Origin: Polyangiaceae bacterium
GTDB taxonomy: Bacteria > Myxococcota_A > Polyangia > Polyangiales > Polyangiaceae
Length of the DNA: 37,665 nucleotides
Reading direction: 5' to 3'
Assembly: GCA_025353725.1 (NCBI GenBank)
Contig: JANXOF010000067.1
Coordinates: forward strand, 1 to 37,665
Positions 1 to 37,665 of this stretch are shown one piece after another. Position 1 is the first letter of the stretch. Each line of letters starts with the position of its first letter. The notes beneath the pieces were generated by a model. It was not told the DNA's origin. It saw only the letters and a program-made list of their open reading frames with translations, and did not search any database. A program made the position numbers and the translations under genes.

Positions 1-48
1 TTCCGCGCCTGGCGAGATTCGCGCGAATACTATAGAAAAGAAGCGTAG
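1..48 (+). CDS. C-terminal end of an unknown upstream gene (partial)
   Basis: Frame 1 is open from the first base and gives FRAWRDSREYYRKEA before a TAG at 46-48. The residues look like a natural charged C-terminus, but only 15 codons are visible, so neither the product nor even the reality of the gene can be confirmed. It would end 113 bases before the sulfatase start. Confidence 0.3.
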   Translation, partial: FRAWRDSREYYRKEA

Positions 49-161
49 AGCGCTACCTTCACCGTCGCAAGCGGAAGAAAGCTAGGACATTCGAGTCATA
101 CCTCGAGGCGCCTCGCGGCTTTGCGTTTTCCAAGTCGGACGGATGCAGGCACAATCGCGGC

Positions 162-1538
162 GTGCACGGTCTCAAATTATGGGTGGCTTTGGTGTTCGCT
201 CTCGCTTCAATGGCCGCGTGCGGCAAAACGCGTGAGCTCCGAGAGGCGCCTCGGACCCCCGACGCGGCGGCACTCGGTACCCTACCGATCGCACAGGTCT
301 CCGAAAATGACCTAGTGGATGCGGGGGGTCGCGACAGCCAAGCCCGGCGCGCTCCCGTAGACTTGAAAGACTTGAACGTGATTCTCCTTTCCGTCGATAG
401 CCTTCGTGCCGATATGCCGTGGGCGGGTTACCCCCGCTCGATAGCGAATCACCTAACCGCGTTGGAGGCGAAAAGCGTGGGGTATACACACGCGTACTCG
501 ATTTCTTCCTACACTTCGATGAGCCTCGGTGGCTTGCTCGGCGGAAAGCTACCGAGTGAGATGAAGCGCAGCGGGTTCTTTTTTGGTCACTACCCGAAAG
601 AGAACGTCATGTTTCCCGAACTCCTTCAGGCGAAAGGCATTCGCACCATGAGCGCGCACGCGCACGGGTACTTTTCGAGTGCCGGGTTCGAGCAAGGGTT
701 TGACGTTTGGCAGATCGTTCCCGGGATTGTCTTCAAAAACGAGACCGACCCGAACGTGACGAGTCCCCAGCACGAGGCTATCGCCGAGAAAATGCTCGAC
801 GACGCTCGGCTCGATACAGGCCGCTTCTTTGCGTGGTTTCACTTTCTTGACCCGCATGATCAATACATGCCACACGACAAAGACGGCATTCCTCCGTATG
901 GCAAGACGCTGCGCGATCGGTATGACGCCGAAGTGACGTTCACGGACCGCTACATCGGAAAGCTTCTTGCGTTTATCGACACCAAAGCGTGGTCGAAGCG
1001 CACGGCGATTGTCGTGACGGCGGACCACGGCGAGGCGTTTGGCGAGCACGGGCAGGTCAATCACGGCTTCGAGGTTTGGGAGAATCTGGTACGCGTGCCG
1101 CTGTTCTTCGTGATTCCGGGCGTGCGGCCACGTCACATCGACACGCCGCGGAGCGCGCTCGACCTCGCGCCTACGCTTCTCGACCTGTTCGGCGCTGTGG
1201 CCGAGCCCGACTTCGAGGGAAAGAGCCTCGTCCCCGAGCTCTTCGGCGATGCGGCAGACGAGGAGGCCCGCGACGTGGTCATCGACCTGCCGATGACCAG
1301 CGACAGCGATCGGCGCCGCGCCCTGTTGCACGACAAGCTGAAGATCGTCGCGTACGGCAAAGAAGAGACCTTGCGGCTCTACGATCTCGAAGTCGACCCG
1401 GGCGAAAAAGTGCCGATAGCTCGCGGCGACGCGTTCGAGGCGATGAGCAAGCGCTACCGCGACCATGCGAAGACGATCCACGAAGTCGCACCGACGCCAT
1501 GCAACATCGGCTGCCTGAATCGGGCGTACGCGAAGTAG
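162..1538 (+). CDS. Sulfatase/alkaline-phosphatase-superfamily lipoprotein
   Basis: The GTG start gives an N-terminus with a lipobox (LASMAAC, Cys20), so this should be a 458-residue secreted lipoprotein. The rest is a sulfatase fold (PF00884 type). The first metal-ligand strand reads NVILLSVDSLRAD (Asp79), the nucleophile loop is SSYTSMSLGGLLGG (about 115-128), HFLDPHDQY lies at 227-235, and the second metal site is TADHGEAFGEHG with Asp288 and His289. The nucleophile loop has Thr118 where true sulfatases have the formylglycine Cys, and Leu where they have Arg (C-x-P-S-R). By family logic this favours a phosphoesterase or phosphotransferase of the LtaS/phosphoethanolamine-transferase kind, or an unusual sulfatase; the substrate cannot be read. 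No transmembrane domain precedes the catalytic domain. gloB follows after only 11 bases, so the two are probably cotranscribed. Confidence 0.85.
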   Translation: MHGLKLWVALVFALASMAACGKTRELREAPRTPDAAALGTLPIAQVSENDLVDAGGRDSQARRAPVDLKDLNVILLSVDSLRADMPWAGYPRSIANHLTALEAKSVGYTHAYSISSYTSMSLGGLLGGKLPSEMKRSGFFFGHYPKENVMFPELLQAKGIRTMSAHAHGYFSSAGFEQGFDVWQIVPGIVFKNETDPNVTSPQHEAIAEKMLDDARLDTGRFFAWFHFLDPHDQYMPHDKDGIPPYGKTLRDRYDAEVTFTDRYIGKLLAFIDTKAWSKRTAIVVTADHGEAFGEHGQVNHGFEVWENLVRVPLFFVIPGVRPRHIDTPRSALDLAPTLLDLFGAVAEPDFEGKSLVPELFGDAADEEARDVVIDLPMTSDSDRRRALLHDKLKIVAYGKEETLRLYDLEVDPGEKVPIARGDAFEAMSKRYRDHAKTIHEVAPTPCNIGCLNRAYAK

Positions 1539-1549
1539 GCTCCCTCACC

Positions 1550-2344
1550 ATGCGCGTTCTTCCCATTCCGTGCCTTTCCGACAACTACGCTTACCTGCTG
1601 ATCGACCCCGAAACGAACGAGGCCGCCATTGTCGACCCTTCCGAACCGGAGCCCGTCTTGCAGGCCGTCGCGGAAAACCTCGGCCGCAACGGCGACCTCA
1701 AGGTGGTCGCGATCTTCGCGACTCACCATCACCATGATCACGTCGGCGGGAACGAGGAGGTGGCCACGCGCCTCGGTATTAAAAAGGTTTATGGTTATGC
1801 GAGCGATAATGGGCGTATTCCCCGCCAATCTGAGTTTCTCGAAGAGGGTTCAACCTTCACACTCGGGAGTTTGCAGGTGCGTATCCTGGCGATTCCTGGT
1901 CATACGCTTGGTGCGATAGCCTACGTCGTCACGCGTGAGCCGAGCGATCCGGTCGTGTTCACGGGTGACACTCTTTTCGTCGGTGGGTGCGGCCGCATCT
2001 TTGAGGGCGACCCTCCGATGATGCACGCGTCGTTGCAGAAGCTCGCGCACCTCGAGCCGCGTACGCAAGTCTACTGCGGCCATGAGTACACGGAGTCGAA
2101 TCTCCGGTTTGCGACCCACGTCGAGCCCTCGAATCAAGCGGTTCGGCGTGCCATCGAAAGCGCGCGGAAGCGGAGGGAGGCTGGCCTGCCCACCGTTCCT
2201 TCAACGATCGGCGACGAGCTTGCGTTCAACCCATTTTTGCGCGCGAACTCACCGGAGATCCGGAGCACCCTCGGCATCGAACCCGTCGCATCGGGGGCGG
2301 AAGCTCTTGGCGCGATCCGGCGCGCGAAGGACTCGTTCAAGTAG
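1550..2344 (+). CDS. gloB: Hydroxyacylglutathione hydrolase (glyoxalase II)
   Basis: A 264-residue metallo-beta-lactamase-fold enzyme that hydrolyses S-lactoylglutathione to lactate and glutathione, the second step of methylglyoxal detoxification, in the cytoplasm. The binuclear metal motif THHHHDH is at residues 58-64, followed by GG. Further metal ligands are visible in GHTLGAIAY, FTGDTLFVGGCGR and the YCGHEYT segment. The C-terminal alpha-helical domain typical of glyoxalase II (NLRFATHVEPSN onward) is present, so the protein is full length. The ATG at 1550 is chosen because the family motif starts immediately (MRVLPIPCLSDNY); the frame is open further upstream but overlaps the sulfatase. 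A VOC-family protein lies at 10392-10754 but is not an obvious glyoxalase I partner. Confidence 0.93.
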   Translation: MRVLPIPCLSDNYAYLLIDPETNEAAIVDPSEPEPVLQAVAENLGRNGDLKVVAIFATHHHHDHVGGNEEVATRLGIKKVYGYASDNGRIPRQSEFLEEGSTFTLGSLQVRILAIPGHTLGAIAYVVTREPSDPVVFTGDTLFVGGCGRIFEGDPPMMHASLQKLAHLEPRTQVYCGHEYTESNLRFATHVEPSNQAVRRAIESARKRREAGLPTVPSTIGDELAFNPFLRANSPEIRSTLGIEPVASGAEALGAIRRAKDSFK

Positions 2345-2398
2345 CGTGTGACAGCTCAGCTTTCCGACAGCGAACGAGCGCGTCGTTCGGCAAGGCCG

Positions 2399-3808
2399 TC
2401 AGAAGCGCCGGTAAGCGACCTTCGTTGACGTTTCGCTTCGATCCTTGATAGCGCCGAGAACGCGGGTGTGGATCGCATGCACTACGAAGTTGCTATAGGG
2501 AATCCAGTAGAACGAAGGGGCGATGCGTAGTTCGTACCAACTTCGCCCTATCAACCGCGTCCGCATTCCGCCGTCAAGAGAGAGAAGCTCGAATTCCCCC
2601 ACGCGGTTTCGAATCGCGGAGTCCAAGTGTGGCTGGTGAACGGTGTGATACAGCGTGAGCTCCCGAAGGGGGTCGGGCTGACTGTCGATCGTAAAGCGAA
2701 GTCGCTTACCGGCGTCGTACGCCGTGACCGTTTCACGGGCGAATCCGGTATTGAACTCGCAAGTTCGAACGCCTCCCACGGCGGCAGTCTCGAGCGTGGC
2801 GCGAATCGGGTACGCGATGCCCGCCGTGAAAGGAAAATTCGTCGGCTCGGGCATGTCTGCGACGGAGACCGTGTTCGCCCACACCACGTCGGGCGCGGCG
2901 GCGATGTCGATCGTCGTTTCGACGACGCTTGGTGAATACACATAACTTGGGTGAGTCGCCTCGACGCCGAAGGTGAGCAGCAAGAGTGTCATACCGCCGC
3001 CCATTGCGAGCGCGTGTTCGCGCGCCGGCATGCTTTTTCCCATGGCAAATCCGATGGCCGAGCCAAGGAGAGCCGGGAGAAACAAAAGAGGCACGAACAG
3101 CACGAGGCAGCCCATCCCCTCCAGCGCGAAGAGCACCACAAAGGCCATCGAAAGTACGAACGTGAGCGCGGTGACCAGTGCGGCGTCGCCCGACTTCGCT
3201 TCGGGCCGAAGGCGAGGCAAAAAAGCGCCGCCGACAAATCCTGAAATCATAGGCGTTCCGAGTGCGAGCCCGTAGCCGTACTTGCCCAGCAGGCCGACCG
3301 AAACGGCAAATCCGCCGAGAGCGACGACGCTGCCGAGAGTTGCAGCATACAAGATCGCGACGGCGCGACTGCGCGGCTTCCCAGGCAAGGCTTCCGTCTC
3401 TTTCATCCCGCGAAACGGCGAGGCAGGCGGCATCCGCTGGACCCCGTCGCGTCGCACCCTCGGGAGGAGAGCGGTCGCAAGGAAGAACAGCAAGTTCGCA
3501 AACGGCACGAAGAAGAAAAGGGCAAGCCATGGGGAAGCTCCGGCATCGCGTAGCCTTCGGACCGTGAGCGTGACGCCCAAGGCTGCGAAGGGCACCATCA
3601 CGCAGCAGAGCGCGGACCAGTACGGCGTCGCGACGCCGGCGTGCATCAGGGGCGCCGACGATGGGTCCACGTAGAAAAGGAGCGAATACGGATGTCCGAA
3701 AACGTTCGCGAGGAGTGCGTCGAGCGCAAACTTTAGTGAAGCAAGACTCACGCCCCAGAGCACGTAGCCGAGTCGTCCGAGTGGCGCGCGCGGGTCGAGG
3801 TGCCTCAT
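2399..3808 (-). CDS. DUF805-like membrane protein fused to an SRPBCC/START-like domain
   Basis: A 469-residue protein with two parts. Residues about 1-120 hold four hydrophobic helices with the RRLRDAGASPWLALFFFVPF signature typical of DUF805 membrane proteins. A middle section (about 150-285) holds four or five more helices. Residues about 300-469 form a soluble domain with SRPBCC/polyketide-cyclase features: it opens VVETTIDIAAAPDVVW and continues with alternating strands to a C-terminal helix. SRPBCC domains bind hydrophobic ligands in a helix-grip pocket; which ligand, and whether the domain faces the cytoplasm, cannot be told. It is the last gene of a three-gene minus-strand operon, 44 bases after the FemAB-like gene. 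Base use looks like its neighbours, with no sign of transfer. The fold assignment comes from motif recognition by eye and is the less certain half. Confidence 0.75.
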   Translation of the reverse strand: MRHLDPRAPLGRLGYVLWGVSLASLKFALDALLANVFGHPYSLLFYVDPSSAPLMHAGVATPYWSALCCVMVPFAALGVTLTVRRLRDAGASPWLALFFFVPFANLLFFLATALLPRVRRDGVQRMPPASPFRGMKETEALPGKPRSRAVAILYAATLGSVVALGGFAVSVGLLGKYGYGLALGTPMISGFVGGAFLPRLRPEAKSGDAALVTALTFVLSMAFVVLFALEGMGCLVLFVPLLFLPALLGSAIGFAMGKSMPAREHALAMGGGMTLLLLTFGVEATHPSYVYSPSVVETTIDIAAAPDVVWANTVSVADMPEPTNFPFTAGIAYPIRATLETAAVGGVRTCEFNTGFARETVTAYDAGKRLRFTIDSQPDPLRELTLYHTVHQPHLDSAIRNRVGEFELLSLDGGMRTRLIGRSWYELRIAPSFYWIPYSNFVVHAIHTRVLGAIKDRSETSTKVAYRRF

Positions 3809-3852
3809 GGTCCACCGCTACCGAACCTCAAACCGGAATGCAACGCCCCGCC

Positions 3853-5028
3853 TTAGGGCTTCCGAGCGGCCGCTCGCTCCTCCGCGACGTACGCCGCTAT
3901 GCCCTGACGCTCCCGCTCGACGAACGACGCGACGATCCCGCGGAAGCGAGCGTCCTCGATGTGATGCGCGGAGTACGTGATGGTTGGCTCGAAACCGCGA
4001 ACCTTCTTGTGCTCGCCTCCGGCGCCCGGATTGAACGTGGTCGCTCCCTCACGAATTGCCTCCTCGACGCCGTGGTAGTAGCAAACATTGAAGTGTAAAA
4101 AGGGCACCTCAACGTGTGCGCCCCAGTAGCGCCCGTAGAGAATGCCGTCTTTCTTTACATTGAACGCGCTTGCGACGAGCACTCCGTCTTTGCGGGCCAC
4201 GACCCACGAGAGGCGGTCGGCGAATCGGTCTACGAGAAGCTCGAAGAATGCCTCTTTCATATAGCGCCGACCGTGAAAGTACTTATCTACGGTCGTTGTG
4301 TAGAGCGCGTACATCTCGCGCGCCATGTCGCGCGTGTATTCGCCCCGCGCGAGCGTCGAGATCGTGACGCCGTCCATCGCCGGTTGCTTTCGCTCGCGGC
4401 GTGTTTGGGTGCGCTTCTTCTGCGGGAGCGTCGCGAGAAAGCTCTCGTACGTGTCGAACTTCGGAACTGCGTTCGACCAATGGTACTGCACGCCGTGGCG
4501 TATCGCGTAGCCTGCTTCGCCCCAGGCGTGCGCTTCGGCCTCGAGCGGAAAGAGAACGTGCGCGCTGGAGAACTCGAGTTCCCTCACTAAGCTTCGTAAA
4601 GCGCGCGCAAAGAGGCCTAGGATTTCAATTCGATTACGCGTCGGGTGGACCAAGACGCGGTCGCCGTTGGCGGGCGTGAACGGTACGGCGAGGACAAGTT
4701 TCGGGTAGTATTCAAGGCCCATTCGCTGGGCGAGATCAGCCCAACTCCAATCGAAGACGAACTCTCCCTCGCTGTTCGTCTTGGCATACGCGGGGGCGGC
4801 GGCGATAAGCATGTCCCCGTCGTAGAGAGCCAAATGTCGAGGGTTCCACCCCGAGGCCTCGCCCACGCACTTCGCCTCCTCGAGGCAATCGAGCCACGTG
4901 TGCTCCACGAACGGCGAGCTGCCTTCGCGAAGAAGCGCATCCCACGCCTCGCGTGGAATCTCTTTGATACTGGAAACGACGCGAAGCTCGAGACTCAGGA
5001 GATGTCTTTCCGCACGAGCGCGAACCAC
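3853..5028 (-). CDS. FemAB-like/GNAT-fold acyltransferase (PF04339 type)
   Basis: A 391-residue cytoplasmic protein. The N-terminal part (IPREAWDALL, SPFVEHTWLDCLEEA, WNPRHLALYDGDMLIAAAPAY) and the central LPQKKRTQTRRERK segment match the FemAB-like or 'peptidogalycan biosynthesis' family, which has tandem GNAT folds and is thought to transfer an acyl or aminoacyl group. The C-terminal GNAT half has FHGRRYMKEAFFELL and YGRYWGAHVEVPFLHFNVCYY. The acceptor is unknown. The GTG start at 5028 lies inside the 3' end of the upstream gene (34-base overlap), which suggests translational coupling; no better start lies before the conserved N-terminus. Length is normal for the family. Confidence 0.82.
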   Translation of the reverse strand: MVRARAERHLLSLELRVVSSIKEIPREAWDALLREGSSPFVEHTWLDCLEEAKCVGEASGWNPRHLALYDGDMLIAAAPAYAKTNSEGEFVFDWSWADLAQRMGLEYYPKLVLAVPFTPANGDRVLVHPTRNRIEILGLFARALRSLVRELEFSSAHVLFPLEAEAHAWGEAGYAIRHGVQYHWSNAVPKFDTYESFLATLPQKKRTQTRRERKQPAMDGVTISTLARGEYTRDMAREMYALYTTTVDKYFHGRRYMKEAFFELLVDRFADRLSWVVARKDGVLVASAFNVKKDGILYGRYWGAHVEVPFLHFNVCYYHGVEEAIREGATTFNPGAGGEHKKVRGFEPTITYSAHHIEDARFRGIVASFVERERQGIAAYVAEERAAARKP

Positions 5029-5579
5029 GCATTCATGCTTTTGCCTTTAAAGGCGCGACCTATGGACACGTGCGCGGAAATGCCTCTCAGATAATCGACC
5101 ATTCCGCCGTACACCAGCGCGCCGATTCCGCCGTCGTTGGCTCGAACGACTGGCCCTCCAGGCGGCCTCGTGGCTGGCACCACTGTGTAGTCGATGGCCA
5201 GTTCCCCTTCGTGCTCGCCCGCGCCTTCACTGGCGACAAAGTATCCGGGCCCCGTGAACCGCTGCAGCGCGTGATGGTTGTAGCCGACGACGTTGACCGA
5301 GTCGTGCGTAAGCTTACAGAAGCGCTTCTGGAAGTGTCGAAACGCAGGCAATGTGTTTTGTCCGTCGTGAACCACTTCGTGCCCTGGAGGCACACTCGCG
5401 GGCACGAGAAAGTCGAGCTTCAGCGGGCGATAGTCTTTGGCCGCCTCGAAAAGCCGAGCCTGAACTGTCGGCGACCAAGTGCGCAGCGTGTGGCGCCGTC
5501 CTTCGTGGCCGAGCCCGTCGAGGATCTCGGATAGTCGCTTGAGATCGACCGTAGGCTCGAGGAGCACGCTAACGTCCAT
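4995..5579 (-). CDS. Unknown conserved-looking protein heading the FemAB-like operon
   Basis: A 194-residue soluble protein that I do not recognise. It has no signal peptide or membrane helix. Visible features are an acidic/Leu N-terminal segment, a Pro-rich VPASVPPGHEVVHDG stretch, a His-rich NVVGYNHHALQRF loop, and a C-terminal IDYTVVPATRPPGGP to VSIGRAFKGKSMNAWF region that looks beta-rich. The ATG at 5579 is chosen because upstream extension would run antisense through the Pal-like gene. It is the first gene of the operon and overlaps the acyltransferase by 34 bases, so the products probably act together. The start is 66 bases from the divergent Pal-like start, so both promoters share that short gap. 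Confidence 0.75.
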   Translation of the reverse strand: MDVSVLLEPTVDLKRLSEILDGLGHEGRRHTLRTWSPTVQARLFEAAKDYRPLKLDFLVPASVPPGHEVVHDGQNTLPAFRHFQKRFCKLTHDSVNVVGYNHHALQRFTGPGYFVASEGAGEHEGELAIDYTVVPATRPPGGPVVRANDGGIGALVYGGMVDYLRGISAHVSIGRAFKGKSMNAWFALVRKDIS

Positions 5580-5645
5580 GCCTTCGGTTAGCACGGTTTC
5601 GTGGAATTTGGCCCGAGTGCCCACACGCTGCTTGGATGTTATGCC

Positions 5646-6233
5646 ATGGCCCGCCGTTCCACCTTTGTCGCTTTTGGTCTCTTCGCTCTCGTCGCTTCGA
5701 ACGCGTGTAACGCCCCGGGCTTCGCTCGGAAAGCGCAGGCACCAGCCACGCTCCCCCCAACAGCCGCGGCGCAGACGACGACCACAGGTGCGCCGGTCGC
5801 CGCTGGCGACGTCAAATCCATGGGGCCCGCCGTCGACTCGGCTGGACTTAGCGTCTCGAACGCCATCGCCAAAGCGTGCGGAATTCCGGCGCGTGCAGAC
5901 GGCAAAACGATGGCTCCAAGCTTCGAGTACGATTCCGCCGCGCTGGCCGAGGAAGACCGCGGGCTGCTCGCAAAGATATCGAAGTGCTTGACCGAAGGCG
6001 CCCTCCGAGATCGCCACGTCAAGCTTGTCGGTCGCTCCGACCAGCGCGGCGAGCCAGAGTACAACATGACGCTCGGCGGTAGCCGCTCGGACACGGTCAA
6101 GCGCTACATGGTCGATCTCGGCGTTCCGCGCGATCGCATGCTCGCAACGTCACGCGGTGAAATGGACGCCGTTGGCACGAACGAATCCGACCTAGCCCAC
6201 GATCGCCGCGTGGACGTTGAGCTTGTTGATTGA
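5646..6233 (+). CDS. OmpA-family peptidoglycan-associated (Pal-like) lipoprotein
   Basis: A 195-residue lipoprotein. The ATG at 5646 gives MARRSTFVAFGLFALVASNAC, a complete lipoprotein signal peptide with Cys at about residue 21. A Pro/Ala/Thr linker follows to about residue 60, then an OmpA C-terminal domain: FEYDSAALAEEDRGLLAKI, VKLVGRSDQRGEPEYN, LGGSRSDTVKRYMVDLGVP and the closing DLAHDRRVDVEL. The domain binds diaminopimelate of peptidoglycan and tethers the outer membrane to the wall. Typical OmpA domains have G-(H/Y)-(T/A)-D where this has GRSD, a mild variation. There is no tolB or tolQRA nearby, so it may be a paralogue rather than the Tol-Pal Pal. It converges on the bactofilin gene. 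Confidence 0.88.
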   Translation: MARRSTFVAFGLFALVASNACNAPGFARKAQAPATLPPTAAAQTTTTGAPVAAGDVKSMGPAVDSAGLSVSNAIAKACGIPARADGKTMAPSFEYDSAALAEEDRGLLAKISKCLTEGALRDRHVKLVGRSDQRGEPEYNMTLGGSRSDTVKRYMVDLGVPRDRMLATSRGEMDAVGTNESDLAHDRRVDVELVD

Positions 6234-6282
6234 CATTGTCCGATGTGTTGCACCCAAAAGCGCGGTGTAAACCGCGCTCAGG

Positions 6283-6726
6283 CTACGTGTGCGGATGGCC
6301 GGAGATGTCGCGCGCGGCGCCCCGAGGAAGCTCGGAGTCGCGTCCCAGCGACTCGGCCTTCGACTCGTTTGCTTGCGGACCTTCGTCCACGACGTCCATC
6401 CGGCAAGAGCCCTGAAACGCAACGCCGCGCTCGACATAAAGAGAGGGTGAGTGGATGTTTCCGACGAGCTTTCCGGGAGCGTGAATCTCGACGGATTGGC
6501 TCGCCCTCACGTTCCCATGAACGACGCCGCCGCGGATAATCACGGTCGCGACATCAATCTCGGCGTGCACCTCCGCGCCGTCGCCGATGACGAGCGTGTC
6601 GTCGCTCTTTATCTCGCCCTTGAACTGACCGTCGATTCGGACGCGCCCTTCGAAGTAGAGCTTGCCCTCGAAGCGTGTACCGCGACCGAGTAACGCGGTG
6701 ATTTCCGTGGCGGGAAGGGCATCCAT
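6283..6726 (-). CDS. Bactofilin (polymer-forming cytoskeletal protein)
   Basis: A 147-residue protein that by family polymerises without nucleotide into filaments and acts as a scaffold at the cytoplasmic membrane. The core beta-helix domain (PF04519, formerly DUF583) is seen as repeating short strands: GTRFEGKLYFEGRVRIDG, FKGEIKSDDTLVIGDGAEV, IDVATVIIRGGVVHGNV, SQSVEIHAPGKLVGNI and PSLYVERGVAFQGSC. The C-terminal tail (about 118-147) is acidic and disordered. The start at 6726 is chosen because the helix begins right after MDALPATEITALLGRG; upstream extension looks like random sequence. Myxobacteria usually have several bactofilins in cell-shape and chromosome-organisation roles; no ParAB or M23 peptidase partner lies next to this one. 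Confidence 0.9.
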   Translation of the reverse strand: MDALPATEITALLGRGTRFEGKLYFEGRVRIDGQFKGEIKSDDTLVIGDGAEVHAEIDVATVIIRGGVVHGNVRASQSVEIHAPGKLVGNIHSPSLYVERGVAFQGSCRMDVVDEGPQANESKAESLGRDSELPRGAARDISGHPHT

Positions 6727-7232
6727 AGGCCTCGGAGACGTAGCAGCGAGCGAGCGCCGCGGCAACCGTGCGAGCACGGCCTCCTACGAAGGACGAGGCA
6801 CCTAAACCCGCGAAGATTCGCTTCGCGGCTGCGTGTTGGCTTCGAGACTTTTAGAGGTCGATGCGAGGACGGCCAAGTGGCCACGTCTTCATCGGCGCGC
6901 TCGCCCGCGACATCGGCGATTTCCAGTCCCAACGCCAACCAGAAGTGCAGTCCTCGCCGCTGCCCATCAACACACGGTGCCCTTCATAACTTACTTCCAC
7001 TCGCGTGGCCGATTTAGCTCAGGCGAACCTTGGTGAATGTTCACCGGTCGTGTAAGGAAAACCGGCTTGCGATCGCGATATCGTCCTTCGTCGAGCGTCT
7101 ACAACATGCCTATGTCCACGTGTTGATACACGTCGACCGCGCTTTTCCCGAATTGCATTTGAACGACGTACGACCTTTCAGATTGGGCGTTCGCCCCACG
7201 TCCATTGTTTATCGGCGATCGGAGCCGTCGGT
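6727..7232. other. Gene-poor region of about 500 bases with inverted repeats
   Basis: No convincing gene. Short open frames on both strands lack recognisable motifs. The minus strand near 6726 must hold the bactofilin promoter. Three inverted repeats are visible: GGTGAATGTTCACC at 7032-7045, the pair CCGGT...ACCGG just after it (7044 to about 7065), and a larger imperfect palindrome at 7114-7137, listed separately. The region leads into a decayed gene, so it may itself be the remains of an upstream gene or promoter. Confidence 0.6.
7114..7137. repeat. 24-base imperfect palindrome
   Basis: The core is ACGTGT-TGAT-ACACGT (7118-7133). Outside it the next base on each side does not pair, but the following three do (GTC and GAC), giving 9 of 10 arm positions paired. 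It lies about 95 bases upstream of the decayed lipoprotein's hydrophobic leader. It could be an operator or an RNA hairpin. Confidence 0.55.
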
Positions 7233-7843
7233 ATGGTGGTTGGCTTGGCGAGTTGCGTCGATCCCGATCCGGTTCCCCCTGATGTGGCAGAATCATCTGT
7301 CGAACTCGCGACGTCGGTCGCAACGACGGATCCTTCGCTGGAGCCTCGTGCACCGGTTGCCACGTGGCGGGGCTCATTCGAAAGTCGAACGAAATCGTCG
7401 TAGAAGGACTTTCTTCGAGTTTGCCGGAGGCGGTTCGTTCGGAGATTCGATACAGCAAGCAATAGTTGCCAATCGCCTTTTGCAGCACCCAAAGACTCGT
7501 CGACCAGCCCGCGGTCGCCGTTGGTGGCTCCGGAAAAAACGTCCAAGTTGCTACGCGAGGCGGTCAGGGATGCGCGTTGAAGGAAGGCGGAGGCATCTCC
7601 TGTTGGGCCATCGCTCGCGTCAGTTCGGCGGCCGGGGTGGTGACGGGCGCGGTGGTGGGCGCGTCGGCGACCGTGCGGGGAGTCGCGGGAGCCCGCGAGG
7701 TGGTGATGGGGGCCTACGCCGGCTCGACGGTGTGCGCACTCCAAAACGACAACGGAATTCGATGCTTTTCCCTCGATGAGAGCGGAAAGGCGACCAACAT
7801 TAAGCCCGCATTCTACCTTCCCGCAGCGCCGGCCCCCCGTTAG
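7233..7843 (+). pseudogene. Decayed lipoprotein / RCC1-like gene
   Basis: One gene seems to be spread over two frames. An ATG at 7233 reads MVVGLASCVDPDPVPPDVAE, a lipobox (GLASC) and Pro/Asp linker, and stops at 7401-7403. Codons before that ATG continue the leader (CLSAIGAVG), but no start codon lies there, so the original start seems lost. From about 7331 another frame takes over with GASCTGCHVAGLIRKSNE (a CxxCH motif) and LSSSLPEAVRSEIRY, is cut by a TAG at 7463-7465, then continues in the same frame into a Gly-rich section with two RCC1-like Cys-bearing strands (GCALKEGGGISCW and VCALQNDNGIRCF) to a TAG at 7841-7843. At least one frameshift and one nonsense change separate coherent pieces, and the RCC1 part is far shorter than a full propeller. 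Each piece could alternatively be a small real gene. Confidence 0.5.
7466..7843 (+). CDS. RCC1-like repeat fragment
   Basis: A 125-residue frame from a TTG. Two segments about 65 residues apart follow the myxobacterial RCC1-like pattern of a hydrophobic strand, CAL, a polar turn, then G-I-x-C-aromatic: QGCALKEGGGISCWA and STVCALQNDNGIRCFS. The spacer is very rich in Ala, Val and Gly. Full RCC1-like proteins have about seven blades; only two are visible here. There is no signal peptide, and the frame continues upstream past a single TAG, so this is probably the 3' part of the decayed gene described at 7233-7843 rather than a working gene. Confidence 0.45.
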   Translation: MPIAFCSTQRLVDQPAVAVGGSGKNVQVATRGGQGCALKEGGGISCWAIARVSSAAGVVTGAVVGASATVRGVAGAREVVMGAYAGSTVCALQNDNGIRCFSLDESGKATNIKPAFYLPAAPAPR

Positions 7844-7918
7844 CGAGGCCTTCGCGACGCTGAAGCACGAGTGCGCACATTGCTCGATTTTTGGGTCGAT
7901 TCGAGGTAATTTTCTGCC

Positions 7919-9583
7919 ATGACTAGCCACGCGCGACCTGTCAAAGCTCCACGCGGACCCGAGCTCTCGTGCAAGGGGTGGGCGCAAGAGGCTGCGCTTC
8001 GCATGCTCCACAACAACCTCGATGCCGAAGTGGCGGAGCGCCCCGACGACCTTGTTGTTTACGGAGGAACGGGCAAGGCCGCGCGTTCTTGGGAGGCATT
8101 CGACGTCATCGTGCGCGAGCTGCGTACGCTCGAAAATGATGAGACGCTTCTCGTGCAGTCGGGGAAGGCGGTCGGTCGGTTTCGTACGCACGCCGATGCG
8201 CCGCGCGTGCTCATTGCCAATTCCAATCTCGTCGGCAAGTGGGCGACGTGGGAGCACTTTCGCAAGCTCGAGGCCGAGGGCCTCATGATGTTTGGCCAGA
8301 TGACCGCGGGATCGTGGATTTACATTGGCACTCAGGGCATCGTGCAGGGCACCTACGAAACGTTTTTAGCGGCTAAGGGGGCTTACGTCGCGCGCACGGC
8401 GAAGGTCGGCCCGTTATGGCTGCTTACGGCAGGACTCGGCGGCATGGGCGGCGCGCAGCCGCTCGCGGCGACCATGGCAGGACTTTCATGCCTTGCGGTC
8501 GACGTCGACCCATCGCGTATTCAAAAGCGAATCGACACGCGGTACGTGGACGAGCGAATCGACGACCTCGACGCCGCTTTAGCGCGCCTCGCACGAGCGC
8601 GTGCGGAAGACCAACCCGTGAGCATTGGTCTTTGTGGGAACGCCGCCGAGGTTTTTCCCGAGCTCGTTCGGCGCGGCATCGTCCCCGATTTCGCGACCGA
8701 TCAGACAGCCGCACACGATCCGCTCGTAGGCTATGTTCCTGCCGGCTTTACGCTGCGTGAAGCGGCTTCGCTGCGCGCGGAAGACCCCGACTCGTATGTA
8801 GAGAAAGCGAAGGCGAGTATGGCCGAAGAGGTCACGGCGCTCCTCGCGATGAAGGCTCGTGGCGCCGAGGTTTTCGACTACGGCAATAACCTTCGAGCCT
8901 GCGCCGTCGAGGCAGGGTGCGCGCGTGCGTTCGACATTCCGGGCTTCGTGCCGGAGTACATTCGTCCTCAGTTTTGCCTCGGGAGAGGTCCGTTCCGTTG
9001 GGTCGCGCTCTCGGGCGATCCGGAAGACATTGCGGTGACTGATCGGGCTGTTTTAGAGGCCGTTCCGAACGATCCGGGCCTTCGACGGTGGCTCGAGCTA
9101 GCGAAAGAGCGCGTAGCGTTTCAGGGGCTGTCCGCGCGCATTTGCTGGTTGGGCTACGGAGACCGCGCGAAGGTCGGACTTGCCTTCAACGAACTCGTTC
9201 GCACGGGCCAAGTCAAAGCGCCTCTTGTCATCGGGCGAGATCACCTAGATTGCGGTTCGGTGGCATCCCCGAACCGCGAAACAGAAGCGATGAAAGACGG
9301 CTCCGATGCCGTCGCGGATTGGGCAATTCTCAACGCTTTAGTCAATACGGCGTGCGGCGCAAGTTGGGTAAGCTTTCACCAAGGAGGCGGCGTGGGAATG
9401 GGAATGAGCATGCACGCCGGAATGGTCGTGGTCGCCGACGGTACCGCCGACGCGGCGAGACGCCTGGAGCGCGTGCTCACGAGCGATCCGGGCATGGGGG
9501 TGATTCGCCATGCCGATGCGGGGTATGAGGAAGCCGTCGCATGTGCGCGCGACAAAGGAGTGCACGTACCGCATCGCGCTTAG
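7919..9583 (+). CDS. hutU: Urocanate hydratase (urocanase)
   Basis: A 554-residue cytoplasmic enzyme, the normal family length, that adds water to urocanate to give 4-imidazolone-5-propionate, step two of histidine degradation. It binds NAD+ tightly as an electrophile. Family blocks run end to end: [64 protein letters not shown], the [10 protein letters not shown] dinucleotide loop, [48 protein letters not shown] and [18 protein letters not shown]. No hutH, hutI or hutG lies in the window, and the neighbours on both sides are lipoprotein genes or debris, so it seems to be a stand-alone hut gene here. Confidence 0.97.
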
Positions 9584-9638
9584 GCCTCCGACGACCTGAC
9601 GCGGTGGCCGGAAGAGGTTTGTCCGCTAAGCTGTCAGT

Positions 9639-10382
9639 ATGGGTGAGAGGACCGAAGGCCTGAGTTACACTGTACCGGGCGCGCTCCTTTTGGGGATTGC
9701 CGCGTGCAACATTCTCAGCGGCGTGGAGAATCTCGAACCCGCGCTAGGCGGTGACATGGTCACGCCTGTGAGTCTCCGCGACGCCGGAAGCGGCGTGGGG
9801 GCGACCCCCGACGCCGGTGCTGGTCCTCTCGCCGACGCACAACCTGTTCAAGGCGACGCCGGGTGCGTTCCTACCGGCTCAGTCGAAACCGTCGTGTCGA
9901 CGCCCGACCTGGTGGTGGATGACGCCCGCTCGGGGACAGCGGCGTGGTCAAATCTGGACGGCGCGAAGGCGAGCGGTGGCGGATCGGCGCGCGCGACCCT
10001 CGAAGGCAACGGTGTCACTCACTGGCTCGTCACGACGGGCTATCACTTTACATTGCCGCCTCGAGCCTCGGTCCGAGGAATTGAAGTGACGCTCGCTCGT
10101 CAATCCGATGGCGTAGATTCGGTCGCGGACCAGGGCGTGGCATTGCTCCAAGAAGGAGGCCTCGGACGTCCCAAGGCGACGCTTCCCGTTTGGTCGTATC
10201 TGAGGCAGCCTGTTTCGTACGGCGGTCCTACCGATTTGTGGGAAACGACTTGGACCGTGAGCTCGATCAACGCTTCAACCTTCGGTGTTGCGATTGCCGT
10301 GCGAGGCATCGATGCGACCGGCGAAAGGGCCTCGATCGACGCCGTGAGGATCGCCGTAACGTTCGAGCGTTGTGAGCGTTGA
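9639..10382 (+). CDS. Lipoprotein with a beta-sandwich domain of unknown role
   Basis: A 247-residue protein. A short leader with GALLLGIAAC gives a lipobox (Cys at about 23). An Ala/Asp/Gly/Pro linker follows (about 45-80), which contains one further Cys (GDAGCVP). The mature domain has a pattern shared by many myxobacterial and phage-like surface proteins: TAAWSNLDGAKASGGGSARAT, HWLVTTGYHFTLPPRASVRG, IEVTLARQSDG, YGGPTDLWETTWT and INASTFGVAIAVRG. I know this pattern by sight but not as a characterised function; it looks like a beta-sandwich, possibly carbohydrate- or surface-binding. It is a single gene, convergent with the VOC gene (10-base gap). Confidence 0.75.
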   Translation: MGERTEGLSYTVPGALLLGIAACNILSGVENLEPALGGDMVTPVSLRDAGSGVGATPDAGAGPLADAQPVQGDAGCVPTGSVETVVSTPDLVVDDARSGTAAWSNLDGAKASGGGSARATLEGNGVTHWLVTTGYHFTLPPRASVRGIEVTLARQSDGVDSVADQGVALLQEGGLGRPKATLPVWSYLRQPVSYGGPTDLWETTWTVSSINASTFGVAIAVRGIDATGERASIDAVRIAVTFERCER

Positions 10383-10391
10383 TGGCCGCCG

Positions 10392-10754
10392 CTAAGCAAG
10401 TTTTTCGGGATAGGATGAAAGACCGATGCGTCGTCCGTCGGGGTCGCGGATGTAGATCGTAAATTCGGTCGAACCGTCGAGTTTAACTCCCGCATTCGTC
10501 AACCGTTGAACGTGTCGCGCACGGGAATGAGCGTCGACCGCGAAGGCGATAACTTCCATGGACGACGCGTCGAAGGAAGGCTCACTGTCGCCTTGTCGCT
10601 CAAGCATAAGGAGGGCCTTGCCGTCGTCGAGCGCGAGCCACACGCGACCACCCGGGTCAGCGCGGACTACCGTAAGACCCAGGGCCTGGACGTAAAAGCG
10701 CTCCAGGCTTTCGAGGTCGAGTGTCCTAAACGCCACATGATGAAAGCGCATCAA
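10392..10754 (-). CDS. VOC-family (glyoxalase/bleomycin-resistance fold) protein
   Basis: A 120-residue protein with the paired beta-alpha-beta-beta-beta modules of the vicinal oxygen chelate family: it opens FHHVAFRTLDLESLERFYVQ with the first metal-binding His, continues LGLTVVRADPGGRVWLALDDG, and the second module ends FTIYIRDPDGRRIGLSSYPE. Members are metal-dependent isomerases, dioxygenases or resistance proteins; the length fits a one-domain protein that works as a dimer. The second-module Glu in the usual Y-x-x-D-P-(D/E)-G-x-x-(I/V)-E-L context is replaced by Gly (RRIGLSS), so metal binding or catalysis may be altered. Substrate unknown. Confidence 0.88.
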   Translation of the reverse strand: MMRFHHVAFRTLDLESLERFYVQALGLTVVRADPGGRVWLALDDGKALLMLERQGDSEPSFDASSMEVIAFAVDAHSRARHVQRLTNAGVKLDGSTEFTIYIRDPDGRRIGLSSYPEKLA

Positions 10755-10843
10755 AGAGAGGCTACCATGCGCCGGCGGACGCTCATCTCGAGGGCCCGTG
10801 CCCGTGCGGAACGCTGGACTTAGGCGGCGTTAGAAAGGCCTGA

Positions 10844-10914
10844 CTCACGACGGTCTACGGCCGGCGGAGTGTCGCGCGAGTCTCGAGAGTAAAAAAAATT
10901 GAGACGGTCGTGAG
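10844..10914. repeat. Long inverted repeat upstream of the YHYH gene
   Basis: Left arm CTCACGACGGTCT (10844-10856) pairs with right arm AGACGGTCGTGAG (10902-10914) at 12 of 13 positions. The 45-base loop holds TCTCGAGA and a run of eight A (10891-10898). It ends 18 bases before the YHYH start, between divergent genes. It is either a bipartite protein-binding site or a hairpin in the 5' leader. Confidence 0.6.
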
Positions 10915-10932
10915 CGACGTGGCGTCGATAGA

Positions 10933-11937
10933 GTGAACATGAACCACACTTCCTGTCTCGGGTGCGCACTTTTCCTTGCAGCAGGGCAGGCGCTAGCCGC
11001 GTGTACGTTCGCGAGTCCCGGAACGTCGGGGCCCGGGTTGGAAAACATGGTTGACCCTTCGGGTCATCCGCTTCCTCCGCCTGCGGGCGTCGCAAGCGAC
11101 GCCGGCGGTGGTGTAGAGCCCGCCAAACCGGTGGAGGCGAATGGCACGCGGTCTATCAGGTCCTGTGAGACGAACATCGCAGATGACGTTCCCGAGTTCT
11201 ATCGTACGTATTTCAAATGCGTAACGGTAACAAAGACGGGAGACTCGGTGACCGTCGCGACCGACGCGCTCCCTCCACATGCCTCGTATTATTACGGTAC
11301 GGGTAACTCGAACTTTTCGATGTTCGATACGAGTCGCGGTCAGAGTTACAAGCCGAACCCAAATACGCTGTCGAAAAAACCATTCGCGATTCGCGTACCG
11401 AACACGCCTGTGGCCAAAGGGCTCATCATCAATGCAGCCCTGGTAGATGGAGTAGTTGCGAGCAGTACAGAAGAATTCGGACTTGGGCCTGCGGGTGTTG
11501 CACTGGATTCGGTTGCCCTCTTCAATCCCCTCGCGAGGCCCGGAGATGACATCGAAAATGAAAAGTATACGTTCGACGAGTTCAACGCGCACCCGACGCC
11601 GAATGGGACGTATCACTATCACTCAGCATCACGGGGGCCGCTCGATGTCCTGGTTGCGGCGGGTATCGCGACGTCGGCTATACCCGGTTCTGCATCCGTC
11701 GAACTCTTCGGGATCATGTGTGATGGCACGGTCGTTCTCGGTTGCACGGAGCTCGACGGCGCGCCTGCCCCCCGAAGTCGCGACCTTGATGCGCAGGCCG
11801 GTCATGTTGGTGATCTGAAGGACGCGCACGGCACGACCCACTTCGCCGCGCGCTACCACACCCACGTTTGCCCGAGCCGTGAGGACAGCTACAGGTACAC
11901 TCCGGAGATTCAGTATTACAAAATCTGCGGTAAGTGA
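10933..11937 (+). CDS. YHYH-domain exported lipoprotein
   Basis: A 334-residue protein. The leader ends LFLAAGQALAACTF, which could be cut as a lipoprotein (LAAC) or at AxA. A Pro/Ala/Gly linker follows. The body has the signature YHYH (PF14240) at about 229-232 within TPNGTYHYHSASRGPL, and the companion RYHTHVCP near the C-terminus. The family is found in secreted proteins of bacteria and algae; the clustered His suggests metal binding, but the activity is unknown to me. Other visible segments are PHASYYYGTGNSN, PFAIRVPNTPVAKG and GIMCDGTVVLGCTELDG. GTG at 10933 and ATG at 10939 are both possible starts; the latter has AGAG at better spacing. Confidence 0.85.
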   Translation: MNMNHTSCLGCALFLAAGQALAACTFASPGTSGPGLENMVDPSGHPLPPPAGVASDAGGGVEPAKPVEANGTRSIRSCETNIADDVPEFYRTYFKCVTVTKTGDSVTVATDALPPHASYYYGTGNSNFSMFDTSRGQSYKPNPNTLSKKPFAIRVPNTPVAKGLIINAALVDGVVASSTEEFGLGPAGVALDSVALFNPLARPGDDIENEKYTFDEFNAHPTPNGTYHYHSASRGPLDVLVAAGIATSAIPGSASVELFGIMCDGTVVLGCTELDGAPAPRSRDLDAQAGHVGDLKDAHGTTHFAARYHTHVCPSREDSYRYTPEIQYYKICGK

Positions 11938-11973
11938 GCTGCGGAAGCCAATGCCGGTCGGCCGTGCGGACTC

Positions 11974-12105
11974 TTAGCGGCCGAGCATCTTCAGGACGAC
12001 GAAGATAAGGGCCGCGCCTCCTAAGCCACCGCCAAAGAGTAAGTAGAGAAAAGACCAGCCGGCAGCGAGCACGGGTGAGGCTGCGAAAAGACCATCATTC
12101 ATCAT
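11974..12105 (-). CDS. 43-residue single-helix membrane protein
   Basis: A short frame beginning ATG ATG with a good ribosome site (GAGGA about 9 bases upstream). It encodes a short polar N-terminus (MMNDGLFAASP), one long hydrophobic segment rich in glycine (AGWSFLYLLFGGGLGGAALI) that could pack against another helix through its GxxxG-like run, and a short basic end (KMLGR). There is no frameshift and the codons favour G/C in the third base. The start region overlaps the first codon of the CPBP protease ORF on the other strand, so they are divergent with no spacer if both starts are right. Function unknown; small one-helix proteins often regulate or stabilise a membrane partner, which is inference. 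Confidence 0.55.
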   Translation of the reverse strand: MMNDGLFAASPVLAAGWSFLYLLFGGGLGGAALIFVVLKMLGR

Positions 12106-12928
12106 GAACAGCTATCCTCAAGGAGAAAAACACCAGAGCAGTGACCACGACGCGACCGTCGCCGTTCGAGAGTGCACCGAGCACACACCGCTGGAGCAAA
12201 GATCTTGCCAGAGTGCGCATACCCCGCCGAACGTGTCGTCGACGCTCGCGCCGCGGTGGCACACGGCGCTGCTCATGGCGCTGATTCTAGCGGTGGCGGC
12301 GACGGGCACGCTCCTCGATCAGAGCCGCTCGAACGTGGACGTAGGCGACGTTTCGAGCCGTGGAACGCACTCGCTGACGCTCCTCAAAACGTACGTTGCG
12401 ACGCTCTTGGTACAGGTGGCGATGATCGCTTACGTAGCGCGCCTGGGGCGCTCGGGCTGGGCGCTCGGCGAGCTTCTTGGTCGGGGCTGGAACACCGTCC
12501 CGCGTGCGGTCTCCGACGTCCTGCTCGCGCTCGCGGCGTGGGCTTCGGTAGCGTCGCTCGAAGAGCTTTGGCTGCATTCGTTTCGCGCGAGGCAAGGCGC
12601 CGCAATCGTGGCTATTTTGCCCCATGCGCGAGCCGAGACCGCGGCCTGGATGCTCGTCGCTTTGAGCGTCGGCGTGTCAGAAGAGCTGGTTTATCGAGGG
12701 TACTTGCAAGCTCAGATGACGGCCTTCACCGGAAGGCCGGCCGTCGCGATCATCGTTCAAGCGGCGCTGTTTGGCTTGGCACATGGCAACCAGGGACTTG
12801 CTGCTGCGTTTCGCATCGGCGTCTATGCGATTGGGTTAGGCGTGCTCGCCCGAGCGCGCCGAAGCTTGGTGCCCGGCATTCTCTGCCACGTCTTCACCGA
12901 TGTCGTCGCAGGCCTCGCGCGCGCATGA
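12104..12928 (+). CDS. CPBP-family intramembrane glutamic protease
   Basis: An integral membrane protein of the CPBP/Abi family (PF02517). Counting from 12104, motif 1 is SEELVYRGY with Glu193-Glu194 and Arg198, motif 2 is LFGLAHGNQ with His227, and motif 3 is GILCHVFTD with His262 and Asp266; together these are the catalytic and metal-like residues. About six hydrophobic helices are visible from residue 52 on. The first 45 residues are polar and unlike the family, and the ATG at 12104 has no ribosome site, so the real start may be the GTG at 12233 (VSSTLAPRWHTALLMALIL). Family roles range from CAAX-type prenyl-protein processing to bacteriocin self-immunity; no bacteriocin gene is visible, and the substrate is unknown. 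Confidence 0.87.
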   Translation: MNSYPQGEKHQSSDHDATVAVRECTEHTPLEQRSCQSAHTPPNVSSTLAPRWHTALLMALILAVAATGTLLDQSRSNVDVGDVSSRGTHSLTLLKTYVATLLVQVAMIAYVARLGRSGWALGELLGRGWNTVPRAVSDVLLALAAWASVASLEELWLHSFRARQGAAIVAILPHARAETAAWMLVALSVGVSEELVYRGYLQAQMTAFTGRPAVAIIVQAALFGLAHGNQGLAAAFRIGVYAIGLGVLARARRSLVPGILCHVFTDVVAGLARA

Positions 12929-13086
12929 CTCGTTGCGACGAGGCACCCGGAGCTCCGCGCGGCGGTTGGTGCTGCAGCTTCCCAGTGCACGCAAAAGGGC
13001 CGCCGCAAGTCTTCGCCTGAAGGCAAGTCTCCATCCGCGCTGACCTTTGAGTTTGTTCCACAAGAGTGTGGTAAGCCGGGTGGGAG

Positions 13087-14079
13087 ATGCGTCACGTTGT
13101 CGTTGCTACGCACGGTCATTGTTTTGATGGGCTCTGTTCAGCCGTGATGTTCACGCGGCTCATGTGCCACCTGCATCACGGAGAGGAGCTCTCGTTTACT
13201 TACCGCGCTCAGGGCTATGGTCCCGGTTCGACAGGGGTAGACCCTGCCATTCTCACAGGACAAGACAATGCGATTCTCGACTACCGGTTTTCGCAGGCAC
13301 CGCAGCTCACGTGGTACTTCGATCACCACGTGAGCGCATTCCCGTCGGCCTCCGACCGAGCCGCCTTCGACGAACGCGTGAACGCGGCACCTTCGGATTC
13401 GGCGACGCGTATGTTCCACAATGGCACCTACGGCTCGTGTACGAAGCTCATCGCCGACATCGGGAAGGCTCACTTCGGTCTCGCGTTCTCGGACGTGTCG
13501 AAAGAGAGCGAACTCATTCGATGGGCCGACATGATCGACTCGGCCGCGTTCCCCAGTGCAACCATGGCCGTCGCTCGCGCCGAACCCGTTCTTCATCTCA
13601 TGTCCGTGGTCGAGAGCAACGGCGACGATGCCTTCCTGCAAGCCATGGTTCCCAGGCTTCTCGAGGAGCCTATCGAGGAGCTCGCGGAGGGCGCGGACAT
13701 TGAACAGGCGTATGCGCCGCTGGCGGCCCAGCACGAAGCGTTCATCGAGCTCGTCAAGAAGTGCGGGCGCGTGGTCGGTCACGTCGTGGTCGTGGACTTG
13801 AGCGCGGTGGTGATCGAGGCGGCGGCGAAGTTCGTGACGTATGCCATGTGGCCCGAGAGTGCTTATTCCGTCGCGCTTACGTGCTCGGCTAAAAAGTGCA
13901 AAATTTCGATTGGCTATAACCCGTGGTCGGCCATCGAACGGCGCCACAACATAGCGGCAATTTGCGAGCGTCACGGCGGCGGCGGACATCCCGTGGTGGG
14001 CGCGATTTCGCTACCCTCGGATCAAGTCGAGGCTGCACGAAAACTTATGAACGAAATCGCCGAGGAGCTCAGAACCTGA
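13087..14079 (+). CDS. DHH-family phosphoesterase-like protein
   Basis: A 330-residue cytoplasmic protein. The N-terminal DHH domain has the opening THGHCFDGLCSAVMF (Asp14 in the DxDG-like site), then WYFDHHVSAF with the DHH triad at 79-81. The C-terminal DHHA1-like part ends in ERHGGGGHPVVGAI, the GGGH substrate-binding motif. The family includes oligoribonuclease/pAp phosphatase (NrnA), c-di-AMP phosphodiesterases and RecJ; the first motif here has His-Gly-His instead of the usual N/H-x-D-x-D, so one metal ligand seems changed and the substrate may differ or activity be reduced. Its 3' end overlaps the glycerophosphodiesterase start, implying translational coupling. Confidence 0.85.
   Translation: MRHVVVATHGHCFDGLCSAVMFTRLMCHLHHGEELSFTYRAQGYGPGSTGVDPAILTGQDNAILDYRFSQAPQLTWYFDHHVSAFPSASDRAAFDERVNAAPSDSATRMFHNGTYGSCTKLIADIGKAHFGLAFSDVSKESELIRWADMIDSAAFPSATMAVARAEPVLHLMSVVESNGDDAFLQAMVPRLLEEPIEELAEGADIEQAYAPLAAQHEAFIELVKKCGRVVGHVVVVDLSAVVIEAAAKFVTYAMWPESAYSVALTCSAKKCKISIGYNPWSAIERRHNIAAICERHGGGGHPVVGAISLPSDQVEAARKLMNEIAEELRT
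14062..14067 (+). promoter_or_regulatory. Ribosome-binding site that decides a CTG start
   Basis: GAGGAG sits 8 bases before CTG at 14076, inside the end of the DHH gene. No ATG, GTG or TTG occurs in the right frame between here and the catalytic HRGG of the next gene, so this site supports CTG initiation. Confidence 0.6.
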
Positions 14080-14858
14080 GCGTCGTCGTCCTCGGTCATC
14101 GCGGCGGGCGAGGGGAGGGATGGCCTGGAGAGAACTCCCTGGAGGCGTTCGCGCGAGCCGTGTCCGAAGGCGCAGAGGGCGTGGAGCTTGACGTGCGGCT
14201 TACCGCGGATGGCGTACCCGTTGTCTTCCACGACGCGACGCTCGCGCGATTGGCGGAAGGCGGTGACGTTCGCTTCGTAAAGCATGTGAGGTACATGGAG
14301 TTGCCATCTCTTTCGGGAGGCGAACGCATCCCTCGGTTGAGTGACGCGCTCGAGGCTATGCGGGGCTACGTGGTCAACGTCGAGGTGAAGTCGGATATCA
14401 CGGCGCGCACGTTCCTGAGCAGCTTCGGTGACCGCGTGCGCCTCGCCCAAGCCACGTCCGCGGTCGTCAAAGCTTTCGACGGCCGTGTCGACGTTCTCTT
14501 TTCGTCGTTCGACCCTGCCGTACTTATCGCACTGGCCCTCGCACTTCCGCACGTTCCTCGCGCGATTTTGCTTGATGCTGCAACCCCCCGTATGGCATCG
14601 GCCCTTCCACTCGCACTTCGTCGGTGCGTGGTCGCAGCCCACCTCGAGGAATCGTTAGCGACCGACGCGCGCGTAGACCGACTTCGCCGCGCGTCGCTTT
14701 GCGTCGGTGCGTGGACGGTCAATAGCTCCGAACGCGCCGAGGAGCTCGTGGCGCTGGGAGTCACGCGGCTTATCACGGATTGTCCGGGGTATATTAAAGC
14801 GGCGCTGACGCGCTCGATTCAAACAGGCCCCGAGCCGCGAACACTCGAAGGTCGCTAA
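14076..14858 (+). CDS. Glycerophosphodiester phosphodiesterase (probable CTG start)
   Basis: A 260-residue GDPD-family enzyme that hydrolyses glycerophosphodiesters to glycerol-3-phosphate and an alcohol. The TIM-barrel motifs are in place: VVVLGHRGGRGEGWPGENS (catalytic HR and EN), GVELDVRLTADGVPVVFHD (metal Glu and Asp, second catalytic His), VNVEVKSD, and the C-terminal GAWTVNSSERAEELVALGV / GVTRLITDCPGY. There is no signal peptide, so it acts in the cytoplasm, like UgpQ. The catalytic HRGG comes only eight codons after 14076, and the nearest in-frame alternative starts are far upstream within the DHH gene. The CTG, overlapping the DHH stop (CTGA) and preceded by GAGGAG, is therefore the best start. 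Confidence 0.88.
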   Translation: MSVVVLGHRGGRGEGWPGENSLEAFARAVSEGAEGVELDVRLTADGVPVVFHDATLARLAEGGDVRFVKHVRYMELPSLSGGERIPRLSDALEAMRGYVVNVEVKSDITARTFLSSFGDRVRLAQATSAVVKAFDGRVDVLFSSFDPAVLIALALALPHVPRAILLDAATPRMASALPLALRRCVVAAHLEESLATDARVDRLRRASLCVGAWTVNSSERAEELVALGVTRLITDCPGYIKAALTRSIQTGPEPRTLEGR

Positions 14859-14908
14859 GGCGCTTTCCGTTCGCATTCGCGTTCGCGGTTCACGCTCGAT
14901 TCTTGACA

Positions 14909-14931
14909 CGCACGACGCAAGAGGTCGTGTG
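14909..14931. terminator. Hairpin between convergent genes
   Basis: CACGAC (14911-14916) and GTCGTG (14924-14929) form a stem around a 7-base loop, extended by a G-T and a C-G pair. It lies between the convergent GDPD and LolA-like genes. There is no T tract, so intrinsic termination is uncertain. Confidence 0.35.
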
Positions 14932-14934
14932 CCG

Positions 14935-15828
14935 CTAGTCTTTGCAGTCGACTCGCTCAAGCTGCAGGCCGGGCGTCGGAGTTTGCTCAAACAAGCCTTC
15001 CACGAGCGGCGGGTTCCACGTGACGTTCTCGTAGCGAAACTGCACGTCCGCGTTTTTGCTTGGCACGTCGACTTCAATCTTGCGCGGAAGTTCCGCGCTG
15101 CATAGTGGGCCGCTCACGGGCAGGGGTGGGTCGATGCCATCGGGGTCGACGCGAGGGCTCGCCATGGGTGCGGCACCGTGGGCGCCGAGGCTCGCGTGGT
15201 AGACCACGTACCCTTGTTGCCGCACTTCGACATCGACGAGGCGCATGCGCTGCTTCTGCCATGGCAAGTCGAAGTCGCTCGGGTGCGGCGCGATGTGGAG
15301 TTCCTCCTCGGCGCTTCGCGTACTCGGGAGTGTGACCACGTAATAGCCGCTCTTGCTCCAAACCACGGTTCCCGCCGCAGGCTCGTGCTTGAGCACGGGA
15401 GCGTCGCCCCGCAAGAGAGAAACGAGCACGTGACCCGGCATCGAAACGGTGGTGAGACGCGCAATATTGCAGGCTTTCGCGGGTCCTGCGAAAAATCGTT
15501 TTTCCCGCAAATCAGAGAGCGAAAACCGCGCTCCGTCGCTCGCGAGCGTCGCGACCACGCCGAGATTCATTGGACCCACGACGTCCATCCGGAGCTTGCC
15601 TGGCGCGACAGCGAACATCAGGAGATCGCCGCGCACGCGACCTTGAGCTCCGAAGTGGTCAATTTTGGCGCTGGCTTGAATGCCAAGCCCGCATGCCTGC
15701 GAGGCGTGAAGCCTGTCGAGTGCCGAGCGCGCGTCCGGCAAGGCCGACCTTGGTGGCGCGGTGCCGCAGCCCAAAGCGATACCGCTTAGCGCGAGCGAGA
15801 ACCCAAAGGCGTAACGACAACCGATCAT
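14935..15828 (-). CDS. LolA/LolB-like lipoprotein of unknown role
   Basis: A 297-residue protein. Starting at 15828 the leader MIGCRYAFGFSLALSGIALGC is a complete lipoprotein signal. The mature part begins ARSALDRLHASQACGLGIQASAKI and continues with long alternating strands such as GRVRGDLLMFAVAPGKLRMD and MNLGVVATLASDGARFSLSD. This is the pattern of the half-barrel LolA/LolB fold (DUF4292-like), which binds lipids or lipoprotein acyl chains in the periplasm. A FELL-like or acyl-binding specificity cannot be read. An earlier Met (15861) is possible but would overlap nothing useful. It follows the ArsR gene by 49 bases on the same strand and is probably cotranscribed. The closing segment has Cys residues (PLCSAEL, VDCKD) that could form a disulfide. 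Confidence 0.72.
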   Translation of the reverse strand: MIGCRYAFGFSLALSGIALGCGTAPPRSALPDARSALDRLHASQACGLGIQASAKIDHFGAQGRVRGDLLMFAVAPGKLRMDVVGPMNLGVVATLASDGARFSLSDLREKRFFAGPAKACNIARLTTVSMPGHVLVSLLRGDAPVLKHEPAAGTVVWSKSGYYVVTLPSTRSAEEELHIAPHPSDFDLPWQKQRMRLVDVEVRQQGYVVYHASLGAHGAAPMASPRVDPDGIDPPLPVSGPLCSAELPRKIEVDVPSKNADVQFRYENVTWNPPLVEGLFEQTPTPGLQLERVDCKD

Positions 15829-15877
15829 TCGCACGTGCGTACCACATACGTTCCTGAGCATTCGCGTTAGCCGTCGC

Positions 15878-16315
15878 CTAGTCGTCGTGTTTCGGCTCGA
15901 GCTCATGGCCTTCGGCGGCATGTTCGATGGCGCTTTGGATGAGCGAACTCACGTGGGCGTCTGCGAGAGAATAGAAGATATGTTTGCCCGCGCGCCGGCG
16001 TGAGACGATTCGCTCGGAGCGTAAAAGTCGCAATTGCTGGGAGACGGTGGAGAGTCCTACGCCCGCCGCATCCGCGAGTTCCGTGACACACCACTCGCCG
16101 TCGCAGAGCCGGTAGAGGAGCTTGAGACGCGCGAGATCGCCTGCCGCGCGAAAAATGGCGGCGGCGCGGTCGAGTTGCTCGTCGCTAACGGTGGTTTGGC
16201 GCGCACGGCGAGCGTGCTCTTCGGGCCCGCACTGCCCGTCGGGGCGTCCTTCGACCATCGGTTTGGTGGTGAGAGCTAAACCGTCGTCGGCCTTGGACAG
16301 GGGAGGATCCGCCAT
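15878..16315 (-). CDS. ArsR/SmtB-family metal-responsive repressor
   Basis: A 145-residue winged-helix DNA-binding protein. The recognition region is GEWCVTELADAAGVGLSTVSQQLRLL (about 73-98) and the wing is IVSRRRAGKHIFYSL. Helix alpha-5 contains Asp119, His121, His132 and Glu135, an exact D-x-H-x10-H-x2-E, the zinc/cobalt site of SmtB, CzrA and relatives. Cys76 sits in the alpha-3 position where CadC/ArsR-type sensors also have a Cys, and the N-terminal tail has Cys29 and His34. So zinc or cobalt sensing by alpha-5 is likely, and a second site is possible. The ATG at 16315 is chosen because upstream extension is not conserved-looking. It is divergent from the Rsm22-like gene; no metal exporter is adjacent, which is unusual for this family. 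Confidence 0.9.
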   Translation of the reverse strand: MADPPLSKADDGLALTTKPMVEGRPDGQCGPEEHARRARQTTVSDEQLDRAAAIFRAAGDLARLKLLYRLCDGEWCVTELADAAGVGLSTVSQQLRLLRSERIVSRRRAGKHIFYSLADAHVSSLIQSAIEHAAEGHELEPKHDD

Positions 16316-16338
16316 TGTGCTTTCTTTGTTACCGGAAC

Positions 16339-16358
16339 TTCGGCTCTTCGCAGCCGAA
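16339..16358. promoter_or_regulatory. Inverted repeat in the arsR-like/rsm22 divergent region
   Basis: TTCGGCT (16339-16345) and AGCCGAA (16352-16358) are perfect arms around a 6-base spacer. It starts 24 bases upstream of the ArsR-like start and ends 76 bases upstream of the methyltransferase start. It could be the regulator's operator, although classic SmtB operators are AT-rich TGAAxx(N)xxTTCA types, so this is only a candidate. Confidence 0.4.
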
Positions 16359-16433
16359 AAAGCGCCCGCGCGGCCCGCGATCGCGCGAAGGCTGTCTCTC
16401 CTTGGCCCGGCACGGACTAGGGTTTCGCGGGTG

Positions 16434-17708
16434 ATGTCCCGATCGACGCCCGCACGTCTTGTTCGCCCCTTAGAACCCATCTGGCAGGAGGTGCTCGATT
16501 CCGTGCTTCGACGCCGCGGCGCGCCGCCGACGACGGACGTGGCGAAGCTCACGCCGCGCCTGGTCGAGCTCTCAAACGCCTACAATCAAGGGCTTGCGGG
16601 TGACGGCGCGCGCGTCAAGGTCCCGCTTGAGGCGCGGATCGCGTTCTCGTTCGCTCGTGACGTGCCCAAGGGCGCGGGTGCCCTGCGAGAGCTTGTTCGC
16701 GCCGGAGTGCTGAAAGCGCCTCTCGACCGCACGTTTCGGGTGGTCGACATCGGCGCGGGCCTCGGGGCCATGACTTGGGGCGTCGTGCGTGCGCTCGCAC
16801 ACGATGCGGAGGCTTCGTTTCGAGTCGAGGCTTTGCTGGTCGACGAAGACAAAGACGCGCTCGCCGCCGCCGAAGCCATTGCGTGCGAGGCCACGACACG
16901 TCTCGCTTTGGGCGCGTCGGCGCTCACGGTGCGAACGCGCACCGAGCGAATCATGACGGGCATGAAGCTGCCGGAGGCGGATCTCGTCGTGCTCGGTCAA
17001 GTCTTCAGCGAGCTCGATGTGGCGATGGATCCCGCCACGCGCGCCGCAAAGCACGCCGCCCTCGTAAGCGACCTCCTCGATCGCGTTGTCGCGCCCGATG
17101 GCGCGCTCGTGGTTGTCGAACCCGCGCTCCGCGAAAGGACCCGGCACCTTCACGCCGTGCGCGACTTGCTGGTCTCCAAGGGAACGACGATCTTTGCGCC
17201 GTGCCTTCACGCGCAGTCGTGCCCAGTGCTCGAAACGCTCAGCGATTGGTGCCACGAAGATCTCGCGGTCGACTTGCCTTCGTGGCTCGCTCCGCTGGCG
17301 CGTGCGGCGGGTCTGCGCTGGCAAGGCCTCACGTTTAGTCATCTCGTTATAAGGCGTGACGCGCAGCGCTTGCGGGACCGAATCGGGGACAAAAACGACG
17401 CCACGCGCGTTCACTTGCGCGTCATCTCGGACGTCATCAAAACAAAGGGCAAAGCGGAGATCTTTGCCTGTACTTCGGGGGGCGCGCGGGTCCGCATGCG
17501 GCGCCTAGACCGCGACGCCGTTCGCGTCGGAGACGAGAGCGTGGCCTTCGCCGCGAGCGCGGCTTGGGGAGGTCTTGGCCGAGGAGACCTTGTCACAGTG
17601 CGCGGCGAAGGGGGCGACACGAACGGCGTCGCTCAAGAGGCTGTCGTCGACGAACGCGGGCGTGTGTCGAAGCAGGCGTACATTGACGTCTGGCCATTCA
17701 GGAACTAG
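16434..17708 (+). CDS. Rsm22-family class I methyltransferase (small-subunit ribosome associated)
   Basis: A 424-residue protein. Residues about 45-100 (YNQGLAGDGARVKVPLEARIAFSFARDVPKG) match the start of the Rsm22 family (PF09243). The SAM-binding loop is VVDIGAGLGAMTWG at 103-116 and motif IV-like LVVLGQVFSELD at 184-195. Cysteines at 257 and 263 (APCLHAQSCP), 273 (DWCHED) and 346 (FACTSGG) match the pattern that holds an iron-sulfur cluster in mitochondrial Rsm22/METTL17. Bacterial members are presumed to act in small ribosomal subunit rRNA modification or assembly. ATG at 16434 or GTG at 16431 are equivalent starts. The length is normal. thiE follows after 65 bases. Confidence 0.85.
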   Translation: MSRSTPARLVRPLEPIWQEVLDSVLRRRGAPPTTDVAKLTPRLVELSNAYNQGLAGDGARVKVPLEARIAFSFARDVPKGAGALRELVRAGVLKAPLDRTFRVVDIGAGLGAMTWGVVRALAHDAEASFRVEALLVDEDKDALAAAEAIACEATTRLALGASALTVRTRTERIMTGMKLPEADLVVLGQVFSELDVAMDPATRAAKHAALVSDLLDRVVAPDGALVVVEPALRERTRHLHAVRDLLVSKGTTIFAPCLHAQSCPVLETLSDWCHEDLAVDLPSWLAPLARAAGLRWQGLTFSHLVIRRDAQRLRDRIGDKNDATRVHLRVISDVIKTKGKAEIFACTSGGARVRMRRLDRDAVRVGDESVAFAASAAWGGLGRGDLVTVRGEGGDTNGVAQEAVVDERGRVSKQAYIDVWPFRN

Positions 17709-17773
17709 CAGCCGTCGTTGGAGATGACCGGGGGGCACTTCCGACAGATGTAACGCGAGGAGAACGTGCTGCC

Positions 17774-18451
17774 ATGAAAGGGCTCTATGCCATTGTCGAC
17801 ACGAAACTCTTGGCGGCGCGCGGGACGGATCCGGTCGCGTACGCGCGTGCACTCCTCGAGGTTCGCCCCGCCGCGATCCAGGTGCGCGCGAAGGACGTAA
17901 GCGCCCGGGAGATTCTCGCCATTTTGCGTGCGCTCGGTCCGATGTGCCGCCAGCTCGGCGTGCCACTCGTCGCGAACGATCGCGCGGACCTCGCCGCGCT
18001 CGCAGGGTGCGAAGCCGTGCACATTGGTCAAGACGACCTACCTTATGAGCTCGTGCATCGCATTGCGCCTCAGCTCTCCGTCGGCATTTCGACGCACACG
18101 CTTGCACAGCTCGAGAAGGCCCTCCTCGTGCGCCCTCGCTACGTCGCCTTTGGGCCCGTTTTCGCCACGGTCAACAAAGCGAACGCGGATCCCGTGGTGG
18201 GCGTGGACGGTGACGGGGGCCTTCGCGAGGCCTCGGGCCTTGCGCGCGCCGCAGGGGTGCCTCTCGTGGCTGTGGGCGGAATTACGCTCGACCGAATCAG
18301 CGATCTCCTTCCGTACGCGGATGCGTGCGCGGTCATCGGCGACCTGCATCCGCCCGGCGCGGGGCTGGCAGAGGTGACTGAGCGTGCGCGCGCCTTCCAG
18401 AAGGCGCTCGGTGTCCCATCCCGTGTCATCGAGAGAGAGACGCGTCCTTGA
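17774..18451 (+). CDS. thiE: Thiamine-phosphate synthase
   Basis: A 225-residue TIM-barrel enzyme that joins HMP-pyrophosphate and the thiazole phosphate to make thiamine phosphate. Family blocks: GLYAIVDTKLL, AAIQVRAKDVSAREIL, VPLVANDRADLAAL (pyrophosphate/magnesium site), AVHIGQDDLP, VGISTHTLAQLEKAL, YVAFGPVFAT followed by a Lys-containing loop, and VPLVAVGGITLDRI with ADACAVIGDL. A GAGGAG ribosome site lies about 11 bases upstream of the ATG. No other thiamine genes and no TPP riboswitch signature are visible upstream. It is coupled to the next gene by a 4-base overlap. Confidence 0.93.
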   Translation: MKGLYAIVDTKLLAARGTDPVAYARALLEVRPAAIQVRAKDVSAREILAILRALGPMCRQLGVPLVANDRADLAALAGCEAVHIGQDDLPYELVHRIAPQLSVGISTHTLAQLEKALLVRPRYVAFGPVFATVNKANADPVVGVDGDGGLREASGLARAAGVPLVAVGGITLDRISDLLPYADACAVIGDLHPPGAGLAEVTERARAFQKALGVPSRVIERETRP

Positions 18452-19140
18452 GTCTGGTCCTCGCGGGCTTGCTCCTTGCGACCGCGCGTGGGGCCATAGC
18501 CGCGAGGCGTTGGTACGTACGCAGGCGCCAACAAGTAGGGAGCGGGGAGTCTGAAGCCACACTCCCGTCGGAATCCAACGCCGAGAGCTACGAGATGCCG
18601 CGCGTCGACCGGCACGCAGCCTCCGGCGACCGAGGGACGCATCTCGAGGGCTTCCCGTGCCGGCTCGGTGACGTCGTGCTCAGGCTGAGTGGTGAGGAGG
18701 CTTGGCTTGCGGGCGCCCTCGTTTTCAGTGAGACGAGACCCATCGCCGCCCTGTTTATCGCCCCCGATGCCACCTACGACCGCGCACTCTACGTTCGGCC
18801 GAAGCCGCGCGAGGCGCTTTGCTGGATGGCGCCGCTCGATCCCGGAGCGGTACTCGTGGGCGGTGAGCCGCCAAGTGTGGTCGAGCACGCTGGCGTCCGT
18901 TATGCGCGTGTCCGTCGCCTTCCTGTCCGCGTCGGGCGCATCGGCGCGTGCACCCTCGAGCTCGGCGACTCCCTGATTCTTGCGGAGTACGCCTCCGCGG
19001 GCGACGGACGCTTGCTCGTGCTCATCGGGGCTTCGGGAGCCTCGCGCGCTTACCGCGGCGAAGAATTAGACGCTCACGCGTATGAGGTCATCGCGTCGGG
19101 GTCGTCTACCTTGGGCGGCTCTGACATGTCCGTCCGCTAA
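18448..19140 (+). CDS. Unknown membrane-anchored protein coupled to thiE
   Basis: A 230-residue protein starting at a TTG that overlaps the thiE stop (TTGA), so translation is probably coupled. Residues about 2-20 form one hydrophobic helix (LVLAGLLLATARGAIAARRW), followed by basic residues (YVRRRQQ), which predicts an N-out, C-in single anchor. After a polar linker, residues about 65-220 look like a compact beta-rich domain: FPCRLGDVVLRLSGEEAWLA, IAALFIAPDATYDRALYVRP, YARVRRLPVRVGRIG and SLILAEYASAGDGRLLVLIG. I do not recognise the domain. Its stop codon overlaps the stop of holB on the other strand. Confidence 0.75.
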   Translation: MSLVLAGLLLATARGAIAARRWYVRRRQQVGSGESEATLPSESNAESYEMPRVDRHAASGDRGTHLEGFPCRLGDVVLRLSGEEAWLAGALVFSETRPIAALFIAPDATYDRALYVRPKPREALCWMAPLDPGAVLVGGEPPSVVEHAGVRYARVRRLPVRVGRIGACTLELGDSLILAEYASAGDGRLLVLIGASGASRAYRGEELDAHAYEVIASGSSTLGGSDMSVR

Positions 19141-20171
19141 ATCGCGCGCATTCGCGAGAGCATCGCTTCAACCACGAGTTGCGGCGCGTTGTTCGAGTCG
19201 AGGTGATCCATCGCGCGAAGGGCGATACGCCCCTGAAGCGTAAACGACTCCGCTCGGGCATTGTTCGCGCGCGCCGCCTCTGACGCCTTGCTCGCGAGCG
19301 CGTCGGCGAGTGCGGCCAACCGAGCGCGAAGCAAATCTTTCTCCTTCTTGGCCTCTTCCGCCACGGCGAGCAGCGGCTCGAGCCCCGGCGCGTCGACGGC
19401 TTGCAGCGCCCGCGTGACGAAGCTGTCGCGGGCGTCGCTCTCGTCGGGATCGGCAAGCCGCGCGGCCGTCTCGAGGCTCCCTCCCGCGAGCCTTGCCACC
19501 TCCCTAGCACGCACAGGCTCGATACCTTGGGCCTCGAGCAACGAGGCGACGACGTCTTCCGGTAAAGGTGCAAACCGCACGCGCATGGTGCGTGAGAGGA
19601 TCGTCGGCAGCAGCGCATCGGGCTGCGAAGTGAGAAGAATAAAATGCGTGCGCGCATTGGGCTCTTCGAGTGTCTTGAGAAGCGCGTTCGCCGCTGGGAC
19701 AGACATCTCCTCGACGCGTCGCACAATAAACACTTTTGCGCGACCCTCGTGCGGCGCGTAGGCGGCGTGCGCCAAGACCAGCGTACGGACTTGGTCGATT
19801 GAGATATCCTGCGTTTCGGGGGTTCTCCGCCCGATCGTCTGCGGAGCGTAGAGACCGCGCTCGATGACGACGACGTCGGGATGCACCGGCCGTTGCTCTT
19901 CCTCGCGCGGCACGGCACGCAAGCAGGCCGAGCACGCGCCGCATGCGAGAAACGACGGAGGTGCGCCGTCGCCAAAGAGGCCGCCTTCCGATACGCCTCG
20001 CCGCTCGCAGACAAGCGCTTGCGCGAGCCCGAACGCCGCAAGCTCTTTTCCGACGCCGTCAGGCCCGGCGAAGAGGTAGGCGTGGTGAACACGACTCTTT
20101 TCGAGAGCGCGCTCGAGGGTTCGACGCGCGGCATCCTGCGCCCTCAGTTGAGACAAAAGAGGCTCCGACAT
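19137..20171 (-). CDS. holB: DNA polymerase III delta-prime / clamp-loader subunit
   Basis: A 344-residue AAA+ protein of the clamp loader that places the sliding clamp on DNA at the replication fork. The opening SQLRAQDAARRTLERALEKS and HHAYLFAGPDGVGKELAAFG carry a Walker A (GPDGVGKE). A zinc module is seen at CGACSACLRA plus an upstream Cys and downstream VHPDVVVIE. ISIDQVRTLV, KVFIVRRVEEMSVPAANALLKTLEEP and ILSRTMRVRFAPLP are the sensor/SRC region. This is the usual fold and length for bacterial holB products. No tmk lies beside it, although tmk-holB is common elsewhere. Its TAG stop overlaps the TAA of the convergent gene by two bases. Confidence 0.9.
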   Translation of the reverse strand: MSEPLLSQLRAQDAARRTLERALEKSRVHHAYLFAGPDGVGKELAAFGLAQALVCERRGVSEGGLFGDGAPPSFLACGACSACLRAVPREEEQRPVHPDVVVIERGLYAPQTIGRRTPETQDISIDQVRTLVLAHAAYAPHEGRAKVFIVRRVEEMSVPAANALLKTLEEPNARTHFILLTSQPDALLPTILSRTMRVRFAPLPEDVVASLLEAQGIEPVRAREVARLAGGSLETAARLADPDESDARDSFVTRALQAVDAPGLEPLLAVAEEAKKEKDLLRARLAALADALASKASEAARANNARAESFTLQGRIALRAMDHLDSNNAPQLVVEAMLSRMRAI

Positions 20172-20361
20172 CGCCCTCGTCGCTAAGGGGGCCTTCGCGT
20201 CGCGTCAACGGTCCCCAGCTTCGCGAGAGAGCCGTAATGCGTAGCTTGCGTGAGCGGGCAGCCGGATTGGACGTTTCCTAAAGATGGCAGCTGCGGGCGT
20301 CGGACTCGCCCGTGACGTCGGCCTCCTTGAATCGTTCGGTTCTTGGAGTAGAGCGTCGGAC

Positions 20362-21114
20362 ATGACGGCTGCTTCGGTTCTTTTTGTCGCCAGCGTGGGC
20401 CTTTTGGCGTGTTCCTTTCCAGTCGCTGTCGCCGAGGACGACGTCGACCTCGTGCGCGGGCAACCGCTCGCCGTGCTCGAGGTCGAAGCGCGGGGCCTCG
20501 TGGGCCTCGTGGCCGTGATGGACGGCGAGCGTCGCGGATTTTGCTCGGGTACGCTCGTGGCCGATGAGTGGGTGCTCACCGCGGCGCATTGTGCCGTCAC
20601 CCCGCGCGGTCCGCTGATGCGTGCCGTGTTCGCGACCGATCTTTTTGCAGAGCCTCGCGAGACGCTTGAGATCGCCGAATTTCGACGCCACCCGACCGCC
20701 GATCTCGCGCTGATTCGCCTCGCACAAAAGGCACCAGCTCGCTACGCGCGCATCCCCGTCGTTCCGCACGGGACGTTCGCTCGCACCGGCCGTTCACTCG
20801 AAATCGCAGGGTTTGGCCGACGTGACGCGGCCTCCGGGACAAGCGGTGGGCGCGCCGATAGGCTCACGGTCGTGGCCACGCTCTCGGAGGCGGGCTCGCC
20901 GCTCTTGCCCGTGACGAGCGCGCTTTCCGGGGCATGTTTTGGCGATTCGGGCGGTCCGGCGTTCGCGACAGCCTCCGATCGACGCGCCGTCCTCGGCGTC
21001 CTGTCCAATGGCAACCCGTCCTGTCGTGGCGGCGACAACTACACAAGCGTACCGTTTTTCGAATCGTTTCTGCGCGAGGTCGCACCGGAAATCGTTTTCG
21101 CAAATCCTGAATAA
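20362..21114 (+). CDS. Trypsin-like serine protease lipoprotein
   Basis: A 250-residue S1-family protease. The ATG at 20362 gives MTAASVLFVASVGLLACSFP, with the lipobox at Cys17. The triad is intact: His76 in VLTAAHC, Asp114 in TADLALIRL and Ser196 in CFGDSGGP. There is no long pro-region, and the usual IVGG activation sequence is not obvious: the mature start is near LAVLEVEARGLVGLV. Bacterial trypsin-like lipoproteins are common in myxobacteria and thought to act in predation or surface processing. It is a single gene with about 190 bases between it and holB upstream. Confidence 0.88.
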   Translation: MTAASVLFVASVGLLACSFPVAVAEDDVDLVRGQPLAVLEVEARGLVGLVAVMDGERRGFCSGTLVADEWVLTAAHCAVTPRGPLMRAVFATDLFAEPRETLEIAEFRRHPTADLALIRLAQKAPARYARIPVVPHGTFARTGRSLEIAGFGRRDAASGTSGGRADRLTVVATLSEAGSPLLPVTSALSGACFGDSGGPAFATASDRRAVLGVLSNGNPSCRGGDNYTSVPFFESFLREVAPEIVFANPE

Positions 21115-21255
21115 CCGTGATTCTGGCGCGACGTAAGCTCACGGAATTTTCGCAAGGGTGAGAACGCCTTCTGTCGAGGTGAAGACCACATCGGCCGCCT
21201 GGACTTCGTTACACAACGCACGCGCAAATTGGAGTGGCGTCGGAGGCGCTCGGCA

Positions 21256-23595
21256 TCAAAACGCGCCGACGACGCGGTAAACCGCGAATTCCGTGGTCAC
21301 GAGGAGCGTACCCGAAGGCTGTACGGCGACGCCCGTAACCAACCGGAGTGTGCCCGGGAGCGCGCCTAGCTCGGTGAAGTCCCCTCCGTTTGCGTTTCCT
21401 ACGATCGTAGACGCGCGGCCGTCATACACGCGTCGCACGTCGCGATTGCCGTTTTCGCCGACGAAAACGTTGCCTTTCGCGTCGGCCGCGATGACCCACG
21501 GGTAGAAAAAGAGCGAGTTCTTGCCGTCGGAGTAGCCTCGCGTTCCCGAGGTGCCTACCGGCGTTGTGACGGCGCCAAGCCTATCGATCCGCCGAAGCGT
21601 GTGGTTGTACGAATCGGCGACGACGAGGCTGCCCGAGGCCTCGATGGCGACCCCTCCCGGATATCGAAACCTCGCGTCTGTGCCGCGGCCGTCCGCGGTA
21701 CCGGGTTCGCCGGCGCGTCCCGCCAGCGTGGAGACGGTTCCTTCCGGCGTGAGGGCGCGGATCGTATGGTTGTTCCAGTCGGTGACGTACATCAGCCCCG
21801 TCGCGTCGACCGCAATGCCTTTTGGGTAACTGAAGCGCGCGGCTGCCCCGCGCCCGTCCGCGTCTCCGGCCGAACCTCCCACTCCTGCGAAGGTCGAGAC
21901 CGCGCCTGCTGCGTCGACCTTTCGTACGACGTTGTTGCTTGCGTCGGTGACGAAGAGGCCACCCGCGGCGTCGAATACGAGCCCCGCGAGGTTGTTGAAG
22001 CGTGCGTCGGCGGCCGTGCCGTTCGAGTTCCCGGCGAAGCCCTTCTTGCCCGCAAAGGTCGTTACCCTACCGCGCGGAGTAATCTTTCGAGTCGCACTGT
22101 AATCGCCGACGAAAGCGTTACCCGACGCGTCGACGGCAATGCCGTTGAGACTCCGGAACGACGCGGCCGCGCCCTCGCCATCGTCGTCGCCGAGCGTAAA
22201 TCTGCCCGCGAAGGTCGACACGACGCCTGATGGCGTGATTTTGCGAACGGTCTGCCCGACGGTTTCGGTCACGAAAAGGTTCCCGTCGGTGTCGACGCTT
22301 ACACGAGAAGGGTAAGCAAAACCCGCGATAAGGCCATCGACTTGGCCGCGTCCGCCTCCGCCTGCCAACGTCGAGACGTTGCCTCCGGCGCTTATTTTTC
22401 GAACGAGGTTGTTGTACAAATCGGCGACGTACACCGTTCCCGCGGTGTCGACTGCGACGCCTGAAGGGTAGTAAAAACGTGCGTTAGTGCCTTGCCCGTT
22501 CGTAGCGCCGGTCGTTCCCGCGGCGCCGGCAAGAGTGGCGACGACGCCTGCCTGCGTAATGGTTCGCACCGTGTGGTTGCCGGAGTCGGCGACGTAAACG
22601 AGTCCGGTGGTGGCGCTCACGGCAATGCCCTCGGGATAGCTGAACGCCGCCGCGGCGCCCGTACCATTCGCGCTTCCTGCGCTTCCTGGCGTTCCCGCGA
22701 ACGTGGAGACGTCGCCGCCCGGCGTGATCTTACGAACCACGCATGCAGAGTAATCCGTTACGTAGACTGTCCCTGTAGGGTCGGCCGCGATTCCCGAGAT
22801 GCTGCGGAACCTCGCGGCAGGTCCCGGGAGGTCGTCGTCGCCGAAGGCGCCTGCCTTCCCGGCCAGCGTTGTGACGACGCCTGCTTTCGATATTTTTCGA
22901 ACCGTGCGGTTGCCGCCATCGGCGACGTAGACGTTGCCATCGGCGTCGACCGCCGTGCCGTTCGGCGCGTAGAATGTCGCGCTTTCGCCTACCCCATCGT
23001 CGCTTCCGGCGACACCTGCACGGCCGGCAAAGGTCGAAACGACGCCCGCCGCCGTGATCTTCCGAATCGTATGGTTCGCGCGCTCGGAGACATATACGTT
23101 GCCCTCTGCGTCGACCGCACTTCCGCTAGGCGTACGAAACCGCGCGTCCTTCCCGAGGCCATTGACGTAGCCGTCCGCGCGCCCGGCAAGCAGCGTGATG
23201 GATGCCGGCACGGTTGCCGCGATCGATGCGCGGGCTCCGTCGTCGGTGGTCGCGACAATGTGAAACGTGCCCGCAGCGTAGGGCGCGGCGTAAGCGCCGC
23301 CCTCGTTCACGGAACCGCCTGCGGCTCCCTCTTGCACACTCCAGGTCACGGACCCCGGAGGCGAAACCGTGGCCGAAAGTTGGACGAAGCCTCCCGGCTC
23401 GAGCGTGACCGTTGCGGGCGAGACGACGATCGTGGAGCGGGGCTTGGTCTCGGTCACGGAAGAGTCCTTCCCATCCACGAGAACGACGACGCCTCCGCCT
23501 CCCGTGAGTCCGTCAAGCGACGTTGTCAGCGAGCACGCAGAAAGGACCGCCGTTGAAGCCACGAAGCCTCGCGTTCCAAGTAACCGAAGCCGCAT
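21256..23595 (-). CDS. Large NHL-repeat lipoprotein with an Ig-like domain
   Basis: A 779-residue surface lipoprotein. The leader VASTAVLSACSL gives a lipobox at about Cys21, then a Gly-rich linker. Residues about 55-130 look like a bacterial Ig-like (Big) domain (VSPATVTLEPGGFVQLSATV, VTWSVQEG). From about 135 to the end there are eleven or twelve NHL units of about 55 residues, each with G-x-A-V-D-x-x-G-N-x-Y-V-(A/T)-D then N-(H/N)-x-(V/I)-R-K-I and V-(S/T)-T-(F/L)-A-G. That number suits two six-bladed propellers. NHL propellers usually bind protein or carbohydrate; the ligand is unknown. The repeats are similar in sequence but not identical in DNA, so they are old. The reading frame stays open for 38 codons after the stop (see findings). 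Confidence 0.9.
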   Translation of the reverse strand: MRLRLLGTRGFVASTAVLSACSLTTSLDGLTGGGGVVVLVDGKDSSVTETKPRSTIVVSPATVTLEPGGFVQLSATVSPPGSVTWSVQEGAAGGSVNEGGAYAAPYAAGTFHIVATTDDGARASIAATVPASITLLAGRADGYVNGLGKDARFRTPSGSAVDAEGNVYVSERANHTIRKITAAGVVSTFAGRAGVAGSDDGVGESATFYAPNGTAVDADGNVYVADGGNRTVRKISKAGVVTTLAGKAGAFGDDDLPGPAARFRSISGIAADPTGTVYVTDYSACVVRKITPGGDVSTFAGTPGSAGSANGTGAAAAFSYPEGIAVSATTGLVYVADSGNHTVRTITQAGVVATLAGAAGTTGATNGQGTNARFYYPSGVAVDTAGTVYVADLYNNLVRKISAGGNVSTLAGGGGRGQVDGLIAGFAYPSRVSVDTDGNLFVTETVGQTVRKITPSGVVSTFAGRFTLGDDDGEGAAASFRSLNGIAVDASGNAFVGDYSATRKITPRGRVTTFAGKKGFAGNSNGTAADARFNNLAGLVFDAAGGLFVTDASNNVVRKVDAAGAVSTFAGVGGSAGDADGRGAAARFSYPKGIAVDATGLMYVTDWNNHTIRALTPEGTVSTLAGRAGEPGTADGRGTDARFRYPGGVAIEASGSLVVADSYNHTLRRIDRLGAVTTPVGTSGTRGYSDGKNSLFFYPWVIAADAKGNVFVGENGNRDVRRVYDGRASTIVGNANGGDFTELGALPGTLRLVTGVAVQPSGTLLVTTEFAVYRVVGAF

Positions 23596-23631
23596 AGCCT
23601 TAGCCTACCTGTTTACCGCTCGTTACAATAC

Positions 23632-25023
23632 CTAAGCCGAGACCCAGGTGCCGTGAAAGGTGATAGGCGATGCGTGGTCAAACCAAGCCTTGGTAACGGG
23701 ACCGCGTTCGAACGTCGGGCCGTCCCAGACTGCGAAAAAACTCTTCTGCGTTCGGTCATCTAAAACGAGTGCGATGAGGTAGACGTCGTCCTCTGACGCG
23801 CCGGAGGCTTTGGGCACGACCACGGCTTCCGAAACCCGACTCGCGGTGTCGAAGCGAAAGGTGCGTTCGCCGTGTTCGTCGAAGCGAACGATCCCGCCCG
23901 CGGCGTCTTGCAGCGCGGCCCACGTAACGCGCGCTTCGCGTGCATGAAAGGCGGGGTGAACTTGCGGAAACTCGCACGGCAGCGCTGACCGAGACTCGAT
24001 GCGAAGGTCTCGCTCAGTAACAATAGCTCTTTGAAATTTTCCAGGGACCAGAGCGTCGTGCCCGAGCGTGCGAAAAACCGAAAAATCATCGAAGTGCATG
24101 TAGTCAATGACAAGCTCGCTGCCGCGTTCGAAGGCATTCGCGAAGTGCCATTGAAAGAATGCGGGCACGCGAAAGCGACGAACCGCGGCGGGGTCGTCAA
24201 TGGGAATCACAATCACCTCGGTCCCCGCGGCGGCGTCCCACTGAAAGAGACGGTTGAAGTCCGCTAAACCCACGGCGAAACGCGCGACGCTAAGCTTGGC
24301 AGGACTTACGAACCATACGAGGTGCTTTTCGGTCGCTATGAAATCGTGAAGCATTACGCCATGTTCGAGCGTTACGCGGGTGAGCACGTACGCTTGTTCA
24401 GCCTCGGGCATCGCATAGACAGTCAACGTGCTGCGTCGCCCGTAGGTCACGCCAAAGTTGTAGGTCGTCTTGCGCGCGGGCACCGCGTGCGGGTGTGCAG
24501 AGAAGGTGCTTCCGAGCGCGCCTTCCAGGCTTGATTCGCCTAGCCTAGCCAGCGTATTTTGGTCGACGCGCGTGGGGCGCCCGCCTTCCATAAGAGCGTA
24601 AAGTTCGCCCTGATGAAAGAACGTACTCGTGTTTGCCGTGTTCTTTTGCGTGCCGAAGTAACTCCCCCAGAGGCGCTTGTGCCAAGCCCGATTTAGGCCG
24701 TGCAAGTGTCGGTTTGCCGCTCGCTCACGCGCGAGCTCCGGCGTCTCCAAGATTTGATGTGCGCCGGACGCCCTTCCGCCTTGCAAACGCAGCGCGGTGA
24801 TCGCGCCATCGGCCTCGAACGGGTGCGCGTAGGGCACGCCGCCTACCTCGAAGAGACCCGGACCGTTGCGGTAGAGCGTTCCGCAGAGGTCCGAGGGTAG
24901 CTGTCCCTCGACGTGCAAGTCTTCGAAGCCGTGGTGCCTCGCAGAAGTCGCGAGCAGTAGGCTCGCGGAGCTCCGTTTCGTGCTCGCTAACGTAGGTTTT
25001 ACCGGTCCGCTGATGGCTTGCAT
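23632..25023 (-). CDS. Carotenoid cleavage oxygenase
   Basis: A 463-residue, non-haem iron dioxygenase (PF03055) that cleaves double bonds of carotenoids, apocarotenoids or stilbenes. The four iron-binding His are seen: His177 (SAHPHA), His226 (GVMLHDF), His293 (FQWHFAN) and His457 (TFHGTWVSA). The opening LHVEGQLPSDLCGTLYRNGPG is the family start block, and the length fits. There is no signal peptide. The ATG at 25023 is the only Met upstream of the family start block; it has no ribosome site and lies inside a perfect palindrome (25022-25040), which suggests a leaderless message or an operator covering the start. It is divergent from a TetR gene that probably controls it. Substrate is not predictable here. 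Confidence 0.93.
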   Translation of the reverse strand: MQAISGPVKPTLASTKRSSASLLLATSARHHGFEDLHVEGQLPSDLCGTLYRNGPGLFEVGGVPYAHPFEADGAITALRLQGGRASGAHQILETPELARERAANRHLHGLNRAWHKRLWGSYFGTQKNTANTSTFFHQGELYALMEGGRPTRVDQNTLARLGESSLEGALGSTFSAHPHAVPARKTTYNFGVTYGRRSTLTVYAMPEAEQAYVLTRVTLEHGVMLHDFIATEKHLVWFVSPAKLSVARFAVGLADFNRLFQWDAAAGTEVIVIPIDDPAAVRRFRVPAFFQWHFANAFERGSELVIDYMHFDDFSVFRTLGHDALVPGKFQRAIVTERDLRIESRSALPCEFPQVHPAFHAREARVTWAALQDAAGGIVRFDEHGERTFRFDTASRVSEAVVVPKASGASEDDVYLIALVLDDRTQKSFFAVWDGPTFERGPVTKAWFDHASPITFHGTWVSA

Positions 25024-25040
25024 GTAATCAATGATTACAT
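25022..25040. promoter_or_regulatory. Palindromic operator, copy 1
   Basis: ATGTAATCAATGATTACAT is a perfect 8-3-8 palindrome. It covers the start codon of the carotenoid oxygenase on the minus strand. Its partner at 25065-25083 shares 14 of 19 bases. Best explained as the site of the adjacent TetR protein. Confidence 0.8.
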
Positions 25041-25064
25041 AGAAGCGGCCTTTTGCAACCGGAA

Positions 25065-25083
25065 ATGTAAGCGGCGATCACAT
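25065..25083. promoter_or_regulatory. Palindromic operator, copy 2
   Basis: ATGTAAGCGGCGATCACAT has the same 19-base length and ends as copy 1, and with flanking bases forms AAATGT...ACATTT. Its centre is 43 bases from that of copy 1, about four helical turns, which suits two dimers on one face. It lies just upstream of the TetR start. Confidence 0.75.
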
Positions 25084-25101
25084 TTCGTGTATGACTATGA
25101 G

Positions 25102-25695
25102 GTGACCAAGCGCGTAGCCGCTCCCTATCATCACGGCTCGTTGCGTCGCACGCTCCTGCAGGTCGCCTCAGCGATGGTCGAGAGGGAGGGCGAGCACGCG
25201 GTTTCGGTCCGCGAAATCGCGCGTATCGCAGGCGTTTCCGCCGCCGCGCCATTCCGTCACTTTAAAGACAAAGACGATCTGCTCGACGCCGTGGCGGAAG
25301 AGGCGAGACTCAAGTTTCAGGCGCTCGTGCAGGCGGAGACGGACGAAGCAAAGGGTGATCCGCTGCTGGAGTTTCGCGCTTACGGCCGTGCGTTCGTGCG
25401 GTTTGCGGTGCGCAGTCCTCGCCTCTTTGAGCTCGCCGTGCGGCGTGCCGGCGGCGACCCGATGGGCGAACGCTCCGCGGCGGAGTCGAAGGCGCGCATT
25501 GAAAAGGCACAACATCACGGCGCCATCCTTGATGCGGGGCCCGATGCAATTTTTCTCGCCGCTGGCGCCATGACGCAGGGGCTCTGCCGCATGATCATCG
25601 ACGGTCATTTCGGTAAACTCTCAGTCGCACAGGCGGAGAAAGTCTGCGACGCGGCGTTCGATATCTTAGGCGCAGGCCTCATGCCGCGCGGCTAG
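25102..25695 (+). CDS. TetR-family repressor next to the carotenoid oxygenase
   Basis: A 197-residue regulator. The N-terminal helix-turn-helix opens APYHHGSLRRTLLQVASAMV, with VSVREIARIAGVSAAAPFRHFKDKDDLL (about residues 37-65). The ligand-binding half (RSPRLFELAVRRA, DAIFLAAGAMTQGLCRMIIDGHF) is of the WHG type. The GTG at 25102 is chosen because the typical family start, a few residues before APYHHG, falls there; GTG at 25087 is the alternative, and the longest frame (from 25018) would run through both palindromes and is unlikely. It is divergent from the carotenoid oxygenase, with two matching palindromes between them, so it probably represses both that gene and itself, released by an apocarotenoid, lipid or similar ligand. 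Confidence 0.88.
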   Translation: MTKRVAAPYHHGSLRRTLLQVASAMVEREGEHAVSVREIARIAGVSAAAPFRHFKDKDDLLDAVAEEARLKFQALVQAETDEAKGDPLLEFRAYGRAFVRFAVRSPRLFELAVRRAGGDPMGERSAAESKARIEKAQHHGAILDAGPDAIFLAAGAMTQGLCRMIIDGHFGKLSVAQAEKVCDAAFDILGAGLMPRG

Positions 25696-25793
25696 GTTCG
25701 CGGGCTGTCCGAGCGGTCTTTCGACCCCGAACGGAGCCGATGACGTCTACCTTAGCGTGCGCGAAGTGCCACGGCTCTGTAAACTGACCTCCA

Positions 25794-26249
25794 ATGCGGC
25801 TCGAAGCGTTGACGTTGCTTCGCTGCGTTGAGCACGTCCACGGTCATTTGGGCTGGCTCGCCGCCGCGGTCCTCGTTCACCCAGCGGTTTTGCTACGCGA
25901 CGGCAAACGGCGCGCCCACGCGGCTGTCGCGACCGCGGCTGGCCTCGTGACGCTCGTCGCAGCGCTGGGCGCGTGGCTCTACGTGGGGTACCGCGAGCAT
26001 CTCAGGCAGCGCCTGTTTATCGAGTCTCGTACTGTCGGCCTGCTCTTTGAGCGAAAAGAGCACCTTGCCTTCGGAGTGTTGCTCCTGGCGTGGGCGGGCG
26101 CGGCGGCGTATTTCGCTTCGTCGCGCGCGGGGGAGGCGACGCGCGAGCACCTCCGAAAAGTCGCGTATCGCGCGTTCTGCGTTTCGGCGGCGCTCGCCGT
26201 CGTGGTGGCAGTGCTTGGAACCACCGTCGCCGTCTGTCTGAGCTTTTAG
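25794..26249 (+). CDS. Unknown four-helix membrane protein with conserved-looking His
   Basis: A 151-residue protein with four hydrophobic helices: HLGWLAAAVLVHPAVLL, AAVATAAGLVTLVAALGAWL, HLAFGVLLLAWAGAAAYFA and AFCVSAALAVVVAVLGTTVA. The first loop and helix hold three His (VEHVHGHLGW) plus one at the helix end (LVHP), and the third helix starts with RKEHLAFG, so metal or haem b binding is possible but unproven. I do not recognise the family with confidence. It reads in the same direction as the TetR gene, 98 bases downstream, and could be cotranscribed. Confidence 0.7.
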   Translation: MRLEALTLLRCVEHVHGHLGWLAAAVLVHPAVLLRDGKRRAHAAVATAAGLVTLVAALGAWLYVGYREHLRQRLFIESRTVGLLFERKEHLAFGVLLLAWAGAAAYFASSRAGEATREHLRKVAYRAFCVSAALAVVVAVLGTTVAVCLSF

Positions 26250-26268
26250 GCAAACTCAGCGACCAGGC

Positions 26269-27048
26269 TTATTCGCCGGTGAACGACGCTTTTCTTTTTT
26301 CGAGAAACGCGGACATACCTTCCGAGCGATCCTTCGTGCCAAAGAGCACGCCGAAGGCCTGTGATTCGAGCGCGTTCGCCGTTTCGAGAGGCACGTCGGC
26401 GCCCGAAAAAAGCACGCGCTTGCACTGAGCGACTGCAAGTTGCCCTTTCGAAGCAATCTTCAGCGCAAGCTCTTTCACCGTCGCGAGAAGCTCCTCGTGC
26501 GGCACGACGCGGTTCACGAGCCCGAGGCGGTAGGCCTCTTCCGCCCCAACGATATCCCCCGAGTAGCAAAGCTCGCGAGCGCGCGCGATGCCCACGCGAC
26601 GAGCAAGCCGCTGCGTGCCGCCGAAGCCAGGCATGACGCCGAGGTTCACCTCGGGCTGGCCGAACTTTGCCTTGTCGCTCGCGTAGAGAAAATCGCACGC
26701 GAGCGCGAGCTCGCAGCCGCCACCGAGGGCAAACCCGTTGATCGCGCCGATGACCGGGAAAGGCGCTCTCTCGAGGCGAGAAAACACGCGCTGGCCCATC
26801 TCTGAAAACGCGCGCGCCTGCTCGGGGCTCATCGCCAGCATGGCTTGGATGTCGGCGCCGGCCGCGAATGCCTTTTCACCCGCTCCGGTCAAGACAGCGC
26901 ACGCGACTGTGCGGTCAGCGGCAAGCACATCGAGTGTCGCGCCGAGCGCGCGAAGGAGCTCGGCGTTGAGCGCGTTGAGCTTATCGGGGCGATTCAACCG
27001 CACCCATGCGACCGCGCCATCACGCTCACACAAAACGGTGGAACTCAT
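26269..27048 (-). CDS. Enoyl-CoA hydratase (crotonase)
   Basis: A 259-residue crotonase-fold enzyme that hydrates trans-2-enoyl-CoA to 3-hydroxyacyl-CoA in beta-oxidation or butyrate-type metabolism. Key regions: VAWVRLNRPDKLNALN, AFAAGADIQAML (oxyanion loop), FALGGGCELALACD with the first catalytic Glu, and FGQPEVNLGVMPGFGGTQRL with the second. Its ATG overlaps the TGA of the dehydrogenase gene by four bases (ATGA), so the pair is translationally coupled. The frame extends upstream to 27669, but the N-terminal block MSSTVLCERDGAVAWVRLNRP fixes the start at 27048. Confidence 0.93.
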   Translation of the reverse strand: MSSTVLCERDGAVAWVRLNRPDKLNALNAELLRALGATLDVLAADRTVACAVLTGAGEKAFAAGADIQAMLAMSPEQARAFSEMGQRVFSRLERAPFPVIGAINGFALGGGCELALACDFLYASDKAKFGQPEVNLGVMPGFGGTQRLARRVGIARARELCYSGDIVGAEEAYRLGLVNRVVPHEELLATVKELALKIASKGQLAVAQCKRVLFSGADVPLETANALESQAFGVLFGTKDRSEGMSAFLEKRKASFTGE

Positions 27049-27914
27049 GACTTCTTCACGCCGCCCTCGTAGACGTAAAACCCTCGTCCGCTCTTCTTCC
27101 CGACCCACCCGGCCGCGACGAAGTTCCGAAGCAACGTGGGCGCGCGGTACTTGCTGTCGCCGAGGTCTTTGTGGAGAACGTCGGCAATGGCCAACACGGT
27201 GTCGAGTCCGATGAGGTCGCACAACTCGAGCGGCCCCATCGGGTGGTTCAGTCCCAGTTTCGCTCCCGTGTCGATGTCCGCCGCCGTACCGACGCCCTCC
27301 TGAAGGGCAAAGCACGCCTCGCAAAGCATAGGAATGAGAATGCGGTTGACGAGAAAGCCTGGAGCGTCCCCGCTCACGGTCACGGTCTTGCCCATCTTCT
27401 CTGCGGCGGCACGCACCGCGAGGTAGGTCTCGTCGGACGTCTGCACGGCGCGCACGATCTCGACGAGCTTCATGAGCGGTGGCGGATTCATGAAATGCAT
27501 TCCAATGACCCGCTCCGGGCGCGTCGTGACGCCCGCAAGTCGGGTGAGCGAAATACTTGAAGTGTTGCTCGCGAGCAGCGCTCCCGGTTTCATCGCCTCG
27601 TCGCAGCCTCGAAAGAGCTTCAACTTGAGGTCGACGTTTTCGGTGGCCGCCTCGATGACCAGGTCGCACGCCGCGAACTCGGATACGCCCGAGGCGGCCG
27701 TAATCCGCCCGACGAGCGCGGATCGGTCGCCTTCGGCTAGCTTCCCTTTTTCGACCTGTTTGCCCAGAATTGCGTCGATTTTTGCGCGCCCTTTTTGAGC
27801 AAGCTCAAGAGAGGCATCAGCCAAAATCACGCTGTACCCAGCGGCTGCCGCGACTTGCGCTATCCCGCCGCCCATCTGCCCCGCACCGAGCACGCCTACC
27901 GTTCGAATATCCAT
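27045..27914 (-). CDS. 3-hydroxybutyryl-CoA / 3-hydroxyacyl-CoA dehydrogenase
   Basis: A 289-residue NAD-dependent enzyme that oxidises (S)-3-hydroxyacyl-CoA to 3-ketoacyl-CoA. VGVLGAGQMGGGIAQVAAAAG (about 6-26) is the NAD-binding loop. VIEAATENVDLKLKLF, LASNTSSISLTRLA, RVIGMHFMNPPPLMKLVEIV (catalytic His), PGFLVNRILIPML and KLGLNHPMGPLELCDLIGLD follow in family order. The start at 27914 is fixed by MDIRTVGV. Together with the crotonase it supplies two consecutive steps between enoyl-CoA and ketoacyl-CoA. No thiolase or acyl-CoA dehydrogenase is adjacent. The TPR lipoprotein starts only 39 bases away in the opposite direction. Confidence 0.94.
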   Translation of the reverse strand: MDIRTVGVLGAGQMGGGIAQVAAAAGYSVILADASLELAQKGRAKIDAILGKQVEKGKLAEGDRSALVGRITAASGVSEFAACDLVIEAATENVDLKLKLFRGCDEAMKPGALLASNTSSISLTRLAGVTTRPERVIGMHFMNPPPLMKLVEIVRAVQTSDETYLAVRAAAEKMGKTVTVSGDAPGFLVNRILIPMLCEACFALQEGVGTAADIDTGAKLGLNHPMGPLELCDLIGLDTVLAIADVLHKDLGDSKYRAPTLLRNFVAAGWVGKKSGRGFYVYEGGVKKS

Positions 27915-27953
27915 GTCTTGCTCCGACCTCGAAAGAGCTGCGATTCTTACCAC

Positions 27954-28769
27954 GTGGCACGGTTCCGGGCATCTATCGTTGCGGTTTGCTTAGCGACGAT
28001 GAGCGCTTCCGGGTGCGCGGCGACCGACGCCGTTTCGAGCGCCCAGCGTTCAGTTCGGATGCACCGAGAGACCGAGGCGTTGACTAGCTTGCGGGTTCAT
28101 CTCGTGAGGCACCCGGATGACGTGAGCGCGCGTCGTTTGCTCGTGCGCGTGCTGGCGTTCACGGGCGATCTCGAGGCCGCGAAGACGGAAGTTCGAGAAC
28201 TCGAACGGCGGACTCCCGACGATCCGCTCTCTTGGATCGAGCTCGGCCACGCCTTCGAGCTCACGCATCGATTCGACGAGGCGCTGGAAGCCTACGACAC
28301 GGCCGCGAAGGTTGCGAAAAGCTCGCCCGCGGGACCCCGCGAGGGAGGCCTCCGCGCCGCGCGCTGGGGTGAAACCGAGGAGGCCGTTTCGCGGCTCGAA
28401 GAGGCGATTCGGCGCGGGGCACGTGATGGCGAAGTCTTCCACGCGTTGGGTCTCGCCCGCCTGCATCAAAAAGATTTCACGGGAGCTGAGCAAGCGTACG
28501 AGCAAGGCCTTTCCGTCGACCCGAAGAGCACCGAAAACATCCTCGGTCTCGCCACCGTCGCCGTCGTGCGCGGCGACGCGAGGGCCGCACTCGCCGCATA
28601 CGACCGCCTTCTGGCTCACAAGCCTGGGTACGCGAGCGCAGAGCTCGGACGCGCGTGGGCCTTCGCGAAGCTTGGCCGAAAGGAGGACGCGAAGCGCGCC
28701 CTCGACCGTGCCGAGGCGCTTTCTGCACCTCGTGAGAACGTTGCCCGCCAGCGCGCCGACCTGAAGTAA
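27954..28769 (+). CDS. TPR-repeat lipoprotein
   Basis: A 271-residue protein. A GTG at 27954 gives VARFRASIVAVCLATMSASGC, a lipoprotein leader with the Cys near residue 21. The rest is helical TPR-type repeats: DDVSARRLLVRVLAFTGDLE, DDPLSWIELGHAFELTHRFD, GEVFHALGLARLHQKDFTGA, STENILGLATVAVVRGDARA and YASAELGRAWAFAKLGRKED. It is probably a periplasmic or outer-membrane scaffold like PilW/PilF-type lipoproteins, but no pilus genes are near. A longer frame upstream runs antisense to the dehydrogenase and has no leader-like start, so the GTG is preferred. It is followed after 9 bases by a small gene. Confidence 0.82.
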   Translation: MARFRASIVAVCLATMSASGCAATDAVSSAQRSVRMHRETEALTSLRVHLVRHPDDVSARRLLVRVLAFTGDLEAAKTEVRELERRTPDDPLSWIELGHAFELTHRFDEALEAYDTAAKVAKSSPAGPREGGLRAARWGETEEAVSRLEEAIRRGARDGEVFHALGLARLHQKDFTGAEQAYEQGLSVDPKSTENILGLATVAVVRGDARAALAAYDRLLAHKPGYASAELGRAWAFAKLGRKEDAKRALDRAEALSAPRENVARQRADLK

Positions 28770-28778
28770 AAGATTCGT

Positions 28779-29045
28779 ATGACAGCCGAAAACAGGGCGA
28801 TGCGCGAGCTGCGTGAGATCTTCGTGGAACTTGACGCTCTCCTCAAAAACTCGGACGTGGGCGGCGAGCTTGCGTCACGCGGCGTCAACACGAGCCTCGC
28901 GATTGTGGCCGCTGACGCGCTCCGAGCTTACCTTGAGGGCGATCGAGAGCGCGCCGCTGAAGACTTCGACACTGTGGCCGAAGAGATCGCGACGCGCCTC
29001 CGGGCAAGTCAACGTGATCGCGGAGACAAGAACGGGATCTCCTGA
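28779..29045 (+). CDS. Small helical protein of unknown function
   Basis: An 88-residue soluble, mostly alpha-helical, acidic protein: MRELREIFVELDALLKNSD, ASRGVNTSLAIVAADALRAYL, and EGDRERAAEDFDTVAEEIATRL. There is no signal peptide or known motif. It is 9 bases downstream of the TPR lipoprotein and so likely in the same transcript. The amphipathic heptad pattern suggests a helical hairpin or bundle. Confidence 0.7.
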   Translation: MTAENRAMRELREIFVELDALLKNSDVGGELASRGVNTSLAIVAADALRAYLEGDRERAAEDFDTVAEEIATRLRASQRDRGDKNGIS

Positions 29046-29059
29046 ATTGGTTCGCGCTC

Positions 29060-29075
29060 AGCGCCAAGCGCTTTT
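29060..29075. terminator. Short hairpin with T run between convergent genes
   Basis: AGCGC-CAA-GCGCT followed by TTT lies between the small + gene and the CapA gene on the minus strand. The stem is only five pairs and the T run is short, so termination is plausible but weak. Confidence 0.35.
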
Positions 29076-30292
29076 CATAGGCATTCAGGGTTTGTGACCA
29101 AAGCCTCGTTTGGTTCAATCTTGTTCCATTTCCCTAAAAGGCTCGTGGTGAGCGCGAGGCTATCCCCGGTCGCTGGCTGAACGGTATAAGGCTTCGCCGC
29201 CATCGTGAGCGGCAGGTGGCGCACGCCGTTCACCGTGACCTTCCCGTCCGCCCCCTTCGTGAGGCCGACGTAAAGAATGAGTGATGAACGTTTTGCCGTT
29301 CCCGACTGACCACTCACGAAATTGCCGAGCGAATAGATTACAAATCCTTCGCGGCCGTCGTGTGTTGTGTACCGCTCCCAGGGTTGCACGACGTGTGGGT
29401 GGCCTCCGAGGACCGCGAGAGCCCCGGCCTCCAGCAGCTCATGAGCGAGACGCTTTTCACGTGCCTCGGGCTCGTGTTTGTATTCTACACCCCAGTGCGG
29501 CGTGACGATGACCGCGTCGATGTCACGCCTCGCGTTGAGGCTTCGAATCGTGGAAAGTAGCGTCTCTTTATCCTCATAGCAGTCGAGCACTTGGTGGCGT
29601 GGGTCCGGAATCTCGTTCGTCGAGAACGAACACGCGACCCACGCAACGTTGACGCCTTTGGCTTGGGTGGTCGTATACCAGGGAGCGTCGGGTGCCGTCG
29701 TGGAGCGCGTTCCCGTGAACGGCAGGCCAGCAGCCTTGAGGTTTTTGACCGTGCGGTCGACACCTAACGATCGCCTGTCGAGCGCGTGGTTATTCGCGGT
29801 CGATACGACGTCGAATCCGCTCTCTTTGAGGGCATCAATAACGGACGGATGATAGTTGAACTGCGGATATCCCGAATAGACTCGCCCATCAAACGTCTTG
29901 CCAGGGTCGGCAGCCTCGCCCGTGGCAGATACGCCGTCGGCACAAGGGCCTTCGAGGTTGCCGTAGGTCAAATCCGCGCGCGCGAGTAGCGGTTCCACGC
30001 CAGCCCACAAGCTATGGTGTCCCTCGGCCTCCGCAGAGGCTTGCTTCTGCAGGGGGCCGTGAAGAAGGACATCACCGACCGCCGCTATGGCGATTTTCGT
30101 TCCGGCGCGGCAAGCGTTGCTAAAACGAAGAGGGGCTGTCGCTGGAGTCGCAACGGCTTCCGTCGTCTCCGCCTCCCCCTCTTCGCTTTCGTCGAGGTCT
30201 GCACTCGTGCCGCAACCGGACGCGGCAAGAGTAAACGCCGCGAGGAGGCTAACGGCGCCAAAACGGAGGTAGCGATGTGTACGTGTAATCAT
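29075..30292 (-). CDS. CapA/PgsA-family metallophosphoesterase-fold lipoprotein
   Basis: A 405-residue lipoprotein. The leader FGAVSLLAAFTLAASGC gives the lipobox at Cys27. The mature domain is of the CapA type (PF09587), with IAAVGDVLLHGPL, TYGNLEGPCADG, VVSTANNHALDRRSLGVD, VIVTPHWGVEYKHEPE, LGGHPHVVQPWERY and YSLGNFVSGQ carrying the metal-binding residues. Family members take part in poly-gamma-glutamate or capsule synthesis or act as phosphoesterases; no pgsBC-like genes are here, so the reaction is open. It is last in a three-gene operon of lipoproteins, 41 bases after the protease gene. Confidence 0.9.
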   Translation of the reverse strand: MITRTHRYLRFGAVSLLAAFTLAASGCGTSADLDESEEGEAETTEAVATPATAPLRFSNACRAGTKIAIAAVGDVLLHGPLQKQASAEAEGHHSLWAGVEPLLARADLTYGNLEGPCADGVSATGEAADPGKTFDGRVYSGYPQFNYHPSVIDALKESGFDVVSTANNHALDRRSLGVDRTVKNLKAAGLPFTGTRSTTAPDAPWYTTTQAKGVNVAWVACSFSTNEIPDPRHQVLDCYEDKETLLSTIRSLNARRDIDAVIVTPHWGVEYKHEPEAREKRLAHELLEAGALAVLGGHPHVVQPWERYTTHDGREGFVIYSLGNFVSGQSGTAKRSSLILYVGLTKGADGKVTVNGVRHLPLTMAAKPYTVQPATGDSLALTTSLLGKWNKIEPNEALVTNPECL

Positions 30293-30333
30293 TGTCGTCC
30301 GGCGTGCTGGTCTGGGTTGAACGTTGGCGCGAG

Positions 30334-31290
30334 CTATCGCCCCGGTGGAGGGGATACCGTGGGCACGCCGAGCGCGCGAAGCCAGGAGGCCACGCCGTGC
30401 CGCGACCTCTCGTCGAGCCGCGTATGCCAGTTTGTCATGGGTAAGCCAACGCGGTCCTGCGCCTCTGGTCGAAGCGTGTAGTTTGCGTTAACGCCGACGA
30501 CGAGAAGCGCGCCGTCGCGCGCTGTTCGATAAAGCGGTCCGCCGGAGTCGCCGGGGCAGAGTCCAGCAAACGACGGGCTCGCGCCAGGTCCAGACGTGAG
30601 CGAGTACGTCGCAGAGACGCGTGGTAGGTCCGTCAAACGCAAGGGGCTGCCTTCGTGCAGTGCGCTTCGTGCCGGGATCGAGCGTGTTTCGGCAAACTTG
30701 AGCGTAGCCCGCGATCGCAAGTCGGTCGCAAGCACTCCCTGGGTACAGCCGAAGCCGGTAACGGTTACCGAATCTCCGTCGGCCAGCGGACGCGTGTCGA
30801 CGGATGCAACCGGTACGTTTTCGAGCTCGTTCGCCAGGTCGATGACGGCGACGTCCGCGGCGTCGAGCCTCGCGGTGACGGACGAGGCGCCACAATAGAA
30901 TTCGTCGCATGCTTTGGTCCATGCCGGGTGGACATGAATCGCTGCGATTTTGGGATATGCGTAGCCTTTGGCCGGTTCGCGCGCCACGGAGACGTTGCTG
31001 CCAATGGCAAAGAGGAACCGCAGGGTTGCCGGGTCAACGACGCAATGCGCCGCGAGCAGGAGACGCTTGGGCGCCACTTTCACAGCCGTGCACAGGCCGT
31101 CGATGTAGACCGTCGAAGCGAGCGCGGCTTCACCGGCGACGAAACCGCCGATAAGGGCGTCGCGGGTTTCACCCGTCGGGGCTTGCCCACCAAGGCTGTC
31201 CGCCTCCGAAGAAGCCCGCTCGGAAGCGCCGCAGGCGAGGCTCATGCTCAACGCCGCGCTGAAGACTGTGAGACTCAGACGGCGTTGCAT
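30334..31290 (-). CDS. Trypsin-like serine protease lipoprotein
   Basis: A 318-residue S1-family protease. The leader LTVFSAALSMSLACGAS gives a lipobox at Cys20, followed by a Ser/Ala/Glu linker and the activation-like IGGF at about 47-50. The triad is present: His82 (LLLAAHC), Asp146 (DAADVAVIDL) and Ser249 (CPGDSGGPL). Cys pairs (CDEFYC, GFGC, LCPG) probably form disulfides. It is the middle gene of the operon: the deacetylase gene ends 5 bases before its start and CapA begins 41 bases after its stop. It is a different subtype from the protease at 20362. Confidence 0.92.
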   Translation of the reverse strand: MQRRLSLTVFSAALSMSLACGASERASSEADSLGGQAPTGETRDALIGGFVAGEAALASTVYIDGLCTAVKVAPKRLLLAAHCVVDPATLRFLFAIGSNVSVAREPAKGYAYPKIAAIHVHPAWTKACDEFYCGASSVTARLDAADVAVIDLANELENVPVASVDTRPLADGDSVTVTGFGCTQGVLATDLRSRATLKFAETRSIPARSALHEGSPLRLTDLPRVSATYSLTSGPGASPSFAGLCPGDSGGPLYRTARDGALLVVGVNANYTLRPEAQDRVGLPMTNWHTRLDERSRHGVASWLRALGVPTVSPPPGR

Positions 31291-31295
31291 GGCGA

Positions 31296-32468
31296 CTACT
31301 CTTCGTGTGCGGCAGCGACGTCACCGACGAGTCCGGCCGCCTCGCGCTGAGAGACTGGAATGGCCGGCTCGACGGGCGTAGCGGCCGCAATTCCGGGTGG
31401 GCGAGGCAGCGGCGCGAAGGCACTTGCTTGATAGCTGGCCCGATCGCTGGCGTGGCTCTCCATAAACTTTGCGAGTTCTCCATACGTCACGCACTTGACC
31501 TCGGGTAGACCGCAAACCTTCTTTGTAAAGGCTTGCATCGCCTCCCAATAGGCACCCCCATTCCATTTTGAGAAGTGGTGCCCAATGTGTACGGGGGCTC
31601 GGTTTCCGAAATAATTGTTCTGAAAGTACTGCATGTACGTGTCCAGTGTTTCCTTCTTGTACGTCTCCTTGTTTTCCGGCTTGGGTTCCCCTTTCGAGTG
31701 GGCGTAGTAAAAGTTGTAATCCATCGACAGCGTGTGCTTGCCTGAGCCTACGATTCGAAGTTCGGCGAGCGGAAAGTTCCATATCCCGTCTTGCTTCTCC
31801 GGCCAGTAATTCGCTTCGCCGCTTTTGCTCGTATCATACGAGAACTGTTTCTTTTTTAGCGTCTTGAACATCCCGGAGCTAAATCCGAGCAGGGGCGCCC
31901 GAAACCCTTTGACCTTCTCGATGCCGAAGCCGAGGTTGACGTGCGGAACCCCGGCTGTTTCTGCGGCATTGAAGATGAGCTTGTCGAATTGCTCGAACTC
32001 GTCGTCCCACTCCGCTTCGCTCCATGCCGAGCCGTCGAAGTGCCCATTCGCGTGAGACGCAATTTCATGTCCCTCTGCGTAGGCCTGCCGAACATGATTG
32101 AGGCGCACGCCGATGTTGGCCGCGGGACCACCGAATCCGATATCGGAATGGCCGGCCGCGTGACGCGGTCCGTGGTAAAGTGCCTTCTTCGCTTCGGGGA
32201 GAAAGTATGCGCCGCTCGCGAAGTAGGTGAACTTAGCGCCCGTCTGTTGCGCGAAGGTTCGTGACTCTTGCCAAAAATCGAGGTTGAGAGAACCGTCGAA
32301 GGCGAGCATGACGAACTGGGGCGGCCTTTGTGTGGTGGCCGCTGTCGCTCCCTCCTCGGCGGGATCCGCGCCGTCGCCAGTGTGTCCGCCGCTGCAGCCG
32401 AGGGCGGTCATTGTGCCTAAGGCGAGAGCGAAGGGCGCGATGTGGCGGAAGAGGCGATGCGTATTCAT
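31296..32468 (-). CDS. Polysaccharide deacetylase-family lipoprotein
   Basis: A 390-residue lipoprotein with a NodB-type deacetylase domain. The ATG at 32468 has GGAG 6 bases upstream and gives FRHIAPFALALGTMTALGC, a lipobox at about Cys25. Motif 1 is FVMLAFDGSLN, a variant of the TFDDG motif with one Asp replaced. Motif 2 is HEIASHANGHFDG (H-x3-H metal site). Motif 3 is KGFRAPLLGF (R-x-P). Near the end PVHIGHHFSKWNGG supplies the last His. The variant motif 1 and long inserts mark a subfamily whose substrate is unknown, perhaps a cell-wall or extracellular polysaccharide. The C-terminal tail is Ala/Pro-rich. It heads the three-lipoprotein operon. Confidence 0.88.
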   Translation of the reverse strand: MNTHRLFRHIAPFALALGTMTALGCSGGHTGDGADPAEEGATAATTQRPPQFVMLAFDGSLNLDFWQESRTFAQQTGAKFTYFASGAYFLPEAKKALYHGPRHAAGHSDIGFGGPAANIGVRLNHVRQAYAEGHEIASHANGHFDGSAWSEAEWDDEFEQFDKLIFNAAETAGVPHVNLGFGIEKVKGFRAPLLGFSSGMFKTLKKKQFSYDTSKSGEANYWPEKQDGIWNFPLAELRIVGSGKHTLSMDYNFYYAHSKGEPKPENKETYKKETLDTYMQYFQNNYFGNRAPVHIGHHFSKWNGGAYWEAMQAFTKKVCGLPEVKCVTYGELAKFMESHASDRASYQASAFAPLPRPPGIAAATPVEPAIPVSQREAAGLVGDVAAAHEE

Positions 32469-32780
32469 TTCTGCTCCGAGTCGTCGGTTGGGGTGTGCCC
32501 ACGAATGAGCACAAGGTGTGCCGGGTGCGTGTCGTGTAAGTTCAATGACTTGGAGCCTCGCCTGGGCACAGGAAGCGGAAACCGACGGGCCGCTGATCCA
32601 CCAGGCCCGCTTCTTTCCGAAGCCGACGGAAGCGCCCGACCGGCAGGTCTGCCGGACGTTGGGTGTGCAGCCGCGCGCTGACCTTTTGAACGACCGAGCG
32701 CTTTTACCTTCCACCCGCTGCTGCACGTGACGCTCACTGCGACGGAGGAAGAACGTCGCGAAACGCGATACGCTAGCGAG
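32469..32780. other. 312-base intergenic region with a hairpin
   Basis: I see no gene here. Promoters for the minus-strand lipoprotein operon and the + strand PilZ gene should lie here. One clear hairpin, CCGGCA-GGTC-TGCCGG, is at 32640-32655. A GTG at 32727 would extend the PilZ gene by 18 residues that look unlike the family. Confidence 0.5.
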
Positions 32781-33137
32781 GTGAAGGACAAGCGTGCGTT
32801 TCACCGTGTGCGTCCTGGCGCCAAGTCGCCCGTCGATCTTCAGTTGATGGGCGACGGATTTCTGGAGGGGCGGCGCGCGCACGATATCAGCGAGGGCGGC
32901 GTTGCCATCTACGTTCCTCATAATTTCGACGGCTGCGAACTGAGCGGTGCGGTCGATCTTCTTATTACGTTAGGTAAAGAGCGTCCGTTTATCGTCCGCG
33001 CGGTGATAAGGCATCTCTCCAAAGGAGACGGCTACTTCGGTGTTGAATTTACGCAAATTTCAGACGAAGCTCGCGCGAAGATTCGCACGTACGTCGAGCA
33101 GCGCATGCGTGAACGTGGGCTTCTCTCGTCGCGCTGA
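32781..33137 (+). CDS. PilZ-domain c-di-GMP-binding protein
   Basis: A 118-residue single-domain PilZ protein. Counting from the GTG at 32781, the binding signature R-x3-R is at residues 5-9 (RAFHR), D-x-S-x-x-G is at 35-40 (DISEGG), followed by the beta-strands GVAIYV, SGAVDLLITL, FIVRAVIRHL and GYFGVEFTQI. The domain binds the second messenger c-di-GMP and passes the signal to a partner; stand-alone PilZ proteins in myxobacteria bear on motility and polysaccharide export. GTG at 32727 is the alternative start. It is not obviously coupled to lipA, which starts 366 bases further on. Confidence 0.9.
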   Translation: MKDKRAFHRVRPGAKSPVDLQLMGDGFLEGRRAHDISEGGVAIYVPHNFDGCELSGAVDLLITLGKERPFIVRAVIRHLSKGDGYFGVEFTQISDEARAKIRTYVEQRMRERGLLSSR

Positions 33138-33503
33138 GCCTGTTAGGCGACGGGCTCGGCTGACGAACGGACTTGACCGGTCTTGCCGTGCGTGCGCTAC
33201 CGACAATGACTTTGAGCCACCGTTCCGCGCAGCGAAACTTTAATCCAGCCAGACGCTTGGGTCTCACTGACGACGAGCGAAAGCGCATTGGCGACAACTC
33301 CGAGTACTGCGCTGGACTCTGTTCCCTCGGTACGGAGATTGATGGCGGACGCCGAGCTGGGCCCGAGCGCGACAGGGCTCGACGCGTTGACGGTAGCGCC
33401 CTCGACACACAGAGCCTCCAAGTCTGACCGAAGTAGCGTGCCGCGGACGGGGGCCGAAGCGTGCGTCGTTGACCGTGGTGTGCGGTGACGCTACGTCCGC
33501 GAG
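33138..33503. other. 366-base region between PilZ and lipA
   Basis: No firm gene. The minus strand holds a 74-residue frame with natural-looking composition (listed separately with low confidence). No terminator-like hairpin with a T run and no riboswitch is apparent. GAGG immediately precedes the lipA GTG at 33504. Confidence 0.5.
33197..33421 (-). CDS. Possible small protein or gene remnant
   Basis: A 74-residue frame from a TTG: it opens LEALCVEGATVNASSPVALG and ends WIKVSLRGTVAQSHCR. The composition (Ala, Val, Ser, Leu, Gly) and third-base G/C look like coding sequence, and the frame stays open about 20 codons upstream of the TTG. There is no ribosome site, motif or neighbour support. 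It may be an eroded gene end or chance, since GC-rich DNA makes many such frames. Confidence 0.25.
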   Translation of the reverse strand: MEALCVEGATVNASSPVALGPSSASAINLRTEGTESSAVLGVVANALSLVVSETQASGWIKVSLRGTVAQSHCR

Positions 33504-34595
33504 GTGAGCATCCCCGTCGCTCCTCCTCAGCCGCCAAGCCCGACCGTCTCTCGCTTTGATCCCAAGCCATCGTGGCTGAAGGTCCGAATGCCAGGCGGCG
33601 ACACGTACAATCACCTCAAGCAAACGTTCCGCGAGCTCGACCTTCACACGGTCTGTGAAGAGGCACGCTGCCCGAACGTGGGGGAGTGCTGGACGGAGGG
33701 GACGGCCACCGTGATGCTGCTCGGCGACGTCTGCACGCGGGGCTGCCGCTTTTGCGCGGTGACGACGGGCAATCCGCGAGGCGCTGTCGACGGACGCGAG
33801 CCCGAACACGTGGCGCGAGCGCTCGCACGACTTGGCCTTCAATACGTCGTCCTCACGATGGTCGACCGCGATGATCTCCTCGACGGCGGCGCCTCCCACG
33901 TTTCGCGTACGGTGACGCGTCTTCGCGAGCTTCGTCCAGATATTCTTGTCGAAACGCTGCTTGGCGACTTCGGCGGTCACATGGATTACGTCGATGTCAC
34001 GGTCGACGCGAAGCCTCACGTGTGGGCGCACAACATCGAAGTCGTGGCGCGCCTTCAGCGCACGATCCGCGACGTCCGCTGCAGCTATGAAAAATCGCTC
34101 GGGGTCCTCGCACGCGTCAAGGCGCGCGACCCTGAGTGCGTGACAAAGTCCTCGATTATGGTCGGTATCGGAGAGTGCGACGAGGAAGTCCTCGAGACGC
34201 TGGCGGATCTTCGCAGCGCGGGAGTCGACATCGTGACGCTCGGCCAGTACCTGCGCCCGACGCCGAAACACGCGGCGGTGGATCGTTACGTGACGCCCGC
34301 CACGTTCGACGCGTTTGCTGACGCCGCGCGGAACATGGGGTTTGCTTACGTCGCGAGCGGCCCGCTTGTCCGCAGCTCTTACAAAGCGGCCGAAGTTTAC
34401 GTGCGAAGTATCCTCCGCCCGGGTGATCCGGCGGCAGCCGACGCGCTGATCAAGGAACGACTTGCCGAGGCCAAGCGAGCCGCGCGCGTGGTCGACGGCG
34501 AGGTGGTGGCAGGTTCGGTCACGACAAGCGAGTTTGCGGCACGTACGGCTGCGACTTTGCTTCCTGCCGCGAGTCTCGTCCGCAGAGCTCCGTAG
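33504..34595 (+). CDS. lipA: Lipoyl synthase
   Basis: A 363-residue radical-SAM enzyme that inserts two sulfurs into protein-bound octanoate to make lipoyl groups for pyruvate and 2-oxoglutarate dehydrogenases and the glycine cleavage system. The auxiliary cluster motif C-x4-C-x5-C is Cys51, Cys56 and Cys62 (CEEARCPNVGEC). The radical-SAM motif C-x3-C-x2-C is Cys77, Cys81 and Cys84 (CTRGCRFC). The C-terminal RSSY motif that supplies a Ser ligand to the auxiliary cluster is present (VRSSYKAAE). The C-terminal extension past about residue 315 is longer than in E. coli LipA. GTG start with GAGG directly before. No lipB in the window. Confidence 0.96.
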   Translation: MSIPVAPPQPPSPTVSRFDPKPSWLKVRMPGGDTYNHLKQTFRELDLHTVCEEARCPNVGECWTEGTATVMLLGDVCTRGCRFCAVTTGNPRGAVDGREPEHVARALARLGLQYVVLTMVDRDDLLDGGASHVSRTVTRLRELRPDILVETLLGDFGGHMDYVDVTVDAKPHVWAHNIEVVARLQRTIRDVRCSYEKSLGVLARVKARDPECVTKSSIMVGIGECDEEVLETLADLRSAGVDIVTLGQYLRPTPKHAAVDRYVTPATFDAFADAARNMGFAYVASGPLVRSSYKAAEVYVRSILRPGDPAAADALIKERLAEAKRAARVVDGEVVAGSVTTSEFAARTAATLLPAASLVRRAP

Positions 34596-34753
34596 GTTCT
34601 CGGGCGGCCCTTTCGTTTTTGGTGAGCTTTCGTCTTCCACGCAGGCCTCGAAGCCACGAAACGTTCCAAGGGCCGCGGGTCTTGTGCGCTTCCACCGGGC
34701 GAACGTGCTTAGCTTTCGAAGGCCGGCGCGGTGGAGCCGTCCAGGGAGAGCCG

Positions 34754-36580
34754 ATGAGCAAGCGCGTCATTCCGTGGATTCTGTCCTCAAGAACTCTGTG
34801 CACCTTGGCGTCGGTGGGGACGCTCACAGCCCTCGAATGCGCTGCGTGGGCGGGGCCTCGCGTCGAAGGTCCAAGAGGCCGTATAGAGGTCAACTTCGTC
34901 GAAAAAACTGAGGCGGCGGGCGACTTTTTTGCCTTTGACCCGAAGTTTACGACCGTCGACGCCGAACTCGAAAACGAGCTTGTCGTCGACTTGAACGATG
35001 ACCTCGGAGATGACGCTATCCGGGCTCTCGGCGCTGAGTATCAGGTCGATCTCCGCGACAACTCACCGGGAGTGAAGCACGACGGTAACCTCGCCATAGC
35101 CAGGGTCAGCCCTGAGAGCGCCGCGGATCTCATGGTCCGCCTCGAACATGATGCGCGGGTCGAAGGAGTTGAACGGCAAGCGGTAGCGCGCGCGTTTTTT
35201 ACGCCGAATGACCCGAAGTACACCGAGCAGTGGCACATGAAGCGAGCCGGCGCCGAGAAGGCTTGGGACTACGGCTGCGGTGCCGGCGTGACGGTCGCTA
35301 TCGTGGACACGGGGATCGCTTGCTACGACGACGGCGGGTTCATGAAGGGCTCAGACCTCCAAGGCACGGCGTGCGTCGGGGGCTACAACTTCGTCGGTAA
35401 AAACGAAATCGCCGCCGACGACCAAGGGCACGGTACGCACGTCGCGGGCACCATTGCTCAAACAACCCACAACGGCGTGGGCGTCGCAGGTCTCGCCCAT
35501 TGCGCGAAGTTGATGCCGGTCAAGGTGCTCTCCAAAGGAGGGTGGGGGACGATGGCTGATGTCGCGGAGGGCATCCGCTGGGCCGCCGATCACGGCGCGC
35601 AAGTCATCAATCTCTCGCTCGGCTCTTCCGCAAAGAGCAAGGTTGTCGAGAGCGCGGTCACGTACGCCTACAAGAAGGGCGTCGTCGTCGTGGCGGCCGC
35701 AGGCAACTCGGGAAAGTCCGTGGGCTACCCAGCGGCTTATCCGGGCGCCATCGCCGTGAGTGCGACCGATAAAAACGACGCCATCGCGTGGTTTTCGTCC
35801 CGTGGACCCGAGGTGGCTATCGGCGCGCCCGGCGTGGGCGTGACGCAGCAAACAATATGCGAAGAGGGCAAAAACAGGTGTGAGCAGTGGGGCGTCTTCA
35901 ACGGTACGAGCATGGCCGCTCCGCACGTGGCCGGAGCCGCCGCGATTCTCGTGGGGCAGGGGGTTACGGATCCCGAAGCGGTAAAGGCGATTCTGCAGGC
36001 TTCAGCGACGCCGAAAGAGGAGAAAGAACTCTTCGGCGCGGGCATTTTAGAGGCAGGCAAAGCCTCGATGCAGACACATTGGGCGCACCTCGGCGTTCGT
36101 GTCGCGGCGCTGCTCGCTCTCTCGTTCATCGTTGCCCGCCGTATCAAGCGGAAGGGAGGCGTTCTCGAACGTGGACAAGGAAAGTGGTTCGGTGCGCTCT
36201 TTGCCAGTCTCGGGTTGCTGCCGTTTCTCCCTGCGCTCGGGGTTCCTGCGCGTCTCGGTGCTCTGCGGTGGGTCGCCGAACTCGCGATGAGGCCCCTGGG
36301 TGAATGGGATCTCCTGCTCGATGCGGGAGCTCACCGGTGGCTGCTTCTCGCGAGTGCGCTTCCCGCGTTCGGGTTGACGGCGTTCTTCTTCAACCACAAG
36401 CGGCTTCGCCCGTTCGTGGGCGGTGTTGCGCTCGGTAGCGCGGCGCTCCTCGTTCAACTCGGCGTGAGCGGCGAGACCTTTTTCGCGCTCGGGTCGTTTG
36501 GCCTTCGGGTTTTCTGTGTCGCCAACGTGGCGGCTTGCCTTTGGGTGGCGCGCATGAGCCTCGACGCCAAGCGCGCGTAG
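34754..36580 (+). CDS. Membrane-anchored subtilisin-like protease (S8 family)
   Basis: A 608-residue protein. The ATG at 34754 (GGGAGAG upstream) starts a signal-like N-terminus (VIPWILSSRTLCTLASVGTLTALECAAWAG). Residues about 65-148 look like an inhibitor-type propeptide. The S8 catalytic domain has Asp185 (VAIVDTG), His226 (GHGTHVAG), the oxyanion Asn318 (AAAGNSG) and Ser386 (NGTSMAAPHVAG). From about 445 to the end there are four or five hydrophobic helices, starting with HLGVRVAALLALSFIVARRIK followed by basic residues, so the protease domain probably faces the periplasm and stays tethered in the inner membrane. That C-terminal module is unusual for subtilisins. The role may be surface or periplasmic processing. 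Confidence 0.9.
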   Translation: MSKRVIPWILSSRTLCTLASVGTLTALECAAWAGPRVEGPRGRIEVNFVEKTEAAGDFFAFDPKFTTVDAELENELVVDLNDDLGDDAIRALGAEYQVDLRDNSPGVKHDGNLAIARVSPESAADLMVRLEHDARVEGVERQAVARAFFTPNDPKYTEQWHMKRAGAEKAWDYGCGAGVTVAIVDTGIACYDDGGFMKGSDLQGTACVGGYNFVGKNEIAADDQGHGTHVAGTIAQTTHNGVGVAGLAHCAKLMPVKVLSKGGWGTMADVAEGIRWAADHGAQVINLSLGSSAKSKVVESAVTYAYKKGVVVVAAAGNSGKSVGYPAAYPGAIAVSATDKNDAIAWFSSRGPEVAIGAPGVGVTQQTICEEGKNRCEQWGVFNGTSMAAPHVAGAAAILVGQGVTDPEAVKAILQASATPKEEKELFGAGILEAGKASMQTHWAHLGVRVAALLALSFIVARRIKRKGGVLERGQGKWFGALFASLGLLPFLPALGVPARLGALRWVAELAMRPLGEWDLLLDAGAHRWLLLASALPAFGLTAFFFNHKRLRPFVGGVALGSAALLVQLGVSGETFFALGSFGLRVFCVANVAACLWVARMSLDAKRA

Positions 36581-36693
36581 CGCAATCGAGTAGCGAAACG
36601 CGGTTGCTGGGCGTGCGCTTGGAGCCGCAGAACGAGCGACAGTCCCGCACGTAAAGCCGTAAACGGTCCATCCCTCGGGCGCGTGCCTTGAAC

Positions 36694-36708
36694 TTTTGCG
36701 AAGCAAAA
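36694..36708. promoter_or_regulatory. Inverted repeat upstream of the repeat-tail gene
   Basis: TTTTGC-GAA-GCAAAA is a perfect 6-3-6 inverted repeat ending 18 bases before the ATG at 36727, placed where an operator overlapping the promoter or leader would sit. It is AT-rich against a GC-rich background. Confidence 0.45.
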
Positions 36709-36726
36709 CGTGGTACGCGTTCCTTG

Positions 36727-37665
36727 ATGACTACCCGAGTCGCTATCGGTGACGGCGTGAGACGCGCGAAGACCTCGGCCAGTGTGCCCGCGAGCGACGA
36801 GGCGCGCCGCGCCGCTGCAATTGTCGCGGAACTCGGTAAAGACGCCGGAAGCGAGCACGTGTTCGAGGCGTTCGAGGAGCTCGACGCATTGCCGCCGGAG
36901 GTCGTGCGGTCCGTCCTCGCGCCGCTCACCGGGCCGGCGCCGGGACTGTCGCATCTCGATGACGCCACGCGCTACGCGCACGGGTTTGCCGCGGCGCCGC
37001 TCGTTGTGCGCACGGTGAGGATCGTTAGGCCGGAGCGCGCGGAGGAGCTGAGTCGAGCGGGTCGAGAGCAGGTGCGGACCGCGGGGATGATGTGGGACGG
37101 GCTCGACCTTCAAGCGACGGCTCGATTCGCTCGGGACGGCAGCGAAGCTTCGCTTGCCGGGACGCTCGAGCGTCGCCTGGTGACCGATCCCGACGGCACG
37201 CCGTTGTTTGACTTGCTTCTTTACGGCGAAGGCAGTGGCGTTATTTTCACGACGGGGACCACGAACGTTGTCGGCGCCATTGCGTACGGCACCGTCGAAC
37301 TGAGCGACCGTCGAATCCGTGCCGCGCTCCAGGCATCCCTCGCGGTTACCGAGGTCGAGCCGGTCACCGTAGTGATGACGGATCCATCGCTGTCTCCAGC
37401 GGTTTCGTTCGCTACTCCGCTCCCGGCCGAATCGGTCGAAGCGCAGCCTGTCGCGAAATCCAAAGCGGCGCGAAGCCGGGCGCCAGCTTCGACGGCAACA
37501 AGCGCGGTGTCGGTCGCGAAGAAGCCTGTCGCGCCGGCGAAGAAGCCTGTCGCGCCGGCGAAGAAGCCTGTCGCGCCGGCGAAGAAGCCTGTCGCGCCGG
37601 CGAAGAAGCCTGTCGCGCCGGCGAAGAAGCCTGTCGCGCCCTCGAAGAAGCCTGTCGCGCCGGCG
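36727..37665 (+). CDS. Unknown protein with a Lys/Pro/Ala heptad tail (partial, runs off the right edge)
   Basis: The frame is open from the ATG at 36727 to the last base (313 codons), so the C-terminus is missing. Residues about 1-215 look like a folded domain: HVFEAFEELDALPPEVVRSV, LSHLDDATRYAHGFAAAPLV, FARDGSEASLAGTLERRLV, FDLLLYGEGSGVIFTTGTTN and AYGTVELSDRRIRAALQASL. I do not recognise it. From about 230 the sequence becomes Ala/Pro/Lys-rich, and from residue 264 it is seven tandem AKKPVAP heptads (one begins with Ser). Such tails resemble histone-H1-like or AlgP-like tails that contact DNA or other polyanions; this is inference. No signal peptide. Confidence 0.8.
   Translation, partial: MTTRVAIGDGVRRAKTSASVPASDEARRAAAIVAELGKDAGSEHVFEAFEELDALPPEVVRSVLAPLTGPAPGLSHLDDATRYAHGFAAAPLVVRTVRIVRPERAEELSRAGREQVRTAGMMWDGLDLQATARFARDGSEASLAGTLERRLVTDPDGTPLFDLLLYGEGSGVIFTTGTTNVVGAIAYGTVELSDRRIRAALQASLAVTEVEPVTVVMTDPSLSPAVSFATPLPAESVEAQPVAKSKAARSRAPASTATSAVSVAKKPVAPAKKPVAPAKKPVAPAKKPVAPAKKPVAPAKKPVAPSKKPVAPA
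37516..37662 (+). repeat. Seven tandem 21-base repeats encoding AKKPVAP
   Basis: The unit GCGAAGAAGCCTGTCGCGCC plus one base repeats in frame seven times. The first five units are identical, the sixth ends in C and the seventh begins TCG (Ser). Near identity at DNA level points to recent slippage or unequal exchange, and copy number may vary between strains. The array may continue past the edge. Confidence 0.92.

Follow-up and report, generated by a model that had tools for sequence, protein, structure and literature searches.

Do three adjacent genes for lipoprotein-like hydrolase relatives in a Polyangiaceae genome form one functional unit, as an earlier note on this DNA had suggested? The window, i.e., the whole stretch of 37,665 nucleotides that was analysed, carries them consecutively on the minus strand:

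31296..32468, minus strand: 390-aa lipoprotein resembling polysaccharide deacetylases, opening the conserved pair (ORF, Pfam, alignment, model)
30334..31290, minus strand: 318-aa serine protease of the S1 (trypsin) type, completing the pair (ORF, Pfam, comparison)
29075..30292, minus strand: CapA-like (PGA_cap) lipoprotein, 405 aa, adjoining the pair only in the window's genome among those compared (ORF, Pfam, synteny)

ORF reading and Pfam searches confirmed the coordinates, the families, and the gaps of 5 bases (deacetylase/protease) and 41 bases (protease/CapA) given earlier. The start of the deacetylase gene was chosen by eye: the mechanically called ORF extends in frame to 32921 (541 aa), and we preferred the ATG at 32468 because a signal-peptide-like start follows it. 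The CapA-like protein matches PF09587 (PGA_cap) with 220.1 bits (cut-off 27) and the protease matches PF00089 (trypsin) with 43.6 bits (cut-off 20.6), whereas the deacetylase-like protein reaches 22.8 bits on PF01522 (polysaccharide deacetylase), 0.3 bit under the curated cut-off of 23.1. A row of three lipoprotein-like hydrolase relatives is supported, but the lipobox previously assigned to all three fits the pattern used only in the deacetylase-like protein (ALGC, Cys25) and the CapA-like protein (ASGC, Cys27); the lipobox-like SLAC (Cys20) of the protease lies outside it. The G+C content of the block (0.59-0.64) falls inside the range of the window (0.577-0.677), so that base composition says nothing about the block. 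A promoter scan found 0 sites, with 0.6 expected in shuffles, and a tRNA search across the window found none. Among the titles listed in literature searches, none describes the combination.

The deacetylase-protease pair in relatives

We compared 12 sampled genomes of the genus, including that of the window. The deacetylase was found in 6, CapA in 8, and both in 4 of the 12. A matching S1 protease comes after the deacetylase in five of the six members that have this gene; besides the window, the matches to the two proteins (P0001 and P0002) lie side by side in G225, G220, G219, and G224. The spacing in bases is -4 in G220, +1 in G219, +13 in G224, and +5 in the window, the four with a readable protease start; it could not be read in G225 because the start of its protease appears to be frameshifted. 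In G181, from another genus, a divergent trypsin-family gene also follows the deacetylase at +5, and its product is barely alike (BLASTP E 4e-4 to the window protease, and at best 5e-7 to another of the set). The deacetylase stands without an adjacent protease in G223 and in the four g109 genomes. The two genes of the pair are probably translationally coupled.

Could these genes be neighbours by chance, with no functional link? The expected frequency of an S1 gene in the next same-strand position is roughly 0.2-0.3%, an approximate value that assumes 1.1 kb per gene and uses S1 counts from an unconfirmed first look. As for the surroundings, compared with a crude in-house gene caller, flanking genes are common to G220, G224, and partly G225, which are therefore not independent cases and may have the pair only through common descent of a single place; none of these flanking genes occurs in G219, G181, or the window. 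A chance arrangement would suit the adjacency of CapA and the variability of the site, but for the pair the recurrent adjacency within the genus, the near-zero spacing, and the retention in at least three different surroundings speak against it, and we consider it very unlikely.

With a separate E limit for each gene, the deacetylase was found in 2 of 116 sampled genomes of the class, the protease in 1, and CapA in 14; only three genus members, one of them the window's, were part of this sample. Seven of 377 genomes in a phylum sample matched the deacetylase alignment at E 1e-30, all from the same class and one of them the window's. Outside the group, no match to the window protease was found beside a deacetylase at E 1e-3 in the stretches L029-L037, nor any S1 gene among the scanned or annotated deacetylase neighbours, a scan in which a divergent S1 could be missed. 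In the deacetylase tree, with two very long rows and 10 of its 17 inner branches open, two g109 deacetylases group with that of G220 (98/98), the only grouping that we used; that of G224 and G181 (93/92) is not starred.

The CapA gene and its replaced site

The position of CapA is not kept. Synteny ruled out the three-gene order as a conserved unit, because relatives do not keep CapA beside the pair: the deacetylase and CapA are adjacent only in the window's genome among the 12, one of the four genus members with both genes. CapA is found on a different contig from the deacetylase in G225, G220, G223, and G181, and it is present with no deacetylase match in G218, G221, G222, and G226. Looking for the proposed gene order in relatives thus recovered its first two genes but not the third.

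The site itself has been replaced in the window, in an interval described by the following features:

28779..29045, plus strand: small 88-aa ORF that bounds the replaced interval on the left (a match in 8 of the 10 relatives read at the site)
32727..33137, plus strand: PilZ-domain gene inside the replaced interval (Pfam)
33504..34595, plus strand: gene of the lipoyl synthase kind (LIAS_N, radical SAM) that bounds the interval on the right (a match in all 12 genus genomes)

At this site, an MtnA-type gene occurs in 8 of the 10 relatives read and another lipoprotein-like gene in 7 of the 10; both are absent from the window, indicating a local replacement there. At E 1e-3, the PilZ-domain gene matched nothing in the 33 stretches of relatives that were compared. 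As to the direction of the rearrangement, a replacement of everything between the 88-aa ORF and the lipoyl synthase gene in the lineage of the window would have brought CapA next to the pair.

A true three-gene operon, in which all three products target a single surface polymer and CapA has been lost or dispersed in relatives, would account for the common strand, the 41-base gap, and the signal-peptide-like starts of all three products. The protease/CapA gap also contains 0 terminator-like sites on the minus strand, in a simple scan that gave 6 sites in total, near the shuffle level of 5.4. However, besides the solitary adjacency in the window, half of the eight genus members carrying CapA gave no deacetylase match, and the surroundings of CapA are common to L057 and L058 and to L060, L061, and L062, which fits an older, separate place. 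We regard such an operon as unlikely.

The suggested link to poly-glutamate also turned out to be weak. The CapA-like protein does share PF09587 with the CapA/PGA_cap (PgsA/CapA) family over the whole domain (220 bits) and matches 8gq9, named a poly-gamma-glutamate synthesis protein, at E 1.4e-9; on NF038314, the model of the lasso-peptide epimerase MslH, it scored 54 of the 700 bits needed. Unlike a poly-gamma-glutamate synthase locus, its contig (C46) gave no CapB or CapC match in whole-genome searches with CapC and PgsB models. Contig C33 carries two PF14102 CapC matches and, about 11 kb away, a PgsB-like match (212 bits, cut-off 222.7); a second PgsB-like match, of 17.4 bits, lies on C74. 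No PGA_cap was detected near the C33 place in 12 ORFs scanned with Pfam, some overlapping and a subset of those listed there; the 1,355-aa ORF spanning the PgsB-like match had no Pfam match at E 0.001, and tblastn of the window CapA gave chance-level matches alone at that place. Poly-glutamate synthesis by this locus is unsupported, CapB and CapC not being found together with CapA.

Fold and active site of the deacetylase-like protein

An AlphaFold2 model of the deacetylase-like protein (pLDDT 73.4, pTM 0.76) has the NodB fold, with 5z34 as the best structural match (Z 22.2, r.m.s.d. 2.8 over 244 residues). The eight best matches (5z34, 3rxz, 3qbu, 5zns, 5znt, 1z7a, 3s6o, and 3cl6) have Z scores of 20.1-22.2, dropping to 17.4 at the ninth, 3lm3. 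By its predicted fold, the protein stands closest to insect chitin deacetylases and the NodB1.2 group, a subclass of CE4-type proteins that includes the insect enzymes 5Z34 and 5ZNT as well as 3RXZ, 3QBU, 1Z7A, and 3S6O; the PuuE allantoinase 3CL6, also among the eight, is near this subclass. The motifs of NodB1.2 are only marginally kept, according to PMC10967932. Compared with NodB1.2, the window protein adds a lipoprotein-like start, an FDGS motif without the metal Asp, a flexible tail, and the adjacent S1 gene. Two stretches deserve closer attention:

32289..32300, minus strand: motif 1, FDGS, residues 57-60, with the base Asp58 kept and the metal-binding Asp replaced by Gly (alignment)
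31299..31328, minus strand: C-terminal tail VGDVAAAHEE, residues 381-390, of low model confidence (model, tail count)

The FDGS variant reported earlier is real, but it is no oddity of this gene. With residue roles taken from PMC5855634, the metal-binding Asp of motif 1 is absent in all 20 aligned rows, i.e., the window protein and 19 relatives, with G in 19 and S in 1. The alignment thus makes FDGS a trait across the subfamily. The catalytic base (D58), both metal-site histidines (H139 and H143), and R190, D212, and H298, placed in motifs 3, 4, and 5 by position and eye, are invariant in 20/20 rows. Because the metal-binding Asp of the His-His-Asp triad is missing, we file the protein as a CE4-like relative, not a canonical CE4 enzyme.

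With a metal ligand lost in every row, catalysis may be lost as well, and the protein could be a dead enzyme, a lipoprotein that binds glycan or stabilises the wall and holds the protease in position. Published precedents are BA0150, metal-free and presumed inactive (PMC5855634), and the CE4-type lipoproteins BA0330 and BA0331, which are without deacetylase activity and stabilise the wall (PMC4505593). However, the catalytic residues listed above have stayed invariant over far-diverged relatives. Moreover, the metal-coordinating Asp of motif 1 is likewise missing from MurNAc deacetylases of the BsPdaA type (PMC5855634), and PMC10967932 describes PuuE allantoinase, a near relation of the NodB1.2 subclass, as not metal-dependent. 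The fold match to MurNAc deacetylases is lower (1w17, Z 14.6). We consider a dead enzyme rather unlikely.

The protease and a putative envelope unit

The protease shares with known S1 (chymotrypsin/trypsin) enzymes the PF00089 domain, the GDSGGP motif, and His82, Asp146, and Ser249, all in place as read and numbered by eye. It differs from them in its lipobox-like start, and solved enzymes match it only weakly (best E 6e-4). Read by eye, its relatives from G220, G219, G224, and G181 also have a Cys that follows a hydrophobic start. Its single-sequence model reached a pLDDT of 31.

Our preferred reading, to which we give about even chances, is that the conserved unit is the two-gene pair of a deacetylase-like protein and an S1 protease, anchored in the envelope, with CapA as a separate, incidental neighbour. 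The genes for a NodB/CE4-type deacetylase relative and, immediately after it, an S1 serine protease would share a transcript, and both products would be exported and lipidated. The former may use Asp58 as base on a glycan or amide substrate, in a two-His active site without the usual Asp ligand. The protease would act at the same place, its target being either the protein in that matrix or the flexible tail of its partner. A His followed by D/E/N occurs within the last 25 residues of 6/6 protease-linked deacetylase proteins vs. 2/21 others, a count made post hoc, after the sequences were seen, and confounded by descent. A self-processing surface unit, in which the protease cuts the His-containing tail or the tether of the deacetylase-like protein and thereby activates or releases its partner, seems improbable to us.

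What appeared to be a three-enzyme pathway is corrected to a two-gene unit with a likely incidental neighbour. The deacetylase-like proteins represent a NodB-fold subfamily, present in distant bacteria, that has lost a metal ligand thought standard for the enzyme class, and the protease next to them gives a concrete way to test how they work.

Families, folds and active site of the three proteins

The earlier note had described three lipoprotein genes as one operon with gaps of 5 and 41 bases. The three open reading frames, their strand, their gaps and their families were all confirmed in the window:

31296-32468, minus strand, deacetylase-like protein
30334-31290, minus strand, S1 protease
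29075-30292, minus strand, CapA-like protein

The protease has an S1 domain in which His82, Asp146 and Ser249 are all present (numbered by eye), and the CapA-like protein is a complete PGA_cap domain. The deacetylase-like protein matches Pfam weakly (22.8 bits, cut-off 23.1); its NodB-type assignment is firm by fold, from the comparison of the predicted model with solved structures. The AlphaFold2 model, built from 10 sequences with a mean pLDDT of 73.4, is closest to the insect chitin deacetylase 5z34 (Z 22.2, r.m.s.d. of 2.8, 244 residues aligned). The top eight matches (5z34, 3rxz, 3qbu, 5zns, 5znt, 1z7a, 3s6o and 3cl6) span Z 20.1-22.2, and the ninth drops to Z 17.4. The NodB1.2 subclass includes 3RXZ, 3QBU, 1Z7A, 3S6O, 5Z34 and 5ZNT, with the PuuE allantoinase 3CL6 close to it (PMC10967932). 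The protein sequences of 5zns and 5znt are identical.

We aligned the deacetylase with 19 relatives (20 rows) from genomes of the same order and class, which we take to be Polyangia-type, and from Okeania, Oligoflexia, an alphaproteobacterium, rhizobia and Streptomyces. The alignment omits two copies (L019, L020) from g109, a group with four deacetylase-carrying genomes, the fragment L028, the Okeania copies L032, L033, L034 and L037, the far relative L027 (23-26% identity) and all except four of 81 plasmid records. Asp58, His139, His143, Arg190, Asp212 and His298 are invariant, and the residue following the base Asp is Gly in 19 rows and Ser in one, never Asp. A review assigns the role of base in motif 1 to the first Asp and metal binding to the second, and describes the second as absent from MurNAc deacetylases (PMC5855634), so the motif alone cannot tell an active from an inactive protein.

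Among distant relatives, three Sinorhizobium/Rhizobium plasmid records (L103, L105, L106) keep the order NnrU-family gene, deacetylase relative and bacA/sbmA. In Okeania (L030, 5013-10840), four consecutive ORFs of 175-184 aa lie upstream of the deacetylase relative (DUF29 in both of the two scanned); downstream, the opposite strand carries HIRAN- and HipA-like ORFs.

Occurrence of the pair and of CapA among relatives

The order-level search of 183 genomes, the window's included (E limits 1e-15 for deacetylase and protease, 1e-60 for CapA), matched the deacetylase in 13, the protease in 24, many of these matches being paralogues elsewhere, and CapA in 14; the genomes are drafts, some of more than 800 contigs, and a gene missing from an assembly may exist in the cell. 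Within the genus (12 genomes), six carry the deacetylase, eight this CapA and four both (the window's genome, G220, G223 and G225).

A protease match lies immediately downstream of the deacetylase in four genomes, G225, G220, G219 and G224, with spacings of -4 (G220), +1 (G219) and +13 (G224) beside +5 in the window; the chance figure for an S1 gene as neighbour is rough. G225 has an ATG at +1, yet the protease reading frame seems broken at the gene start, so that its spacing is not readable. This apparent frameshift in the assembly (L038, near 10440-10600) may be a real change or a sequencing error. G181 belongs to another genus; at +5 it likewise has a lipoprotein-like gene of the trypsin family (49.8 bits), hardly like the window's protease (E 4e-4). 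Other genes follow the deacetylase in G223 and the four g109 genomes, and the G164 contig stops shortly after it.

Surroundings were compared by a crude in-house gene caller and clustering, for the pair and for CapA alike. Several flanking genes are common to G220 and G224, and G225 has two clusters in common with both, so these three pairs may represent one inherited place. None of these clusters was seen in G219, G181 or the window, and the pair thus appears to occupy at least three distinct surroundings, not five.

The window's CapA had no match at E 1e-12 in 11 deacetylase stretches of relatives (some only 7-10 kb), nor had its deacetylase or protease in twelve stretches around CapA matches; G181 carries deacetylase and CapA on separate contigs. 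Some CapA stretches have surroundings in common (L057 with L058; L060, L061 and L062 among themselves), which fits an older place for CapA, separate from the pair, although we infer the direction of change.

Two marker genes, at 27045-27953 (presumably 3-hydroxybutyryl-CoA-dehydrogenase-like) and 33504-34595 (lipoyl synthase), occur in all 12 genus genomes. In the stretch that these markers enclose, an MtnA-type gene, named from NCBIfam for one stretch (L093), is present in 8 of the 10 relatives read and a different lipoprotein-like gene in 7; the window's site instead has the genes for CapA, protease, deacetylase and PilZ. The site is almost empty in the two smallest genomes (G061, G111), and G223, with its markers on separate contigs, stands outside the comparison. 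The interval 28779-33504, bounded by an 88-aa ORF and the lipoyl synthase gene, is variable within the genus (window versus L093-L102) and replaced in the window. A subtilase (S8) gene after the lipoyl synthase gene (34619-36580) is matched at the site in all ten genus relatives.

Poly-glutamate genes elsewhere in the genome

Contig C33 of the window's genome holds two PF14102 CapC matches in one open frame (80.3 and 57.9 bits, cut-off 27), for a model positive in Bacillus subtilis only among 14 control genomes; against NCBIfam, the CapC protein scored 52.2 bits, with 96.45 needed. A PgsB-like match about 11 kb away reached 212 bits (cut-off 222.7), with a model that matches 8 of the 14 control genomes, above cut-off in one. 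The PgsB-like match and the 947-aa ORF with its two CapC domains lie on one strand (C33:165251-178584; L116, L119), with very long ORFs in between. The 12 ORFs scanned in this part of C33 included no PGA_cap gene. This stretch is possibly a poly-glutamate-type locus, CapA not being seen among those ORFs, and the window's CapA could work in trans with it.

Proposed working of the pair

The near-zero spacing suggests that the deacetylase and the protease would be translationally coupled and made in similar amounts, and their similar signal starts suggest that both would reach a common destination. In all six protease-linked deacetylase-like proteins, and in 2 of 21 others, the last 25 residues contain a His with D, E or N immediately after it; this post hoc count, in which descent is a confounder, allows for an action of the protease on its partner. 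Most likely, the two proteins form a surface unit, with glycan or amide groups as the substrate of one and peptide bonds as that of the other, whose target would be the cell's own matrix or prey material.
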